From positions 186,001-250,000 of the forward strand of contig CACNQE010000001.1 of assembly GCA_902622515.1 (NCBI GenBank): a stretch of DNA of 64,000 nt, written 5' to 3'. Of this stretch, positions 1 to 64,000 are shown piece after piece. Position 1 is the stretch's first letter. Each line of letters opens with the position of its first letter. The translations under genes were made by a program, and so were the position numbers. Source of the stretch: an uncultured SAR116 cluster alpha proteobacterium (GTDB lineage: Bacteria; Pseudomonadota; Alphaproteobacteria; Puniceispirillales; Puniceispirillaceae). The notes beneath the pieces were generated by a model. That model saw nothing but the letters and a program-made list of their open reading frames with translations. It had not been told where the DNA came from and made no database searches.

Positions 1-417
1 TAAAAGATAATTAGTTTTTCCTTCCACAGCAATTTGCCAACCATCAGCTATTTTATTTTGAATTTTTGCAACGCCATCTATAACGGTGATCTTATTTTTC
101 TTCATAAGATGAGATACACCGATAGACAAGCGCTCTGCTACCTTACGTGAACGTGCAATTACATTCTTTAGATTTATATTTATGCTACCTTCTATCTCAA
201 TACCAAATTCACTCAAATTTGAGACATTATGCTTGAGTTCTGCTGCACGAAGGAGTGCTTTAGTAGGAATACATCCCCAATTTAAGCAGATACCACCAAG
301 ATTTTCTTTCTCAACAACTGCCACCTTCTGACCAAGTTGGCTTGCTCTAATGGCACCAACATATCCGCCCGGACCACCACCAACAATGATTAAATCAAAC
401 TTTTGAGAATCAGTCAT
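1..417 (-). CDS. lpdA: Dihydrolipoyl dehydrogenase (E3), N-terminal part, cut by window edge
   Basis: This flavoprotein reoxidises the dihydrolipoyl arms of pyruvate dehydrogenase using NAD+. The 139 residues visible begin MTDSQKFDLIIVGGGPGGYV, an FAD-binding Rossmann loop. The redox disulfide motif GGICLNWGCIPTK follows at about residues 40-52. The ATG at 415-417 is the start; the stop lies beyond base 1. It is the last visible gene of the pdhA-pdhB-pdhC-lpdA run, 19 bp after pdhC. The pdh context favours the pyruvate dehydrogenase E3 over a 2-oxoglutarate dehydrogenase-specific one. Confidence 0.93.
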   Translation of the reverse strand, partial: MTDSQKFDLIIVGGGPGGYVGAIRASQLGQKVAVVEKENLGGICLNWGCIPTKALLRAAELKHNVSNLSEFGIEIEGSININLKNVIARSRKVAERLSIGVSHLMKKNKITVIDGVAKIQNKIADGWQIAVEGKTNYLL

Positions 418-436
418 AACCGCCCTTTATAAAAAA

Positions 437-1747
437 TTAAATTAGCATTGTAACAGGGTTCTCGATAAACCCTTTAAAAAGCTGTAGCCATTCTGCCCCT
501 AATGCTCCATCAACAATTCTATGATCAGCGGAGAGTGTTACATTCATGATTGTTGCAACGGCAAGCTCGCCATCTTTAACAACTGCACGTTTTTCTCCTG
601 CGCCAACAGCTAAAATAGCGCTTTGGGGTGGATTAATTACAGCTGCAAATTCTTTAATACCAAACATTCCTAAATTTGAAATTGTAAAACTGCCACCAGT
701 ATATTCCTCTGGTTTTAATTTTCCTTCTCTTGCCCTAGCCGCAAGATCCTTTGTTGTAACGGAAAGATCAGATAAACCCATCTTTTCAACGGACCGAATA
801 ACTGGTGTAATTAAACCACCTTTTATAGCAACTGCCATACATATATCTGCAGTATCAAAATAACGGCATCCATCTTCTTCAAACCAGCCATTTACTTCTG
901 GCAATTTCTTCAAAGCCATCGCACTTGCCATAATGATCATATCGTTTACCGAAATTTTTATTCCCTCTGGTACCATTTTATTGAGCTGGGCTCTATTGTC
1001 TAATAATCTATCTATATTACATTCGACTGTAAGATAAAAATGTGGAGCCGTTTGCTTAGATAGTTGTAATCTACTAGCAATTGTGCGCCTCATTGCAGAA
1101 TGGGGTATAATCACTCCTTCAGCAGATGTTATTCGCCCTTCATTAAATGCAGAAGTTGCTTTTGTTTCTGATTTGCTAAATGCCAAAATATCACGCTTTA
1201 TGATTCTACCATATGGGCCAGATCCCTTAATTGTCACAAGGTCAATGTCATGTTGTTTTGCAATCCTTCGAGCCAATGGGGTTACAAATACTCGCTTGCC
1301 TGGTTTTTTTATATTTTGACTATCCGCATCACCGAATTTGTTTGCAGCAATGCTGTCTTGTGTTTTGGCTGTGGACGGTTTATTTAGGGAGACCTTATCA
1401 GTTTTTTTGAAATCTTTTTTAGCATCATCTTTTAGCGCATTTACATCAGACCTCATACTGTGGGATGCATTATTAATATTTTCGGATATTTTATCTATAC
1501 TTTCCTCATCCTCCGATAAAACGGCAATTACCGAATTTACCTCTACACCCTCTGTTCCTTCACTAACGACTATCTTAGCAACAATACCATCCTCGATTGC
1601 CTCTACTTCCATTGTTGCCTTATCTGTCTCAATTTCTGCAATTACGTCTCCAGAACGAACCTTATCGCCTTGCTTTACAAGCCATTTTGATAATATACCC
1701 TCTGTCATAGTAGGCGACAGTGCCGGCATTAAAATATCAATTGCCAT
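437..1747 (-). CDS. pdhC: Pyruvate dehydrogenase E2, dihydrolipoamide acetyltransferase
   Basis: This is the core of the pyruvate dehydrogenase complex and transfers acetyl groups from lipoamide to CoA. Residues 1-80 form a lipoyl domain with the lipoylated lysine in [12 protein letters not shown] Lys/Ser/Asp-rich linker follows, then a peripheral subunit-binding domain ([15 protein letters not shown]) and a C-terminal catalytic domain ending in the conserved [11 protein letters not shown]. The frame is open further upstream, but the start [17 protein letters not shown] at 1747 matches the family, giving 436 residues. It overlaps the end of pdhB by 11 bp, which suggests translational coupling. 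Confidence 0.95.
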
Positions 1748-3134
1748 TTTTAAGATCCTCTTCTGCGTAGCAAATTTGCAAGGCGGACCGAACAATATCA
1801 TCACTCTGCGGTAAAGCAAGCGCTTCTAAATTTGCTGCATAAGGCATTGGAACGTCTTTACCAGTAACTCTCATTATGGGCGCATCTAAATAATCAAATG
1901 CTTTTTCGTTTATCTGCATTCCAAGCTCAGCCCCGATTCCTGCAAAAGGAAACCCCTCTTCACAGGAAACTAGCCTGTTTGTTTTCTTTACTGATTGCAC
2001 AATCAATTCAATATCAAGTGGGCGAAGAGTTCGCAAATCTATTACCTCAGCCTCAATTCCTTTTTTACTAAGCTCTTCAGCAGCTTCAAGAGCTTTTCCT
2101 ACCATAATAGAGAATGCAGTTATAGTGATATCACTACCTGACTTCACAATCTTACCCTTACCAATGGGAATCAGCCATTCATCAGTTTCTGGTACTTCAA
2201 AACTTTGGCCATACATAACCTCGTTCTCAAGGAATATAACAGGGTTTGGATCCCTTATGGCAGATTTCAGCAAACCCTTAGCATCAGCAGCAGACCATGG
2301 CGAAACCACTTTTAGGCCGGGACAATGTGCATACCAGCTTGCGAAACATTGTGAATGCTGTGCAGCAACTCTACTAGCAGCCCCGTTTGGACCTCTGAAT
2401 ACGATAGGACACCCCATTTGTCCTCCAGACATGTATAGCGTTTTTGCAGCTGAATTTATAATTTGGTCAATAGCTTGCATAGAGAAATTGAATGTCATGA
2501 ACTCTACAATTGGTCTCAAATTTCCAAAAGCTGCCCCCACCGCTAAACCAGTAAATCCATGTTCTGTAATTGGTGTATCAATTACGCGCTTTTCGCCAAA
2601 CTCATCAAGCAAACCTTGAGTGACTTTATAGGCTCCTTGATATTCTGCGACTTCCTCTCCCATTATAAAGACTCTGTCATCGCTTCTCATTTCTTCAGCC
2701 ATCGCGTCTCGCAATGCCTCTCGAACAGTCATATTTTTTACAGAACCATCCCAATTCATTTCCTGTGTTAAAACAACTTGTGGCGCTTCTGGAGCTGAGC
2801 TAACCTGAGTTTTATTAGCATCATAATTCGATTGACTGTTTATGTTTTCGGTATCTGACTCACCTTCGACACTTGATATGCGTTCATCATCATTATCAGT
2901 CTGAAAGGTTGCTATCACAGTACCGACTAGTACTGACGTTGTGCCCTCATCAATCATTAATTGGGTGACCACACCATCCTCTACTGCTTCAACTTCCATG
3001 GTTGCTTTATCAGTTTCTATTTCTGCAATAACATCGCCTGAACGAATCTCATCACCTTTTTTTACAAGCCATCTGGATAACACCCCCTCTGTCATTGTTG
3101 GAGATAATGCTGGCATCCTTATTTCATTCGACAT
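1737..3134 (-). CDS. pdhB: Pyruvate dehydrogenase E1 beta subunit with N-terminal lipoyl domain
   Basis: This is the beta chain of the thiamine-diphosphate E1 component that decarboxylates pyruvate. The 465 residues start with a complete lipoyl domain ([11 protein letters not shown], lysine in [11 protein letters not shown]), then an acidic linker to about residue 130. The transketolase-like domain ([15 protein letters not shown] onwards) and the C-terminal transketolase domain follow. Fusion of a lipoyl domain to E1-beta is typical of alphaproteobacteria. The gene lies between pdhA and pdhC on the same strand. Confidence 0.95.
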
Positions 3135-3212
3135 AGGTAATACCTTTTTTTCTTTTTTTAGAATAACTCTTTTGATAAAATGATTTCAAACTATACTGCT
3201 TCAAAATATTTA

Positions 3213-4265
3213 TTAAGCCACTTCGATTAAAACGTCTGTAAAAAGTTCGTTGGACGATGGTTCAGGTGATTCAAGCGCAATTTGTGTTGCATCTGAAACT
3301 ATTTTTTTGACTTTTGCATCTTGCTGTTTTAGCACCGTCTCATCTATTCCTTCTCGCAATAACAAATCTCGTAAGTGGTCTATAGGGTCATGCTGTTTAC
3401 GCATTGCATCAACTTCCTCCCGAGTGCGGTATTTTGCAGGGTCTGACATCGAATGACCTCGATATCTATAAGTTTTCATCTCCAAGATGTATGGACCCTT
3501 GCCTGAGCGAGCATAATCCAATGCCTCTACACCAGCCTCCCTTACTGCTAAGACATCCATACCATCAACTTGTTTTCCGCTTATTCCGTAGGCTGCACCA
3601 CGTTCATATAAATCCGTTCCAGCAGTAGACCTGGGTGTGGATGTACCCATTGCATATTGATTGTTTTCTATTATAAAAATAACAGGCAGCTCCCACAAAG
3701 CAGCCATATTAAATGTTTCATATACTTGACCTTGATTTGCAGCTCCATCTCCAAGGTAGGTCATAGCTACGCCGCCATCATTTTTATATTTATGCGCAAA
3801 ACCAAGTCCAGCACCAATTGGGACTTGCGCACCGACAATCCCATGTCCCCCATAGAAATTTTTTTCACGGCTGAACATATGCATTGATCCACCCTTTCCT
3901 TTTGAATATCCAACCTCTCTGCCTGTAAGTTCAGCCATAACACCCGCTGGTTCCATTCCACAAGCAAGCATATGACCATGGTCTCTATATGATGTCACAA
4001 CACTATCTCTGTCTTCGTTTACAGATTGTAATCCAACTACAACAGCCTCCTGCCCTATGTATAAATGACAGAATCCGCCTATTTTTCCCATACCGTAGAG
4101 TTGACCTGCCTTTTCTTCGAATCTTCGAATAAGAAGCATATCACGATGCATCGATAACAAACTCTCCTTATCAGGCTTTCTATTTGCAAGAGCCCGTATG
4201 GATTTAGGAGGCCTTCCAGATTTACTGGGATTCTTAATACGTGTTTTCTTGGGTCTAGGCGGCAC
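3213..4265 (-). CDS. pdhA: Pyruvate dehydrogenase E1 alpha subunit
   Basis: This is the alpha chain of the pyruvate dehydrogenase E1 tetramer and binds thiamine diphosphate. The ThDP motif is visible as GDGAANQGQVYETFNMAALW, and the regulatory-loop region YRYRGHSMSDP is conserved. The first 30 residues are basic and proline-rich (PPRPKKTRIKNPSKSGRPPK). The start is a GTG at 4263-4265, with AGGAG about 10 bases upstream. A stretch of 78 bp separates it from pdhB. It is the first gene of the pdhA-pdhB-pdhC-lpdA run. Confidence 0.95.
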   Translation of the reverse strand: MPPRPKKTRIKNPSKSGRPPKSIRALANRKPDKESLLSMHRDMLLIRRFEEKAGQLYGMGKIGGFCHLYIGQEAVVVGLQSVNEDRDSVVTSYRDHGHMLACGMEPAGVMAELTGREVGYSKGKGGSMHMFSREKNFYGGHGIVGAQVPIGAGLGFAHKYKNDGGVAMTYLGDGAANQGQVYETFNMAALWELPVIFIIENNQYAMGTSTPRSTAGTDLYERGAAYGISGKQVDGMDVLAVREAGVEALDYARSGKGPYILEMKTYRYRGHSMSDPAKYRTREEVDAMRKQHDPIDHLRDLLLREGIDETVLKQQDAKVKKIVSDATQIALESPEPSSNELFTDVLIEVA

Positions 4266-4475
4266 GATAACTGATCTCCTGTTGATTAAAACTTTTTTTT
4301 CAACTTTCAGAAATAATAATTAATTTATGGCATATTAATAAAAAATAATAACAACAGTTTGTTGGAAATTAATACTTTTTGCAACTGTTTTATCTAATTG
4401 TTTTTTATTATTTTTTTAATTTTAAACTGATTTTCGGTTAATAATATAATTAATTATTATATTAAAAAGATGAAA

Positions 4476-4805
4476 TTAATTTTTACTAGTTAAAACTAGG
4501 ATATCATTTTCTGCAAAAAGGCCAAGCTCTCTGCGAACCATTTCCTCTAATAAATCTTTATCAATTAGGTCACTGCTTATAAGAACAATACGAGCCTCAA
4601 TCTCAGCATTTTTCTTTTCTAATAGATACAAATGTTCTTGTGCTGAAGCAATTTTTCTATCCAAATTATCAAGCACTAGGAGCCCACGTTCACCTGTAAG
4701 GGAATGAAACCCAAAAAATGCAACCAAAGTTCCGAGGAGAACGAAGCTACCAAAATAATTCAAAGGATTGTTATGTGATTTATACACTCTCAATTTTAAA
4801 TCCAT
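4476..4805 (-). CDS. FtsB/DivIC-like septum formation initiator protein
   Basis: A 109-residue bitopic protein: a short basic N-terminus, one membrane segment (about 17-38, NYFGSFVLLGTLVAFFGFHS), then a coiled coil (LDRKIASAQEHLYLLEKKNAE). The C-terminal VRRELGLFAENDILVL matches the FtsB/DivIC family, which links early and late divisome proteins. Lying between eno and pdhA is the usual alphaproteobacterial place for this gene. The downstream 210 bp (4266-4475) are very AT-rich and show no further gene. Confidence 0.85.
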   Translation of the reverse strand: MDLKLRVYKSHNNPLNYFGSFVLLGTLVAFFGFHSLTGERGLLVLDNLDRKIASAQEHLYLLEKKNAEIEARIVLISSDLIDKDLLEEMVRRELGLFAENDILVLTSKN

Positions 4806-4897
4806 TTGTTATATAAGAATAACTTATCCAAAGTGAATCAAATTCAAAATACCGTGTCAACAAAAACTATTTTAACAAGTGTTAACAAACAAATATA

Positions 4898-6187
<1,290 letters not shown>

Positions 6188-6258
6188 TTATTAATTGATT
6201 ATGACCGGTAATTTTAAAAAAACATATTTAGCAAACTAAATAATCCTTTATTTTATAT

Positions 6259-7080
6259 TTATTTTAGATGACATAAACTATGAATTGAACTCAATTGTAA
6301 AAGCAGATTTTGCATTTCTCTTAAATTCAACATATTTGGACCATCAGAAGGAGCCTCATCAGGATTTTCATGGCTTTCAATGAATATACCGCAAACACCC
6401 GCTGCAACAGCGGCACGTGCCAATACAGAAACAAACTCACGTTGTCCACCAGACGAACCACCAAGTCCTCCTGGTTGCTGCACCGAATGAGTGGCGTCAA
6501 AAATAACTGGATAACCTAAATCTGCCATTTGTGGCAGAGAGCGCATATCAGAGACCAGCGTGTTATACCCAAAACTCGTTCCGCGTTCTGTCAAGAGGAT
6601 TTTATCATTACCCGTAGAAGCAATTTTTGCAGCAACATGTTCCATATCCCAAGGCGCTAAAAATTGGCCCTTTTTTATATTAACAATTGCATTAGTTTCT
6701 CCTGCAGATATAAGCAGATCTGTCTGCCTACATAAAAATGCAGGAATTTGCAAAATATCAACGACATCTGATACAATATTACATTGCTCAGGCAAGTGAA
6801 TATCTGTTAATGTTGGACAATTAAATTCTTGATTTACACATTCTAAAATACGCAAACCCTTATCTATGCCAACCCCCCTGACCGACCTAGCAGAGGTTCT
6901 GTTTGCTTTATCAAAAGAAGATTTATAGATAAAATTTACACCTGCTTTTTTGGAGGCTTTCACCAGTGCTTCCGCATTATAAAGCGCATGGTCTCTACTT
7001 TCTATTTGACAAGGTCCGGCTATTAGTGTGAGGGGTAAGCCAGGACCTATCTTGAAGGAACCAACTGTGATTGAAAGCAT
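6259..7080 (-). CDS. kdsA: 3-deoxy-8-phosphooctulonate (KDO-8-P) synthase
   Basis: Condenses phosphoenolpyruvate with arabinose 5-phosphate to make KDO-8-P for the lipopolysaccharide inner core, so the cell should have a KDO-containing outer membrane. The 273 residues show [26 protein letters not shown], the segment [19 protein letters not shown] and [16 protein letters not shown] lies 6 bases before the ATG. The product precursor chemistry fits the adjacent enolase, which makes phosphoenolpyruvate. Confidence 0.97.
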
Positions 7081-7105
7081 AAGAAACTCCGAAAACGCTT
7101 AATTA

Positions 7106-8761
<1,656 letters not shown>

Positions 8762-8795
8762 TTAATGCGCATAGGACTCGAGTATTTATGCATTA

Positions 8796-9104
8796 TTATT
8801 GCTCAGTTGGGACTGTAGGCGTTTCCGGAATAACAGGTGCCGATTGAATAACCTCATCAACAATAGATGTGGACTGACGACCATTACCTGCAAGAATAGC
8901 TAAACCTATTGAAGTAAGGAAGAAAGCTGCTGCAAGAAATGTTGTAATTCTGGTCAACAAGTTGGCAGTTCCTCTAGCTGTCATAAAGCCGCCGCCGCCA
9001 CCACCGCCAATACCTAAAGCACCACCTTCGCTTCTTTGCAATAACACAACACCCACTAATGCAACAGCAATCATGATATGGATAGTCAATAAAATGGTTG
9101 TCAT
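8796..9104 (-). CDS. secG: Preprotein translocase subunit SecG
   Basis: A small subunit of the SecYEG channel. It has 102 residues and two membrane segments (about 3-22 and 53-73). The family loop between them is glycine-rich: RSEGGALGIGGGGGGGF. A Pro/Val-rich tail follows. It is between tpiA and pyrG, the usual alphaproteobacterial setting. Confidence 0.94.
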   Translation of the reverse strand: MTTILLTIHIMIAVALVGVVLLQRSEGGALGIGGGGGGGFMTARGTANLLTRITTFLAAAFFLTSIGLAILAGNGRQSTSIVDEVIQSAPVIPETPTVPTEQ

Positions 9105-9206
9105 TTTTTCACCGATTTAAGATAAAATAGAATATTCTTATCTTTTAAAACATCGTATTGCAAAAGGCAAAGCTAAAAATTAGTTATGTAAAAACATACA
9201 CGTTTT

Positions 9207-9938
9207 TTACATACAAATTTGTTTAAATTTTTCCGCAGATAGAGAAGCGCCCCCCACCAAAACACCATCAACTGTTATCAATGATTTGATTTGATTCGCA
9301 TTTTCTGGATTAACGGAACCACCATAAAGAACTTGTACTTTTGATTTTAAGCGTGTCTTTTCAAATAAAAATGATTTTATAAATTGATGAATTTCATCAA
9401 TTTCTTCCAACTTTGGAGTAAGACCAGTACCAATTGCCCAAATGGGTTCGTAGGCAATAATATACTCGAGATTATTTAAGTCCGACTCACAAATAATAGA
9501 GAGCTGTTCTGCAAGAATATCCTTTGTTTTATTGTTTGCATGTTGGTCATGCGTCTCTCCAATACATAATATCACTTTAAGACCAGCCAATTTTGCTAAA
9601 AGCATTTTCTTATGAAGTAAGTCGTTATTTTCACTGTGATACTGCCTTCTCTCGGAATGACCTAATATAACCCACTCCGATCCCACATCGGATAACATGT
9701 TAGCACTAACCTCACCTGTGAAAGCTCCGTTCTCTTGGGAACTGCAATCTTGAGCACCAATCTCTATAGATGTATTATGACAAATAAGCTTCGCTTGGCT
9801 CAAATAAACAGAAGGAGGACATACAATGATCTTAGAATTATCTGCAAGATAGGGAATAATGTCCTGTTTTATCTGTGCGAGTATGGAATTGAGAAACTTA
9901 ATATTACCATTCATCTTCCAATTCGCTGCAAAAATCAT
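9207..9938 (-). CDS. tpiA: Triosephosphate isomerase
   Basis: Interconverts dihydroxyacetone phosphate and glyceraldehyde 3-phosphate. The 243 residues carry the catalytic lysine in FAANWKMNG, the histidine in WVILGHSERR, the glutamate in IIAYEPIWAIGTG, and the phosphate-binding YGGSVNPEN and GVLVGGASL. AGGAG lies 7 bases before the ATG. It is divergent from the PpiD-like gene, with a 217-bp AT-rich gap. Confidence 0.97.
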   Translation of the reverse strand: MIFAANWKMNGNIKFLNSILAQIKQDIIPYLADNSKIIVCPPSVYLSQAKLICHNTSIEIGAQDCSSQENGAFTGEVSANMLSDVGSEWVILGHSERRQYHSENNDLLHKKMLLAKLAGLKVILCIGETHDQHANNKTKDILAEQLSIICESDLNNLEYIIAYEPIWAIGTGLTPKLEEIDEIHQFIKSFLFEKTRLKSKVQVLYGGSVNPENANQIKSLITVDGVLVGGASLSAEKFKQICM

Positions 9939-10155
9939 TCTTATCTCCTGATTTGAGTAATGTTTTTTAAAAACCGAATAGATGTTTAAAGAACATATAC
10001 CAAATATTTCTAAAATAGAAATACTAGTAGCTATAATAGCTATTTATAAAAAAAATTATCTACTTTTTATTTGTAGCTTTGACCTTCGGTTAAAGCCCTG
10101 CTAGAAACGGAATTAGTGCATAGTTTTCTAATAAATATAAGGTGTCTAAAACATA

Positions 10156-12024
10156 ATGTTACAATCATTAAGAACAGGCTCTAAATCGCCACTTATGAAA
10201 GTCTTTTTAATATTTCTCGCTGGTGGTTTTGCTATTTGGGGAATAGGTGATGTTTCAACAGGTTTTTTTGGACCTGGTGATAAAGCTATAAAAGCTGGCT
10301 CTAAATCCTTATCAGCCCTTGAAGTCGCTCAAGAATTTGATTTTATTAGAAGAGCTCAATATAACAGTATTTCTACGGGAGATGCATTACAATTTGGTTT
10401 ATTAAATAATGTAATGTCAACTATGGCAAGAACTTTACTATTTGAAGCTGAAGCCTCAAGATTAAACGTAGTGTCAACGCGCTCCATGCAAAAATCTGCC
10501 TTGTTAAGACAAGGTGCCTTTCAAGATGAAACAGGAACATTTTCTCAAGGTCGTTTTGTCAGTGCTCTGTCTCAGGCAGGTTTATCTGAAGGTGACTACC
10601 TAGCCCAACTAGACAAATCTATCATTTCACAACAAATTTCAGACAGTATTTCATTAGGAGCTAAATTTCCAAATAGCATATCAAAGGAGCTTGCAAAATA
10701 TGAATTGGAAAGACGAATAGCAAAAATTATTAGCTTTGATATTAGACCTGATGAGCAACCAATCCCTGATGTTAACGAGCTTCGTGACTGGTTCAACAAA
10801 AACATTGAAAATTATGATGCACCAGTTTTAAGGGATATAAAACTTCTTCTCATCTCTCCGGACGATCTTAAAAGTGAGGTAGAGTTGTCGCTCGATGAGA
10901 TGAAGGAAGCATTTGAGCAACGCAGCGATGAGTTTAAAACTCCGGAGAAACGTGTAGTAAGACAAATGGTATTTGAGACTGCTGAACAGGCTCTTGCTGC
11001 CAGAAATGCAATCGATTCTGGTACTGAATTCGGAGAAGTTGCAGAGACGCTTCTTGGGTTGACCAATGAGGACATTTTTTTAGGCGAACTTACTTTTGAT
11101 GACTTAGATGTTTCAATGGCTGACAGCATTTTTAATGCTGAGGTAGGCGTATTGGTTGGCCCAATAGAATCTTTATTTGGTTATAATCTAGCAATTGTCG
11201 ACGTTATTATACTTGGTAGCAATGACTCATTCGATGATGTAAAAGAGCAAATTAATGTGACATTAAGAATGGAAAAGGCCATTGACCTTGTATATGAAAA
11301 AATTAAATTAATCGAAGATGCACTTGGGACTGGATCAACACTAGAAGAAGTTGCTTTTCAAAATGGCCTTACCACCCAAACCATCAATAATTTAGACAAA
11401 CAAGGCAATAATATTGATGGAGAGGCGTTCGTTGGCCCAGAGAGCGATATCGTATCAATGACAGATTTTCTAGAAACCAGTTGGTCCACCGATATTGAAG
11501 AAGTTAGTACATTAATAGATGCTGGAAATGACACCTTTTTTGTTCTAAAACCTATCAAGGAGGATGAACCAAGAGAACGTTCTTTTGAGGAAGTAGAAGA
11601 ACGTGCAAAATCAGATTTTTTACTTGAAATCGCGATTGCATCAGCAAAGCTAAAAGCACAAAATTATATGCGTATCGGGCCGTCAATTTTTGAAGATATT
11701 GATCCCACTTCACCATTTCGACGTTCAGGTGTCGGGCTGGACAATTCCGATGCACGTTTAATTGCTCAAACAGCTTTTGAACAACCCATAGATGCCGCTA
11801 AATTAGTTGAAACTGGGAAACAAGTATTAATTATAAAAACAGCCGAAATAGTTCCAGCTAGTAAAACAGAAGTAACAGACACAGCCGCTTTTTACTTATC
11901 TCAACTAAATCTTGCAGCATCGAAAAACATTTCTGATGCTTTGTCTGTGAGTCTGTCAGAACGTCATAAATTAGAACTTTACCCCGGCATGGTACAACAA
12001 CTCTTAGTAGGGCAAAATAACTAA
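10156..12024 (+). CDS. PpiD-like membrane-anchored peptidyl-prolyl isomerase/chaperone
   Basis: A 622-residue periplasmic folding factor anchored by one N-terminal helix (about 15-35, MKVFLIFLAGGFAIWGIGDV). A SurA-N-like chaperone domain follows. A parvulin-like region lies around residues 225-345 (DEMKEAFEQRSDEFKTPEKR ... FGYNLAIVDVI) and a large helical C-terminal domain ends the protein. It is similar in plan to PpiD of proteobacteria. The parvulin domain is divergent, so catalytic activity is uncertain. It lies directly upstream of trpE, an arrangement seen in other alphaproteobacteria. Confidence 0.85.
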   Translation: MLQSLRTGSKSPLMKVFLIFLAGGFAIWGIGDVSTGFFGPGDKAIKAGSKSLSALEVAQEFDFIRRAQYNSISTGDALQFGLLNNVMSTMARTLLFEAEASRLNVVSTRSMQKSALLRQGAFQDETGTFSQGRFVSALSQAGLSEGDYLAQLDKSIISQQISDSISLGAKFPNSISKELAKYELERRIAKIISFDIRPDEQPIPDVNELRDWFNKNIENYDAPVLRDIKLLLISPDDLKSEVELSLDEMKEAFEQRSDEFKTPEKRVVRQMVFETAEQALAARNAIDSGTEFGEVAETLLGLTNEDIFLGELTFDDLDVSMADSIFNAEVGVLVGPIESLFGYNLAIVDVIILGSNDSFDDVKEQINVTLRMEKAIDLVYEKIKLIEDALGTGSTLEEVAFQNGLTTQTINNLDKQGNNIDGEAFVGPESDIVSMTDFLETSWSTDIEEVSTLIDAGNDTFFVLKPIKEDEPRERSFEEVEERAKSDFLLEIAIASAKLKAQNYMRIGPSIFEDIDPTSPFRRSGVGLDNSDARLIAQTAFEQPIDAAKLVETGKQVLIIKTAEIVPASKTEVTDTAAFYLSQLNLAASKNISDALSVSLSERHKLELYPGMVQQLLVGQNN

Positions 12025-12063
12025 CAAGATATAATTTCTTAAATAAGAAAATTAGTGTGCGAG

Positions 12064-13578
12064 ATGAATAATCATAATTCTCATCAAACGTTTGAGCCGT
12101 TCTTAGCTAACTATACCCAAGGCAAGAATCAAATATGTTTTCGTGTGATGTTAGCTGATACGCAAACAGCCGTTGCAGCCATGCTGAAACTTTCAAAGGA
12201 AGGTTCCTATTCCTGTCTTCTTGAGTCTGTAGAAGGAGGTAAAGTTAGAGGACGTTTTTCAGTTATTGCTATAGAACCAGATTTAATCTGGCGCTGTAAA
12301 AATAATTTGGTAGAGATTAATAGAAATCCCAGCGCAGATCCAAATGATTTTTTATCTGAAACCTCCCAAGACCCACTCGATGATTTGCGTTCAATTCTCA
12401 GTGAAGGTAAAATGGAAAATACGCTTCCTCTTGCACCAATGGCGGCGGGATTATTTGGCTATTTTGGATATGAGATGATACGCCATGCGGAGAAAATCCC
12501 AACTAATAACTCCGATGAATTATCTCACTATGATAGTATATTTATTAGACCATCTATTGTTGCGATTTTTGATAGGCTAGAAGACACAATAACACTAGCT
12601 ACGCAAATTAGATATGACGAAAGTAAGCCGGCAGAAGTTGTCTGGGAAAATGCGCAAAAGCGCATTAAATCCGCTGAAGCTAAATTAAATTCAGTGCTTG
12701 ATATAGAAACGCAACGAAAAGTATCAGAAAAAGAATTAATTCAATCAGCTAACTTGTCAGAAAAGCAATATAAAAATATAGTAAAAACTGCAAAAGAATA
12801 TATCAAAAATGGTGATATTTTTCAGGTGGTTTTGTCCCAAAGATTCTCTATTCCATTTTCGCTTTCACCAATGGCTCTTTACAGGAGTCTTCGAAGATTA
12901 AACCCCTCACCTTTTCTCTATTGTTTTCATTTAAAAAATTTAGGTATTGTAGGTTCAAGTCCGGAAATTTTGGTTAGACTTCGCAATGGAGAAGTTACAA
13001 TAAGACCCATTGCTGGCACCAGAAAACGAGGAGAAACAGCTATAGAGGATCAAGAAAATGCAGCTGAGCTTTTGGGGGATATAAAAGAAAGGGCTGAACA
13101 TTTGATGCTTTTGGACCTAGGCCGAAATGATGTTGGTAGAGTGAGCGCTTCAGGTACAGTTCAGGTAGTATCAAATTTTGAAGTCGAGTATTATTCCCAC
13201 GTTATGCATGTGGCATCCGAAGTTAGAGGCAAAATTCGTCCAGAGTTTGATGCCATTGACGCATTAATGGCTGGTTTTCCTGCAGGCACAGTATCAGGAG
13301 CGCCCAAAATCCGAGCTATGGAAATTATTGAAGAACTGGAGCCTGACAAGCGAGGTATTTATGCTGGTGCAATTGGTTATATTGGAGCAGCAGGAGAAAT
13401 GGACACTTGCATTGCTCTTCGCACTGCAATTATTGAAGATAACAAGATGCATATCCAAGCTGGGGCGGGTATTGTATATGATAGTGACCCAAAATCAGAG
13501 TTTGAGGAGTGTCAAAATAAAGCAAGCGCCCTTTTTCGCGCCGCAGAAGACGCTATAAAGCTTAACAAAGAAAATTAA
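12064..13578 (+). CDS. trpE: Anthranilate synthase component I
   Basis: Converts chorismate to anthranilate, the first tryptophan-specific step, together with a glutaminase subunit not seen in this window. Conserved chorismate-enzyme motifs include FQVVLSQRFS, GSSPEILVRL, IRPIAGTRKRG, LGRNDVGRVS and PAGTVSGAPKIRAMEII. I take the ATG at 12064 (MNNHNSHQ); an in-frame GTG at 12055 is possible. The length, 504 residues, is normal. No trp leader peptide or attenuator is visible. The stop overlaps the next ATG by one base. Confidence 0.95.
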   Translation: MNNHNSHQTFEPFLANYTQGKNQICFRVMLADTQTAVAAMLKLSKEGSYSCLLESVEGGKVRGRFSVIAIEPDLIWRCKNNLVEINRNPSADPNDFLSETSQDPLDDLRSILSEGKMENTLPLAPMAAGLFGYFGYEMIRHAEKIPTNNSDELSHYDSIFIRPSIVAIFDRLEDTITLATQIRYDESKPAEVVWENAQKRIKSAEAKLNSVLDIETQRKVSEKELIQSANLSEKQYKNIVKTAKEYIKNGDIFQVVLSQRFSIPFSLSPMALYRSLRRLNPSPFLYCFHLKNLGIVGSSPEILVRLRNGEVTIRPIAGTRKRGETAIEDQENAAELLGDIKERAEHLMLLDLGRNDVGRVSASGTVQVVSNFEVEYYSHVMHVASEVRGKIRPEFDAIDALMAGFPAGTVSGAPKIRAMEIIEELEPDKRGIYAGAIGYIGAAGEMDTCIALRTAIIEDNKMHIQAGAGIVYDSDPKSEFEECQNKASALFRAAEDAIKLNKEN

Positions 13579-14177
13579 TGACTCTTGCCTCACTTATAAG
13601 TTTTTCGATATTTGCACTAACGGCTGCGGTGACCCCAGGTCCAAATAATATAATGCTTGCTGCATCTGGAGCGAATTATGGATTTCGTCGAACTCTGCCA
13701 CATATTATCGGTATTTGCGTTGGGTTTGGTTTTTTAGTCATAGCTGGTGGTCTTGGTCTTGGAACCTTTCTCCAAAACTTTCCTCAATTCTTCTCTTTTG
13801 TAAAATTATTTGCTTTATTTTTTCTACTATATCTGGCTTGGAGAATTGGAACGGCATCCTCACCAGAAATTTCAAAAGATAGCAAACCAATTCGATTTCA
13901 TACCGCAGCCTTTTTTCAATGGATAAATCCAAAGGGCCTGACGGTTGTTATTAGCTCGATAGCTGCATATATGGAAACTGCTACCAGCATCTGGCAAGCT
14001 CTCCCATTGATGGTATTTATTTTTGTTCTAGTAACAGCAATAGGGACATGTTTGTGGGCATTACTTGGAACCTTAATATCTGAATTTTTAGCAAATAAAA
14101 AACATAGAGTAGCATTTAATATAACGATGGCCTTTTTGTTGCTGATGTCAATGCTACCTGCAATCTTATCACTATAA
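13578..14177 (+). CDS. LysE/RhtB family amino-acid exporter
   Basis: A 199-residue inner-membrane protein with about six hydrophobic segments. The N-terminal family signature is TAAVTPGPNNIMLAASGANYG. LysE/RhtB proteins export amino acids or related compounds; the substrate cannot be told. Its start overlaps the trpE stop by one base (TAATG), so the two are translationally coupled. That hints at, but does not prove, a role with aromatic amino acids. Confidence 0.88.
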   Translation: MTLASLISFSIFALTAAVTPGPNNIMLAASGANYGFRRTLPHIIGICVGFGFLVIAGGLGLGTFLQNFPQFFSFVKLFALFFLLYLAWRIGTASSPEISKDSKPIRFHTAAFFQWINPKGLTVVISSIAAYMETATSIWQALPLMVFIFVLVTAIGTCLWALLGTLISEFLANKKHRVAFNITMAFLLLMSMLPAILSL

Positions 14178-14270
14178 AACAATTAATATGCTGTCACAAA
14201 TAACTAAAGGGCATGCTAAAAATGTTTAAGTTGATTAAAATAACAACTACTAATATATACCTGTGAAAAA

Positions 14271-14347
<77 letters not shown>

Positions 14348-14397
14348 ACACGATGTGTTATATATACAACATTAGATAATTCCAAGTATAATTATCA

Positions 14398-14877
14398 TTA
14401 ATTCGACAAATTTTTAACACTTAAAATCGCTCCAGGTGAGATATTCCGCAATCGTGATTGACCTGCTTTAATTTCCAAAACAAATTTTGCAGGAAATTTA
14501 GAGGAGATTAGACTAGTTGAACCTTTCTGTGCACTTTCCTCTATATGCACAACCTGATACTCAGAATTTATGAATAAAATATCAAGATTGATGAGTGTAT
14601 TTTTCATCCAAAATTGCCTTAGAGAGTCTGTATCCCAGATGAATAACATTCCCTCATCATCATCTAACTCTTCTCTAAACATTAGCCCTATGCTTTTTTC
14701 TTTCTCAGAACGAGCATATTCAACATTTAAATGTTCTAAATGTCCTTCAACAGTAATAATTGTAATCTGATTTTTATTAAGACTAGAGGCAAAGGAGGTG
14801 AAACTACCGTAATAAATGAATATTCCTAAAAAAACTAAAAAAAATTTGAACTTTAATTTCCTATTTTGATAATTCAA
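14398..14877 (-). CDS. DUF192 family exported protein
   Basis: A 159-residue protein with a hydrophobic signal or anchor segment (about residues 9-31, FKFFLVFLGIFIYYGSFTSFA). The DUF192 domain follows: ARSEKEKSIGLMFREELDDD, FIWDTDSLRQFWMKNTLINL, DILFINSEYQVVHIEE. The family is widespread and its biochemical role is unknown. The start is a TTG at 14875-14877, 6 bases after GAGG. Confidence 0.88.
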   Translation of the reverse strand: MNYQNRKLKFKFFLVFLGIFIYYGSFTSFASSLNKNQITIITVEGHLEHLNVEYARSEKEKSIGLMFREELDDDEGMLFIWDTDSLRQFWMKNTLINLDILFINSEYQVVHIEESAQKGSTSLISSKFPAKFVLEIKAGQSRLRNISPGAILSVKNLSN

Positions 14878-14931
14878 ACATTACCTCTTCAATTAATTTT
14901 CAAAAATAACTTTTATATTCTTGCATATTAG

Positions 14932-15978
14932 TTATCCGTCATAAAGTCTAGAGATCCATCTATCAGGAATATTTTTTCCTAATCTATGTGGAAAATTTAA
15001 ACTCTGAAGTATAGCACGTGACTCAGCAACACATTTAGTTTTGTAAGGACTCTTACCTATCATCAAACCCCAAACGCCAGCCCAGGCGCGTGCCGTTGTA
15101 AAAGGATTGTAGCCACCGCCACCAAGAACAAGTATAGGAATATTAAGCTGAAGAAATGCAGAAACCGTATTCCAATAACCTTGATTAGAATAACATAATC
15201 CAGATTGGGGATCCTCTTCAAGACCATCAGACCCTGCTTGCAACACAATAAAATCAGGATTAAATGCTAATAAAAGAGGAAGGACTTGATTGGTTATCAC
15301 TTCATTTAAGTCCTTATCATTTGAACCTCTTGGCAGAGGATAATTGTGGGCATTTCCGCCACCGACATCATCTTTTTTACCTGTTCGAGGCCATCTATCT
15401 GCCTCGTGCACAGAAAACAAAATAATTCTTTCTAAATGACTAAAATTATCTTGAACACCGTCTGGATGATGAGCGTCTATATCAACATATGCTATCTTTT
15501 TTGACGTGTTATGATACAAGGTTGTCAGCGCAATTGCAGGGTCATTTACAAAACAAAATCCATTTGCTGAATCAGGGAATCCATGATGTGTGCCCCCTGA
15601 GGGATTAAATACTCTAGAGTGCTTTCCGGATATTAAATAATATGCACCTTGCAAACTTGCCTTCGCAGCAGTGGCTGGTCTTCTGTAAATCTCTTGGTAA
15701 ATAGGATTTGAATGGTTACCAATATTATGCCTTTTTGAGCGTATTTCATCTAATACCTGTGTTTTCTCAGCGTCAATAAGCGCCTGAATATATTCAGGTG
15801 TATGAAAGCACTCTAGCTCTTTTGCTGTTGCAGGTGGTACCATTTCAAATTGACTATCATTCAACCATCCTTGAGCTCTACAAATATCAATTACTGGCCA
15901 AACCCTAGGTATGTTAAGTGGATGTCCAGGCCCATAACCGGAACCTCTAAATATGTCACTTCCAAGGAAAATTGCCAC
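14932..15978 (-). CDS. Histone deacetylase/AcuC-like zinc hydrolase
   Basis: A 348-residue member of the arginase/deacetylase superfamily, which cleaves acetyl-lysine, acetylpolyamines or related amides. The zinc-site motif YVDIDAHHPDGVQDNF carries Asp and His ligands. GGTHHGFPDSANGFCFVND carries the catalytic His pair. QAGSDGLEEDPQSGL supplies a further Asp, and LVLGGGGYN is conserved. The start is a GTG at 15976-15978, 7 bases after AGG. The natural substrate is not predictable. It lies 48 bp past the last antiporter gene on the same strand. Confidence 0.88.
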   Translation of the reverse strand: MAIFLGSDIFRGSGYGPGHPLNIPRVWPVIDICRAQGWLNDSQFEMVPPATAKELECFHTPEYIQALIDAEKTQVLDEIRSKRHNIGNHSNPIYQEIYRRPATAAKASLQGAYYLISGKHSRVFNPSGGTHHGFPDSANGFCFVNDPAIALTTLYHNTSKKIAYVDIDAHHPDGVQDNFSHLERIILFSVHEADRWPRTGKKDDVGGGNAHNYPLPRGSNDKDLNEVITNQVLPLLLAFNPDFIVLQAGSDGLEEDPQSGLCYSNQGYWNTVSAFLQLNIPILVLGGGGYNPFTTARAWAGVWGLMIGKSPYKTKCVAESRAILQSLNFPHRLGKNIPDRWISRLYDG

Positions 15979-16026
15979 TAAAAAACCTGCTATAAAAGAT
16001 ATTTCATTTTCTAAGATATATTAACA

Positions 16027-17709
16027 TCAAAAAATATTTGTAATTAACAAAACACACATTAATAGTGTAATCAAAGCGATTGCTGCGGGGCCTGGCGTGA
16101 CAGGGCCTGTTACTGGATGCTGATAAATATAAGAAATTCGTGAAATAAACAGCTTAGTAAATTTAATCAAAAATGCGTTTGCACCCACCCCAATCTTATT
16201 TGCTATTAATAAAAAAGGTTTTCCAATGCGTGGAGCGAGTTTTCTATAAAACCAGTCCGAATTAAGCACTGTTGACGAAATCTCTGGTGGATAAAACCCA
16301 AATCGCATTAGAAAGGTGAAGGCTAACATAGCGAAAATCACCAATTGAAATTGACCAACAATATGGCTTGCATCATATGGCTGATAATTAAGTTCATATG
16401 GAAGAATTTGATAAAACTGTGTTGGCATAACTCCAATACCAATACAAAAAACACTAGCAATTGCCATTGCTATGATCATGTTAAAAGGTGCTTCTTTTGG
16501 ACGCAACCCACTGTCATGACTAAAGAAAGTAAAATATGGAATTTTTATTCCAGAGTGATGTAATACTCCTGCTGAGGCTGCCAGCAAAACTAAATAAACA
16601 TAAATGAGTCCCTCGTATCCAACAGCTTTCATTATCACTGCCTTAGCTGTGAATCCACTGAACAATGGGAAGGCTGAGATAGACATGGCGCCAATGATAC
16701 AGAATATCATTGTTAATGGCATGGATTTATACAAACCGCCAAGTTCAGTTGCTTTAGCTGTTCCAACTCTATACATCACAGAACCAATTGACATGAATAG
16801 AAGTGCTTTATAAAGAATATGTGCAAATGCATGAGCAACGGCTCCATTTAGTGCCAATTCTGTTCCTATACCAATCGCTACTATCATGAAACCGAGCTGA
16901 TTATTTAGACTGTATGCTAATACCCGTCTGAGATCATTTTCGATTACAGCAAAAAAGACTGGAAAAGCTGTCATCACGGCACCAATCCAAATTAGATACT
17001 CTGTACCTGCGAATCCTCTTGCAAATGCGTAAATAGCTAATTTCGTGGTAAATGAAGATAACATCACCGTTCCAATTATTGTTGCCTCCGGATAGGCGTC
17101 TTGTAACCAACCATTCAAAAAAGGGAATGCAGCCTTAATTCCAAATGCAAGAAAAATAAGCCAAGTTCCTGTGCTACCGAGCTCCATAGCGCCAAAAGCG
17201 ATTGTTCCGCTTTCTTTCCAGTATAAGCAAGCACCAGCTAATAACATTACCCCTGAAGCTACCTGGACAAGCAAATACCTCATTGCTGCATTATTGGCAC
17301 GCTGTGTTCCACTTGCTAATATTAAAAATACCGATGTTATGGCAGTTGCTTCCCACCATATAAATAGTGTTATTAAATCACCTGCGTGCAATGCGGCAAT
17401 TGCAGCACCTGCATATGCAAGACCAGCAGTATGTTCCATTGGTCTGCGTTCGTGCCAGCCATAAATCACATTCAAAGTAGCTGCAATATGAAAAATAATT
17501 CCAAATGGAAGTGTTAAATTATCAGCGTTATGCAGAATTAATTCTTGTCCAAAAACAAAAATTATCCAATGTACACCCTCACCGGCGAAAAGACTAACAG
17601 CAGAAAAACCTATAGCGATAAGCATAAATACTTGCCGTATATGATGAGGCAAATACGGGACAAAAGCAGCAGCTACTATCATTAATAATCCAGGAGTAAT
17701 ATTAGTCAT
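16027..17709 (-). CDS. Third large antiporter-like subunit (NuoL/M/N family) of Mrp operon
   Basis: A 560-residue polytopic membrane protein of the proton-conducting transporter family. A core signature is AFGIKAAFPFLNGWLQDAYPEA, with the family lysine, and later NGAVAHAFAHILYKALLFMS. It is the last gene of the operon and overlaps the preceding small gene by 8 bp. It may take the place of the N-terminal half of MrpA, whose C-terminal half is encoded separately at 21702-22295. Which of the three large subunits corresponds to MrpA or MrpD is not certain. Confidence 0.85.
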   Translation of the reverse strand: MTNITPGLLMIVAAAFVPYLPHHIRQVFMLIAIGFSAVSLFAGEGVHWIIFVFGQELILHNADNLTLPFGIIFHIAATLNVIYGWHERRPMEHTAGLAYAGAAIAALHAGDLITLFIWWEATAITSVFLILASGTQRANNAAMRYLLVQVASGVMLLAGACLYWKESGTIAFGAMELGSTGTWLIFLAFGIKAAFPFLNGWLQDAYPEATIIGTVMLSSFTTKLAIYAFARGFAGTEYLIWIGAVMTAFPVFFAVIENDLRRVLAYSLNNQLGFMIVAIGIGTELALNGAVAHAFAHILYKALLFMSIGSVMYRVGTAKATELGGLYKSMPLTMIFCIIGAMSISAFPLFSGFTAKAVIMKAVGYEGLIYVYLVLLAASAGVLHHSGIKIPYFTFFSHDSGLRPKEAPFNMIIAMAIASVFCIGIGVMPTQFYQILPYELNYQPYDASHIVGQFQLVIFAMLAFTFLMRFGFYPPEISSTVLNSDWFYRKLAPRIGKPFLLIANKIGVGANAFLIKFTKLFISRISYIYQHPVTGPVTPGPAAIALITLLMCVLLITNIF

Positions 17710-17938
17710 AGTAATCCTCTTTCCTCATGAGAAGATAACGAAGGCCAATACCAACAACTACAATAAACACTGAAGCAGAAAAACCATAAATAACCGGAAA
17801 AACCGGAAAATCCTCAAGCTTTATTTCACCGTGTCGATGAACAAAAAACTCGGATATAATGAGACATATTCCAATAATGACTAATGATACGCTAGCGTAG
17901 TTACCCATTTTTTTTAGACGCTGATTTAAATTACTCAT
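17702..17938 (-). CDS. Small two-helix membrane protein in Mrp operon
   Basis: A 78-residue protein with two hydrophobic segments (SVSLVIIGICLIISEFFV and VIYGFSASVFIVVVGIGLRY) and a charged C-terminus (LLMRKEDYYD). The ATG at 17936-17938 overlaps the TGA of the gene before it (ATGA). An upstream in-frame ATG at 17974 exists but is less likely. I recognise no classical Mrp subunit. Its place between two large subunits suggests an accessory or structural part of the complex. Confidence 0.8.
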   Translation of the reverse strand: MSNLNQRLKKMGNYASVSLVIIGICLIISEFFVHRHGEIKLEDFPVFPVIYGFSASVFIVVVGIGLRYLLMRKEDYYD

Positions 17939-19389
17939 GGTATCACCATTAGAGTTGTTAGAAGCCTTACCCAATCCACTGCAAAAAACAAAAGTAAGCT
18001 TAAGATTGCAGTAATTACTGGGGGAAAGATAGTAAGAATGTGGTTGTCAACATGAATTTCTTTAAGAGACGGTTTGAAAAATGCCCTCGTACACGGCTCT
18101 AACAAGTAATATATATTTAATAACGAAGAAATCCCTAAAACTAAAAGCATAATTGGTATCCCTGCATCCACAGAACCTACCATCAACATAAATTTTGACC
18201 AGCTTCCTCCCAACGGTGGAATCCCTATAATTGATAAAGACGCTACAAAAAAAGCAATAAAAACAAGTGGCATTTTAGGTCCCAAACCATCCAGTTCTGA
18301 GATTTTCTTAATATGTGCATTTACGTAGATAGCACCAGCACAAAAGAACAATGTAATTTTAGCAGTTGCATGCATTATAATATGCAACGCAGCACCCTCA
18401 ATCGCAGCTTGTGTTGCTAATGCCGCACCTAAAAGAATATATGAGAGTTGGGAGATAGTAGAATAGGCAAGTCTTGCTTTTAAATCATCTTTCGTTATAG
18501 CAATAATTGAAGAGGTTAATATTGTAAAAGCAGTTAACCAAACGAGCCAAACAGCAGCTCCAGATTCCAATAAGAAATCAATACCGAATATATAAACTAC
18601 AATAGTTAAAAACGAAAATACTCCTGCTTTAACGACCGCAACAGCATGTAGTAACGCTGAAACTGGCGTGGGCGCAACCATAGCAGCAGGTAACCATCGA
18701 TGGATCGGCATTAACGCCGCCTTCCCAATTCCAAAGGCAAACATAGCAAGCAAAAACGGCAGAAGAGATGGTGAAAAATCAAATGGTATGATTCCACCTT
18801 TAGTAAAATCTAATGTACCAGATATTATCCATACCCAAAGTAACGCTGGCAAAAACAATAGTAACGAAGTAGCAACTAAAATTCCCATATACAAACGACC
18901 GGCATCCTTGGCATCTTTCGTTTGACCATGAGTTACCAACGGATAAGTAGAAAACGTTAAGACCTCATAAAAGATGAACAGCATCAGGAGGTTTCCAGAA
19001 TAAGAAATTGCCATTGCCGCATGAATGGCTACTGCATAATAAAAATTAAATCTTGTTTGGTTTTTTGCTTTGCTTCCTCTCATGTAGCCAACACTATAAA
19101 TAGAGGCCAATATCCATAATCCAGATGCCACAATACCAAACAGAGCTCCAAGCGCTGTGACGTTAAAACTTAGACCAATTCCAGGAACTATTTGCCATAA
19201 ATTAATCGAAATTGTTTGTCCATCTATGATGGCCATTGCAATTGCAATGGCCGATCCAAACGTAATTATTCCACCAATTGGCCCACATATGTCACGCATA
19301 TTTTTACGGTTGTTAAAAAGTAATACCGCTAGTCCAGTAATTAAGGGAGTAAAAAGGCTAATAGCTAAAACTAACTGCAAATTACCCAT
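17935..19389 (-). CDS. Second large antiporter-like subunit (MnhD/NuoM-like)
   Basis: A 484-residue polytopic protein of the NuoM/MrpD type. The key segment is FGIGKAALMPIHRWLPAAMV followed by APTPVSALLHAVAVVKAGVF, which holds the conserved lysines of the proton path. It directly abuts the upstream mnhD-like gene (19390), so the two are paralogues in tandem. Confidence 0.87.
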   Translation of the reverse strand: MGNLQLVLAISLFTPLITGLAVLLFNNRKNMRDICGPIGGIITFGSAIAIAMAIIDGQTISINLWQIVPGIGLSFNVTALGALFGIVASGLWILASIYSVGYMRGSKAKNQTRFNFYYAVAIHAAMAISYSGNLLMLFIFYEVLTFSTYPLVTHGQTKDAKDAGRLYMGILVATSLLLFLPALLWVWIISGTLDFTKGGIIPFDFSPSLLPFLLAMFAFGIGKAALMPIHRWLPAAMVAPTPVSALLHAVAVVKAGVFSFLTIVVYIFGIDFLLESGAAVWLVWLTAFTILTSSIIAITKDDLKARLAYSTISQLSYILLGAALATQAAIEGAALHIIMHATAKITLFFCAGAIYVNAHIKKISELDGLGPKMPLVFIAFFVASLSIIGIPPLGGSWSKFMLMVGSVDAGIPIMLLVLGISSLLNIYYLLEPCTRAFFKPSLKEIHVDNHILTIFPPVITAILSLLLFFAVDWVRLLTTLMVIP

Positions 19390-20877
19390 TTATCTTACTC
19401 CGATAAGCGCATTAGCAGCATTCATTCCATATGAAGAAACTCCGGCACTATATATTCCAAAAATAATAATTGTAAAAACCAATAACCAAAGAGAAACACA
19501 AGCCAATACTGGTTCTTTTTCAATTTTTAATGGTTGTAAAGGCTCCTGAAGCCACATAACCTCAAATATTTTCCAGAGATATAGAACGGAAAGTGCACTG
19601 CTGACTGCAATAACTGCTACATATATTCCATTTCCTGTTTCAAAAATTGCTTTGAACAAATATAATTTAGAAATAAAGCCAGCCGTGAGTGGTACTCCAA
19701 TTAACGCGAGTCCTGCTATAACAAACCCAGTAAAAGTTATTGGCATCTGCCTTCCAACACCTCGCAACGAATTCATGGTTGCACGTTGGCCAATGCCTAT
19801 AGCAAAAATACCTACCGCCATAAATAATGCACCTTTTATTAAAGCATGATTAATAAGGTGAATAAATCCAGCAGAAATACCTGAATGAGTATTGATTGAA
19901 AAAGCAAAGGTAATGTAACCAATTTGAGCAATAGATGATAAAGCAAATAGTCGTTTTATATCTATCTGATAAATAGCCGCAATAGTGCCATAAAAAATCG
20001 CAATGACTGAAACCGGCATCAGAACAAATAATAAAAACAAATCAATTAAGTGAGTAGTATCTATAAAAATACCAAATAATAATCGTGCCAAATAATAAAT
20101 AGCAACTTTTGTTGCAATTGCTGATAGTAGGGACGAAACTGCTGAAGGTGCAAAACTATATGCAGCAGGTAGCCAGATATGAACTGGAAACACTCCTGCT
20201 TTAACCATTATCCCCGCAAGCATAAAGGCAAGTCCAGTTACGGCAGCTTGATTTGTTCCTATTTCATTTAATCTTTCAATAATGTCTAAAAGATTTAGCG
20301 TTCCGGTTGCTGCGTATAAATAACCTACACCGATTACGTAAAACGTAGCTCCAATTGCACCGATAATAAGGTAATTGTAAGCCGCAAGAAGTGCGCGTCT
20401 ATCTTGACCTGCTCCCAAAGCTATCAATGTAATTGAACTTAATGCGGAAATTTCTAAAAACACAAAAAGGTTAAATGCATCGCCAGTCATTGAAAGTCCA
20501 AATAAACTAGCTATTGTAAGAAGCCACACAGCATAAGCTTTCGGCAAATCCTCTACTGCGATCTCATGCTTTAGTGTCGTAAGAGCATAAACGGTAGCAA
20601 TTACAGATATGAAAGCAACTAATAAAACTAAATGGACATTTGCTCCGTCTACAACAAAAGCGATGCCCCATGGTGGCTCCCAGCCTCCAAAAGCATAGCT
20701 CAATGTGAGACTCGCAGAAACAATTTCAGTTAGTTCAAAAGCCATATATAAACAGCACAAAGTCGTAACAAAAGCTACACCCCAAGCTATTCTTGCAGAG
20801 GGCAAAACTGAAACTACGGCAGAGGCCAAAAGGGGAATGGCAACCAATAAAGCTGGTATGTTATTTAAAATCAGCAT
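19390..20877 (-). CDS. mnhD: Mrp-type Na+/H+ antiporter subunit D
   Basis: A 495-residue NuoM/N-like antiporter subunit. It shows LAGIMVKAGVFPVHIWLPAA followed by APSAVSSLLSAIATKVAIYY, and GFIHLINHALIKGALFMAVG. It overlaps the mnhC stop by one base, which is the normal C-D order of Mrp operons. Together with the other subunits it should exchange Na+ (or another cation) for protons across the inner membrane. Confidence 0.9.
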   Translation of the reverse strand: MLILNNIPALLVAIPLLASAVVSVLPSARIAWGVAFVTTLCCLYMAFELTEIVSASLTLSYAFGGWEPPWGIAFVVDGANVHLVLLVAFISVIATVYALTTLKHEIAVEDLPKAYAVWLLTIASLFGLSMTGDAFNLFVFLEISALSSITLIALGAGQDRRALLAAYNYLIIGAIGATFYVIGVGYLYAATGTLNLLDIIERLNEIGTNQAAVTGLAFMLAGIMVKAGVFPVHIWLPAAYSFAPSAVSSLLSAIATKVAIYYLARLLFGIFIDTTHLIDLFLLFVLMPVSVIAIFYGTIAAIYQIDIKRLFALSSIAQIGYITFAFSINTHSGISAGFIHLINHALIKGALFMAVGIFAIGIGQRATMNSLRGVGRQMPITFTGFVIAGLALIGVPLTAGFISKLYLFKAIFETGNGIYVAVIAVSSALSVLYLWKIFEVMWLQEPLQPLKIEKEPVLACVSLWLLVFTIIIFGIYSAGVSSYGMNAANALIGVR

Positions 20878-21281
20878 TATAGTTTATTATCTTTCTGCTC
20901 ATTTTCTTGATGCCCGTCCTCTATTTTTAAAGCCAATAGTTTCTTCTCTTCAATTGAATCAAATGCTTCATGGATCCTTACTACTAATGCAAGACCCAGA
21001 GCATTCGTTGCCACACCTACGACGATAGCAGTAAGTATCAAAACATGAGGTAACGGATTAGAATACACAGTATCACTTACGCCAGTAAGTATTGGTGCTG
21101 TTCCGCCCGAGACCTTTCCAAGAGAAATGTAAAAAATAAAAACTGAACTCTGAAAAATAGATAAACCTACTAATTTTTTAATAAAATTTTGATTGCTAAT
21201 GATAATGTATAACCCTGCCATCATTAACATAATGACGACAATGTAATTCCAATTTAAAAGAACTGAATAAAGGCTACTCAT
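20877..21281 (-). CDS. mnhC: Mrp-type Na+/H+ antiporter subunit C (NuoK-like)
   Basis: A 134-residue protein with three membrane helices, homologous to NuoK. It shows GLYIIISNQNFIKKLVGLSI and DPLPHVLILTAIVVGVA-type sequence (here SNPLPHVLILTAIVVGVATN), with a charged C-terminal tail. It overlaps mnhB by 4 bp and mnhD by 1 bp. Confidence 0.91.
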   Translation of the reverse strand: MSSLYSVLLNWNYIVVIMLMMAGLYIIISNQNFIKKLVGLSIFQSSVFIFYISLGKVSGGTAPILTGVSDTVYSNPLPHVLILTAIVVGVATNALGLALVVRIHEAFDSIEEKKLLALKIEDGHQENEQKDNKL

Positions 21282-21700
21282 TTTTTTGGTTTGAACCCAG
21301 AGAATGCATAAAATAAGCCCAGCATCACTGCAAAAACAGTCAAACCGACACCCAACTCAACAACTATTATACCCAAATGTTGGGCCTTATAAATTTTGTA
21401 AGCAAAAGGAGAATAATCCAAATAATTTGCTCCAAAGATAATTGATACTATTCCTGTACCAGCAAAAACCAACACCCCAAGTGCCATAATATAGTTAACA
21501 AATATAACTGGCATCAATTTTCTAACTCTCTCTAGACCAAATATTATAGAATAAAAAATAAAAGCAGCCGCAACGATTACCCCTGCTTGAAAACCGCCGC
21601 CTGGTCCATAATCCCCATGAAATTGAACATATAAACCATAAATTATAATAGGCCCAAACAATATCTTACTTACGATTTTAAAAACTGGGTTTTCTCTCAC
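21278..21700 (-). CDS. mnhB: Mrp-type Na+/H+ antiporter subunit B
   Basis: A 140-residue membrane protein. The family signature is YVQFHGDYGPGGGFQAGVI, followed by hydrophobic helices and VVELGVGLTVFAVMLGLFYA. It is one base downstream of the DUF4040 gene and overlaps mnhC by 4 bp. Confidence 0.91.
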   Translation of the reverse strand: MRENPVFKIVSKILFGPIIIYGLYVQFHGDYGPGGGFQAGVIVAAAFIFYSIIFGLERVRKLMPVIFVNYIMALGVLVFAGTGIVSIIFGANYLDYSPFAYKIYKAQHLGIIVVELGVGLTVFAVMLGLFYAFSGFKPKK

Positions 21701-21701
21701 T

Positions 21702-22295
21702 TCAAGTCTCCTTTTTAGAGGCTTCTTTATTTTGGACTGGTAGATTCTCAGATTTTCTAAACCTCATGGAAAGTGTTGAGCCTGTTAAAAGAATAATAAC
21801 GCCAATACCGGCAGTAAAAACAACGACCACCTCACCTAATGTATCAAATCCCCGATAGCTAGCCAGCACATTAGTCACAACGTTTGGAATATGAAATAAC
21901 GGATAGCTCTCTTCTATGTAACGAGGAGCTACGTGGAGGTGTGCCGGCGCCCCTGGATCACCAAAATCAGGCAATGAAAAAGCAGCGTTAATGAGCATTA
22001 AACCAACAATGATGCATAAAGTTAAACTCCAACCTGAAAATCGAGTATGATGTGCCTCTTCGAGAGGTAAATACCTTAAAGCAGCTAAAAATAAAATTGT
22101 AGATATACCAGAACCCACAGCTGCCTCAGTGAAAGCAACATCTACTGCATCCATATTAACAAATATAGCGGCCGCAGTTAATGAATAAGCGCCTGATAGC
22201 GCAACTATAGCAATTAAGCTTTTTAAACGTATAATGTAGAAAGTGATTACAACCAAAAGTGAAATTAAAAAGACATTTACCCAAAACTCAACCAT
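21702..22295 (-). CDS. DUF4040-type subunit corresponding to the MrpA C-terminal region
   Basis: A 197-residue membrane protein. The N-terminal part holds VDVAFTEAAVGSGISTILFL (DUF4040). The C-terminal part has VVTNVLASYRGFDTLGEVVV, which in classical Mrp antiporters is part of the long MrpA chain. Here it is a separate gene, resembling the organisation of membrane-bound hydrogenases and some seven-plus-subunit Mrp systems. It overlaps mnhG by 8 bp. Confidence 0.88.
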   Translation of the reverse strand: MVEFWVNVFLISLLVVITFYIIRLKSLIAIVALSGAYSLTAAAIFVNMDAVDVAFTEAAVGSGISTILFLAALRYLPLEEAHHTRFSGWSLTLCIIVGLMLINAAFSLPDFGDPGAPAHLHVAPRYIEESYPLFHIPNVVTNVLASYRGFDTLGEVVVVFTAGIGVIILLTGSTLSMRFRKSENLPVQNKEASKKET

Positions 22296-22635
22296 TTAGG
22301 TCTCCAGCATTTTTATTTTTTGGCTTAATTTCTTTGGCTTCTGGCTTTATTCCGAATTTATTTGCCATCATTGCTACCGCATGTCCAGAGATTGGACTGG
22401 TAAAAAAAAGAAATAAAACAATTAAGGCTAACTTAGCAGAAGTTAGAGAAAAGCCGGATTGCAACATCATGCCTAAAATTATAAATCCTACGGCCGCTGT
22501 ATCTATTATTCCAGCAGCATGGATTCTGCTATAAACGTCCGGGAGCCTTAAAATTCCCAAACTACCAGTAATTAGTGCAAAAGCACCTATAAAAAAACAA
22601 ATATATGAAGCAATATCAATAATAAGGTTCATCAC
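22288..22635 (-). CDS. mnhG: Mrp-type Na+/H+ antiporter subunit G
   Basis: A 115-residue membrane protein with the subunit G signature GSLGILRLPDVYSRIHAAGI and three hydrophobic segments. It overlaps mnhF by 4 bp and the DUF4040 gene by 8 bp. Confidence 0.91.
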   Translation of the reverse strand: MMNLIIDIASYICFFIGAFALITGSLGILRLPDVYSRIHAAGIIDTAAVGFIILGMMLQSGFSLTSAKLALIVLFLFFTSPISGHAVAMMANKFGIKPEAKEIKPKNKNAGDLNG

Positions 22636-22898
22636 AAATCCTCATCACTAACATCTGATTTTCGATAGAACCTCAGAATTGCAAGAGTACCCAGGAAATT
22701 TAATACCGCATACAAAATAGAAATATCTACAAATTCTGGCCTCCCCAATGCAAATCCATGGAGTGATATTCCCAGTATTATAACTGTTCCAATGCAATTT
22801 ACTGCTAAAATCCTATCAAAAGCAGTTGGCCCTTTAGCGGCTCTTGCAATAAGCATTACGATACAAATCGCACAAACCAGTAAAACAAGAGCAAACAT
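22632..22898 (-). CDS. mnhF: Mrp-type Na+/H+ antiporter subunit F
   Basis: An 88-residue, three-helix protein with the subunit F signature RAAKGPTAFDRILAVNCIGT. It lies between mnhE and mnhG with 1-bp and 4-bp overlaps. Confidence 0.91.
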   Translation of the reverse strand: MFALVLLVCAICIVMLIARAAKGPTAFDRILAVNCIGTVIILGISLHGFALGRPEFVDISILYAVLNFLGTLAILRFYRKSDVSDEDL

Positions 22899-23443
22899 TA
22901 TAAAGCCATCTTCGTAATTTTCTTATCCATAACTCCAGACCGTACGTCCTTTCCCATTTCTGCTGTTAGGGCATGTACCAAAAAAATATTACCTTTTATC
23001 AAAACAGTAACTGTACCAGGTGTCAAAGTTATTGAATTAGCATAATTGGCAAGTCCATTTTCACTATTTTGACTAGCTTTTACCTCAAATATTTCTGGTT
23101 CAAAGTTATTAGTCCATATTGCTTTTCCTGTTGAGATATTCGATTTGAGAATTTCTAATGCAAGCCATATCCAATAAAATGGAACCTTAAGAAAAAATTG
23201 CTCAGGTTTTATATCTCCCATTAAAACATCTCCTCTCCACGCCATATATATGACGAATAAGCAACTCAAAGCACCAAATGAAAGTAATAAAGGCGTAAAA
23301 TGACCTGATAAAACAACCCATAATAAAACCATTAATCCTGTGTAGGCTAACGCAGACAACTTATTAATATTTCTAGTCTTTTTAATTGCTTTTTTTTCCA
23401 TTTTTTTATTCTCTGAAAAGATCAGATAAATTCTATGGGACAT
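22898..23443 (-). CDS. mnhE: Mrp-type Na+/H+ antiporter subunit E
   Basis: The first gene of the antiporter operon. Two N-terminal helices (LAYTGLMVLLWVVLSGHF, LLLSFGALSCLFVIYMAWRG) precede a domain with NYANSITLTPGTVTVLIKGN, the subunit E signature. In-frame ATGs lie at 23473, 23443 and 23401. I take 23443 because AGGTG lies 8 bases before it, giving 181 residues. Confidence 0.88.
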   Translation of the reverse strand: MSHRIYLIFSENKKMEKKAIKKTRNINKLSALAYTGLMVLLWVVLSGHFTPLLLSFGALSCLFVIYMAWRGDVLMGDIKPEQFFLKVPFYWIWLALEILKSNISTGKAIWTNNFEPEIFEVKASQNSENGLANYANSITLTPGTVTVLIKGNIFLVHALTAEMGKDVRSGVMDKKITKMAL

Positions 23444-23634
23444 GTTTACGACACCTAGATTAACGTTAAACATTCCATAAGCAAGCCTAATTCAATTTTA
23501 CAAAACAAAATTTTATTTTTCCAAGGAAATTTCTATAACTAATTTAGTTTTTTAAAAAATTATAAATTAAATATTTTTTTATATGTTATTTTTAGCTACC
23601 ATATCATCATTCAAAATTTGGGGGTGTATTATTA

Positions 23635-23772
23635 ATGGACTCAGAAAATAAAAAACAGCGACCACCGCATGTTCCAGAAGAAAATGTTTATAAATCTATT
23701 CATTGGACTATAATATTAGCATATGCAATTGCCGCTTTAGCCATTTACCTGTTACTATCTGCAACAACGTAA
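23635..23772 (+). CDS. Small single-helix membrane peptide (45 aa)
   Basis: An ATG preceded by GGGGGTG opens a 45-codon frame. It starts MDSENKKQRPPHVPEENVYK, then has one strong membrane helix (WTIILAYAIAALAIYLLLSA) and ends in TT. The polar N-terminus and clean stop look like a real small protein. I do not recognise a family. It is divergent from mnhE and 62 bp before the SufU-like gene. Confidence 0.6.
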   Translation: MDSENKKQRPPHVPEENVYKSIHWTIILAYAIAALAIYLLLSATT

Positions 23773-23834
23773 ATTTGGTTCACTTGTATTTTACATATTG
23801 CGTGATAAATTAGAACTTTAATGTCATAAATGCT

Positions 23835-24269
23835 ATGATTGGCCACGGTGCTAAAATGCAGGAATTATATCAAGAACGAATATTAGAGCTTGCGAGAGCT
23901 TCAAAGCACTCTAAACCAATTGACAATCCAACACATAGAGCAGAAAAAAACAATGCTATCTGTGGTGATAAAGTCATTATAAACGCAACTATAAAAGATA
24001 ATATGGTTTATGACGCCCATTTAATTGTGCGAGGATGCGCCTTATGTGAAGCGGGCGCTGGAATATGGAAAGAAACTGCAGTTGGCAAAGAACTAAATGA
24101 GCTGAATTTACTCAGAGATGAATTGGATAATTTTCTTAAAAATAATGAAAGTTTATCAAATAAGGAATTCGAGTGTTTTGAACCTTTAAAAAAAATAAGA
24201 AACAGAATTGATTGTGTTATGCTTAGCTTTGAGGCTGCAACAGACTTTAATGCTATTAATAGCGATTAA
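23835..24269 (+). CDS. SufU/IscU-like Fe-S scaffold or sulfur-transfer protein
   Basis: A 144-residue NifU-N family protein. The three conserved cysteines and the aspartate are at C43 and D45 (NAICGDKV), C68 (IVRGCALCEA) and C127 (NRIDCVML), closely matching SufU spacing. C71 is extra. Such proteins receive sulfur from a cysteine desulfurase during Fe-S cluster assembly. No suf or isc neighbours are in the window. A second in-frame ATG at 23856 is a possible start. Confidence 0.82.
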   Translation: MIGHGAKMQELYQERILELARASKHSKPIDNPTHRAEKNNAICGDKVIINATIKDNMVYDAHLIVRGCALCEAGAGIWKETAVGKELNELNLLRDELDNFLKNNESLSNKEFECFEPLKKIRNRIDCVMLSFEAATDFNAINSD

Positions 24270-24318
24270 ATATACCAGTACATTTTAAAGAAAAATATTT
24301 TTAAATTGATGGTGAGCT

Positions 24319-24417
24319 CTAATCTGGATTAACGGATAACTTTCCAAAAGCCCAAATTCCTACAACAAGACAAACCACAAATCCAATAACTAAAACTAAA
24401 CCTACTGTTGATCCCAT
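24319..24417 (-). CDS. Possible 32-aa membrane peptide
   Basis: A short frame starting MGSTVGLVLVIGFVVCLVVG and ending GKLSVNPD forms one hydrophobic helix with a polar tail. The ribosome-binding site is weak. It may be a real small protein or chance coding; no family is recognised. Confidence 0.33.
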   Translation of the reverse strand: MGSTVGLVLVIGFVVCLVVGIWAFGKLSVNPD

Positions 24418-24590
24418 TTTTTTACTTTATGTTTGTTTACTACCAGAATATGTTACCGATTCTTAAAGTTTCTATCAAGTGGTCCGTTAAAACTTTCTAA
24501 AAAATTGAAATTATAAAACTTCCATTCACCTTTAAATTATACCAATTGAATATCCATTCCCTTTGGCACATTCCATAAAATTTTTTCTGA

Positions 24591-24803
24591 TTAAGTTGAA
24601 TTTAAAATGTTCGATAGTCTTCTTGAAATATCCGACTTAGATATTTCAGGAAATAATAAATTATAATATTTATAGCTTTCGATGAAGGCTGCAGTTGGAG
24701 TTTTATTTTGATTAGTGATTAAGTCGCTATAGTTTTGTCTCACCAATTTCCGACGGATTTTTATTAATTTTTGTTTTTCAGAAAATTCATATATCTCCCA
24801 CAT
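24591..24803 (-). CDS. Hypothetical 70-aa protein
   Basis: A charged, soluble-looking 70-residue frame (MWEIYEFSEKQKLIKIRRKL ... ISRRLSNILNST), rich in Lys, Arg and Asn. Nothing in it is recognised. It lies in an AT-rich stretch between the SufU-like gene and the iron operon and could be a gene remnant. Confidence 0.35.
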   Translation of the reverse strand: MWEIYEFSEKQKLIKIRRKLVRQNYSDLITNQNKTPTAAFIESYKYYNLLFPEISKSDISRRLSNILNST

Positions 24804-24875
24804 ATCTCAACACATTATTCTACAAGACTGTAATCCGAATTTTATTAAAATTATAAAACCTGGTATCATTCATAT

Positions 24876-25886
24876 TTACCAACCGATCTCATTTATTATT
24901 TTTTGTGCATTGGGACTTTGCTCAGCTATTTCGGTAAGAGGAAGTTTATCCATTTTAAACTTACCCCATGACGCTACTTCTTCACTAAATTGAGCTTTCG
25001 GGTTCACCGGATACTCAAAATTAGTCTCAGTATAAATAGCCTGTGCTTCTTCAGAAGTCAGCCATTCCAAGAACTCCCTTGCTAGCTGCTTATTTTTTGA
25101 TCCTTTTAATATACCAGCCGCAGAAATATTCATATGCTGGCCTCTACCATTCTGATTAATAAACGCTATTTCCATTGCGTTTGCCCATTCTCTTTGCTCT
25201 GGATGATCTTTAGAATATTTCATTTTTCCGAAATAATAAGTGTTCATTAATGCAACATCACATTGTCCAGTAAATATTGCCTTCGCCTGAGCTCTATCAT
25301 TTCCTTGAGGACGCCGAGCTAAATTATTTACAAATCCAAGGGTCCATTCTTTAGCTGCTTCATAACCATTATGAGCTACTAGAGATGCCAAAACAGCTCT
25401 ATTATACACATGGCTGCCGCGTCTAGAACAAACTTTCCCTTTCCATTTCGGCAATGCCAAATCTTCAATTGTGGTAATTGCCTCTCTACCAACACGTTCT
25501 TTGGAAACTGCAATTATTCTTGCTCGCAATGATAGCGCTGTCCAAGTATCTCCATCATCTCGCAAATGGGCTGGGACATTTTTATTAATTATTTTAGATG
25601 AAATAGGTTCTAAAAGATTAGTATCAGCCAGTTCTTTAATTCGACTTATATCTACGGTCAAAACCAAATCGGCTTTAGTATTGCTGCCTTCAGTTTCAAT
25701 CCTAGTTGCTAGCCCTTTTGGGGCATAAACAGTTTGAAATTCAATACCAGTTTTCTTTGTATAAGCTTGTAAAATTGGCTCAAGCAAAAATGGTTGCCTA
25801 TGAGTGTAGATCCCAATGCTTTCAGCCAAAAGAGTATTGCTACTCATAAATAACATTAAGAAAAAAGTACTAAAAATCCGTAACAT
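24876..25886 (-). CDS. Fe(III) ABC transporter substrate-binding protein (FutA/FbpA type)
   Basis: A periplasmic iron-binding protein of 336 residues with a signal peptide (MLRIFSTFFLMLFMSSNTLLA). The mature start is ESIGIYTHRQPF. Later motifs are DRAQAKAIFTGQCDVALMNTYYFGKM, including the tyrosine pair typical of FbpA-type iron ligands, and NISAAGILKGSKNK. GGAG lies 8 bases before the ATG. It is the third gene of a Fur-controlled operon and overlaps the second by 17 bp. The permease and ATPase genes are not next to it. Confidence 0.9.
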   Translation of the reverse strand: MLRIFSTFFLMLFMSSNTLLAESIGIYTHRQPFLLEPILQAYTKKTGIEFQTVYAPKGLATRIETEGSNTKADLVLTVDISRIKELADTNLLEPISSKIINKNVPAHLRDDGDTWTALSLRARIIAVSKERVGREAITTIEDLALPKWKGKVCSRRGSHVYNRAVLASLVAHNGYEAAKEWTLGFVNNLARRPQGNDRAQAKAIFTGQCDVALMNTYYFGKMKYSKDHPEQREWANAMEIAFINQNGRGQHMNISAAGILKGSKNKQLAREFLEWLTSEEAQAIYTETNFEYPVNPKAQFSEEVASWGKFKMDKLPLTEIAEQSPNAQKIINEIGW

Positions 25887-26907
25887 TATATTTTCTCCAA
25901 AAGTTCATAAGTTTTTTATGTGGAGTTGAACTAATCCTCAACAAACATTTATTCCCATAGGTATGTCTCCAAAGTCTATCCCAGACCTTTTTTATAGGAA
26001 CAAAATACATATGTGCAATCGTTTGAGTATATTCCTCTGTTTCGGAACCAATACCGAAGATGAGTTTCTTATCGCTTGAATACATAAAAGAACCAGCCAT
26101 CTTATCCCAAATGGACAAGGCTACGCCAAAATTTTTATCAAAATGCTTTTGACTAGAGGAATGATGTAAATGATGCTGGGCAGGCGACATCAAACAATTT
26201 TCAATAACATTAGGATAACTTACAGAAATGTGAGAATGCCTCAAATTAGAACCAAGTCCATGAAATAACACAACAAATACATTTACCCCTAAGATGGTAA
26301 ACAAACTAAGCTGTTGTCCAAATAGAAAGATAAATATCGCAATTGTTCCTCCCTGAACAATAGCACTCCTCAGCGTAAATAATATTGCTTCTACTGGATG
26401 CGTTCTAGTCACCGTTAGCGGTGTTAATGTCTCGGCACTGTGATGAAATTTATGAAATTCCCACAAACTTGGCACTTTGTGAAGGGCAAGATGCAGAGCA
26501 AATCTAGAAAAATCGTCCAATAGAAAGAAAAAGGAAGTGAATAGGAGTGTGGATAACCATACTGGAGCTGTTTCAAACAGACCAATTGGAATAATTTGCT
26601 GGAGGTGAAGGGTGTGATAAAGAGCAGTGGCAATAAATATTTGAGTTATTAATATTGGTCTACAAATTACCATAAAGATTCGATTAATAATGAAACAAAC
26701 CATATCAGCTCGACTAGACTTACTTAACCAGACAGAGCGATCAAAGATTGTTCTCAGTGCTTGTCTAATTTTTTTCTTTTTAATTATGCACAACCAAAGG
26801 ATGGCTATGATTAGGGCAGAAATAAGGTAACCCCAAAAAAGACGCCTACGGGGATTCAAAAATTGCCCTACTATGTCAGATTGAAAAAATTCTAAAACTT
26901 CACCCAT
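25870..26907 (-). CDS. Fatty acid hydroxylase/sterol desaturase family membrane protein
   Basis: A di-iron membrane oxygenase-like protein of 345 residues. The His clusters of the family are visible: HLALH, HKFHHSAETL, HGLGSNLRHSHIS and PAQHHLHHSS. These ligate two irons in the family. I choose the ATG at 26907 because GAGGG lies just upstream; an in-frame TTG at 26919 also exists. The substrate is unknown. Being inside a Fur-type iron operon, it may depend on iron supply or modify an iron-scavenging lipid, but that is conjecture. Confidence 0.85.
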   Translation of the reverse strand: MGEVLEFFQSDIVGQFLNPRRRLFWGYLISALIIAILWLCIIKKKKIRQALRTIFDRSVWLSKSSRADMVCFIINRIFMVICRPILITQIFIATALYHTLHLQQIIPIGLFETAPVWLSTLLFTSFFFLLDDFSRFALHLALHKVPSLWEFHKFHHSAETLTPLTVTRTHPVEAILFTLRSAIVQGGTIAIFIFLFGQQLSLFTILGVNVFVVLFHGLGSNLRHSHISVSYPNVIENCLMSPAQHHLHHSSSQKHFDKNFGVALSIWDKMAGSFMYSSDKKLIFGIGSETEEYTQTIAHMYFVPIKKVWDRLWRHTYGNKCLLRISSTPHKKLMNFWRKYNVTDF

Positions 26908-26925
26908 CTTTTCCCTCAAGGTAGA

Positions 26926-26950
26926 AAGAAAGGGAGAGGTTTACTCCCCC
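26926..26950 (-). terminator. Weak hairpin after the DUF4856 gene, possible attenuator
   Basis: On the minus strand GGGAG pairs with CTCCC, extended by G-U pairs, and a pyrimidine-rich stretch (TTTCTTTCT) follows. The hairpin lies between the first and second operon genes, so it might lower expression of the downstream genes relative to the first. Confidence 0.3.
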
Positions 26951-26967
26951 TTCCAGACAGCCGGTCC

Positions 26968-28332
26968 TCAATCGTTTTCCGCACTGTCACCTGCACCCAA
27001 TACCTCAGAGATATTAGCTATTCCTGCAAGTTTATCGTTGTTCTTTGCTGTTACTCCAAATTCGTCTACCATCAATTTTTGAAGTTTCAACATATGAACC
27101 ATTTCCTTATCGGCGTTTGCCTCAGCCATTACAAAGTAATTACCGCCAGGACCCACACCGGTGACTTTAGAGCCATTTACCACCGGTCCAAAACCTACAA
27201 GACGGTCAATTCGGGTTCCTAGTTCACCGAGGTTTTGACCACTCGTGTGTAACGACAATGAAAAACCTGCCAACTCACCCCAGTATTTTGCGTATTTCCT
27301 CTTAAGTGCCTCGTCACCAGGCTTTTCCTTCAGTGCCTCTAAAGAACTGTAAACACTCCCTGCATATTTAAAAACAGACTCAGCAATCACTTTTTCCCAG
27401 TTTGAGCATATTATTCTTGCTTTGGCCTTTAAGTCGGAGCGAGCAGAATCACTCAATGCCTCCCCGTTAGCGTCAGTTATTATCTGCCTACCGTCAATAA
27501 AGGCTTTGGTGATGGTATTGTAATAGTCTGTTACTCCACCTTTATCATAGGCAGAGGCATAATATGAATGAGCATAATTCATTTCTGATTTAAGATTTAC
27601 GACACCATCTCCATTGGCATCGGATGCAGCCATATCTTTTTTCTTAGCTATATCATAATTTTGTCTGGCTGATAACGTTGCACCGTGTGCTGCAGCACCC
27701 CAATATCCAAAACCTTCATCCCATGAATGCTCCTTACCAGTATAATAAGTTCCACTTTTATCATTATATGGCTTATTATTGGGCTTATTATCAGCCTCAA
27801 GCTTTTCATCTAGATAATTATCGCAAGCCTGATGGTAGAAAACAGCACCCATAGTGAATTTTGAGACTAATTGAGCGTAATCGTGTCCATGCTTTGCGTC
27901 GTAACCATTCTCAGTTTGAGCAGCACGTTCTATCATTGATAATAAAACTTCTTTACCAGTCATACCACCGGGCCAACCATTTATGACCCCTCCATAGGCT
28001 TTTCCTGCAAGGTTAGTTTTAGAAACATCATTAATGTTGGATACATCGACCTTGAAATCTGCACTAGAAACTGGGTCTAGAAGTGGCAGTTCTGAATCTG
28101 AACCGTTAAAATAAGCTTTTAGCTCATTCATTGGTGCTCCGTTAGAAATAGCTTTTTTCAAACTATTATGAAGAAGTTGTCGACCAACCTGACCTGAATA
28201 GGAGACTGAGTTAGTCGCGTCCCCGCTGTAACCTTTTAACGTAACCGGATATGGACCATAAACGTCAGAAGCAAAAGCCGCACTCGTTAAAAGTGATGTC
28301 ACAAGAATTGTCCCACTAGTAATATGTTTCAT
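26968..28332 (-). CDS. DUF4856 family exported protein, iron-regulated
   Basis: A 454-residue secreted or periplasmic protein with a signal peptide (MKHITSGTILVTSLLTSAAFA). The mature chain has GYSGDATNSVSYSGQVGRQL, KFTMGAVFYHQACDNYLDEK, a polar insert (about 185-200), HSWDEGFGYWGAAAHG and a calcium-loop-like DANGDGVVNL. It is of DUF4856 type, whose biochemical role is not established; the fold may be related to imelysin-like iron-uptake proteins. It is first in the operon, with AGGTG before the ATG and two Fur boxes upstream. Confidence 0.83.
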   Translation of the reverse strand: MKHITSGTILVTSLLTSAAFASDVYGPYPVTLKGYSGDATNSVSYSGQVGRQLLHNSLKKAISNGAPMNELKAYFNGSDSELPLLDPVSSADFKVDVSNINDVSKTNLAGKAYGGVINGWPGGMTGKEVLLSMIERAAQTENGYDAKHGHDYAQLVSKFTMGAVFYHQACDNYLDEKLEADNKPNNKPYNDKSGTYYTGKEHSWDEGFGYWGAAAHGATLSARQNYDIAKKKDMAASDANGDGVVNLKSEMNYAHSYYASAYDKGGVTDYYNTITKAFIDGRQIITDANGEALSDSARSDLKAKARIICSNWEKVIAESVFKYAGSVYSSLEALKEKPGDEALKRKYAKYWGELAGFSLSLHTSGQNLGELGTRIDRLVGFGPVVNGSKVTGVGPGGNYFVMAEANADKEMVHMLKLQKLMVDEFGVTAKNNDKLAGIANISEVLGAGDSAEND

Positions 28333-28345
28333 AGTTTCACCTAAT

Positions 28346-28365
28346 GATAATGATAATAATTATCA
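28346..28365 (-). promoter_or_regulatory. Fur box 1
   Basis: On the plus strand 28346-28364 reads GATAATGATAATAATTATC, matching the classical 19-bp Fur consensus at 18 positions. It includes the perfect 7-1-7 inverted repeat TGATAATAATTATCA (28351-28365). It overlaps or directly follows the predicted -10 of the DUF4856 promoter. Confidence 0.85.
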
Positions 28366-28392
28366 ATATCATATTTAATAAAAAATTGTCAA
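28365..28392 (-). promoter_or_regulatory. Promoter of the iron operon
   Basis: On the minus strand a perfect -35 TTGACA (28387-28392) is followed after 16 bases by GATATT (28365-28370) as a -10, four of six consensus bases. It lies between the two Fur boxes, 33-60 bp before the ATG. Confidence 0.55.
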
Positions 28393-28393
28393 T

Positions 28394-28432
28394 AATAAAT
28401 GTAATTGATAATCATTATCAATTACATTTATT
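28394..28432. promoter_or_regulatory. Fur box 2 within a perfect 39-bp palindrome
   Basis: Two 19-base arms around the central C at 28413 are perfect reverse complements. The core TGATAATCATTATCA (28406-28420) is the standard 7-1-7 Fur inverted repeat. It lies directly upstream of the -35 box. The arms extend well beyond a single Fur box, so it may bind more than one dimer. Confidence 0.8.
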
Positions 28433-28521
28433 TCAAACTTTTTAAATTAAATAAACACGGAACGATAAATTTGAGATAGGCGCCCTAAAACCGATTAAGT
28501 TTTTTTAGAAAGAGCGCTGTA

Positions 28522-28947
28522 CTAGCTAGTTACAATTGCGATACCGGCAAGAACAAGCAATAAAGATGTTCTTGCTACTACCGGTATAACTTTCATGATT
28601 TGTGGATTAGGAGAGACACCTTTTTTACCACAGTCATATAAATGATAATTTAAAAATGTTATGACCAGTAATAAAGCAGAAGCACCGAAAAGCTTTAAAT
28701 GAAAGGCCCACCCTAAATTGAAGCTACCATATATCTGGTATGTAAGAAAATAACCAGTTATCCATAAGATTATGAGGGCGACCAAACCAAGTCGTGCTAA
28801 TAAGACCATCGTTTGCTGAACAGGTATCGCAGGAATTACATTATGTTTGTCATGAGTTTTTACAAGAAGCCCGTTAGCAACCCCAAGGCCTCCCGCCAAA
28901 AATAAAGATAAGTAATGAAAGAATTTTAAAACAATAATAAGTGACAA
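28522..28947 (-). CDS. Conserved four-helix membrane protein
   Basis: A 141-residue integral membrane protein with about four helices (LKFFHYLSLFLAGGLGVANG, LLARLGLVALIILWITGYFL, WAFHLKLFGASALLLVITFL, ARTSLLLVLAGIAIVTS). Histidines within or near helices (FFHYLS, FHLKLF) resemble CopD-like or haem-binding membrane proteins, but the family is not certain. The start is a TTG at 28945-28947, 6 bases after AGGAG. It is on the same strand as the iron operon but is separated from it by the Fur-type promoter. Confidence 0.7.
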   Translation of the reverse strand: MSLIIVLKFFHYLSLFLAGGLGVANGLLVKTHDKHNVIPAIPVQQTMVLLARLGLVALIILWITGYFLTYQIYGSFNLGWAFHLKLFGASALLLVITFLNYHLYDCGKKGVSPNPQIMKVIPVVARTSLLLVLAGIAIVTS

Positions 28948-29340
28948 ATTCCACTCCTACCAAGTTAACAACCCTACTCTAAAATCATAAATTTATTTTT
29001 GTAAATTTCAAACACTTTACTCTATTAAATCATTACTTTTAAAAAAAAATTTGTTTCAGATGATACGTAGAAAAAGTTCCTTAATAGATTTTTGTTGAAG
29101 CAACAGAAATGCCACCTAAAACACCAATTTTTTTATAACTTTCTCCTATTGAGGTTACAATTTGCCAAAAAAAGGACAGCGCAAAGGCTGTCCAAGTTTA
29201 GGAAGAAAATATGAATATCGTTATTAACGACTATTCCTTCTTAAGTTTAGTTTTAGATGATTTCTTGTCCTTATTGTGTTTAGATTATGATTTAATAATT
29301 ATTAAAACATTGCTCTAAAAAAAATGCTTTAGGTAAAAGA
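28948..29340. other. Gene-free stretch with an orphan terminator
   Basis: 393 bp between a minus gene and a plus gene. It holds the hairpin at 29167-29193 and, upstream of it on the minus strand (about 29235-29290), a stop-bounded Lys-rich frame ending KSSKTKLKKE. That frame has no visible start and looks like the tail of a lost gene. I see nothing else. Confidence 0.5.
29167..29193 (-). terminator. Rho-independent terminator with no intact gene
   Basis: On the minus strand the stem GGACAGC/GCTGTCC (7 bp, loop CTTTGC) is followed by seven T. No intact minus-strand gene lies just upstream; only a Lys-rich frame fragment is seen there. Confidence 0.75.
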
Positions 29341-29784
29341 ATGAATAATATGAAACATAATTATAGCGGTGGCTGCCACTGTGGTGATGTGAAATTTACT
29401 ATTAGAGGAAAGCCAGTCTGGAAAGTGAACTGCTATTGTAATTGGTGTCAGACTACTAGTGGAGGTCCGTTTAGAAGTTTTGTTTTATTTAATGAAGAAA
29501 ATATAAAATTCATTGGACAAGAACCTAAGTCATATGAAGACAAGAATACGACCCATGGAAGACCAATGATTAATCAGTTTTGCAGTAACTGTGGAACATT
29601 AATTGGTATAAAAGTGCCAAGCATCAGAGAAAGACACATAGCTATCGGTGCTTTAGACCAAAGGAAACAAATAGAGATAGATTGTAATATTTGGGCTACA
29701 GAAGCTCTAAATTTTATTGCTTTTCCAGATAATGCAGATGTTTACAAAACTGGATACTGGAATGGTACTGGAGAAAAAATATAA
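29341..29784 (+). CDS. GFA/CENP-V domain protein
   Basis: A 147-residue zinc-binding protein of the glutathione-dependent formaldehyde-activating (Gfa) fold. The cysteine clusters are GGCHCGDVKF, VNCYCNWCQTTSGG and FCSNCGTLIG. These members are often annotated as aldehyde-activating enzymes, but most have unproven activity. AGG lies 7 bases before the ATG at 29341; the ATG three codons later is also possible. Confidence 0.85.
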   Translation: MNNMKHNYSGGCHCGDVKFTIRGKPVWKVNCYCNWCQTTSGGPFRSFVLFNEENIKFIGQEPKSYEDKNTTHGRPMINQFCSNCGTLIGIKVPSIRERHIAIGALDQRKQIEIDCNIWATEALNFIAFPDNADVYKTGYWNGTGEKI

Positions 29785-29903
29785 TACGTTATTCGAATTC
29801 ATTATCCGTTAAAAAACTAGTTTATGCAGACATGTTTGAAATTATTTAAAATCCTTTTTTGACATTTGTTTCAATATGAAGGCTTTTTTTTCAAGAAGAA
29901 TAT

Positions 29904-30251
29904 TTACTCTTTGCTTGCGTAAAAGTTTGCCTCTTTCTCCAAAATTTTAAAAAATTTAGTCGACACGGCGGTGGCACCAACTATCTCACCTTGATGTAAT
30001 TCAACTTTTAAATCTTGATTTCTCATAGATTGTATTATCGGGCCTGCAAGGTTTTCATCATCTCTCTTAAAAGTATCATAATCTGGAAAAATTAATATTA
30101 ATGTAGCTGCAATATCAGAATTACTCATAATAAATTTCATAAGAGTTCCATTTCCAATACCCTGTGCATCAGCCTTAGTGTCAGTGTAATTTACAAACAT
30201 ATCCTTAGACATTGAGTCTTTAAAAGTAATTTTGATTGTTCTCGCATACAT
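29904..30251 (-). CDS. Hypothetical protein, ferredoxin-like/ABM-type fold possible
   Basis: A 115-residue soluble protein (MYARTIKITFKDSMSKDMFV ... FKILEKEANFYASKE). The alternating strand-helix pattern and length recall small dimeric alpha-beta barrel proteins, but no signature is firm. It is convergent with the GFA-domain gene. Confidence 0.55.
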   Translation of the reverse strand: MYARTIKITFKDSMSKDMFVNYTDTKADAQGIGNGTLMKFIMSNSDIAATLILIFPDYDTFKRDDENLAGPIIQSMRNQDLKVELHQGEIVGATAVSTKFFKILEKEANFYASKE

Positions 30252-30389
30252 TTTCTAAACCCAAAAAAAAAATGTCCCAATTTACAGTATAAATTGAAAA
30301 TTTAATTTTAAAAATCTAATTTTTAATTTAATTTATTCAGCCTATAAAATAAGCATTAAGGAAATAATTTAATTTTTTTTCCACAAATT

Positions 30390-30591
30390 TTAAATTACCA
30401 TGGCGGCCAGCGAGCGTGTCAATATGACTCAAATTTCTAGACAACTCGGACACGCGAATATCAGAATCACAGAAAAGTATTACGCTTATCACCATCCTGA
30501 CCATATGGGTCAAGCAAGCGATGCAAGAATGTTCGAATACCTCTGTGCCCTGTTCGGGGTTTGCTTGGCCCATCAGGAATCTAACTTCTAA
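30390..30591 (+). pseudogene. Integrase 3' remnant 1 (tyrosine recombinase)
   Basis: The first 40 residues after the in-frame ATG at 30400 (AASERVNMTQISRQLGHANI, RITEKYYAYHHP, MGQASD) match the end of a tyrosine recombinase. They include the LGH histidine and the tyrosine near the end. The segment is closely similar to the second remnant at 32715-33008. The N-terminal domain and the arginine boxes are absent, and the frame diverges after MGQASD. It is not functional. Confidence 0.75.
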
Positions 30592-30629
30592 ATTTCATAT
30601 TTAATCTAAAAATAACTCTTCAAAAAAAA

Positions 30630-31967
30630 TTAAAGCCAAATTTTATATAAACCAATAGTTTCTTCCCGACCTCTTATTTTATAATTAGAGATATATTCAG
30701 AACGGAGCGTAAAATTAATATTATCTCTAAGTTCTGAGCTTATTAAAAAGTTCGTATCGAATTCTTTACACGCACTGCAAATTCTACTTGCAACATTTAC
30801 TGTATCTCCAAGCACCGCAAATTCTATTCTGTGTTTACTACCCATATTTCCAACTACGCAACGACCAAAATGAATTCCTATACGATGCTCTATTTCGAAT
30901 TTGCCGTTTTTAGTGCGCTCTTGATTCCACTTTTCTAATGCCTCATTCATTGCGACTGCGCAGTCAAAAGCGTTCTGCGAGTCATTTCCATAAGATTTTG
31001 GTGTGCCAAAGTTAGCCATTACGGCATCACCGATAAATTTATCAACCGTACCACTATGGTAAAATATGTTATCTACCATAATACTTTGATATTCCGACAA
31101 TAAAACCAAGGTATCTTTTGGGTCCATTTTTTCAGATAACTGAGTAAAGTTTACAATATCCGTAAACATTACTGCCACATCCATTTCTTTGGTCGAGGAT
31201 GCATTGAAATTGTCGCCACTATTTCTGATTTCTTCCTTTATGTCTGGCGAAAAATAACGACTTAAATTTCTATTTTCTGTTTCAGCACTAATTGTCGAGT
31301 GTATTACCCAACGATTAAAATGAATTAAGGTGGAGATTACGAATAAGAAAAATATTGATGTCATAAACCCATCAGTTAATGCCCATTTGTTTACAGCATA
31401 ACCATTGGAAATAATTATATCCCAGTCATCCGCAATAAATACCTTCTCATAGGAGGATAGAGTCACAAATTCCTTAAGCGGTCTGAAGCAAGAAAGAGCT
31501 AGCCACAGGTAGTTTGCCCATAGTCGGGAGAAAAATAAACAAAACAGTGCGGTTAATGGAAACGACATAAAGATATAATCCATCATCCTTCCCGTTCCAA
31601 CTATTTCAACACTCTGTAATCTATAACCCTCCAATTCATGTCCAAGCATGAATAAATTAAAAAATAAATGAAATGATATTATAGAAACAAACAAATAAAC
31701 TGCATATTTTTGTGGTTTAAGTGTAAGAAATATTATCAAAAAAATTAATATAGCAACTGCTGGCACTCCTCGAACCAGAAAATTATCTATAAAAAATTGC
31801 TTTGGCTGCTCAATCCATTCAAGAAATCCGAGTGTTCCAAAAGAAAAGATAGCAAGCAAACCTAAAACTTTTAGAAATCTAATTTCTAATCTATTTCCAG
31901 ACAACACAGTCAGCTCCCGATGCAATATTTTAAAGATGTGTTTTTTTATTAGCGCTATACACACCAT
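30630..31967 (-). CDS. Class III adenylate/guanylate cyclase with membrane N-terminus
   Basis: About 445 residues. The first half has about six membrane helices; the last 190 residues form a class III nucleotidyl cyclase domain. Metal-binding aspartates are in VMFTDIVNFTQLSEK and FIGDAVMANFG. The lysine in VDKFIGD and the GDTVNVASRI Asn/Arg residues fit an active cyclase, most likely making cAMP. I choose the ATG at 31967 (GGTGGAG upstream); a TTG start at 32012 would add 15 residues. It lies between the two integrase remnants, so it may be island cargo. Confidence 0.85.
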   Translation of the reverse strand: MVCIALIKKHIFKILHRELTVLSGNRLEIRFLKVLGLLAIFSFGTLGFLEWIEQPKQFFIDNFLVRGVPAVAILIFLIIFLTLKPQKYAVYLFVSIISFHLFFNLFMLGHELEGYRLQSVEIVGTGRMMDYIFMSFPLTALFCLFFSRLWANYLWLALSCFRPLKEFVTLSSYEKVFIADDWDIIISNGYAVNKWALTDGFMTSIFFLFVISTLIHFNRWVIHSTISAETENRNLSRYFSPDIKEEIRNSGDNFNASSTKEMDVAVMFTDIVNFTQLSEKMDPKDTLVLLSEYQSIMVDNIFYHSGTVDKFIGDAVMANFGTPKSYGNDSQNAFDCAVAMNEALEKWNQERTKNGKFEIEHRIGIHFGRCVVGNMGSKHRIEFAVLGDTVNVASRICSACKEFDTNFLISSELRDNINFTLRSEYISNYKIRGREETIGLYKIWL

Positions 31968-32061
31968 TTCTCCACCATAACCAACAATATCGATAATCAA
32001 AAAATTGTTCAAATTTTTAGTATAACTAATAATCGTCGTTATGACGACCTTCTCTTTACTT

Positions 32062-32087
32062 GGACGGTCTTTTTACCGTCCTTTTTT
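32062..32087 (+). terminator. Terminator hairpin at island interior
   Basis: Stem GGACGGT (32062-32068) pairs with ACCGTCC (32075-32081) around a 6-nt loop, followed by six T. It is a clear plus-strand terminator, but no plus-strand gene lies just upstream, so its gene has been lost or is untranslated. Confidence 0.8.
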
Positions 32088-32121
32088 AATCGCAGGCTAT
32101 TCGCCTAAAGAAGAGGCCACC

Positions 32122-32187
32122 ATGCACGCCATCATAAATATCGCAGTTGTATCCGTGCTATCCTTGGTTGATATTGTCGGGCATTAA
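32122..32187 (+). CDS. Possible 21-aa hydrophobic peptide
   Basis: An ATG after AAGAAGAGG (6-base spacing) opens a 21-codon frame, MHAIINIAVVSVLSLVDIVG plus a final His. It is hydrophobic. It could be a small membrane peptide, a leader for the next gene (37 bp downstream) or chance. Confidence 0.4.
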   Translation: MHAIINIAVVSVLSLVDIVGH

Positions 32188-32223
32188 ATTATTACTTAGT
32201 AAAACTACAAAAGGAGATTTGGG

Positions 32224-32586
32224 ATGATTTTGTCAACAATAATGGTAATTGGGTCAATTTTTTTAATGTTGTTTGGGATTATTATAGGAGGAGATATAGG
32301 GCTTTCATTCAACCTTCCAGCGGCCGTTTTAGTTATCGGGCTAGCCTCTTTATCTACAATTGGAGCTAAAGCTGTGAAAACAGACCTAGATTCTCTTCAA
32401 TATTTTGGCGAGTCCGCAGCTAGAGCAGGTTGGATTGCATTTTTTATAGGATTGGTAATGACTAGTGGTTTATTGCAGAACGAAGCAAATTTAATTGAGT
32501 TTTTGCCTAGAGCAATCTCGATAATATTTTTAGGACCTCTTTACGGCTATGTATTAACCTTTTCTAACAAAAATTTTGTCACCTAG
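32224..32586 (+). CDS. Small membrane protein resembling the MotA N-terminal region
   Basis: 120 residues with about four hydrophobic segments. The motif IIIGGDIGLSFNLPAAVLVIG resembles the first part of MotA, but the cytoplasmic loop and the power-stroke region are missing. No other motility genes are near, so it is not a stator. The ribosome-binding site AAGGAG, 8 bases before the ATG, is strong. It lies between the integrase remnants and may be island cargo. Confidence 0.7.
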   Translation: MILSTIMVIGSIFLMLFGIIIGGDIGLSFNLPAAVLVIGLASLSTIGAKAVKTDLDSLQYFGESAARAGWIAFFIGLVMTSGLLQNEANLIEFLPRAISIIFLGPLYGYVLTFSNKNFVT

Positions 32587-32714
32587 ATAGAATCAATCGA
32601 CGAGGGACTAAAGCGACTGAATCGGATGTAAAGTTACGCACCTTATCCGATAACAATCCAGCTATAGAATAAACGAACTGTCACCAAATTTATGCAGTCA
32701 ATTTAAAAGAATAA

Positions 32715-33008
32715 TTTTCTAAACCCGTTTTGCACCATGAGTGGGATAACGTCAGAAAGAAAATCAACCTAAAGTTTCTATGGTGGCATGACCTTCGAAG
32801 AACCTGGCCAACAATGGCGGCAAGAGAGCGTGTCGATATGATTCAAATTTCCCGACAACTTGGTCACGAGAATATGAGAATCACAGAAGAGCATTACGCT
32901 CATTACCACCCTGACTACATGGGTCAGGCAAGCGACCATTCTAGTCGGATGTTACAAAATTTCCTAGAACGGGAATTAATGCCTAAAAAAGGAGGCAAAA
33001 CGATCTAA
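32715..33008 (+). pseudogene. Integrase 3' remnant 2 (tyrosine recombinase)
   Basis: The frame reads SKPVLHHEWDNVRKK, then the catalytic box WHDLRRTWPTMAARERV, LGHENMRITEEHYAHYHP with the nucleophile tyrosine, and ends MPKKGGKTI at a stop. Only the C-terminal third of the enzyme is left; an in-frame stop at 32712-32714 closes it upstream. It ends 10 bp before the left tRNA repeat, which is where an integrase gene normally ends. Confidence 0.85.
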
Positions 33009-33018
33009 ACCATTGAAT

Positions 33019-33068
33019 TTTAGTGGCGGGAGTGACGGGACTCGAACCCGCGGCCTCTGGCGTGACAG
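33019..33068. repeat. Left att-type repeat: copy of the tRNA-Asp 3' half
   Basis: 50 bp identical to 35988-36037, running from just past the tRNA CCA end to the anticodon loop. The remainder of a tRNA is absent, so it is not a tRNA gene. It is the kind of core duplicated when an element integrates at a tRNA 3' end. Confidence 0.9.
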
Positions 33069-33084
33069 TCTAGCATTTGTACTG

Positions 33085-33104
33085 TATTTGAGGGTATTTG
33101 AGGG
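33085..33104. repeat. Tandem 10-bp repeat beside the left att core
   Basis: TATTTGAGGG occurs twice in tandem. Its place right beside the core suggests integrase arm-binding sites, but that is inference. Confidence 0.5.
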
Positions 33105-33174
33105 TAATATAGAGACATTTTTCTTTATTTTGATGGTAACTGTGTATACCTGAGTATCACCCAATGTAACCCAG

Positions 33175-33198
33175 AAAAGTAGCACAAAAGTAGCACAG
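33175..33198. repeat. Arm-type repeat pair AAAAGTAGCACA, left end
   Basis: AAAAGTAGCACA occurs at 33175 and 33186, overlapping. A third copy lies at 35901-35914, near the right repeat. Matching short repeats at both ends of a flanked segment fit integrase arm sites. Confidence 0.55.
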
Positions 33199-33292
33199 CA
33201 ATCTGCAATTTAGTGTCAACAGATTTTAGTAGGATCCCATCATTCATAGCTCGGATTACTTTAAATATATTTTTAAATTTTCACTATATTCA

Positions 33293-33321
33293 TTGAAAAA
33301 TGTTATGTTATAACATATCAT
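33293..33321 (+). promoter_or_regulatory. Promoter of the CobW-WD40 operon
   Basis: -35 TTGAAA (33293-33298), 17-base spacer and -10 TATCAT (33316-33321). Both hexamers are five of six to consensus. The Zur-type palindrome fills the spacer. Confidence 0.6.
33301..33320. promoter_or_regulatory. Zur-type operator
   Basis: A 20-bp inverted repeat, TGTTATGTTATAACATATCA, with one mismatched pair. The core TATGTTATAACATA is perfect. It fits the zinc uptake regulator motif of proteobacteria and overlaps the promoter spacer, so bound Zur would block RNA polymerase when zinc is plentiful. Confidence 0.7.
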
Positions 33322-33370
33322 ATTTTTTAAAATCTTCCTGCAAGAAAAAATTAAAATAGAAAGCCAAACA

Positions 33371-34342
33371 ATGTCTGTAAATAAACAAGTACCCGTCACT
33401 GTATTAACCGGTTTCCTAGGAGCTGGTAAGACTACTTTATTAAATCGAATTCTTACTGAACATCATGGAAAAAAATATGCTGTGGTTGTCAACGAATTTG
33501 GCGAGGAAGGCATCGATAACGATTTGGTAGTAGATGCTGACGAAGAAGTTTTTGAAATGAACAATGGATGCATCTGCTGCACTGTGCGAGGAGACTTAAT
33601 ACGTATTTTAAGTGGACTAATGAAACGAGCAGATAAATTAGATGCAATAATTGTGGAAACAACTGGATTAGCTGACCCTGCACCTGTAGCGCAAACTTTC
33701 TTTGTGGACGAAGATGTAGCACAACGTACAAAGCTTGATGCCATAGTTACCGTAGCAGATGCTGTGCATCTCGATGGCCAACTTGGTGAACATCATGAAG
33801 CAGAGGAACAGATAGCTTTTGCAGACGTTGTGTTACTAAATAAGACAGACCTGGTGGAAAAGAGCGGATTGTCAAAAGTTGAAGCGCGAATAAAAAAAAT
33901 AAATCCTTATACGAAGATTATTCAAACTTCTAGATGTGTAACTGAATTAGATGAAATTATTGGTCTTAATGCATTCAGCTTAGACCGAGTCCTTGAGGTA
34001 GAACCAGATTTCCTGGACTCTGATCATGATCACGAACATGATGATGATATCAAAAGTTTGTCTTTTATCTCTGAGACCCCTTTAGATCTTAAATTATTTC
34101 AAAAATGGTTTGGTGGACTTCTACAAACGCATGGCCAGGACATATTACGTTCTAAAGGTATTCTAAACTTTTCGGGCGAAGAAGAGCGTTACGTATTCCA
34201 AGGAGTTCATATGTTAATGGATGCGTCACCGATGGGTGCTTGGCCTAGCAATTTAAACCGTACATCTCGAATTGTATTCATTGGCAGAAACCTAGAAAAA
34301 ATGGATCTTGAAAAAGGATTTGAGGGATGCAAGAGAGTTTAA
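33371..34342 (+). CDS. CobW/COG0523 family GTPase, probable zinc metallochaperone
   Basis: A 323-residue G3E-family GTPase. Walker [13 protein letters not shown] is at residues 14-25. The metal-binding CxCC motif NNGCICC ends at residue 70. NKTD forms the G4 motif. A His/Asp-rich stretch ([11 protein letters not shown]) is near residue 218 and a CobW C-terminal domain follows. Proteins of this type deliver zinc to client enzymes under zinc starvation. The Zur-type operator supports zinc over cobalt or nitrile hydratase roles. The gene overlaps the next by 16 bp. Confidence 0.9.
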
Positions 34343-35385
34343 CTAATTCTTTTAATGATTCTAATTCAGGCCAGTTAGTTCGTGAAAAGCAAACCGAGTT
34401 AGAGCGAAGAGGAATTAATCATTGTTTTCATGCACCAGTAACATGTGCGACTGCAATCAACGAAGGAGTTGTTGCTGGTTTTGGGGATGGTACTATTGGA
34501 ATATTTAGACCTGGACTCTTTCCCGAAATAAAAAAGGCTCATAAAGGTGCAATTCTTTGCATTGCGGCAGATGATGATTTTGTTTTAACAGGTGGAGATG
34601 ACGGTTTGTTATTAAAAACCTCAACAGATGGCTATATTGAGGAAATTAAAAATTTTAATAAAAAGTGGATTGACTGTGTAGCGCATAAGAAAGATTTAAT
34701 AGCATGTTCGTCAGGAAAAAACGTTTATGTCTGGAAGTCAGACCAAAAAGAACCAGAAGTATTAGCGCATAGAAGCACAATTGGGGGTTTATCATTTGAC
34801 AAAACAAGTAAAAGACTTGCTGTAGCTCATTACGGTGGCGTCACCGTTTGGGAACTGATCAAGCAAAAATGGAAATCTTCAGTATTTGCCTGGAAAGGGT
34901 CTCATGGTGCCGTCTCATTTAGCCCAAATGGGAAGTATCTTGTCACAGCAATGCAAGAGAACGCCGTCCATGGCTGGCGAATTAGAGATAAAACTAATAT
35001 GGCCATGGCAGGATACCCTTCCAAGGTAAAGAGTTTTGCCTGGGTTGGAGAAACGCCATTCTTAGTCACCTCGGGCGCTGATGAGGCTATCTGTTGGCCG
35101 TTCGATGGTAAATGTGGACCCATGGAACGCTCACCCGTCTGTTTGGGGAAATATAATAATATTATGGTTACTCAAGTTCATTGTTTACCGCGCGAAAATG
35201 CTGTTTTTGCAGGCTACAGAGATGGTTCTGTTTTGTTAGCTGAAATAAATGAGAATAATAGTGGTATCTTGATAAGAGGCTCCACAGGAGCCCAGGTAAC
35301 TGCTTTATCAGTATCAAGCACAGGATCCCATATTTTTATTGGTGATGATGATGGTAATATCTTGTGGTCACCACTTTGGGCATGA
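34327..35385 (+). CDS. WD40-repeat beta-propeller protein
   Basis: 352 residues made of repeated beta-propeller blades: [60 protein letters not shown], and the last [20 protein letters not shown]. It has no signal peptide and no fused domain, so it is probably a cytoplasmic scaffold. AGGA lies 8 bases before the ATG, inside the end of the cobW-like gene. Its genetic linkage to a zinc metallochaperone suggests it binds that protein or a client. Confidence 0.88.
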
Positions 35386-35648
35386 TGTTAAAGAGAAAAT
35401 TTATGTTCAATCGAAAAAAAATAAATCCTGAGATAACTAGAAAAATAAAAATGCTTATTCAAGAACAATTTAATTTATCTGATGATACATTGATAAGCTT
35501 ATCCGAATTGAATTGTCATGAGCCTAACTGCCCACCAACAGAGACTGTTATAACGACAAGAGCATTAAAAGGTGAGAGTTGTATTTATAAGATTGCAAAA
35601 CCTATATCTGAGATCAAAATAGAAGATATAAAAAAGTTAAAAAATTAA
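35382..35648 (+). CDS. Small Cys-containing protein of the zinc operon
   Basis: Up to 88 residues. The ATG at 35382 overlaps the WD40 stop (ATGA); the ATG at 35403 (MFNRKKINPEITRK, AGAG upstream) is also likely. The core reads LSELNCHEPNCPPTETVITT, with two cysteines and His, and the tail is basic. The C-x4-C-P-P pattern could bind a metal. I do not recognise a named family. Confidence 0.75.
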   Translation: MMLKRKFMFNRKKINPEITRKIKMLIQEQFNLSDDTLISLSELNCHEPNCPPTETVITTRALKGESCIYKIAKPISEIKIEDIKKLKN

Positions 35649-35767
35649 TTATAAACTGATGGTCTACTATCAAAATGTTATATGCGTGTCATAGCAATAG
35701 TCAAAAATAACGAGTGACATAAAAAGCTTGGCATAGTTTTTAGCTGCCACTCATTCGCTTGAGTTCT

Positions 35768-35878
35768 TCAAAAATGCTGTTCTTTTGTTTCTTTTTTCTG
35801 ATTAATGTGTTTCCCAATAGATTTTTTCACTGCGGAACCAATGTAAAGTAAGGTTTTCTCTCGGATCGAAAATGACAT
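35768..35878 (-). CDS. Possible 36-aa basic peptide, maybe a frameshifted remnant
   Basis: The frame starts MSFSIREKTLLYIGSAVKKS and stops after KEQHF. In the next frame the chain could continue as SIFEELKRMSGS to a stop, so a one-base shift may have split a slightly longer protein. No family is recognised. Confidence 0.25.
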   Translation of the reverse strand: MSFSIREKTLLYIGSAVKKSIGKHINQKKETKEQHF

Positions 35879-35900
35879 AATATGTCAAAACTCACATTCA

Positions 35901-35914
35901 AAAAGTAGCACAAA
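35901..35914. repeat. Arm-type repeat, right end
   Basis: AAAAGTAGCACAAA, the same sequence as at 33175-33188. Confidence 0.5.
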
Positions 35915-35987
35915 CGTGTTTTTGGTAAAAAAAACACCTCGAACATTACTGAATGAGGTGTATTAAACTATTGATTTCATGATTTAA

Positions 35988-36037
35988 TTTAGTGGCGGGA
36001 GTGACGGGACTCGAACCCGCGGCCTCTGGCGTGACAG
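35988..36037. repeat. Right att-type repeat, inside tRNA-Asp
   Basis: 50 bp identical to 33019-33068. It covers the tRNA from the anticodon loop to just beyond CCA, the usual core used by tyrosine integrases. Confidence 0.9.
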
Positions 36038-36069
36038 GCCAGCGCTCTAACCAACTGAGCTACACCCCC
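35993..36069 (-). tRNA. tRNA-Asp(GTC)
   Basis: 77 nt with encoded CCA. The acceptor stem is GGGGGTG/CACTCCC with one G-T pair. The anticodon stem CTGGC/GCCAG encloses loop CTGTCAC, anticodon GTC. T-arm GCGGGTTCGAGTCCCGT. It is intact, so integration preserved the gene. Confidence 0.97.
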
Positions 36070-36242
36070 ATATATGGAAAAGCGTTTTAATTTTTTAAAT
36101 ACTCTTTAACTCAGAGAGTTGAATTAGCCTAACAATGGAGGACTGTCAAGCGAGTTTCTAACTTAAACTTTTTTGAAAAGTTTAAATCTAAACGTTTATT
36201 CACAACGTATCAGACGAATATAACCCATTTGAGAGAAAAATA

Positions 36243-36782
36243 ATGTTTACACCGATAATCAAAATTCAACCAGCAATTAGAACAGTCTCATTTTCCAATA
36301 AAAAAGGAAATACATTTATTGCGGAGTTATTATTTTTTATCTCTTTGGTATTTATGATTTCATTGAATTGTGCTTTTGCTGCCGGCAGTGTATCCTCAAA
36401 ACAGGAAAAAACAAGCACAACGCATTCGAAAGAATATTACAAAGCAGTTAAATTAATTAAAGCTAACAACTTTAAAGATGCTATAATTTTATTAGAAACT
36501 CTGGTAACAGAAAACCCAGACGATCCTGATATCCTTAATTATTTAGGATTTTCATTTCGTAAAACAGGAGACTTAGTTAAAAGTTCCCACTACTACAAAA
36601 AGGCCTTGAATATTAATCCAAAACATCTAGGTGCTTTAGAATATCAAGGTGAATTATTCATTGCGCTTGGAAAAATTGACGAGGCTAAGGCGAATTTAGC
36701 CCGGATTGATGATATATGTTTCACTCAATGTAAAGAATTGCGTGAATTGGAAAAAGCTATAAGTGCGGCCCTAAATAAGTAA
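36243..36782 (+). CDS. Exported or membrane-anchored TPR protein
   Basis: 179 residues. A hydrophobic segment (about 28-48, AELLFFISLVFMISLNCAFA) is a signal peptide or anchor. Three tetratricopeptide-like helices pairs follow: AVKLIKANNFKDAIILLETL, PDILNYLGFSFRKTGDLVKS and PKHLGALEYQGELFIALGKI. TPR domains bind proteins; the partner is unknown. Confidence 0.82.
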   Translation: MFTPIIKIQPAIRTVSFSNKKGNTFIAELLFFISLVFMISLNCAFAAGSVSSKQEKTSTTHSKEYYKAVKLIKANNFKDAIILLETLVTENPDDPDILNYLGFSFRKTGDLVKSSHYYKKALNINPKHLGALEYQGELFIALGKIDEAKANLARIDDICFTQCKELRELEKAISAALNK

Positions 36783-36801
36783 ATTTAACGGAAGCTTTAT
36801 A

Positions 36802-37068
36802 TTATTTTTTACCTCGAACAGCTTGCGACTCATTCATCATAAATTTTACAGCCTCAGCAAGGCTTTGTGTTGTTTGTCTCTTCTTCTTCACGGATTTTTT
36901 TAAAGCAATGATGATGTCTCCATCACTTCTTATAAATGGTGTTTCATAGTCCGAGTATTTAGATACATATTCTTTCAACTCTTTTAGAAGTTGGCCCTGT
37001 ATGTCAAAATTTTTATCGGCAGAAATATGATTTGTTTTATGGAGATTATTTTTTTTATTATGATCCAT
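36802..37068 (-). CDS. Hypothetical basic protein
   Basis: 88 residues from the ATG at 37068 (MDHNKKNNLHKTNHISADKN), with GGAG 7 bases upstream. The central GQLLKELKEYVSKYSDYETP and the basic ALKKSVKKKRQTTQSLAEAV are conserved-looking. The function is unknown. It is convergent with the TPR gene. Confidence 0.65.
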   Translation of the reverse strand: MDHNKKNNLHKTNHISADKNFDIQGQLLKELKEYVSKYSDYETPFIRSDGDIIIALKKSVKKKRQTTQSLAEAVKFMMNESQAVRGKK

Positions 37069-37162
37069 TGAATATCTCCAAGAATAACTTTTTTTCAAAA
37101 ACAAAATACAGTTACTAAGTATAGGACTTTAGCAAATTGTATAAATTACATATCTAAAATAT

Positions 37163-37191
37163 AAAAAAGCGGGAGGTAGTCCCGCTTTTTT
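37163..37191 (-). terminator. Terminator of tRNA-Val
   Basis: Stem AGCGGGA/TCCCGCT with a 5-base loop, then six T on the minus strand, just past the tRNA CCA. The flanking A and T runs make it look bidirectional. Confidence 0.85.
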
Positions 37192-37193
37192 TA

Positions 37194-37269
37194 TGGTGGG
37201 TGGTGAGGGGTTCGAACCCCCGACCTATTCGGTGTAAACGAATTGCTCTCCCAGCTGAGCTAACCACCC
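37194..37269 (-). tRNA. tRNA-Val(TAC)
   Basis: 76 nt with encoded CCA. Acceptor stem GGGTGGT/ACCACCC. The anticodon stem ATTCG/CGAAT encloses loop TTTACAC, anticodon TAC. It follows the HU gene, a common alphaproteobacterial arrangement. Confidence 0.97.
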
Positions 37270-37319
37270 TTAGACCGATTAACTAATAAAATATTTCGTC
37301 AACAAGTTAAGCTGAATAT

Positions 37320-37595
37320 CTAATTATTAACAGCAGCTTTCAGCGGAGCGCCAGCCTTAAATTTTGGTTGCTTAGATGCTGCTATTTGAATTGTTTCACC
37401 AGTTCTTGGGTTACGACCTGTAGTTGCAGCGCGAGAAGCAACAGAGAAAGTACCAAATCCAACGATTCTAACTTCATTACCATTTTTTAACGAGCCTTCG
37501 ATAGACGCGAAAACAGAGTCAACCGCTCTAGCAGCATCCGCTTTAGTTAGTGACGAATGTTCTGCAACAGATGTGACGAGATCGTTTTTATTCAT
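37320..37595 (-). CDS. hup: DNA-binding protein HU
   Basis: A 91-residue nucleoid protein that bends DNA as a dimer. It shows MNKNDLVTSVAEHSSLTKAD, the beta-arm signature GFGTFSVASRAATTGRNPRT and a normal C-terminus. AAGGGATAAATCA precedes the ATG. It lies 111 bp past lon, the usual place in proteobacteria. Confidence 0.96.
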   Translation of the reverse strand: MNKNDLVTSVAEHSSLTKADAARAVDSVFASIEGSLKNGNEVRIVGFGTFSVASRAATTGRNPRTGETIQIAASKQPKFKAGAPLKAAVNN

Positions 37596-37705
37596 TGATT
37601 TATCCCTTCTTAAAAGTAAGTTGTAAGCATAAACAATATGCGCTACAAACTATCAAATCAATTAAAATTTAACGATTTATCCTTAATTTTTAGGTAAATA
37701 TTGGG

Positions 37706-40099
37706 TTAATGCGCAACTATATCCGAAACGGAGCTAGACTCAGGGGTAATAGTGGTTGGAATTTTTTCGACTAAAGGTTTTGGGCTTTCTACAAATGCAA
37801 TATTAACAACCTCATCAACAATAGAAACCGGTATGATTTTTAAATCAGACTTTACATTTTCTGGTATTTCTTCTAAATCTTTTTCATTATCTTTCGGAAT
37901 AATAACGGTTTTTATTCCACCTCTCAAAGCAGCTAATAACTTCTCTTTTAGTCCACCTATCGGCAGAACCTGACCCCTTAGTGTTATCTCTCCAGTCATG
38001 GCTACGTCTTTTTTAACGGCAAGCCCCAGATGCGCAGAAATTATTGATGTGACCATGGCAATTCCTGCAGATGGACCGTCCTTTGGTGTTGCACCCTCAG
38101 GAACATGAACGTGAATATCGAACTTTTCCGCAATTGTTAAATCTATTCCGAAGTCTTTCGCCTTCGATTTTACAAAAAATTCTGCTGCTTGAATTGACTC
38201 CTTCATAACGTCACCCAATTTACCTGTAGACGAAATTTTACCTTTTCCAGGTACACGAACTGATTCTACTTGTAATAATTCACCGCCAACTTTCGTCCAA
38301 GCAAGACCCGTGACAACGCCTACCTGATCATCAGAGTCAATCTCTCCAAACTTAAATTTTTTAACTCCCATGAAATCGGATAGATTTTCTTGGTTTATTT
38401 CTAAACTATAAGTCTCACCCATAACAATTTGGGTTAAGGCTTTTCTTACAATACGAGCTAAAGAGCGCTCCAAAGCACGAACTCCTGCCTCTCTTGTATA
38501 GTATCTGATTACATCTCTTATGCAATCCTCGGAAATTTTTATTTCAGATTCTTTTATACCATGTTCTTTGAGTTGCCTCGGTAATAGATGATTTATTGCG
38601 ATTTCAATTTTTTCATCCTCTGTGTACCCTGAAAGATGTATTATTTCCATTCTATCTAGAAGAGGTTCCGGCATATTCAAACTATTGGCTGTTGTGATAA
38701 ACATGACATTGGATAAATCAAAATCAACCTCAAGGTAATGGTCCTGAAATGTATTGTTTTGAGCTGGATCCAGAACTTCTAGCAAAGCAGAACTTGGATC
38801 TCCCCGCCAGTCTGCACCTAATTTATCTATCTCATCTAAAAGAAAGAGTGGGTTATTTTTCTCTGCTTTCTTCATTCCATGAAGGATCTTCCCTGGCATT
38901 GAACCTATATATGTTCTTCGATGGCCCCTGATTTCAGCTTCATCCCTAACTCCACCAAGCGCCATCCTCACAAATTGCCTACCTGACGCCCTTGCTATAC
39001 TTTTGCCAAGGGATGTTTTACCAACTCCTGGTGGTCCAACAAGACATAAAATAGGGCCTTTGTTTTTCTTAGTTCTCTTTTGCACCGCTAAAAATTCAAT
39101 AATTCGTTCTTTAACCTTATCTAAACCATGATGATCATCATCAAGTATCTGCCTTGCCTGCTGTATGTCGATTTTTAACCTACTAGCCTTCTTCCAGGGC
39201 AACGCAACTATCCAATCAAGATAATTTCTTACAACTGTAGCCTCTGCACTCATTGGCCCCATGTTGCGGAGTTTCTTTATTTCATTAAACGCTTTATCTT
39301 TAGCTTCCTTAGGTAATTTTGCTTTAATCACCTTTTCTTCAATTTCATCAATTTCGTTTTTGCCGTCTTCGTTCTCACCAAGCTCTTTCTGGATAGCCTT
39401 CATTTGCTCATTTAAATAATATTCTCGTTGAGTTTTCTCCATTTGTCTTTTAACGCGGCTTCTTATTCGACGCTCCACCTGAAGAACGCTAATTTCACCA
39501 TCCATAAGCTCATACAATCGTTCTAAACGGGCGCGTACATCTAGCTTTTCTAATAACTGTTGCCTATCTTCTATGCTCACCGCTACATGTGAAGCCAATG
39601 TATCTGCGATTTTGTTCGTATCTTCCAGTTGATTAACGGAAGACAAAACTTCAGATGCAATTTTTTTATTTAGTTTAATGTAGTCCTCAAAATGATGGAT
39701 CGCAGCTCTACCAAGCGCTATTGTCTCCGGGTCGGTAATTTTATCTTCATATATTTCCTGAATAGTCCCTAACAGAAAATCTGAGGAGTCATTAACTTCA
39801 CTGACCTGGGCTCTTCTTCCACCTTCAACTAAAACTTTTACGGTTCCATCTGGTAGTTTTAATAACTGCAGAATTGTTCCAAGCGTACCAACGCGATATA
39901 AGTCATCAGATGACGGCTCTTCAGTACTGGCATCTGTTTGTGTTAGCAAGAGTATTTGCTTGTTCTGGGCCATCACAGTTTCAAGAGCTAGCACCGACTT
40001 CTCGCGTCCAACAAATAAAGGAACTATCATATGAGGGAAAACAACAATATCTCTCAATGGAAGTATTGGTATGTTTTGTTTATCATCATTATTAGACAT
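37706..40099 (-). CDS. lon: ATP-dependent protease Lon
   Basis: Degrades damaged and regulatory proteins. From the ATG at 40099 ([20 protein letters not shown]) it is 797 residues, with GAGGA upstream. The frame is open further upstream without family similarity. The domains are LON substrate-binding, coiled coil, AAA+ ([13 protein letters not shown]) and the S16 protease domain with the serine of [11 protein letters not shown]. The tail past the protease domain is Pro/Ser-rich. Confidence 0.97.
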
Positions 40100-40415
40100 C
40101 ACTAAATCCTCATTACTCAAGCTTTGGGTGTTTAAACTATCAATTAAAAAAATTTTTAAATAGTAATTAAACCCCAAATAAATCAACCATTAGTGTTTTG
40201 CCACCTTCAGATTATACCATATAAGTGTTATTAAAATCACAGATTTCAAGAGCAAAAACGTGCGACAAGGTATAAAAGTTAAAAAACCATCTACATTTTT
40301 AATTAATTATTTTAAATCGCAAAGAAATCGAATAACGAAGGATTTCGTGAATATTTTATCTAAATTATAGAAGGCCAAGAGTAAACAACTAGATATTTTT
40401 TTCGTTTTAAAATTG
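40100..40415. other. Intergenic stretch upstream of lon, possible promoter
   Basis: 316 bp with no gene. On the minus strand an extended -10, TGGTATAAT, lies at 40211-40219, about 112 bp before the lon ATG. Upstream CTTGAAA (40243-40249) resembles a heat-shock -35, but the spacing does not fit RpoH well. Confidence 0.35.
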
Positions 40416-41675
40416 TTATGCTCCAGAATCTTGCTTAGAGACTGAACTATGAACGAGTAACGGAGCAGCATTAGATAATACAACATCTTCATTGATTATA
40501 ACACTGTCGATATTATCTGTTGTGGGGATATCAAACATTGTATCCATTAAAATACTCTCCAATATAGACCGAAGCCCACGTGCACCCGTTTTCCTCTCTA
40601 TTGCCCTTCTTGCTATAGCCCTTAGCGCATCCTCTCTAAATTCAAGAACCACGTCATCCATTTCAAAAAGTGCTTTATACTGCTTTGTAAGGGCGTTTTT
40701 TGGTTCAACTAAAATTTGAACCAGTGCATCTTCATCTAAATCTTCTAATGTCGCTATTACTGGTAGTCTTCCAATAAATTCTGGAATTAAACCAAATTTT
40801 ACGAGATCTTCAGGCTCAACTTTGGTAAGTATTTCTCCTATCTTGTGCTCGTCCTTATCTCTAACTGTCGCACCAAATCCAATGCCTGTGCTATTTGTTC
40901 TGTCAGCAATTAGTCGCTCAAGCCCTGCGAAAGCTCCTCCACAAATAAAAAGAATGTTGGTAGTGTCGACTTGCAAAAATTCCTGCTGTGGATGCTTCCT
41001 TCCTCCCTGAGGCGGAACCGAAGCAACTGTTCCCTCCATTATTTTTAATAATGCTTGTTGGACACCCTCACCTGATACATCTCGGGTAATTGATGGATTA
41101 TCTGACTTTCTGCTAATTTTATCAACTTCATCGATATAAACAATGCCTCGCTGGGCTTTCTCAACGTTGTAATCAGCCGCTTGAAGTAATTTCAAGATTA
41201 TATTTTCAACATCCTCCCCAACATAACCTGCCTCTGTAAGTGTCGTTGCATCCGCCATGGTAAAAGGAACATCGAGTATGCGCGCTAGTGTCTGAGCAAG
41301 CAATGTCTTCCCGGAACCAGTAGGCCCGACAAGCATGATGTTAGATTTTGAAATTTCAAGATCTCCAACGTTACCAACATTCGCCAGTCGTTTATAGTGA
41401 TTGTGAACCGCAACAGATAAAACACGTTTTGCTTTTTCTTGGCCAATAACATAATCGTCTAATACTGTTTTTATATCATAAGGTGAGGGCACCCCCTCAC
41501 CGCTTTTTACAACACTGCCCTTATGCTCCTCGCGGATTATATCCATGCATAATTCCACGCATTCATCACAAATAAAAACTGTCGGACCTGCTATGAGCTT
41601 TTTTACCTCATGCTGACTCTTCCCGCAAAAAGAACAAAACAAAGTTGATTTGGTATTATTCTCCGATTTTGCCAT
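40416..41675 (-). CDS. clpX: ClpXP protease ATPase subunit ClpX
   Basis: A 419-residue AAA+ unfoldase. The N-terminal C4 zinc finger ([22 protein letters not shown]) is followed by Walker [12 protein letters not shown], the pore loop [10 protein letters not shown] and Walker [12 protein letters not shown]. It lies after clpP. Confidence 0.98.
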
Positions 41676-41809
41676 TACCGATTAATCCTTTTTAAATTCT
41701 AATTAGGCCGCTTAATATCAACATGTTATCAGATTAAACCCTCTTGTCATTAAAACTTAACTAAAATTTATTTTTTTTATTCGTCCATATTTTTTGCATA
41801 AATAATAGG

Positions 41810-42436
41810 CTAATCTTTTTCGGGGGAAGGACGCTTTGATACCACTTCGTCAATTAATCCCATTTCTTTTGCTTCATCTGGGGACATAAACGTGTCACGT
41901 TCCATAATTTTTTCGATTTGCTTTAGTGATTTTCCAGAATGCTTCTCATAAATTTTGTTAAGCCGACTTCTCAGACTAATTATTTCTTTCGCATGAATTT
42001 CAATATCAGTAGCTTGACCTTGAAAACCACCAGATGGTTGGTGGGTCATTATGCGGGAATTTGGAAGGCAGTGTCTTTTTCCAGCCGCCCCTGCTGTTAA
42101 AAGTAAAGAGCCCATTGATGCCGCTTGTCCAATACATACTGTAGAAACATCAGGTCGAATATATTCCATCGTGTCGTAAATTGCCATACCCGAAGTAACG
42201 ACCCCACCAGGTGAATTAATATACATAAATATATCTTTTGAGGGGTTTTCTGATTCAAGGAATAATAATTGTGCACAAATGACAGATGCCATCATATCTT
42301 CTACGGGACCGTTCAAAAATATAATGCGCTCTTTCAAAAGTCGTGAATAAATGTCATAAGAACGCTCACCCCTATTGGTTTGCTCAACGACCATTGGAAT
42401 TAATGCAGAGGTTTCAGGTAGCATAGAATTTATCAT
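41810..42436 (-). CDS. clpP: ClpP protease proteolytic subunit
   Basis: A 208-residue serine protease that forms the chamber used by ClpX. The catalytic serine is in [16 protein letters not shown], the histidine in [12 protein letters not shown], and the aspartate in [16 protein letters not shown] take the ATG at 42436 (AAAGG upstream); the in-frame ATG at 42481 has no ribosome-binding site. Confidence 0.96.
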
Positions 42437-42573
42437 TACTAACTTTTCCTTTATGTGACTATCGAAAAAAGTGGGCGACATTTTGGTTCAAGTAGTGACC
42501 GAGTAATATATTCTTAACAAAGTATAGCGAAATTAACTAAGTGCCAAGATTTTATACATATTCATTGATTAAA

Positions 42574-44145
42574 TTATTTTTTGGAAGTCTTTTTCTTTGC
42601 TGATTTTTTTGTGTCCAATTTCTTAATTACTTTTTTTGCAGCTGATTTCTCATTTTTTGGTGAAACATTTGATTTTTTTGCGGCTTTCTTTTTTAATTGT
42701 TTCTCTTTTTCAGCAGAACTGCCAAGCTTACCCAACTCACTTTTGGGTTTTACTTTCGTTTTTTTCTTAGCTGATTTTTTAAGAGCTTTTTTACCAGAAC
42801 CCTCTTGAGGATCATACAATGCATTAATATCAGTTGCAACATCAGTTACTTTGGCAAGCTCCAAAACGTAATCAATTACTTTATCTTCAAATAATGGACC
42901 AGCAAGCTGTTGCGTAGCTTCTGGATTTTTCTGATAGTATTCAATAATCTGTTTTTCTTGTCCCGGATATTTTTTTGCCTGCTCAAATATAGCTCGCTTG
43001 GTATCTTCCTCCGATACTTTTATCTCATTGGATCGTCCAATTTCTGTTAACATCAATCCTAATCTAACTCTTCTTGTAGCGATCTCTAATGCTTCCTTTT
43101 TAGTATCATCGTCAAGTCCTTCATCTGCATTGTTTTTTTCTGAATGTATATGTTCGGAGTCATGATCATTATTTATTCCTTGCTCCGATTTTATAGATTT
43201 AGCAACTACATTATATTCCGAATCAAGCAGCGTTTGAGGGACATCAAAGTTAGCGTGCTCGTTTAGCTGGTCTAGGATGTTCTTTTTTACTAATTGGCGA
43301 AGCGCAGGCTGATGTTGAGCACTAAGTTGTCCTCGCACCGCTTCCTCGAGAGCAGTCAATTCATCAAAACCCAATTTTTCAGCGAGCTCATCATTTAATA
43401 CTGGCTTACCCTTTATTCGGACTTCATTTATACTGACAGCAAAAACAGCTTGTTTGCCAGCAAGGTGCGAGGCTTGATAATTCTCTGGAAACGGCACATC
43501 AACATTTTTTGTGTCACCGGCTTTCGAACCCAATAGCCCCTCCTCGAAACCAGGTATAAATGAGTTGCTTCCAAGCTCTAATGAATGCCCCTTAGCCGCG
43601 CCACCTTCGAATGGAACACCATCAATTGACCCTTCAAAATCAATTATCACAACATCTCCTAAAACAGCTTTGTGCCCTTTTTTTGCTTTTTCTGTTGGAC
43701 TGTTTTCCTGAGCAAGTCGTTGCATAGTATCTGTGAATTCTTTTTCGTCCAAAGGCAACGTAGGTCTTTCAATTGACATTTCCGTTATATTTGGCAAATC
43801 AATGTCAGGGAGAACTTCACATTTTAACTTTGCCTCAAGGTTTTTTCCATCTTCATATGCGGTAATATCAAGGGATGGTTGACTTGCAAGACTCAAATCA
43901 TTTTCATCTATGGCCTCTCTCGCTGCCTCATCAAGCATTGTCTGTATAACCTCACCCCTTGACTGGTCGCCATATCGTGTTTTGACTACAGATAAAGGTA
44001 CTTTTCCTGGCCGAAAACCTGGCAACTTTGCAGTTTTAGAAATCTCTGTCAATTTTTCCATAATACGCTTTTCAATTTCGCCGGCATCTATTGCGATTTC
44101 AAATTCACGAGAAAGTCCCTTATTTAATGACAATTTTATCTGCAT
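42574..44145 (-). CDS. tig: Trigger factor with long basic tail
   Basis: The ribosome-bound chaperone and prolyl isomerase. It has the ribosome-binding domain (GFRPGKVPLSVVKTRYG), the FKBP-like domain (GDVVIIDFEGSIDGVPFEGG) and the helical chaperone domain. At 523 residues it is about 90 longer than E. coli trigger factor because of a Lys/Ala/Ser-rich tail from about residue 445 (KKALKKSAKKKTKVK ... KKSAKKKTSKK). The tig-clpP-clpX-lon order is typical. Confidence 0.95.
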   Translation of the reverse strand: MQIKLSLNKGLSREFEIAIDAGEIEKRIMEKLTEISKTAKLPGFRPGKVPLSVVKTRYGDQSRGEVIQTMLDEAAREAIDENDLSLASQPSLDITAYEDGKNLEAKLKCEVLPDIDLPNITEMSIERPTLPLDEKEFTDTMQRLAQENSPTEKAKKGHKAVLGDVVIIDFEGSIDGVPFEGGAAKGHSLELGSNSFIPGFEEGLLGSKAGDTKNVDVPFPENYQASHLAGKQAVFAVSINEVRIKGKPVLNDELAEKLGFDELTALEEAVRGQLSAQHQPALRQLVKKNILDQLNEHANFDVPQTLLDSEYNVVAKSIKSEQGINNDHDSEHIHSEKNNADEGLDDDTKKEALEIATRRVRLGLMLTEIGRSNEIKVSEEDTKRAIFEQAKKYPGQEKQIIEYYQKNPEATQQLAGPLFEDKVIDYVLELAKVTDVATDINALYDPQEGSGKKALKKSAKKKTKVKPKSELGKLGSSAEKEKQLKKKAAKKSNVSPKNEKSAAKKVIKKLDTKKSAKKKTSKK

Positions 44146-44241
44146 TCTGTGTATTTCCTAATCTTTTCATCTGCCTTTATTGACTACCATAGCGAATATA
44201 TGAATTCTTGTAATTTTTACCTTTAAAGCAGTTTGTTATAG

Positions 44242-44326
44242 TGGTGCGGGCGGAGGGACTTGAACCCCCACATCGCTAGATACCAGAACCTAAATCTGGC
44301 GCGTCTACCAATTTCGCCACGCCCGC
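44242..44326 (-). tRNA. tRNA-Leu(TAG)
   Basis: 85 nt with encoded CCA and a long variable arm, as expected for leucine tRNA. Acceptor GCGGGCG/CGCCCGC. Anticodon stem CCAGA/TCTGG around TTTAGGT, anticodon TAG. Confidence 0.97.
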
Positions 44327-44533
44327 GAAGTAAATTGTTTATTATCGCTACAAAAATAACATGATTGCGTCAACATCAATAACGGTCTAGCACAGTATTT
44401 ATTTTGTGAACATTCATTGAACCACTTTTTTGAAGACCCTCAAATGCAAGTACAATAAAAACATGTAATTTTTAATATTACCAAGAAAATCAAAATCTAT
44501 CAGTTAACAATTAATATTGCTTATTATACTTGT

Positions 44534-44611
44534 TGGGGCGAGTGACCGGATTCGAACCGGCGACATCCAGTACCACAAACTGGCGCTCTAACCAACTGAG
44601 CTACACCCGCC
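44534..44611 (-). tRNA. tRNA-His(GTG)
   Basis: 78 nt with encoded CCA. The acceptor has eight pairs, GGCGGGTG/CACTCGCC, including the G(-1):C73 pair that identifies histidine tRNA. Anticodon loop TTGTGGT, anticodon GTG. Confidence 0.97.
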
Positions 44612-44809
44612 ACAATAACCTGACTAATTTAACCACAACCTAACAAAAACTTATTACAACAAGAGAATTTTTGTTGCAACACCATAACAACATCGACCAT
44701 AAAGTTTCTAATAACAAAGAAACAATAATTAAATAAATTAAAAATTTTATTCGACCTCGATTTCTCTAGGTTAGCTGAAATTAGAAAATAAAGTGCATAG
44801 GATAGTCTC

Positions 44810-45976
44810 ATGTTAAATGAAAATCTTTGTAAACTTAGAACTGAAACTGCCTTTAGCGTTTTAGCTAAAGCTAGTGAACTGCAAAAATACGGAAAAACCA
44901 TTATTAATCTTGGAATAGGTCAACCAGATTTTAGTACACCCAAGCACATAGTTGAGGCTGGAGTTAAAGCATTGCGTGATGGGCAACATGGATATACTCC
45001 GTCACTCGGTCTAATTCCATTACGAGAAGCGGTAAAAGAGGATTTATCGCTACGATATGGATATTGCCCACCTATCTCACAAATTCAGATTACCCCTGGT
45101 GGAAAACCAATAATTTTTATGGCGGCGATGATATATGGTAGGAAAGATAAAGAAATTTTAATACCAAATCCAAGTTTCCCGATTTATGAGTCTGCAGTCT
45201 CATATTCTGGTGCAACACCAATATTTTATGAGCTTAATGAACGAAAGGGTTTTTCATTTGATGCAGAGGAGATATTGAGCAAAATAACCAAACAAACAAC
45301 ATTAATTATGATTAACACGCCCCATAACCCAACTGGGGGTATTACGCCTCCTTCAGAAATAAAAAAGTTAGTCAGGGGTTTAGAAAATTATCCAAACGTA
45401 ACTCTTTTTTCTGATGAAATTTATGACCGTTTAGTATTTAACGCTTCACCTCACTCTCTTCTATCTTACCCAGAAATTAATGATCGATTAATCATACTAA
45501 ATGGCTGGTCAAAAACCTATGCCATGACAGGTTGGAGAATTGGCTATGGCATTTGGCCTACAAAAGTTATTGAGTATGCGGATAAAATTGGTGTAAATTA
45601 TCATTCTTGTGTAAATACTCCAACGCAATTTGCAGCATTAGCCGCAACAACAGGTGAACAGGATTGTGTTGATTATATGAAAGAGGCCTTTAAGAGAAGA
45701 GCTGAACTCATAACAGATAATTTGAATAGCATAACGGGTATATCTTGCCAAAAGCCAGGGGGAGCGTTTTATGTCTTCCCCAATATTGGTCAACTTGGTG
45801 TTTCATCCGAATTAATACAAAATCAATTGCTTGAAGAATATGGCGTTGCTGTTTTAGCCGGAACTGCTTTTGGATGTTATGGCGAGGGTTACCTCAGGTT
45901 TTCTTCCGCAAATTCAGATGATCTCATAAATGAAGCGTGCAGTAAGCTTAAGCAACTAACTCTTGAATATATTTAA
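44810..45976 (+). CDS. Pyridoxal-phosphate aminotransferase, class I
   Basis: A 388-residue fold-type I aminotransferase of the aspartate aminotransferase group. It shows INLGIGQPDFSTPKHIVEAG, the motif MINTPHNPTGG, the aspartate in LFSDEIYDRLV, and the Schiff-base lysine in NGWSKTYAMTGWRIGYG. AGGA lies before the ATG. The amino-donor cannot be told from sequence. It is followed by the nitrogen genes glnB and glnA but has its own spacing. Confidence 0.9.
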   Translation: MLNENLCKLRTETAFSVLAKASELQKYGKTIINLGIGQPDFSTPKHIVEAGVKALRDGQHGYTPSLGLIPLREAVKEDLSLRYGYCPPISQIQITPGGKPIIFMAAMIYGRKDKEILIPNPSFPIYESAVSYSGATPIFYELNERKGFSFDAEEILSKITKQTTLIMINTPHNPTGGITPPSEIKKLVRGLENYPNVTLFSDEIYDRLVFNASPHSLLSYPEINDRLIILNGWSKTYAMTGWRIGYGIWPTKVIEYADKIGVNYHSCVNTPTQFAALAATTGEQDCVDYMKEAFKRRAELITDNLNSITGISCQKPGGAFYVFPNIGQLGVSSELIQNQLLEEYGVAVLAGTAFGCYGEGYLRFSSANSDDLINEACSKLKQLTLEYI

Positions 45977-46151
45977 AAATTGCACAATTTTTATGCAAAA
46001 ATTATAAATTTTGTTTTTCGCCGACTAGTCTGTTGCAAGTGTAATCTGCTATCGCTATTTTTTTGTAGTAATTTTTTACGTTTGTAGTGTTAACAAAAAT
46101 AAATCTGTTAAAAAACTTCACTTAAAATCTGTTTCTCCAATAAAATATTAG

Positions 46152-46568
<417 letters not shown>

Positions 46569-46654
46569 TTAAAATTTAGCCCATATGCTCACCCAAAATT
46601 TTGCTAACAATTTTTTAATAATTTGCAACAGAAATTGGCATGAAAGGATTAAAA

Positions 46655-48064
46655 ATGTCAGATGTAAAAAAAATCATGGAAATGATAAAAGAAAATGATG
46701 TTTCATTTGTAGATGTGCGTTTTACGGACCCGAGAGGTAAAATGCAGCATCTATCCCAGCACGTAGATACTATAAATGAAGAAACTCTCGAGCAAGGATT
46801 CATGTTCGATGGATCTTCAATTGCTGGCTGGAAAGCAATTAATGAATCTGACATGTTACTGAAACCAGATTTATACAGAGCTTACATGGACCCATTTTTT
46901 GCCCAGCCAACTCTCGCTCTATTTTGTGATGTACTTGAACCATCGTCTGGACAACCATATTCACGAGACCCTCGCTCAACTGCCAAGGCAGCAATAGCTC
47001 ATATGGCTTCTACGGGAGTTGCGGATACTGCTTTTTTTGGACCAGAAGCTGAATTTTTTCTTTTCGAAGATGTTAAAATGGACGTCTCTATGAATCGTGG
47101 CTACTACGAAGTAGACTCATCAGAAGGCCCGTATAATAGTGCCAAAAATTATGATGAGGGTAATCTAGGACATAGACCAGGTATCAAAGGGGGATATTTT
47201 CCTGTGCCACCAGTTGATTCGGGTCAAGATGTAAGGAGTGAAATGTTATCTGTTATGGCAGATATGGGAGTTCCCGTAGAAAAACATCATCATGAAGTCG
47301 CTCCATCTCAACACGAACTGGGAATGAAGTTTGGTCAGCTAATTGAAACAGCAGATAATCTTCAACTTTATAAATATTCAGTGCAGCAAGTAGCCAATGC
47401 CTATGGACTGTCTGCTACCTTCATGCCTAAGCCAATTGCTGGTGATAACGGCTCGGGCATGCATGTTCATCAGTCATTATGGAATGGTGGAAAACCTCTA
47501 TTCGCTGGAAATTCATACGCAGATTTATCCGAGAGTGCCTTATTTTACATTGGAGGTATAATTAAACACGCGAAAGCGCTAAACGCTTTTACAAATCCCT
47601 CTACAAACTCCTATAAAAGGCTGATACCAGGATATGAAGCGCCAGTTCTCCTTGCATATTCAGCAAGAAACCGCTCTGCATCATGTAGGATACCGTTTGT
47701 ATCAAGTCCTAATGGGAAACGTGTAGAGGTTCGCTTCCCGGATGCAATGGCTAACCCATATCTCGCTTTCTCAGCTATGCTCATGGCCGGACTAGATGGA
47801 ATAAAGAATAAGATTCATCCAGGCGATGCAATGGATAAGGACTTGTATGATCTTCCTCCAGAAGAATTAGAACAAATCCCAACTGTATGTGGTTCTCTCA
47901 GGGAGGCCCTTGAAAACTTAGACACAGATAGGGCTTTTCTTAAAGACGGAAATGTATTTACGGATGACCAAATAGATGGTTACATTGACCTAAAAATGGA
48001 GGAAGTGATTAATCTAGAACACACTCCATCTCCTATTGAATTTAAAATGTACTACTCTTCATGA
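46655..48064 (+). CDS. glnA: Glutamine synthetase type I
   Basis: Makes glutamine from glutamate, ammonia and ATP. 469 residues from the ATG at 46655 ([14 protein letters not shown]), with AAGGA 6 bases upstream. Motifs include [28 protein letters not shown] and [11 protein letters not shown]. The adenylylation tyrosine is in [14 protein letters not shown]. It forms the glnB-glnA pair and ends at a strong terminator. Confidence 0.98.
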
Positions 48065-48093
48065 TTTGAAATCAAAATACCCAAAATAAAAAG

Positions 48094-48120
48094 CCCCAAA
48101 AAATGATTTTGGGGTTTTTT
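48094..48120 (+). terminator. Terminator of glnA
   Basis: Stem CCCCAAAA/TTTTGGGG with a 5-base loop, then six T, 29 bp past the glnA stop. Confidence 0.92.
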
Positions 48121-48194
48121 ATTTGTCTGCACTAAATCTATATATTGTGTTACGAAGTATTGCATTTATACTACACCCAGTGCATTACCGTTAA

Positions 48195-50210
<2,016 letters not shown>

Positions 50211-50228
50211 AAAACCGATTTAAATTAA

Positions 50229-50924
50229 CTAAACCAAACTGATAAGTTTTGTTAAAACATCGGTTACTTGGTCTGGCGCTTCCATTGATGTTAAATGTCC
50301 TACATCAGGTAATATTGTTAAATTTGAGTCACAAAACAAGCTATCCAACTCTTCTGAAAGATAAGTTGGTGTTAATTGGTCTTCATTTCCAACCAGTATC
50401 TCTACTGGCATATTGGCATCCTGTGCAAAAGGCCTAAAATCTGGCCTTCCCATTATTGCCTCTTGTTGTAAAGTAAAGTTTGCTTGGCCAACATCAGCAG
50501 CCATTTCAATAACACTTTGGACGAGGCTGTCATTTCTTAATGCTTTTGTGGATAACAAACTTGGTAACAGACGCGGAGTTACACCTTTGAATTTTCCTAA
50601 TTTTGATAATTCAATAAGAGCTCTTCTTTGCTTTTTTTTTTCTTCTGTGTCCGCTCTTCCACTTGTAGAAAGCAAGCCCATCGCAATGACTTTTTCAGGT
50701 GCTAGATGTGCAACCATCTGAGCGACATATCCTCCCATTGATAAACCGCAAATCACAAACTCTGATGACTCATTTCTAACAATGTTTTGTGCCATATCCA
50801 AAATTGAACTCATGCCCAGCGTGTTGGCGATTTCAATATCACAGATATTTTCTAGTGCATAAATCTGATTTTTAAATAGTTCCCTAGTGCAAAGTAACCC
50901 TGGAACCAAAATTAGTTTTATCAT
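50229..50924 (-). CDS. Alpha/beta hydrolase
   Basis: 231 residues from the ATG at 50924 (MIKLILVPGLLCTRELFKNQ; AGGA 8 bases upstream). The nucleophile elbow is CGLSMGGYVA, and NEDQLTP plus LPDVGHLTSMEAPDQV supply the Asp and His. The substrate is unknown. It is convergent with parE. Confidence 0.87.
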   Translation of the reverse strand: MIKLILVPGLLCTRELFKNQIYALENICDIEIANTLGMSSILDMAQNIVRNESSEFVICGLSMGGYVAQMVAHLAPEKVIAMGLLSTSGRADTEEKKKQRRALIELSKLGKFKGVTPRLLPSLLSTKALRNDSLVQSVIEMAADVGQANFTLQQEAIMGRPDFRPFAQDANMPVEILVGNEDQLTPTYLSEELDSLFCDSNLTILPDVGHLTSMEAPDQVTDVLTKLISLV

Positions 50925-51070
50925 AGTTAAATTCCTAAGGAAAAGATTATTGCAAAAATTTCTCACTTTATAAAATATCAGACACTTGACCAGCATACCA
51001 GATTTAGAGTATCTCTTTTACAAGTTTTTCGATGTAATTTTTTAATATAGATATTTCTAGGAAAAAACAA

Positions 51071-52408
51071 ATTTCCATTTCATTTAGAGAACTCGGACTT
51101 AGCTCAAAATTATGTAATGCTGTTTCTGCACTTGGATATGAACAACCAACTCCAATTCAAGAAAAAGCTATACCTATTGTTTTAATGGGACGAGATGTAA
51201 TTGGCTCTGCCCAGACAGGTACGGGAAAAACAGCTTCATTCACATTACCAATGATTGATATTTTAGATGCAGGCATTGCCAAAGCAAGAATGCCACGCTC
51301 CTTAATACTGGCCCCCACTCGTGAACTAGCTGCACAAGTCGCAGAATCCTTCGAAAATTTTTCTGCAAACCATGAACTCTCTAAAGCATTAATCATAGGT
51401 GGAGTAAGTTTTTCAGATCAAGAAATAGCGTTAGAAAAAGGCGTAGACGTGTTGATTGCAACACCAGGGAGGTTACTTGACCATTTTGAAAGAGGAAAAG
51501 TTCTTCTCCAAGACGTTAAAGTTCTGGTTATAGATGAAACAGATAGAATGCTTGATATGGGGTTTATCCCTGATGTTGAACGAATTGTCTCATTGCTTCC
51601 TAAAATTCGTCAGACTTTATTTTTTTCTGCTACTCTTTCGAATGAAATACAAAAAATTGGAGAGCAATTTGTATTAAATCCTAAAATAATTGAAGTGGCA
51701 AAGGCTGCACAAACAGCTCCCACCATTTCTCAGCGCATTTGCAAGACCACACCAAAACTTAAACAAGAGCATTTAAGAGAATTACTTCAGAATGAACACG
51801 TTAACAATGCAGTTATTTTTTGTAATCGTAAAAAAGATATTGCTTCATTAGTCAAGTACCTAAAAAATCATGGATTTAACGTAGCCGCCTTACATGGTGA
51901 TATGACACAATCGATGAGGCTTTCAGCGTTAAAAGCTTTTAAAGATGAAAAAACTAATTATCTTATAGCATCTGATGTTGCGGCACGGGGCCTTGATATT
52001 CCATCTGTTAGCCACGTCTTTAATTACGATGTACCAGCAAATGCTGAAGACTATGTCCACCGCATCGGTAGAACCGGCAGAGCAGGCAGAACTGGACAGG
52101 CTTTCACTTTCATTGCAGATAGTGATGATGAAAAACTTTTATTGGCAATTGAACAACTAATTTCTATTTCGATACCAGAACATACCGCAACATTCAATAA
52201 CATGAATTTAAGCAAAAAAAATAATCCACACAGCAAGGGTTCAAAAAACAAGAGCATATCAAAAAAAGCTGCAAAACACGAACAAGCTTTAGTTGATAAC
52301 TCTCAAGACCCATTAAAAACACGACGCGCTAGTGATAAACGACCACCAGCCTGGACAGGTGGTAATGGGTTTTGTGATTTAGAGAGCGCTCCCGATTTTT
52401 TGCTGTAA
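51071..52408 (+). CDS. DEAD-box RNA helicase, probable ATT start
   Basis: An RhlE-like helicase of 445 residues. Coding similarity begins well before the first in-frame ATG (51185). The Q motif, YEQPTPIQEKAIPIV, with its upstream aromatic (SFRELGLSSKL), lies at 51080-51180. No ATG, GTG, TTG or CTG is in frame there, but the ATT at 51071 has AGGA 8 bases upstream. Motifs I (AQTGTGKT), Ib (TPGRLLDH), II (DETD, a variant of DEAD), III (SAT) and VI (HRIGRTGRAGRTG) follow. The tail is basic. Confidence 0.88.
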   Translation: MSISFRELGLSSKLCNAVSALGYEQPTPIQEKAIPIVLMGRDVIGSAQTGTGKTASFTLPMIDILDAGIAKARMPRSLILAPTRELAAQVAESFENFSANHELSKALIIGGVSFSDQEIALEKGVDVLIATPGRLLDHFERGKVLLQDVKVLVIDETDRMLDMGFIPDVERIVSLLPKIRQTLFFSATLSNEIQKIGEQFVLNPKIIEVAKAAQTAPTISQRICKTTPKLKQEHLRELLQNEHVNNAVIFCNRKKDIASLVKYLKNHGFNVAALHGDMTQSMRLSALKAFKDEKTNYLIASDVAARGLDIPSVSHVFNYDVPANAEDYVHRIGRTGRAGRTGQAFTFIADSDDEKLLLAIEQLISISIPEHTATFNNMNLSKKNNPHSKGSKNKSISKKAAKHEQALVDNSQDPLKTRRASDKRPPAWTGGNGFCDLESAPDFLL

Positions 52409-52446
52409 AAAACCTTACAAAAAATTTATATTACGTAATTAAATGA

Positions 52447-55065
52447 CTAATTATCTGTGGACCCTAACGACTTTTTTACTACCTCTGATAAATCAGACGA
52501 AAGGTTGTTCTTATTCAATTTTTTTAAGATGTTGAGCATTAATCTCTGTCTTTCAGAAGAAAAATTAGCAAATCGGGTTAATGGCAAAGCTAACTTTGCA
52601 GAAATCTGAGAATTCTTTTTATCTATTTTCAATAATTGTTCTGCCAAAAATTCGTAACCACTGCAGTCATTAGCATGAAAGTGAATCGGGTTTCCGTTTG
52701 CAAAACTGCCAATTACAGCACGTAGTTTATTTGGGTTGTTTGCATCAAAGGAAGGATGTTTCATAAGTTCTCTGCATTTCTTTACTGTTCCTGTAACTAC
52801 AGAAGATGACTGCCATATAAACCAATTTTCCATTACGAGCGAGTTGGTTTTCCAATTATCATGAAAACGTTCCAAAGCAATTTCACGACTAGGAACATTA
52901 ATGTGGTTCAAAGCGTTAATAGAACCCTTAACAAGGGTCATATTGAATGAAGAAACTTGTTTCAATGCTATTGTTTGTGCAATTTCCATCCCCCCTAACA
53001 TACCCCACGCTAGTAATTGATTATGCAGACTTCTGCCAGATGAATCCATAGTATCAAAATGTGAAATTTTTATATTGAGTTTTTTTTGAAGATATTTTTG
53101 AATATTTAAACTCATTCGTTTTAAAACATTTTGTTTTGCCAAAAATATTCTTGGAGGGTCTGGCTCAAAAACTTTGGTCAATAAAACTGACTGACTTGGC
53201 GGAATTAACAGAAGTGCCTTCAATGCATTATTTAATTTTTGATTTTTTAATGATTTTAAAAGAGCGTCAGATAACCGCAGCTCAAGATTGATATCTTTCT
53301 CGTCCTTATAATCCTGTATGATAACTTTGCTATATAATAATTGCATCGAATCCCAGATTACAAATGGGTCACTATCAGACGATATTAGATGAATATAATC
53401 ATCAATAGTTCGGTCATCATGAAGATTAACCGGCGCAGAAAATCCCCTTAAATAAGAAGGTGTCGCATCTAACAAATCATTGGTTCTTGATTTATCGGCA
53501 GACCTTATAGAGAGCACTGTTTCTTCTTCATTTATAATAACAAGAGGCTCTGCACCCATTTTTTGTCCATTTATGATAAGAGAGAGAGCATTACCTGTTT
53601 TATCATTTAAAGAAAACCTAAATGGTATCATCATAGTTTGATAATGCTCTCCAACATTTTCAGGCTTTTTTTGAACTATCAGCATTTCTATTTCTGAAGC
53701 TCTTTTATTTCTTATTATTTGAAGAGAAGGCGTTCCTAGTTGCTGATACCAATATGAAAATTTGGATAAATCCAAATGATTGGCATCTTGCATAGCCTTC
53801 AGAAAATCGTCACATGTTACAGCTTGTCCATCATGTCTTTTAAAATAAAGATCAACCCCTTTTCTAAAACCGTCTTTACCAAATATGCTTGCTAACATTC
53901 TGATTACCTCTGCACCTTTTTCATAGATGGTAGGTGTATAGAAATTATTTATCTCGGAATAACTTTCGGGCCTAATAGGGTGTGCCATTGGACCAGCATC
54001 CTCTGGGAACTGCACAGAGCGCAATAAACTTACGTCTTCAATACGTTTAACGAATTCATCATGCAAATCGGCGGTAAAACATTGGTCGCGATAAACTGTC
54101 AGTCCCTCTTTAAGGGTCAATTGAAACCAATCACGACAGGTAACTCTATTGCCAGACCAATTATGAAAATATTCATGTGCTATTATGGACTCAACCCTTA
54201 GTAAATCAGAATCACTAGCTGTTTTTTCATCCGCAAGGACAAATTTGCTATTAAAAATATTAAGCCCTTTATTCTCCATTGCACCCATATTAAAGTGACT
54301 TACTGCAACAATCTGAAATAAATCTAGATCATATTCTAGCCCATAAGTTTCTTCGTCCCATTTCATTGATTTTTTGAGTGACTCCATAGCATGATAAGTC
54401 AGATGCGAATTGCCATGCTCAACATAAATATTCAATTTTACTCTTCGCCCAGAGGCAGTGATGAATATATCTTCAACTTTCTCGAGATCACCGGCGACAA
54501 GTGCAAACAAATAACTTGGTTTTGGGAATGGATCATTCCAAACAGCAAAATGTCTTTTATGCCCAATCTTTCCAGATGCAATCAAATTTCCATTACTAAG
54601 TAGATTTTTGTAAATAATATCTGCTTCAATTCGAGTGGTAAATACACTCATCATGTCAGGTCTATCAGGATAATAACAAATACGTCTAAAACCTTCTGGT
54701 TCACACTGAGTGCAGATTATATCACCAGATTTATATAGTCCTTCTAGCGTGGTGTTTTCAAAAGGATTACATAGTGTAACTATTTCAATTTGGTTAGAAG
54801 CACAGGATAAGTTAAATATTAATGAATCCTTGTTTTTTTGAATATCGCTAATTTGTTGGGTTACATTGTTAATGACAACATTTTTTAAATCTAAGTTTTG
54901 TCCATATAGATATAACGGTGGCAAACTAGCTGAATTTGAAGCTTCAATATTCATTTTTACAGTTGTTCTGGCAAAATTAGAATATATTTGAACTGTCAAA
55001 TGAGTGGATATGATATCCCAACCAGTAGGAGTATACTCATCGCGCTTCACCAGCAATTGACTCAT
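52447..55065 (-). CDS. pepN: Aminopeptidase N (M1 metallopeptidase)
   Basis: Removes N-terminal residues from peptides. 872 residues, normal for the long bacterial form. The substrate-binding NMGAMENKGLNIFN and zinc site AHEYFHNWSGNRVTCRDWFQ (HExxH plus Glu in LKEGLTV) are conserved. The C-terminal half is the helical domain. It overlaps nothing and lies 2 bp past gcrA. Confidence 0.96.
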   Translation of the reverse strand: MSQLLVKRDEYTPTGWDIISTHLTVQIYSNFARTTVKMNIEASNSASLPPLYLYGQNLDLKNVVINNVTQQISDIQKNKDSLIFNLSCASNQIEIVTLCNPFENTTLEGLYKSGDIICTQCEPEGFRRICYYPDRPDMMSVFTTRIEADIIYKNLLSNGNLIASGKIGHKRHFAVWNDPFPKPSYLFALVAGDLEKVEDIFITASGRRVKLNIYVEHGNSHLTYHAMESLKKSMKWDEETYGLEYDLDLFQIVAVSHFNMGAMENKGLNIFNSKFVLADEKTASDSDLLRVESIIAHEYFHNWSGNRVTCRDWFQLTLKEGLTVYRDQCFTADLHDEFVKRIEDVSLLRSVQFPEDAGPMAHPIRPESYSEINNFYTPTIYEKGAEVIRMLASIFGKDGFRKGVDLYFKRHDGQAVTCDDFLKAMQDANHLDLSKFSYWYQQLGTPSLQIIRNKRASEIEMLIVQKKPENVGEHYQTMMIPFRFSLNDKTGNALSLIINGQKMGAEPLVIINEEETVLSIRSADKSRTNDLLDATPSYLRGFSAPVNLHDDRTIDDYIHLISSDSDPFVIWDSMQLLYSKVIIQDYKDEKDINLELRLSDALLKSLKNQKLNNALKALLLIPPSQSVLLTKVFEPDPPRIFLAKQNVLKRMSLNIQKYLQKKLNIKISHFDTMDSSGRSLHNQLLAWGMLGGMEIAQTIALKQVSSFNMTLVKGSINALNHINVPSREIALERFHDNWKTNSLVMENWFIWQSSSVVTGTVKKCRELMKHPSFDANNPNKLRAVIGSFANGNPIHFHANDCSGYEFLAEQLLKIDKKNSQISAKLALPLTRFANFSSERQRLMLNILKKLNKNNLSSDLSEVVKKSLGSTDN

Positions 55066-55067
55066 AT

Positions 55068-55469
55068 TTAATGGCTTTCACGAGTATTCGTATAAGCTAA
55101 AACACAATGTTCATGACAATATGGCTTTCCAGGTTCTATTGGCTCTCCGCAAAAGGAAAAGTCTGTTGTTTTGGGGTCTCCAGACGGCCATAAACATTTA
55201 GAACGAGACCAATTGATTTTTCTAAGCGCAAGACGCAAAGGTAAATCAGAGTTTATTTCTTCTGTCTTCTTTGATTTGGTACGCGCTGCAAAGCCAGGCG
55301 CAGAAATAGGAGATTGTCTTTTTGGAAGACCAAGTCTATGAGCCTTTCCCGCGACAGCATTTCTAGTAACGCCAAGCTTTTCTCCTATTTGAGAAATTGA
55401 AAGTCCTTCTTTCCAAAGATTTTTTAGCGTTTCAAGGCGCTCTTCTGTCCATCCCTTTTCATCTGTCAT
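55068..55469 (-). CDS. gcrA: GcrA cell-cycle regulator
   Basis: A 133-residue alphaproteobacterial transcription factor that acts with the CcrM methylation of GANTC sites. The N-terminal WTEERLETLKNLWKEGLSIS, QIGEKLGVTRNAVAGKAHRL is the helix-turn-helix, and the C-terminal CLWPSGDPKTTDFSFCGEPI, PGKPYCHEHC has the cysteine pattern of the family. I take the ATG at 55469; a TTG at 55493 is also in frame. This gene is the strongest lineage marker in the window. Confidence 0.95.
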   Translation of the reverse strand: MTDEKGWTEERLETLKNLWKEGLSISQIGEKLGVTRNAVAGKAHRLGLPKRQSPISAPGFAARTKSKKTEEINSDLPLRLALRKINWSRSKCLWPSGDPKTTDFSFCGEPIEPGKPYCHEHCVLAYTNTRESH

Positions 55470-55554
55470 TTTATCACAGTCTTTCTTATGCAAATTTTCC
55501 AGTTCAATCTAAAAATTTTTATGCAAAATCAACTATTACAGTATTATGGTTAAT

Positions 55555-56382
55555 TCAAGTCTTAAATGCACCTATAAAATCCGCTATAAATGAAACCTGA
55601 TAATCCAACATATGTTTACCATAATGAACTTTAATACCGGATCTCTTTGCAGCGCTAAGTAGCTTAGTGTCTTGAGGTTTCATTATAATGTCACAAACAA
55701 CACAGTCTGGCCTTAAAGATATGATTGGGAAAGGTACAGGGTCATCTGATTTCATTCCAAGAGAAGTAGCATTTATTACAAAATCATACTCTGCATAATC
55801 AATAGTTTCTTTTTTTATAGCATTAATTTTATCAGTTTGTCTCACTGACTTCACAGTCTGCACAACTTTTTGCGCTTTTTCAAAACTCCTATTTGTAATA
55901 TTCAAGGACTTTATTGGCTCACTAATAAGTTCTACCGCAAGCGCTCGGCTTGCGCCACCTGCTCCAACTATCAATATTTTTTTATCTTTCAATAAATGCC
56001 CATAGTCCTTTAAACCAGCAACAAACCCAATGCCATCAAAGTTATCACCATGAAGAATTCCGTCCTCTTCAAATCGTATTGCATTAACTGCTCCAGTAGC
56101 CTTACCACCAGCACCTAACTTGTCACATAATTTAGCAATTTCCACTTTATGGGGAATTGTAACAACTCCTCCATACAAATTTTTAATACCACGCATAGAA
56201 TACACGCAGTCCTTCAAACAAGAAGGCGGTACATCAATAGGTATCATCACACTGTCTATGCTTAACTCTTTAAATTTTTTATTAAAGAGGGTAGGCGCAC
56301 GCACTTGCTCAGCTGGGTGCGCAAAAATAACAAAAAGTTTAGTAGTGCCTGATATGGACATATTTATATTTTGTTCGCTCAT
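55555..56382 (-). CDS. Divergent shikimate dehydrogenase-like protein (AroE family)
   Basis: 275 residues with the AroE fold. The catalytic lysine motif is GGVVTIPHKVEIAKL, and the aspartate is in HGDNFDGIGFVAGL. The Rossmann loop is ILIVGAGGASRALAVELI. However, the substrate-binding N-terminus reads VIFAHPAEQVRAPTLFNKKF, unlike the HSxSP of AroE, and NTD is NFD. It may be an AroE-like or quinate/shikimate relative rather than the housekeeping enzyme. Confidence 0.78.
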   Translation of the reverse strand: MSEQNINMSISGTTKLFVIFAHPAEQVRAPTLFNKKFKELSIDSVMIPIDVPPSCLKDCVYSMRGIKNLYGGVVTIPHKVEIAKLCDKLGAGGKATGAVNAIRFEEDGILHGDNFDGIGFVAGLKDYGHLLKDKKILIVGAGGASRALAVELISEPIKSLNITNRSFEKAQKVVQTVKSVRQTDKINAIKKETIDYAEYDFVINATSLGMKSDDPVPFPIISLRPDCVVCDIIMKPQDTKLLSAAKRSGIKVHYGKHMLDYQVSFIADFIGAFKT

Positions 56383-56400
56383 AATTTCTATTTTAATTAA

Positions 56401-56802
56401 TCAAATTTCTTCATCTGGTTGAAAATTTAGAGACGCTGAATTGATGCAATATCTTAACCCGCTTGGAAGAGGCCCATCAGGGAAAACGTGACCTAGGTGG
56501 GCATCACATCTTTCGCAATGGACTTCCGTCCTTTGCATCATTAAGCTTAAATCTTCTTTTTCTCCAACAAGCTCTGAATTAGGTTTTGTAAAACTTGGCC
56601 ATCCACTTCCTGATTCAAACTTATCACGACTGTGAAATAAAGGAGAACCGCAGCAAATGCAATGGTAACTGCCATTCGCATGATTGTTCCAATATTTCCC
56701 TGTAAATGCCCTTTCAGTTCCCTCTTGACGTGCAACATAATAGCTTTCAGGCGATAGTAACGATTTCCATTCTTCGTCTGATTTTACGACTTTATTACTC
56801 AT
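56401..56802 (-). CDS. msrB: Peptide methionine (R)-sulfoxide reductase
   Basis: Repairs methionine R-sulfoxide in proteins. 133 residues. Two zinc Cys pairs ([25 protein letters not shown]) and the catalytic cysteine in [11 protein letters not shown] are present. It lies between the CoxL-like gene and the AroE-like gene on the same strand. Confidence 0.95.
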
Positions 56803-56807
56803 CTAAA

Positions 56808-59114
56808 TCACCTCTTTTTTATACTTTTCCATATTTTAGTTGATGTCACAGGCATATCAATATGCGCCAATGATAATGCGTCACAAATAGCTGATATTAT
56901 CGCTGGCGGTGCTCCAATGGTGCCCGCCTCTCCAACTCCCTTTACCCCAAGAAAATTATTCTTACATTTGGTATTTTTCAAGTAGTGAGTGATCATCGTA
57001 AAATGATCTGCACGAGGCAGAGTATAATCCATTAAAGACCCCGATAAGCACTGACCTGTTTTATCATATACCAAGTTTTCATATAAAGCTTGACCTACCC
57101 CTTGAGCAATGCCTCCATGTATTTGACCCAATAGTGTATCGGGATTGATAACTTCACCCACATCATCAGTAACAGTATATTTTTTAATCACAGTAACTAG
57201 CGTTTCTTTATCAATTTCCGCCTCTACAACATGGCACCCATAAGGAAAACTAGGTCCCTGGGTTGTATAAAAATGTTTTAGATTGAATGGATGAACCTTG
57301 CCATCATTGAAAAGAATTTTAGAGAGATACTCTATCGAAATAGTTTTATTTGTATTGACACGCCTAAATATTCCATCCTCAAATTCAATCTCATTTAAAT
57401 CACATTCAAGGAACTCAGCTGCAAAAGGCTCAGCTTTTTTTAATATTGTTTCCGCTGCCTCTGCTGTTGCAGAACCTTGAATTACAGTCATTCTCGCACC
57501 TCCTGTATTTCCAGATGGAGAAATTCGGGAGTCACCTTGAATAACTCTAATTTTTCCTGCGTCGTATCCTAATCTATCTGAAAAAATTTGTGTAAGCGTT
57601 GTTTGATGACCTTGCCCATTTTCCATTTGTGCTGCATATATAATCACATCTCCATCTTTGTTGAAACGAATATCAACTCCCCCATCTTTTCCATTTCCGC
57701 AAGACTCCAGATAAAGTGCGATCCCCAGTCCTCTAAAAAAACCATTCTTAAGGCTATTTTTATATCTTTCTCTAAATCCTTCTACATCAGCATTTCTAAG
57801 TGCATCATCAAATAATGCTGGCATATTTCCTGAATCGATAGTACCACTGCAAACAGTTTTATAGGGTATTTGCTCTGGTTGAATTAAATTCGCTTTTCTA
57901 ACCTCAACTCTGTCAATTTCAAGATCAAAAGCAATCTTATCCATCAAGCGTTCCATAATATAATTTGCTTCTGGGCGCCCTGCACCTCTGTAGGCATCTA
58001 TTGCAGGAGTATTTGTTACAACTCCAATAACTTCTAGGCTAACATTCTGAATATCATACAGTGTCGTCAATGTACGACTAGTAGATTTGGTTGGCACATA
58101 AACACCAAAATTAGATAGCCAACTCCCAAGATTTGCTTGATTTTTAAATTGAATGGCTTTGATTTTTCCGCTTTTTGTCACTAAAGCTTTTGCATAGCTT
58201 TTTATGTCACGACCTTGCAAGTCACTTATAAAGCCTTCTGTGCGATCTTGCTGCCATCGGACTGCTCTGTTAAGTTTTTTAACTGCCCAACAAACACATA
58301 ACTGTTCTGGATGCAAAAAAATCTTGTATCCAAAGCCTCCTCCAACATTACCTGAACGCAAATGAACTTTTCTACTATCTAAATTCAAAGCTTCCGCTAT
58401 TTGTTTTGAAAGGCTAACTGTTCCTTGTGTTCCACACCAAATTAATAGTTCATCTGTTTCATCTGATTCTGGATGTGGCATTGCCATTATCTGTCGCATT
58501 TCCATTGCATTTGGAGCAATCCTGTTATTAAAAACAGATAATTCAACTATTCTATCTGTTTTTAAATCTGCTGTATTGAACTCGTGCAAGGCTTTTTCAT
58601 GATTACCAACTCTCCAATGAAAAACTTTGTTGCCTGGATAATCAGGGTAAAGTTGTGGCGCATCCGCCTCTAAAGCACTATCCACATCAGTTATTGCAAG
58701 CAACGGTTCGTAATTTACCTCTATCAATTCAGCTGCGTTGAGTGCTTGTTCTTTCGTAGTTGCCACAACCATTGCAATAATATCACCTACAGATCTTACT
58801 ATACCTCGTGCCATTGGCGACCTTGTAGTCGGCACGACATCGCTGCCATCTGCGTTTTTTACCCAATCAAGACATTTAATATCACCAACCCTTTCATGGT
58901 CTAATTCAAATTGGGTAGCGATGAGATGCACCCCTGGCAGTTTTGATGCTGTTTCAAAATCAATTGACCTCACAATTGCATGGGCGTGTGCTGAGCGAAG
59001 GAAATGCGCTGATAATCCTTCACCGACATCAATATCATCCGTAAATTTTCCTGTGCCGGTAATAAGTACCTTATCCTCAACTCGTTTAACCGCTTGTCCA
59101 ATTCCAAATTTCAA
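56808..59114 (-). CDS. Molybdenum hydroxylase large subunit (form II CoxL-like)
   Basis: 768 residues of the xanthine oxidase family, normal length for a large subunit. Molybdopterin-binding motifs include GGGFGYKIFLHPEQL, the AYRGAGRPEANYIMERL loop and the active-site glutamate in GVKGVGEAGTIGAPPAI. The AYRGAGR loop marks form II, whereas the true CO dehydrogenase has AYRCSFR. The small iron-sulfur and FAD subunits are not beside it. The substrate is unknown. Confidence 0.87.
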   Translation of the reverse strand: MKFGIGQAVKRVEDKVLITGTGKFTDDIDVGEGLSAHFLRSAHAHAIVRSIDFETASKLPGVHLIATQFELDHERVGDIKCLDWVKNADGSDVVPTTRSPMARGIVRSVGDIIAMVVATTKEQALNAAELIEVNYEPLLAITDVDSALEADAPQLYPDYPGNKVFHWRVGNHEKALHEFNTADLKTDRIVELSVFNNRIAPNAMEMRQIMAMPHPESDETDELLIWCGTQGTVSLSKQIAEALNLDSRKVHLRSGNVGGGFGYKIFLHPEQLCVCWAVKKLNRAVRWQQDRTEGFISDLQGRDIKSYAKALVTKSGKIKAIQFKNQANLGSWLSNFGVYVPTKSTSRTLTTLYDIQNVSLEVIGVVTNTPAIDAYRGAGRPEANYIMERLMDKIAFDLEIDRVEVRKANLIQPEQIPYKTVCSGTIDSGNMPALFDDALRNADVEGFRERYKNSLKNGFFRGLGIALYLESCGNGKDGGVDIRFNKDGDVIIYAAQMENGQGHQTTLTQIFSDRLGYDAGKIRVIQGDSRISPSGNTGGARMTVIQGSATAEAAETILKKAEPFAAEFLECDLNEIEFEDGIFRRVNTNKTISIEYLSKILFNDGKVHPFNLKHFYTTQGPSFPYGCHVVEAEIDKETLVTVIKKYTVTDDVGEVINPDTLLGQIHGGIAQGVGQALYENLVYDKTGQCLSGSLMDYTLPRADHFTMITHYLKNTKCKNNFLGVKGVGEAGTIGAPPAIISAICDALSLAHIDMPVTSTKIWKSIKKR

Positions 59115-59180
59115 AATTTAACTCCATGTTAACTTTACTAATAGGCTATTTTTACCTGGTCACATAAAATAACGCGTTTA

Positions 59181-59792
59181 TCAATTTAATGAAAAATCTC
59201 GCCAACCAGAATAAATTCTAAATATTGCGGTACACCAGCATAAACAACCAAAGACAATTCCAATAGAGGAAAATAGAGATGGGAACAATAATATTAAACC
59301 AATAAAAAAAATTGTTTCACTACCCTCTATTAGCCCACTTAAATAATAGAAGCTTTTCTCACCAGTTGGTTTCTTGTTTTTTTTTGAAATTTTTTCCTGT
59401 AAAATTCCATAAGCAAGAAAACTTGTTCCAGTTCCAACAAAACTAAAAATTATAAAACAAGCGACAAAACTATTTTTATCATTGAAGACAGCAAACGCAA
59501 AAGGAATTGAGCTATAGATTATGAAATCAAAAACGATGTCCAAGAACGCTCCACGATGAGTAGGTGTTTTTACTCTAGCAATAGCTCCATCTAAACCGTC
59601 TAATATACGATTTAAACTAAAAAATAAAAGCGCAAGTAAAAAATGTCCATATCCAACAAGGAAAGCGGCTACAATTCCAGTTATAAATCCCAATATGCTC
59701 ACAGCGTCAGCAGAAACGCCAATTTTTACAGCATAAGTAGCAATTTTAGATAGTAATGGCCTTGCAAACGGTGAAATTGTTTTATCAAACAT
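59181..59792 (-). CDS. CDP-alcohol phosphatidyltransferase
   Basis: An integral membrane enzyme of about 203 residues that makes a phospholipid from CDP-diacylglycerol. The family motif D-G-x2-A-R-x8-G-x3-D-x3-D is LDGAIARVKTPTHRGAFLDI followed by VFD. I choose the ATG at 59792 (MFDKTISPFARPLLSK); a TTG at 59813 is also possible. Its neighbour is the decarboxylase-like gene, which suggests phosphatidylserine chemistry, but its alcohol substrate cannot be told. Confidence 0.83.
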   Translation of the reverse strand: MFDKTISPFARPLLSKIATYAVKIGVSADAVSILGFITGIVAAFLVGYGHFLLALLFFSLNRILDGLDGAIARVKTPTHRGAFLDIVFDFIIYSSIPFAFAVFNDKNSFVACFIIFSFVGTGTSFLAYGILQEKISKKNKKPTGEKSFYYLSGLIEGSETIFFIGLILLFPSLFSSIGIVFGCLCWCTAIFRIYSGWRDFSLN

Positions 59793-59819
59793 TTTTATAT
59801 GACCAATACCCAATCATAA

Positions 59820-60476
59820 TTACTTTGCTAGTAGTGTTTTGCCGGCAATGCAGAATTCACCTAAAGTTACCGTTAACTCATAATCAGCTGGTAACAAAAT
59901 GTCTAATTCACCATATAGCAATGAGATAGCAATTGGCATTCCTGCTTTAACTATTCTTCCCTCTGATATGGGACTTGACAAATAACGCGCTAATGGACCA
60001 CCCCATGCAATAATACATATCTCATTTTGAATATTCGAAGAGAACGAATTGATGTCTTGATTGATCGTTATTTCTCTTCTTGCATTCAAGCTATTTGCAT
60101 TAGAAATCTCAAAAGGCAGAAACAAGCCATCAACGAACATATTTATATCAATTTTACCATTACATGGCATAAGAATAAGCCTATTGGTGTGAATTTTCTG
60201 AGAAATTCTTATTCTTTTTTTACCAGAATTAGTGTCTACAAGTGTAACCAATCCGTCCATAGGTGCTAAAATTTCTCCAGTCTCAATCTCCATAATATTG
60301 GTGTTTGGATGTTTCGTGACATAGACAAGCCAAAGCAACCCTAAAAGACCAATCAACCCCAGCGGAAGCCATATAAACCCAAATAATATTACAGTCATTC
60401 CAGTAATAATTCGAACAGGCATACTTGGTGATTGTGAGTCTAATGACTCTTTAAAGTATTCAGTTAGCGTATTCAT
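59820..60476 (-). CDS. Phosphatidylserine decarboxylase-like protein lacking the pyruvoyl serine
   Basis: 218 residues, the normal length of the short bacterial form. An N-terminal hydrophobic segment is followed by APMDGLVTLVD (like SPADG) and KIHTNRLILMPCNG (like VHxNRxPxxG). Where the family has RFGS, cleaved to make the pyruvoyl cofactor, this protein reads ISLLYGELDILLPADY, so the serine is Glu. It also lacks the usual ARR. I expect it cannot mature to an active decarboxylase. It precedes the CDP-alcohol transferase. Confidence 0.78.
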   Translation of the reverse strand: MNTLTEYFKESLDSQSPSMPVRIITGMTVILFGFIWLPLGLIGLLGLLWLVYVTKHPNTNIMEIETGEILAPMDGLVTLVDTNSGKKRIRISQKIHTNRLILMPCNGKIDINMFVDGLFLPFEISNANSLNARREITINQDINSFSSNIQNEICIIAWGGPLARYLSSPISEGRIVKAGMPIAISLLYGELDILLPADYELTVTLGEFCIAGKTLLAK

Positions 60477-60521
60477 TTAAATCTGACCAACAAATGTTTC
60501 AATTAACACCTTCTTTTAAAA

Positions 60522-61760
60522 TTAATCTGGTATAGCAAATATTTGATTAGGATAAATTAGGTCTGGGTTATTTATACGATTATTATTTCGTTTAAATATG
60601 TCGACATAGCGAACACCCTGTCCATAGGCTTTATAAGCAATACGCCATAAGGCATCTCCCTTGTGAATAACCAACATGTCACTCCCGTCACTGCCAATTT
60701 CAAGCGACTCAGCACTTATTTCAATCTGAGTTACTTGCATAACTGATTCATCTTCATCTAGCAATTCAGCGCGTAGATTATATGCTTTGTCAGGTTGCAT
60801 TGACGCCCTTGTAACCATACTCCATCGATTTACTTTATTGTCTTTCTTAGAAACATTCCACTTGATTGAAGCAATAAATTGATTATCAAAATATGCGCGC
60901 ATAGAATTTCCTCCCCTAGCAAACCCCGACAATCTTAATTTTGATTTATCCTCCCAAGATAAACTTCTAATTTGAATAAATTCGTTTTCATTAGACAAAC
61001 TGGAAATTTTATCTGCTTTATCAAGCACTGACGCTACAGAACGCAACCTTCCTATATCTGACTCATCTTCGGAGGTTATGGTCTCCTTCTTATCAACGTT
61101 AACCTCTGGTGATTGCACGACTACCGGTATCGATGAATCTGATTTTGGAACAAATACCACAAACGGTTTTTCTTCCTTATTTTCTTCGATATCAATAACC
61201 ACAGCTAAATCTGAAATCATTGTATCTAATATTTTGGAGGAATCACCCATATTTGTGGTTTCTGGTGTCAATGGCAGATTCTCAGTATTATCTGCCTCCG
61301 TCAAACCCCTTTCGGCTTTTTCAGATACCACTCTTAGTGACAGCCTTTCAGTTTCACTTTCGCCATGTTCGGGCTTAATTCCTAGTTGAATGAAATGGGA
61401 ACCTGACTCAAATTGTTTTTCTGGAATAGCAACCCAATCACCATTTTTATTGATGGTAGTTTCAGCAATAATTATATCACCATTAAACAAAACTACGGTT
61501 TTACCTGGTGGCCCAATACCACCAAATACACTGGAGCCGTCAGGGCTTACTTGCGCCATGGTAACTTGCAATCCAACCTTCAACTCATCTATGGTGTTTA
61601 GCTTTTCTTCAACTCTCTCAATTTCACCAATATTTTCACCCGCTTCCTCTTGGTCAATTTTTTTGCCAGTTTCTGCAGTTTCGTTTAGTTTGATTACAAA
61701 AAATGCTGCAACAATACCTGCAACCAACAAACCTATTAATCCAATTTTTAAATTTTTCAT
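60522..61760 (-). CDS. Membrane-anchored LysM protein
   Basis: 412 residues: one N-terminal helix (LKIGLIGLLVAGIVAAFFVI), a Glu/Ser-rich middle region with Ig-like segments (QVTMAQVSPDGSSVFGGIG, VVLFNGDIIIAETTINKNGD), and a C-terminal LysM domain (VIHKGDALWRIAYKAYG ... RINNPDLIYPNQIFAIP). LysM binds peptidoglycan, so this is a cell-wall-associated protein of unknown role. It is divergent from the LOG gene. Confidence 0.85.
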   Translation of the reverse strand: MKNLKIGLIGLLVAGIVAAFFVIKLNETAETGKKIDQEEAGENIGEIERVEEKLNTIDELKVGLQVTMAQVSPDGSSVFGGIGPPGKTVVLFNGDIIIAETTINKNGDWVAIPEKQFESGSHFIQLGIKPEHGESETERLSLRVVSEKAERGLTEADNTENLPLTPETTNMGDSSKILDTMISDLAVVIDIEENKEEKPFVVFVPKSDSSIPVVVQSPEVNVDKKETITSEDESDIGRLRSVASVLDKADKISSLSNENEFIQIRSLSWEDKSKLRLSGFARGGNSMRAYFDNQFIASIKWNVSKKDNKVNRWSMVTRASMQPDKAYNLRAELLDEDESVMQVTQIEISAESLEIGSDGSDMLVIHKGDALWRIAYKAYGQGVRYVDIFKRNNNRINNPDLIYPNQIFAIPD

Positions 61761-61848
61761 TAATTAGCTCCTCGCTAACAAAACTATTGTAATAATAGGA
61801 TACATGTCTAATTATGGCAAAATTATAAATTTTTTATCTAGGATCAAA

Positions 61849-62379
61849 ATGAAAACGATATGTATATTTGCTGGTGCAGCTAATGGTCTATCACCCCAGT
61901 TTTCGAAAGAAGCATTTCGCCTGGGTCAAATGATTGGAGCAAGAGGTTACCAGATTGTCTATGGCGGTGGTCGAACAGGTCTGATGGGCGCATTTGCGGA
62001 TGGTGCTATATCGAGTGGTGGACATATAACAGGAATTATGCCACAGTTTTTAGAATCTCAAGAAATTGGGCACAAAGAAATAACAGAATTAATAGTTACA
62101 AAATCGATGCATGAACGAAAAAGTTTAATGTATAAAAACACATCAGATTTTGTTCTACTTCCAGGCGGTCTTGGTTCTCTTGATGAGACAATGGAGGTTT
62201 TGACTTGGTGCCAACTTAAGATATTAAATGCCAAATTTCATATTTTCGACCTCAATGATTTTTGGCAACCAATGAAACTACTACTAACTCATATAGCCCA
62301 GAATGGATTTATGCATAATACAAATTTAGAGTATGTATCATGGTCAAAGACTGCAGATGAATTGGTAGATAATCTTTAA
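61849..62379 (+). CDS. LOG family nucleotide phosphoribohydrolase
   Basis: 176 residues from the ATG at 61849 (MKTICIFAGAANGLSPQF; AGGA 5 bases upstream). The family motif is VLLPGGLGSLDETMEVLTW with YGGGRTGLMGAFADG. These enzymes cleave nucleoside 5'-monophosphates, releasing the base and ribose 5-phosphate, and are often mis-annotated as lysine decarboxylases. The in-frame ATG at 61804 is less likely. Confidence 0.88.
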   Translation: MKTICIFAGAANGLSPQFSKEAFRLGQMIGARGYQIVYGGGRTGLMGAFADGAISSGGHITGIMPQFLESQEIGHKEITELIVTKSMHERKSLMYKNTSDFVLLPGGLGSLDETMEVLTWCQLKILNAKFHIFDLNDFWQPMKLLLTHIAQNGFMHNTNLEYVSWSKTADELVDNL

Positions 62380-62554
62380 GAAAGTCACTATATAAAAAAA
62401 TCTTAAATTAGTATATTTAAACAATGTGTTATTGTTGTATTTTATAAACAGATTGTCTATTGTTCCGCTAATTTCAATACATTTTTTTTAATTTCTTAAA
62501 GCAACAAAGCTTAAATTAGCAACAAAAATGACATTTTTTTTTGGGGGGTCGTTC

Positions 62555-63769
62555 ATGACAAAAATTAAGGTCTTAAATCCTATTGTAGAAATGGATGGAG
62601 ATGAGATGACTAGAATCATCTGGCAGAAAATTAAAGATAAATTAATCCATCCTTATTTAGATGTAGATTTAAAGTACTATGACCTTGGAATTGAGGCTAG
62701 AGACAAAACAGATGACCAAATAACAATAGATGCTGCCGAAGCAATCAAAAAATATGGAGTTGGAGTGAAGTGCGCGACTATAACACCTGATGAACAAAGA
62801 GTTGAAGAATTTAATTTAAAAAAAATGTACAAATCGCCCAACGGAACAATAAGAAATATTCTCGGAGGAACGGTATTTAGGCAGCCGATTATCGCAAATA
62901 ATGTTCCAAGATTAGTACCAGGTTGGACAAAACCAATTGTAATTGGAAGGCACGCATTCGGTGACCAATATCGAGCAACTGATATGGTAATTAAGGGTCC
63001 TGGAAAACTCACGATGACATTCCAACCGGCTAATGGGGGTGATGCTATCAGTCATGAGGTTTACGATTTTCCTGATGGTGGAGTTGCTATGGCTATGTAT
63101 AACTTGGACGAATCAATCAAAGGCTTTGCAAGGGCGTGCATGAATTACGGCCTTGACTTAGGTTGGCCAGTTTATATGTCAACAAAAAATACTATTATGA
63201 AAGCGTATGACGGACGCTTCAAAGACTTATTTGAAGAGGTATATCAAAACGAATTTAGAGTTAAATTTGAACAAGCTGGGCTCACATATGAGCATAGATT
63301 AATTGATGATATGGTGGCTTGTGCTATGAAATGGAATGGGGGCTATGTGTGGGCATGCAAAAATTATGACGGAGATGTGCAATCGGATACGGTAGCCCAA
63401 GGATATGGCTCTCTCGGATTAATGACATCAGTATTGATGACACCAGATGGAGAAACAATAGAAGCAGAGGCCGCACACGGAACAGTAACAAGACATTATC
63501 GTCAACATCAAAAAGGTGAACAAACATCAACAAACCCAATAGCTTCCATTTTTGCTTGGACGAGAGGACTAAGTTACCGAGGAAAGTTTGATAATACCCC
63601 AGAAGTCATTGATTTTGCAGAAACACTTGAGAAGGTTTGTATTAAAACTATCGAAAGTGGTAAAATGACCAAAGATTTAGCTATTTTGATAAGTTCTAGT
63701 CAGATGTTCCAGACGACTGACCAATTTTTGGATACTCTCGATATTAATTTACAAAAAGCAATGGCATAA
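62555..63769 (+). CDS. icd: NADP-dependent isocitrate dehydrogenase
   Basis: Makes 2-oxoglutarate in the TCA cycle. From the ATG at 62555 ([20 protein letters not shown]) it is 404 residues, the dimeric eukaryote-like type common in alphaproteobacteria. Motifs include [47 protein letters not shown] and the metal-site aspartates. GGGGGG lies before the ATG. Confidence 0.96.
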
Positions 63770-63781
63770 TTTAGGCTAATT

Positions 63782-63820
63782 AACAAAGAAACGAAGCTTA
63801 GAGCTATTCGTTTCTTTGTT
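63782..63820. terminator. Convergent hairpin between icd and alaS
   Basis: A perfect 14-bp stem, AACAAAGAAACGAA with TTCGTTTCTTTGTT, around an 11-base loop. The alaS stop (63804-63806) lies in the loop. T-rich flanks are weak, so it may act as a bidirectional terminator or an mRNA-stabilising structure. Confidence 0.6.
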
Positions 63821-64000
63821 TTGAAGAGACTAATTCGGTTTTAACAGCTTCGAACGCTTTAAATGCGTCCTTTGGGTTACTACCGCCTGCCTGAGCCATA
63901 TCAAATCTGCCACCGCCCCCTTTTCCACCTACAGCCTCAGAAGCAATGCGAACCAATAAAACAGCATCTAGCTTTCCTTCGCAATCTGGCGATAAGGACA
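63804..64000 (-). CDS. alaS: Alanyl-tRNA synthetase, C-terminal end, cut by window edge
   Basis: About 65 codons from the window edge to the stop. The motif GGKGGGGRFDMAQAGGSNPK is the C-Ala domain of alanyl-tRNA synthetase, which charges tRNA-Ala and links domains for editing. The rest lies past base 64000. Confidence 0.94.
   Translation of the reverse strand, partial: SLSPDCEGKLDAVLLVRIASEAVGGKGGGGRFDMAQAGGSNPKDAFKAFEAVKTELVSSKQRNE

Follow-up and report, generated by a model that had tools for sequence, protein, structure and literature searches.

Three kinds of element come closest to the units described here: cis-mobilizable elements (CIMEs), the ssrA islands of Dehalococcoides without integration modules, and tycheposons. 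CIMEs, for which micro-forms and tandem accretion have also been described, are flanked by att sites, lie in tandem at one gene and keep their cargo without recombination genes; their origin is in conjugative elements, and they move in cis once joined to a neighbouring element (PMC7563491). The Dehalococcoides islands are stacked, with displaced repeats of the target gene; 15 of them have metabolic cargo and no integration module, and a serine recombinase module is found in sister islands of the same array (PMC3146451). Tycheposons and marine satellites are described as tRNA-linked and as bringing nutrient-use cargo to streamlined marine bacteria, the tycheposons spanning 4-200 kb and being marked by a tyrosine recombinase (PMC10872708, PMC11389934, PMC10803314). 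Satellites are said to encode their own integrase, together with an excision factor (PMC10803314). In the additive flexible genomic islands of Methylophilaceae, tRNA 3'-end repeats split a variable region into pieces, and the available part of that source reports neither arm repeats nor phage attP ends (PMC10872708).

Here we describe a tRNA-Asp locus in a 64,000-nucleotide stretch of SAR116 DNA (the window). SAR116 is an abundant bacterial group of the surface ocean. In our main reading, to which we give a probability of roughly 55%, the locus holds cargo units that are bracketed by attP sequence, were inserted site-specifically and owe their movement to integrases acting in trans; homologous exchange of unit ends would be a partner or a rival of this process. 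In this SAR116 genus, the 3' flank of tRNA-Asp would then serve as a docking site for small units whose only mobility feature is an attachment segment (core and arm repeats), without a functional integrase. Two such units lie side by side, a cyclase unit (type I, about 30535-33018) and a zinc unit (type II, 33019-36037).

The zinc unit is inserted at tRNA-Asp(GTC) (35993..36069, minus strand). The 3' half of this gene is the right copy of a 50-bp repeat (35988-36037), and its displaced counterpart is the left copy (33019..33068, plus strand), behind which stand the element bases GTCTAGCATTT, also present in a second species, G009. The repeat extends from the 3' end of the gene to the anticodon loop and has no mismatch; a longer form covers 56 nt at 96%, and the chance expectation for a perfect pair is zero copies. 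AAAAGTAGCACA has three mismatch-free copies in the 64-kb window, all between the two cores. Two of them (33175 and 33186) form the left arm-type repeats, AAAGTAGCACA twice in tandem with an 11-bp period (33175..33197, plus strand), and the third is the right arm-type repeat (35901..35912, plus strand), which is single here and double in G009 and G004. The original prediction of a segment with perfect tRNA-Asp repeats, short repeats at both ends, and a CobW GTPase, a WD40 protein and a small Cys protein inside was thus accurate. Downstream of tRNA-Asp, the right end of the unit also brings in a terminator-like hairpin (35934..35961, minus strand; T run at 35927-35933), which folds at -10.6 kcal/mol (z -3.5). 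We propose that type II units have a longer core, reaching to the anticodon loop, and 11-bp arms of the form AAA-NNNN-CACA, and that their insertion would restore both the tRNA and its terminator.

A search of 35649-35900 for an integrase relic found none, and the zinc unit lacks such a relic in two species, that of the window and G009. Its cores and arms also differ from those of the integrase-stub (type I) units, so that we regard it as a distinct type of element. Between the Cys protein gene and the right arm, the minus strand (35700-35890) holds broken short frames that resemble a small degenerate gene and are not integrase-like. A perfect palindrome, TGACATAATATGTCA, lies at 35873-35887, just inside the right arm; it is kept in G009 and has one change in G008.

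The cargo consists of three genes, all on the plus strand. The first encodes a CobW/COG0523-type GTPase (33371..34342; PF02492 and PF07683) and the second a WD40-repeat protein confirmed by family search (34327..35385). The third encodes an 81-aa Cys protein (35403..35648) that matches no Pfam or NCBIfam family and has a homologue behind the WD40 gene in the other SAR116 operons examined. Upstream of the operon is a predicted Zur-like palindrome with a ATGTTATAACAT core (33302..33321, plus strand), overlapping a promoter-like site at 33293-33321; promoter-like sites in general are no commoner in this DNA than in shuffled sequence. The perfect 12-mer of the palindrome is also found upstream of cobW in G009, G008, G032 and G024 and is absent within 260 bp upstream of cobW at the three family-f4 loci examined (G027, G039, G030); one further contig ends within this region. 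In COG0523 subfamily 5, COG0523 genes adjoin WD40 genes, several of them behind predicted Zur sites (PMC2770081). With a COG0523 gene, a WD40 neighbour and a Zur-like site upstream, the present operon would belong to this subfamily and is itself ordinary; only its location within a mobile unit is noteworthy. The unit would supply a Zur-repressible GTPase-WD40 operon, which may help its host under zinc scarcity. Identity of cobW across families of the order is 81-84%, a level for which vertical descent suffices, and we claim no transfer beyond the genus.

Relatives of the window genome point to site-specific insertion. In 12 genomes of the family (G003, G007 and ten more), tRNA-Asp has a single copy of the core and the site is empty for the zinc unit. 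In one of these, G003, an integrase remnant directly adjoins tRNA-Asp, the arrangement expected prior to entry of the zinc unit. On a 3.3-kb contig of G009, the zinc unit recurs with its displaced core and the element bases behind it, next to a different left neighbour. No relative was found to carry the operon directly beside tRNA-Asp without the left repeat. In G008, the operon (83% DNA identity) is on a separate contig near nuoA, without a recognisable repeat, and a relic of a type II right end is present in the tRNA-Asp array; the two may be parts of one older layer. The zinc unit thus has a regenerated tRNA gene, a displaced 3' fragment and empty sites in relatives, as does a tRNA-targeted island, and site-specific stacking at tRNA-Asp is well supported, with the zinc operon as cargo as originally predicted. 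The functional integrase of such an island is absent from both units of the window: the zinc unit has none, and the cyclase unit has only a C-terminal stub.

The comparison with G009 raises the question of an assembly or contamination artefact in these single-cell or metagenome assemblies, since the G009 assembly has a contamination rating of 7% and a short zinc contig. We hold an artefact to be highly improbable: the window contig is 372 kb long, the G003 array lies within a 92-kb contig, and the same kinds of end module turn up at three tRNA genes in assemblies that are independent of one another.

The zinc cargo of the window and that of the sister genome G009 are 97-98% identical, with values mostly of 95-99%. 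Identity is only about 61% between the core and the left arms and 84% at the right arms, and the arms change in register at both ends, from AAAGTAGCACA (GTAG) in the window to AAATGAACACA (TGAA) in G009, where one repeat reads AAACGAACACA. Further variants of type II arms stand at right ends in G004 and G008; the G004 unit has other cargo, including a band-7 protein and a VWA protein. Synonymous differences between the window and G009 amount to 5.1 per 100 codons in the zinc cargo versus 12.1 in clpX, HU and a TPR gene. On this basis, exchange of the cargo most likely postdates the separation of the two species.

We looked for an integrase that could serve these arms. The GTAG pair had no further match across the order, the TGAA pair had none in the viral contigs, and neither search yielded an integrase; neither the zinc operon nor its displaced core was found in the viral contigs, a result that does not decide whether the unit is packaged by a helper phage, as satellites are. 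One viral contig, L143, which is unrelated, does contain the GTAG pair. There the pair adjoins an intact 384-aa integrase, close to what resembles a tRNA 3' end, and a further single copy of the arm lies on the other side. This supports a function of the sequences as arms, not kinship with the zinc unit.

The stacking was originally read as two or more elements with decayed integrases. Stacking is real, and there are two types of element. It had been overlooked that the second integrase remnant closes a unit of its own, the cyclase unit, which lies between remnants 1 and 2. Its cargo is an adenylate/guanylate cyclase with a membrane domain (30630..32012, minus strand) and a 120-aa membrane protein (32224..32586, plus strand). 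At its right end, remnant 2 is an integrase C-terminal stub (32709..33008, plus strand) that corresponds to residues about 255-342 of a 343-aa phage integrase and matches PF00589 at 5.6e-6, just under the Pfam cut-off. The stub contains the right arm-like repeat GGAGGCAAAACG (32991..33002, plus strand), in one copy here and two in G003 and G008. At the left end, the att site has been lost. No third copy of the tRNA-Asp 3' half, at up to three mismatches, lies further left in the window, so this end is marked solely by what remains of a phage endolysin C terminus (30507..30584, minus strand). Both integrase remnants match a phage integrase and are related as predicted, with 125 nt alignable at 85%. 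Remnant 1, taken earlier for integrase throughout, is integrase over about 125 bp: it is an older stub (30397..30521, plus strand), the one that adjoins tRNA-Asp in G003, fused in the window with the endolysin relic over a short shared word. From the start of the cyclase gene, a segment of about 105 bp (31845-31950) recurs at 80-82% in G000 (contig C20), G004, G005 and G009.

The same cyclase unit is found in G003 in an array at a different gene, tRNA-Ser(GCT). The 2.1-kb cargo is 97% identical to that of the window, and the range for five further genes compared between the two species is 77-91%. In both units the integrase stub starts at the same residue. This shared truncation point, at two tRNA genes in two species, indicates that the unit was probably already truncated when it moved. 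It bears directly on ordinary decay, in which complete prophages or islands with integrases inserted repeatedly, and phage genes and integrases were then deleted and useful cargo kept. Deletion is expected in small genomes. Decay would also account for stubs of unequal length between units, some with stops, and for arms and cores that are eroded or lost, as happened on the left side of the cyclase unit in the window. It does not predict a common truncation point, a zinc unit without an integrase relic in two species, or the narrow range of unit sizes (1.5-4.5 kb), and we consider it unlikely. The original view that the integrases simply decayed in place is not supported for either unit of the window. 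The two units are independent cases that support movement without a working integrase, their mobility being read from sequence comparison, and they suggest that small packets of genes still move between species, even between different tRNA genes.

Type I units form a family within the genus. We found 17 right-end modules in 7 of 10 genomes and left-end modules in several of the same arrays. Together they delimit eight more complete units, 1.5-4.5 kb in size, in tRNA-Asp, tRNA-Ser and tRNA-Glu arrays. Their cargo includes a redoxin, a DUF898 protein with an M48 peptidase, and a very long flagellin-like protein; the last, of 1097 aa, is carried by a unit at tRNA-Ser in G003 (contig C9; L246, about 12940-16240). 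Apart from the att-less left end of the window cyclase unit, these units show a regenerated tRNA and a displaced fragment. Each left core agrees with the tRNA gene at which it lies (Asp, Ser or Glu) as far as GGGATT; beyond this point the units have element sequence in common, a mark of site-specific insertion.

The ends of type I units point to a phage. Full-length 343-aa integrases of this family are present in three viral contigs, in which the order int, arms, core, arms, endolysin is that of the joined ends of a unit. Joined unit ends match the attP region of one of these contigs (L141), including the integrase and endolysin ends. In units of G003, G004 and the window, the relic on the left is the C terminus of this endolysin, at 65-73% identity. 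We propose that type I units derive from a phage attP region, in which 1-4 kb of bacterial genes would replace the phage genome. The right end would then comprise the 3' end of int, arms and core; core and arms would also make up the left end, to which several units add the 3' end of the endolysin gene. Units of G008 (L116 340-600; L108; L110) have a different left-end relic of about 59 aa that is not endolysin and had no match in the viral contigs.

Among 136 genomes of the order, the type I integrase occurs only as C-terminal pieces; the lack of any N-terminal piece is a further point against decay. No full-length close relative was found in these genomes, which were searched by query, or among 84,980 species represented by one genome each, a search that relies on two short peptide patterns. 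An intact partner of the family was not found at this tRNA-Asp locus either. Several genomes are incomplete, so that an intact integrase may have been missed.

The type I ends could also act as homology. Shared end modules (stub and left relic) would then allow RecA-type exchange to swap cargo between tRNA arrays, and recent moves would require no integrase. Stubs are 77-97% identical to each other, and G008 units in different arrays share 1.2 kb at the left end at 86% and differ further right. Identity between the window and G003, otherwise about 97%, declines to 86-88% within the stub, and there is a sharp loss within the left relic. These breaks imply that the cyclase unit has cargo and ends with separate histories. 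They are explained by exchange between shared ends, and simple movement of whole units, as in our main reading, does not predict them. Such exchange accounts poorly for cores that match the tRNA of each array to a fixed point, as in site-specific insertion. Empty sites contain nothing equivalent to the zinc unit and its displaced core, and the homology among type II ends is slight past about 100 bp. As a full account, homologous recombination therefore seems improbable to us; integrase action in trans and homologous end exchange may both contribute.

Integrases acting in trans would explain both the tRNA-matched cores and the matching arms. The left and right arms of one unit tend to share a variable word: 124 of 40,320 permutations do as well, in a test on eight ends, the phage included, with hand-picked segments and at least one shared word outside the arms. 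This pairing is support for the main reading, not proof; the concerted change of type II arms at the two ends of a unit points the same way, and two type I units with mismatched arms (G003_A and G008_C42) count against it. Under the main reading, we infer that units excise as circles, which an integrase encoded by a phage, or by some other element whose arms match, would recombine into tRNA 3' ends; cargo and ends would also be swapped as separate modules. A more specific version, in which integrase-free SAR116 minicircles of phage attP segment and bacterial cargo use the integrases of passing phages, with the variable bases of the arms as a key that is changed by swapping attP modules, is a tentative one that we would not favour at present.

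Compared with the known systems, the zinc unit resembles a CIME in keeping att sites and lacking recombination and transfer genes. An origin in integrative conjugative or mobilizable elements is not what the type I ends indicate: they match a phage attP region, and these units occupy three tRNA genes and have no intact family partner in the genomes searched. The Dehalococcoides islands have their recombinase in sister islands, whereas the tyrosine integrase family here survives as C-terminal stubs only. Units of 1.5-4.5 kb also contrast with tycheposons in size, and neither window unit has the tyrosine recombinase of a tycheposon or the integrase and excision factor of a satellite. Type I units are thus set apart by phage-attP origin, small size, several tRNA targets and no intact family integrase. 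If attP-tagged packets do move without an integrase of their own, gene traffic between streamlined marine species would be wider than counts of recognisable elements suggest, because the usual searches begin from an integrase gene. Arm repeats would allow the pairing of integrases and units to be studied from sequence; the cyclase unit, known from two tRNA genes, lends itself to such a test.

The window genome also has a different, intact element at another tRNA 3' end (contig C23; L118 1-1384), with a terminator-like hairpin, two tandem 11-bp arms, ATGGTACGAAA, and an intact 397-aa tyrosine integrase. Across the family, tRNA-Asp and nuoA are separated by anything between about 0.2 and 9 kb (L041, L043, L045, L046, L049), which marks this interval as a general hotspot of variation.

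Follow-up and report, generated by a model that had tools for sequence, protein, structure and literature searches.

The window, by which we mean the whole 64,000-nucleotide stretch of SAR116 DNA that was analysed, carries on its minus strand a gene (B) for a homologue of phosphatidylserine decarboxylase (Psd) that lacks the pyruvoyl serine of the family and lies beside a gene for a CDP-alcohol phosphotransferase (CDP2). This raises the question of what such a protein is and why it is kept. The features discussed below, in window coordinates, are as follows.

59181..59792, minus strand: CDP2, CDP-alcohol phosphotransferase (Pfam PF01066, 42.4 bits; intact motif)
59820..60476, minus strand: B, serine-less Psd paralogue, 218 aa, with two hydrophobic helices and a Psd-like beta domain
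59907..59915, minus strand: codons Y188-G189-E190 of B, cleavage-site region, with G189 in the canonical Ser column (E. coli Ser254)
60180..60191, minus strand: codons H96-T97-N98-R99 of B, with R99, and not H96, in the column of the conserved Psd His
60522..61760, minus strand: LysM-domain protein (Pfam PF01476, 25.3 bits), first gene in the LysM-B-CDP2 run, 45 bp before B

Family membership and active-site residues

B is an intact open reading frame in a genome of 2.11 Mb that is 95% complete, and its relatives with 94-95% identity to the window protein include named SAR116 genomes. It is homologous to Psd, scoring 25.4 bits against Pfam PF02666 (PS_Dcarbxylase; cut-off 22 bits), a family matched by 26 of the 26 aligned B members (E<=0.01), and the NCBIfam psd models align its residues 27-217 (full length or most of the length). 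Two hydrophobic helices at residues 19-35 and 37-53 precede the beta domain, and a structure model (pLDDT 90.8) consists of these two N-terminal helices and the beta domain. The best PDB matches of this model in Foldseek are PsiD (8zia, E 3.2e-4) and E. coli PSD (6l06, E 6.7e-3), and it aligns with structures of the Psd family at a TM-score of about 0.44-0.48 by query length, a modest value consistent with the Psd fold. In family f1, to which serine-less B is confined as far as tested, the window protein is matched in 57 of 61 genomes, most of which have two matching places, B and a better-matching Psd (A).

Active-site residues were compared in an alignment of 30 B orthologues, 48 canonical Psd proteins (A) and, from genus g1 (that of the window), seven divergent copies of A. 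Maturation of E. coli PSD uses D90/D142, H144 and S254, and decarboxylation needs H144 (PMC7952604). The residues of the E. coli enzyme were aligned through a PDB search with the B profile, as a usable E. coli alignment was not obtained from a PDB search with the canonical Psd profile. When anchored on the D..P that follows, canonical RFG[S]RVD stands without gaps opposite LLY[G]ELD of B, so that the Ser is replaced by Gly189 and the Gly before it by Tyr188, with Glu190 falling one position on. The earlier note had read RFGS as LYGE, and although the absence of serine holds good, the substitution of Glu for Ser would require a one-residue gap and is rejected. It had also asked whether relatives share the Glu; B proteins of the window's genus always have Gly in the Ser column, and the residue after it is E or D.

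Neither register (Gly189 or Glu190) places a Ser, Thr or Cys at the cleavage site of the window protein, and G-S occurs there in none of 30 distinct B homologues, among them the named SAR116 records L035, L036 and L039 and the single-contig genome G015. Thus neither of the observations that the earlier note had named as telling against it, a shifted alignment with a serine after glycine or close relatives with GS, was made. Two B proteins of genus g6 (L055:1489-2151 and L068:1417-2076) do have a Ser in this column, but after Cys or Gln and not after Gly. That an error of assembly or frame produced the serine-less state, or that the alignment conceals a displaced G-S, has practically no chance of being correct and can be taken as already refuted, because the same state is found in independent assemblies from several genera, no G-S lies near the cleavage site of window B, whose loop has no Ser (the nearest, S185, follows Ile four residues before the site), and no point in favour was found.

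The second claim of the earlier note, that the Asp and His of the self-processing triad are kept, is correct for the Asp and mistaken for the His. The Asp of AP-x-D-G (E. coli Asp90) is retained as D74 (APMD74G), and its column holds D in 28 and E in two of the 30 homologues. At the other site, anchored on Pro104, canonical V[H]VNRAP and E. coli DY[H144]RVHMP stand ungapped opposite TN[R99]LILMP of B, so that Arg99 occupies the position of His144 and Leu102 that of His147; across B homologues the catalytic-His column varies (Q/K/R/H/L). His96 is rejected as the triad His, since it lies three residues upstream of the true column, at a position that varies among H, Q and F in the genus. Because B has no Ser, Thr or Cys at the cleavage site and no catalytic His, we expect from the established chemistry of the family that it neither self-cleaves nor forms a pyruvoyl group, and judging from its residues it is almost certainly non-catalytic as a phosphatidylserine decarboxylase.

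This state sets B apart from its paralogues. Asp, His and Ser are intact in 48 of 48 canonical A proteins, which is every A examined outside genus g1, and the best 26 matches of the B profile outside the family all have RFGS.

Gene order at the locus and the origin of B

The earlier note had placed B next to a gene for a CDP-alcohol phosphatidyltransferase, and this is borne out by an open reading frame at 59181-59813 on the same strand, which is open from a TTG at 59813 and has its best start at the ATG at 59792 (MFD...). Its product, CDP2, carries an intact D-x2-DG-x2-AR-x7-G-x3-D-x3-D and hence has the motif of CDP-alcohol phosphotransferases; the motif is kept in 14 homologues, one of which has C replacing the R of AR. 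No NCBIfam equivalog is matched by CDP2 at its cut-off. Its best matches are enzymes of the archaetidylinositol-phosphate/CDP-inositol type (AF2299, 4o6m; NF040950), with which it shares the phosphotransferase motif, but it scores only 62 bits against the archaetidylinositol phosphate synthase model, whose cut-off is 180, and inositol-1-phosphate synthase (PF01658) is found in none of 61 genomes of the order, which makes an inositol lipid an unlikely product. CDP2, recognizable by a C-terminal motif YLGGLTEG-ET, occurs once per genome in 54 out of 61 genomes for the order and 68 out of 289 for the class, often in the gene order LysM-psd-pssA-CDP2.

Within family f1 the order LysM-B-CDP2 is found at 19 of 19 loci, a count that includes two at which B or CDP2, masked by an antisense ORF, was recovered. 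Four outside alphaproteobacterial families have (IDH/LOG)-LysM-psd-pssA-CDP2 (L191-L194), and the sister SAR116 families f2, f3 and f4 have LysM-CDP2 with nothing between them (12 loci, L211-L222). In f1 and f4 the working psd-pssA pair occupies another conserved locus, and in the loci read B is never beside A. In most f1 members CDP2 and msrB are separated by a xanthine-dehydrogenase-like molybdopterin subunit, at 56808-59114 in the window, which is absent from that interval in f2-f4.

Because the outside families have psd between LysM and pssA-CDP2, B sits in the ancestral psd slot, and we infer that it is the old slot copy of psd, lost in f2-f4. Later insertion of B into a LysM-CDP2 slot is possible, although less simple. 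In a tree of these proteins all 22 B rows fall in one clade (support 100/100), with long branches that leave the deeper placement uncertain. The likely course of events is that B derives from the psd of an ancestral LysM-psd-pssA-CDP2 slot, as in other alphaproteobacteria, that a working psd-pssA pair came to be fixed elsewhere in the genome, and that the slot copy then lost catalysis while retaining its membrane anchor and beta domain.

B resembles the short-form Psd proteins (RFGS type; NCBIfam PRK05305 group, PF02666) in length, in its two hydrophobic helices and beta domain, in AP-x-D-G and a C-terminal AG-x-T motif, and in its ancestral genomic slot. It differs from them in lacking the cleavage-site Ser and the catalytic His, in not keeping 57 of the 71 columns that are invariant in A, and in scoring 64.3 bits against the best NCBIfam psd equivalog, for which the cut-off is 315 bits.

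Selection on B and its possible roles

The view that B is not a broken gene is upheld by reading frames that are intact in all relatives, with no broken copy among 30 homologues from about ten genera, and by dN/dS values between the window gene and its three closest relatives of 0.10-0.14, CDP2 giving 0.09-0.16. Across genera the identity of B to the window protein is 23-33%, and the 14 A-invariant columns that it keeps are mostly Gly or Pro plus D74, R133, R164 and T214. All 30 B homologues share eight residues (P72, G75, P104, G117, R164, P196, A211 and T214) and also G159, which is Ala in A. These patterns indicate that the fold is retained and the active site is not, and that B is, so far as alignments can tell, a conserved pseudoenzyme under purifying selection rather than a one-off mutation. 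The open-access literature searched yielded no description of a serine-less Psd or of a Psd pseudoenzyme, and a non-catalytic Psd selected family-wide offers a clean example of an enzyme repurposed at its ancestral genomic position.

As to what B does, we favour a membrane-anchored pseudoenzyme, derived from the Psd of the ancestral slot, that probably serves CDP2 as an accessory, and give this reading about an even chance. B would now be a membrane-bound, phospholipid-facing accessory of CDP2, acting as a scaffold, a stabiliser or a subunit that holds substrate or product. The earlier note had likewise suggested a non-catalytic partner of the phosphatidyltransferase. The gene order in f1, from which this role is drawn, agrees with the suggestion, but the sister families keep LysM and CDP2 without B, as many other alphaproteobacteria keep CDP2, so that CDP2 is not generally dependent on B. 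Genes in an ancient conserved block may also stay in order without being functionally coupled. B could thus be an adaptor peculiar to its family, or serve a role unrelated to CDP2, and its fast evolution fits weak constraint as well.

In the strongest rival, B is a slowly decaying relic, functionless and kept by chance or by an operon that must not be disrupted. Its low conservation and long branches, and the emptying of the same slot in f2-f4, would suit a relic; the complete lack of broken copies over so many genera, a dN/dS of about 0.1 and the eight invariant residues would not, and we regard it as unlikely. It is somewhat harder still to accept that B is a new enzyme that acts on a phospholipid head group without a pyruvoyl, before or after CDP2. 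Such an enzyme might be expected from the fixed neighbourhood of B and from a conserved set of its own that is unlike that of Psd (G159, R133 and R164), but there is no conserved candidate catalytic cluster; D74, R133 and R164 apart, conservation falls on Gly, Pro, Ala and Thr, which are typical of fold maintenance, and the position of the canonical His is variable.

The second Psd homologue and the route to phosphatidylethanolamine

Most members of f1 have a canonical A, with Asp, His and Ser intact, adjoining pssA and away from the B locus. The situation in the window's genus is different. The earlier note had proposed a search for a true psd gene elsewhere in the genome, and none was found; the only other Psd homologue found there, A1 (G000:C2:185020-185664, minus strand; L001:1486-2133), is also dead, having APLNG at the Asp motif, Ala in the His column and FGG at the cleavage site. 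All three residues are lost in seven of the seven genus members where A1 was found, and in one further member, G042 (95% complete), it was not found.

A1 and B are both serine-less Psd homologues of similar length, and the reading frame of A1 is likewise conserved in the genus. However, A1 represents a separate loss, descended from canonical A (Asp to Asn/Ser, His to Ala and Ser to Gly with FGG), its pssA neighbour is gone, and its dead form is seen only in this genus; in the tree the A1 copies form a separate clade with a very long stem on the A side. The structure model of A1 has a pLDDT of 80.9 and gave no confident match in Foldseek. Its dN/dS values are inconsistent, 0.10 for G000 against G082 and 0.82 for G046 against G081 (L074 against L075), a hint that selection on A1 is relaxed in some members of the genus.

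The gene pssA is present in 70 of 101 genomes of the order and absent in six of the six members of the window's genus tested. It is also absent in G097 (g19) and in the genomes listed for g12 (family f2) and g10 (family f3), and the latter two genera have no Psd match either; it seems that the SAR116 order has lost the phosphatidylserine route to phosphatidylethanolamine (PE) on more than one occasion. Because A1 is inactivated and pssA is missing, the window's genus probably lacks the usual route from phosphatidylserine to PE, as read from its gene content: its active Psd paralogue would have been inactivated and pssA lost, leaving no PE from phosphatidylserine. The suggestion in the earlier note that the membranes of this cell may be made without PE of this origin therefore gains support, although not for the reason it gave, as B is serine-less family-wide, mostly in genomes with an active Psd, and its serine loss is not the cause.

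Several replacements for PE were considered. The two PF01066 genes of the window's genome are CDP2 and a pgsA-like gene that neighbours a uvrC-like one, and phosphatidylcholine synthase is rejected on that account; an OlsB-type PF13444 gene for ornithine lipid is absent from the four genus members tested, and BtaA (PF11899) for betaine lipid is not found above cut-off in 61 genomes of the order. SAR116 has been reported to carry PlcP, the phospholipase of lipid remodelling (PMC4796936). A further proposal, that the dead Psd is a lipid-presenting subunit of CDP2, that the pair supplies a non-PE head group and that the genus, with its two proteins derived from Psd, thus lives without PE, strikes us as improbable in this full form. 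The genus is in any case a natural experiment, ocean bacteria with pssA gone and both Psd copies dead, and if PE is truly absent the psd annotation of the B and A1 genes and models of SAR116 lipid remodelling need correction.

These genomes also bear on whether B is a dead subunit that heterodimerises with the true Psd and activates it. There is a precedent in trypanosome AdoMetDC, a pyruvoyl decarboxylase activated by a catalytically dead prozyme (PMC5201418), which like B is a dead paralogue of a self-cleaving pyruvoyl-dependent decarboxylase, and active A and B occur together in most genomes of f1. The AdoMetDC prozyme, however, is not a Psd homologue and activates a living partner, whereas the window's genome offers B no active paralogous partner. 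B occurs in each of the ten g1 genomes searched, all of which have either an inactivated A or none that was found, and it also occurs in G097, for which neither A nor pssA is found. It never adjoins A in the loci read, and the slot of B is empty in sister families whose A is active. We consider this the most doubtful of the roles proposed for B, and as two genera keep B while having no active Psd, it is unlikely to be an activator of A.
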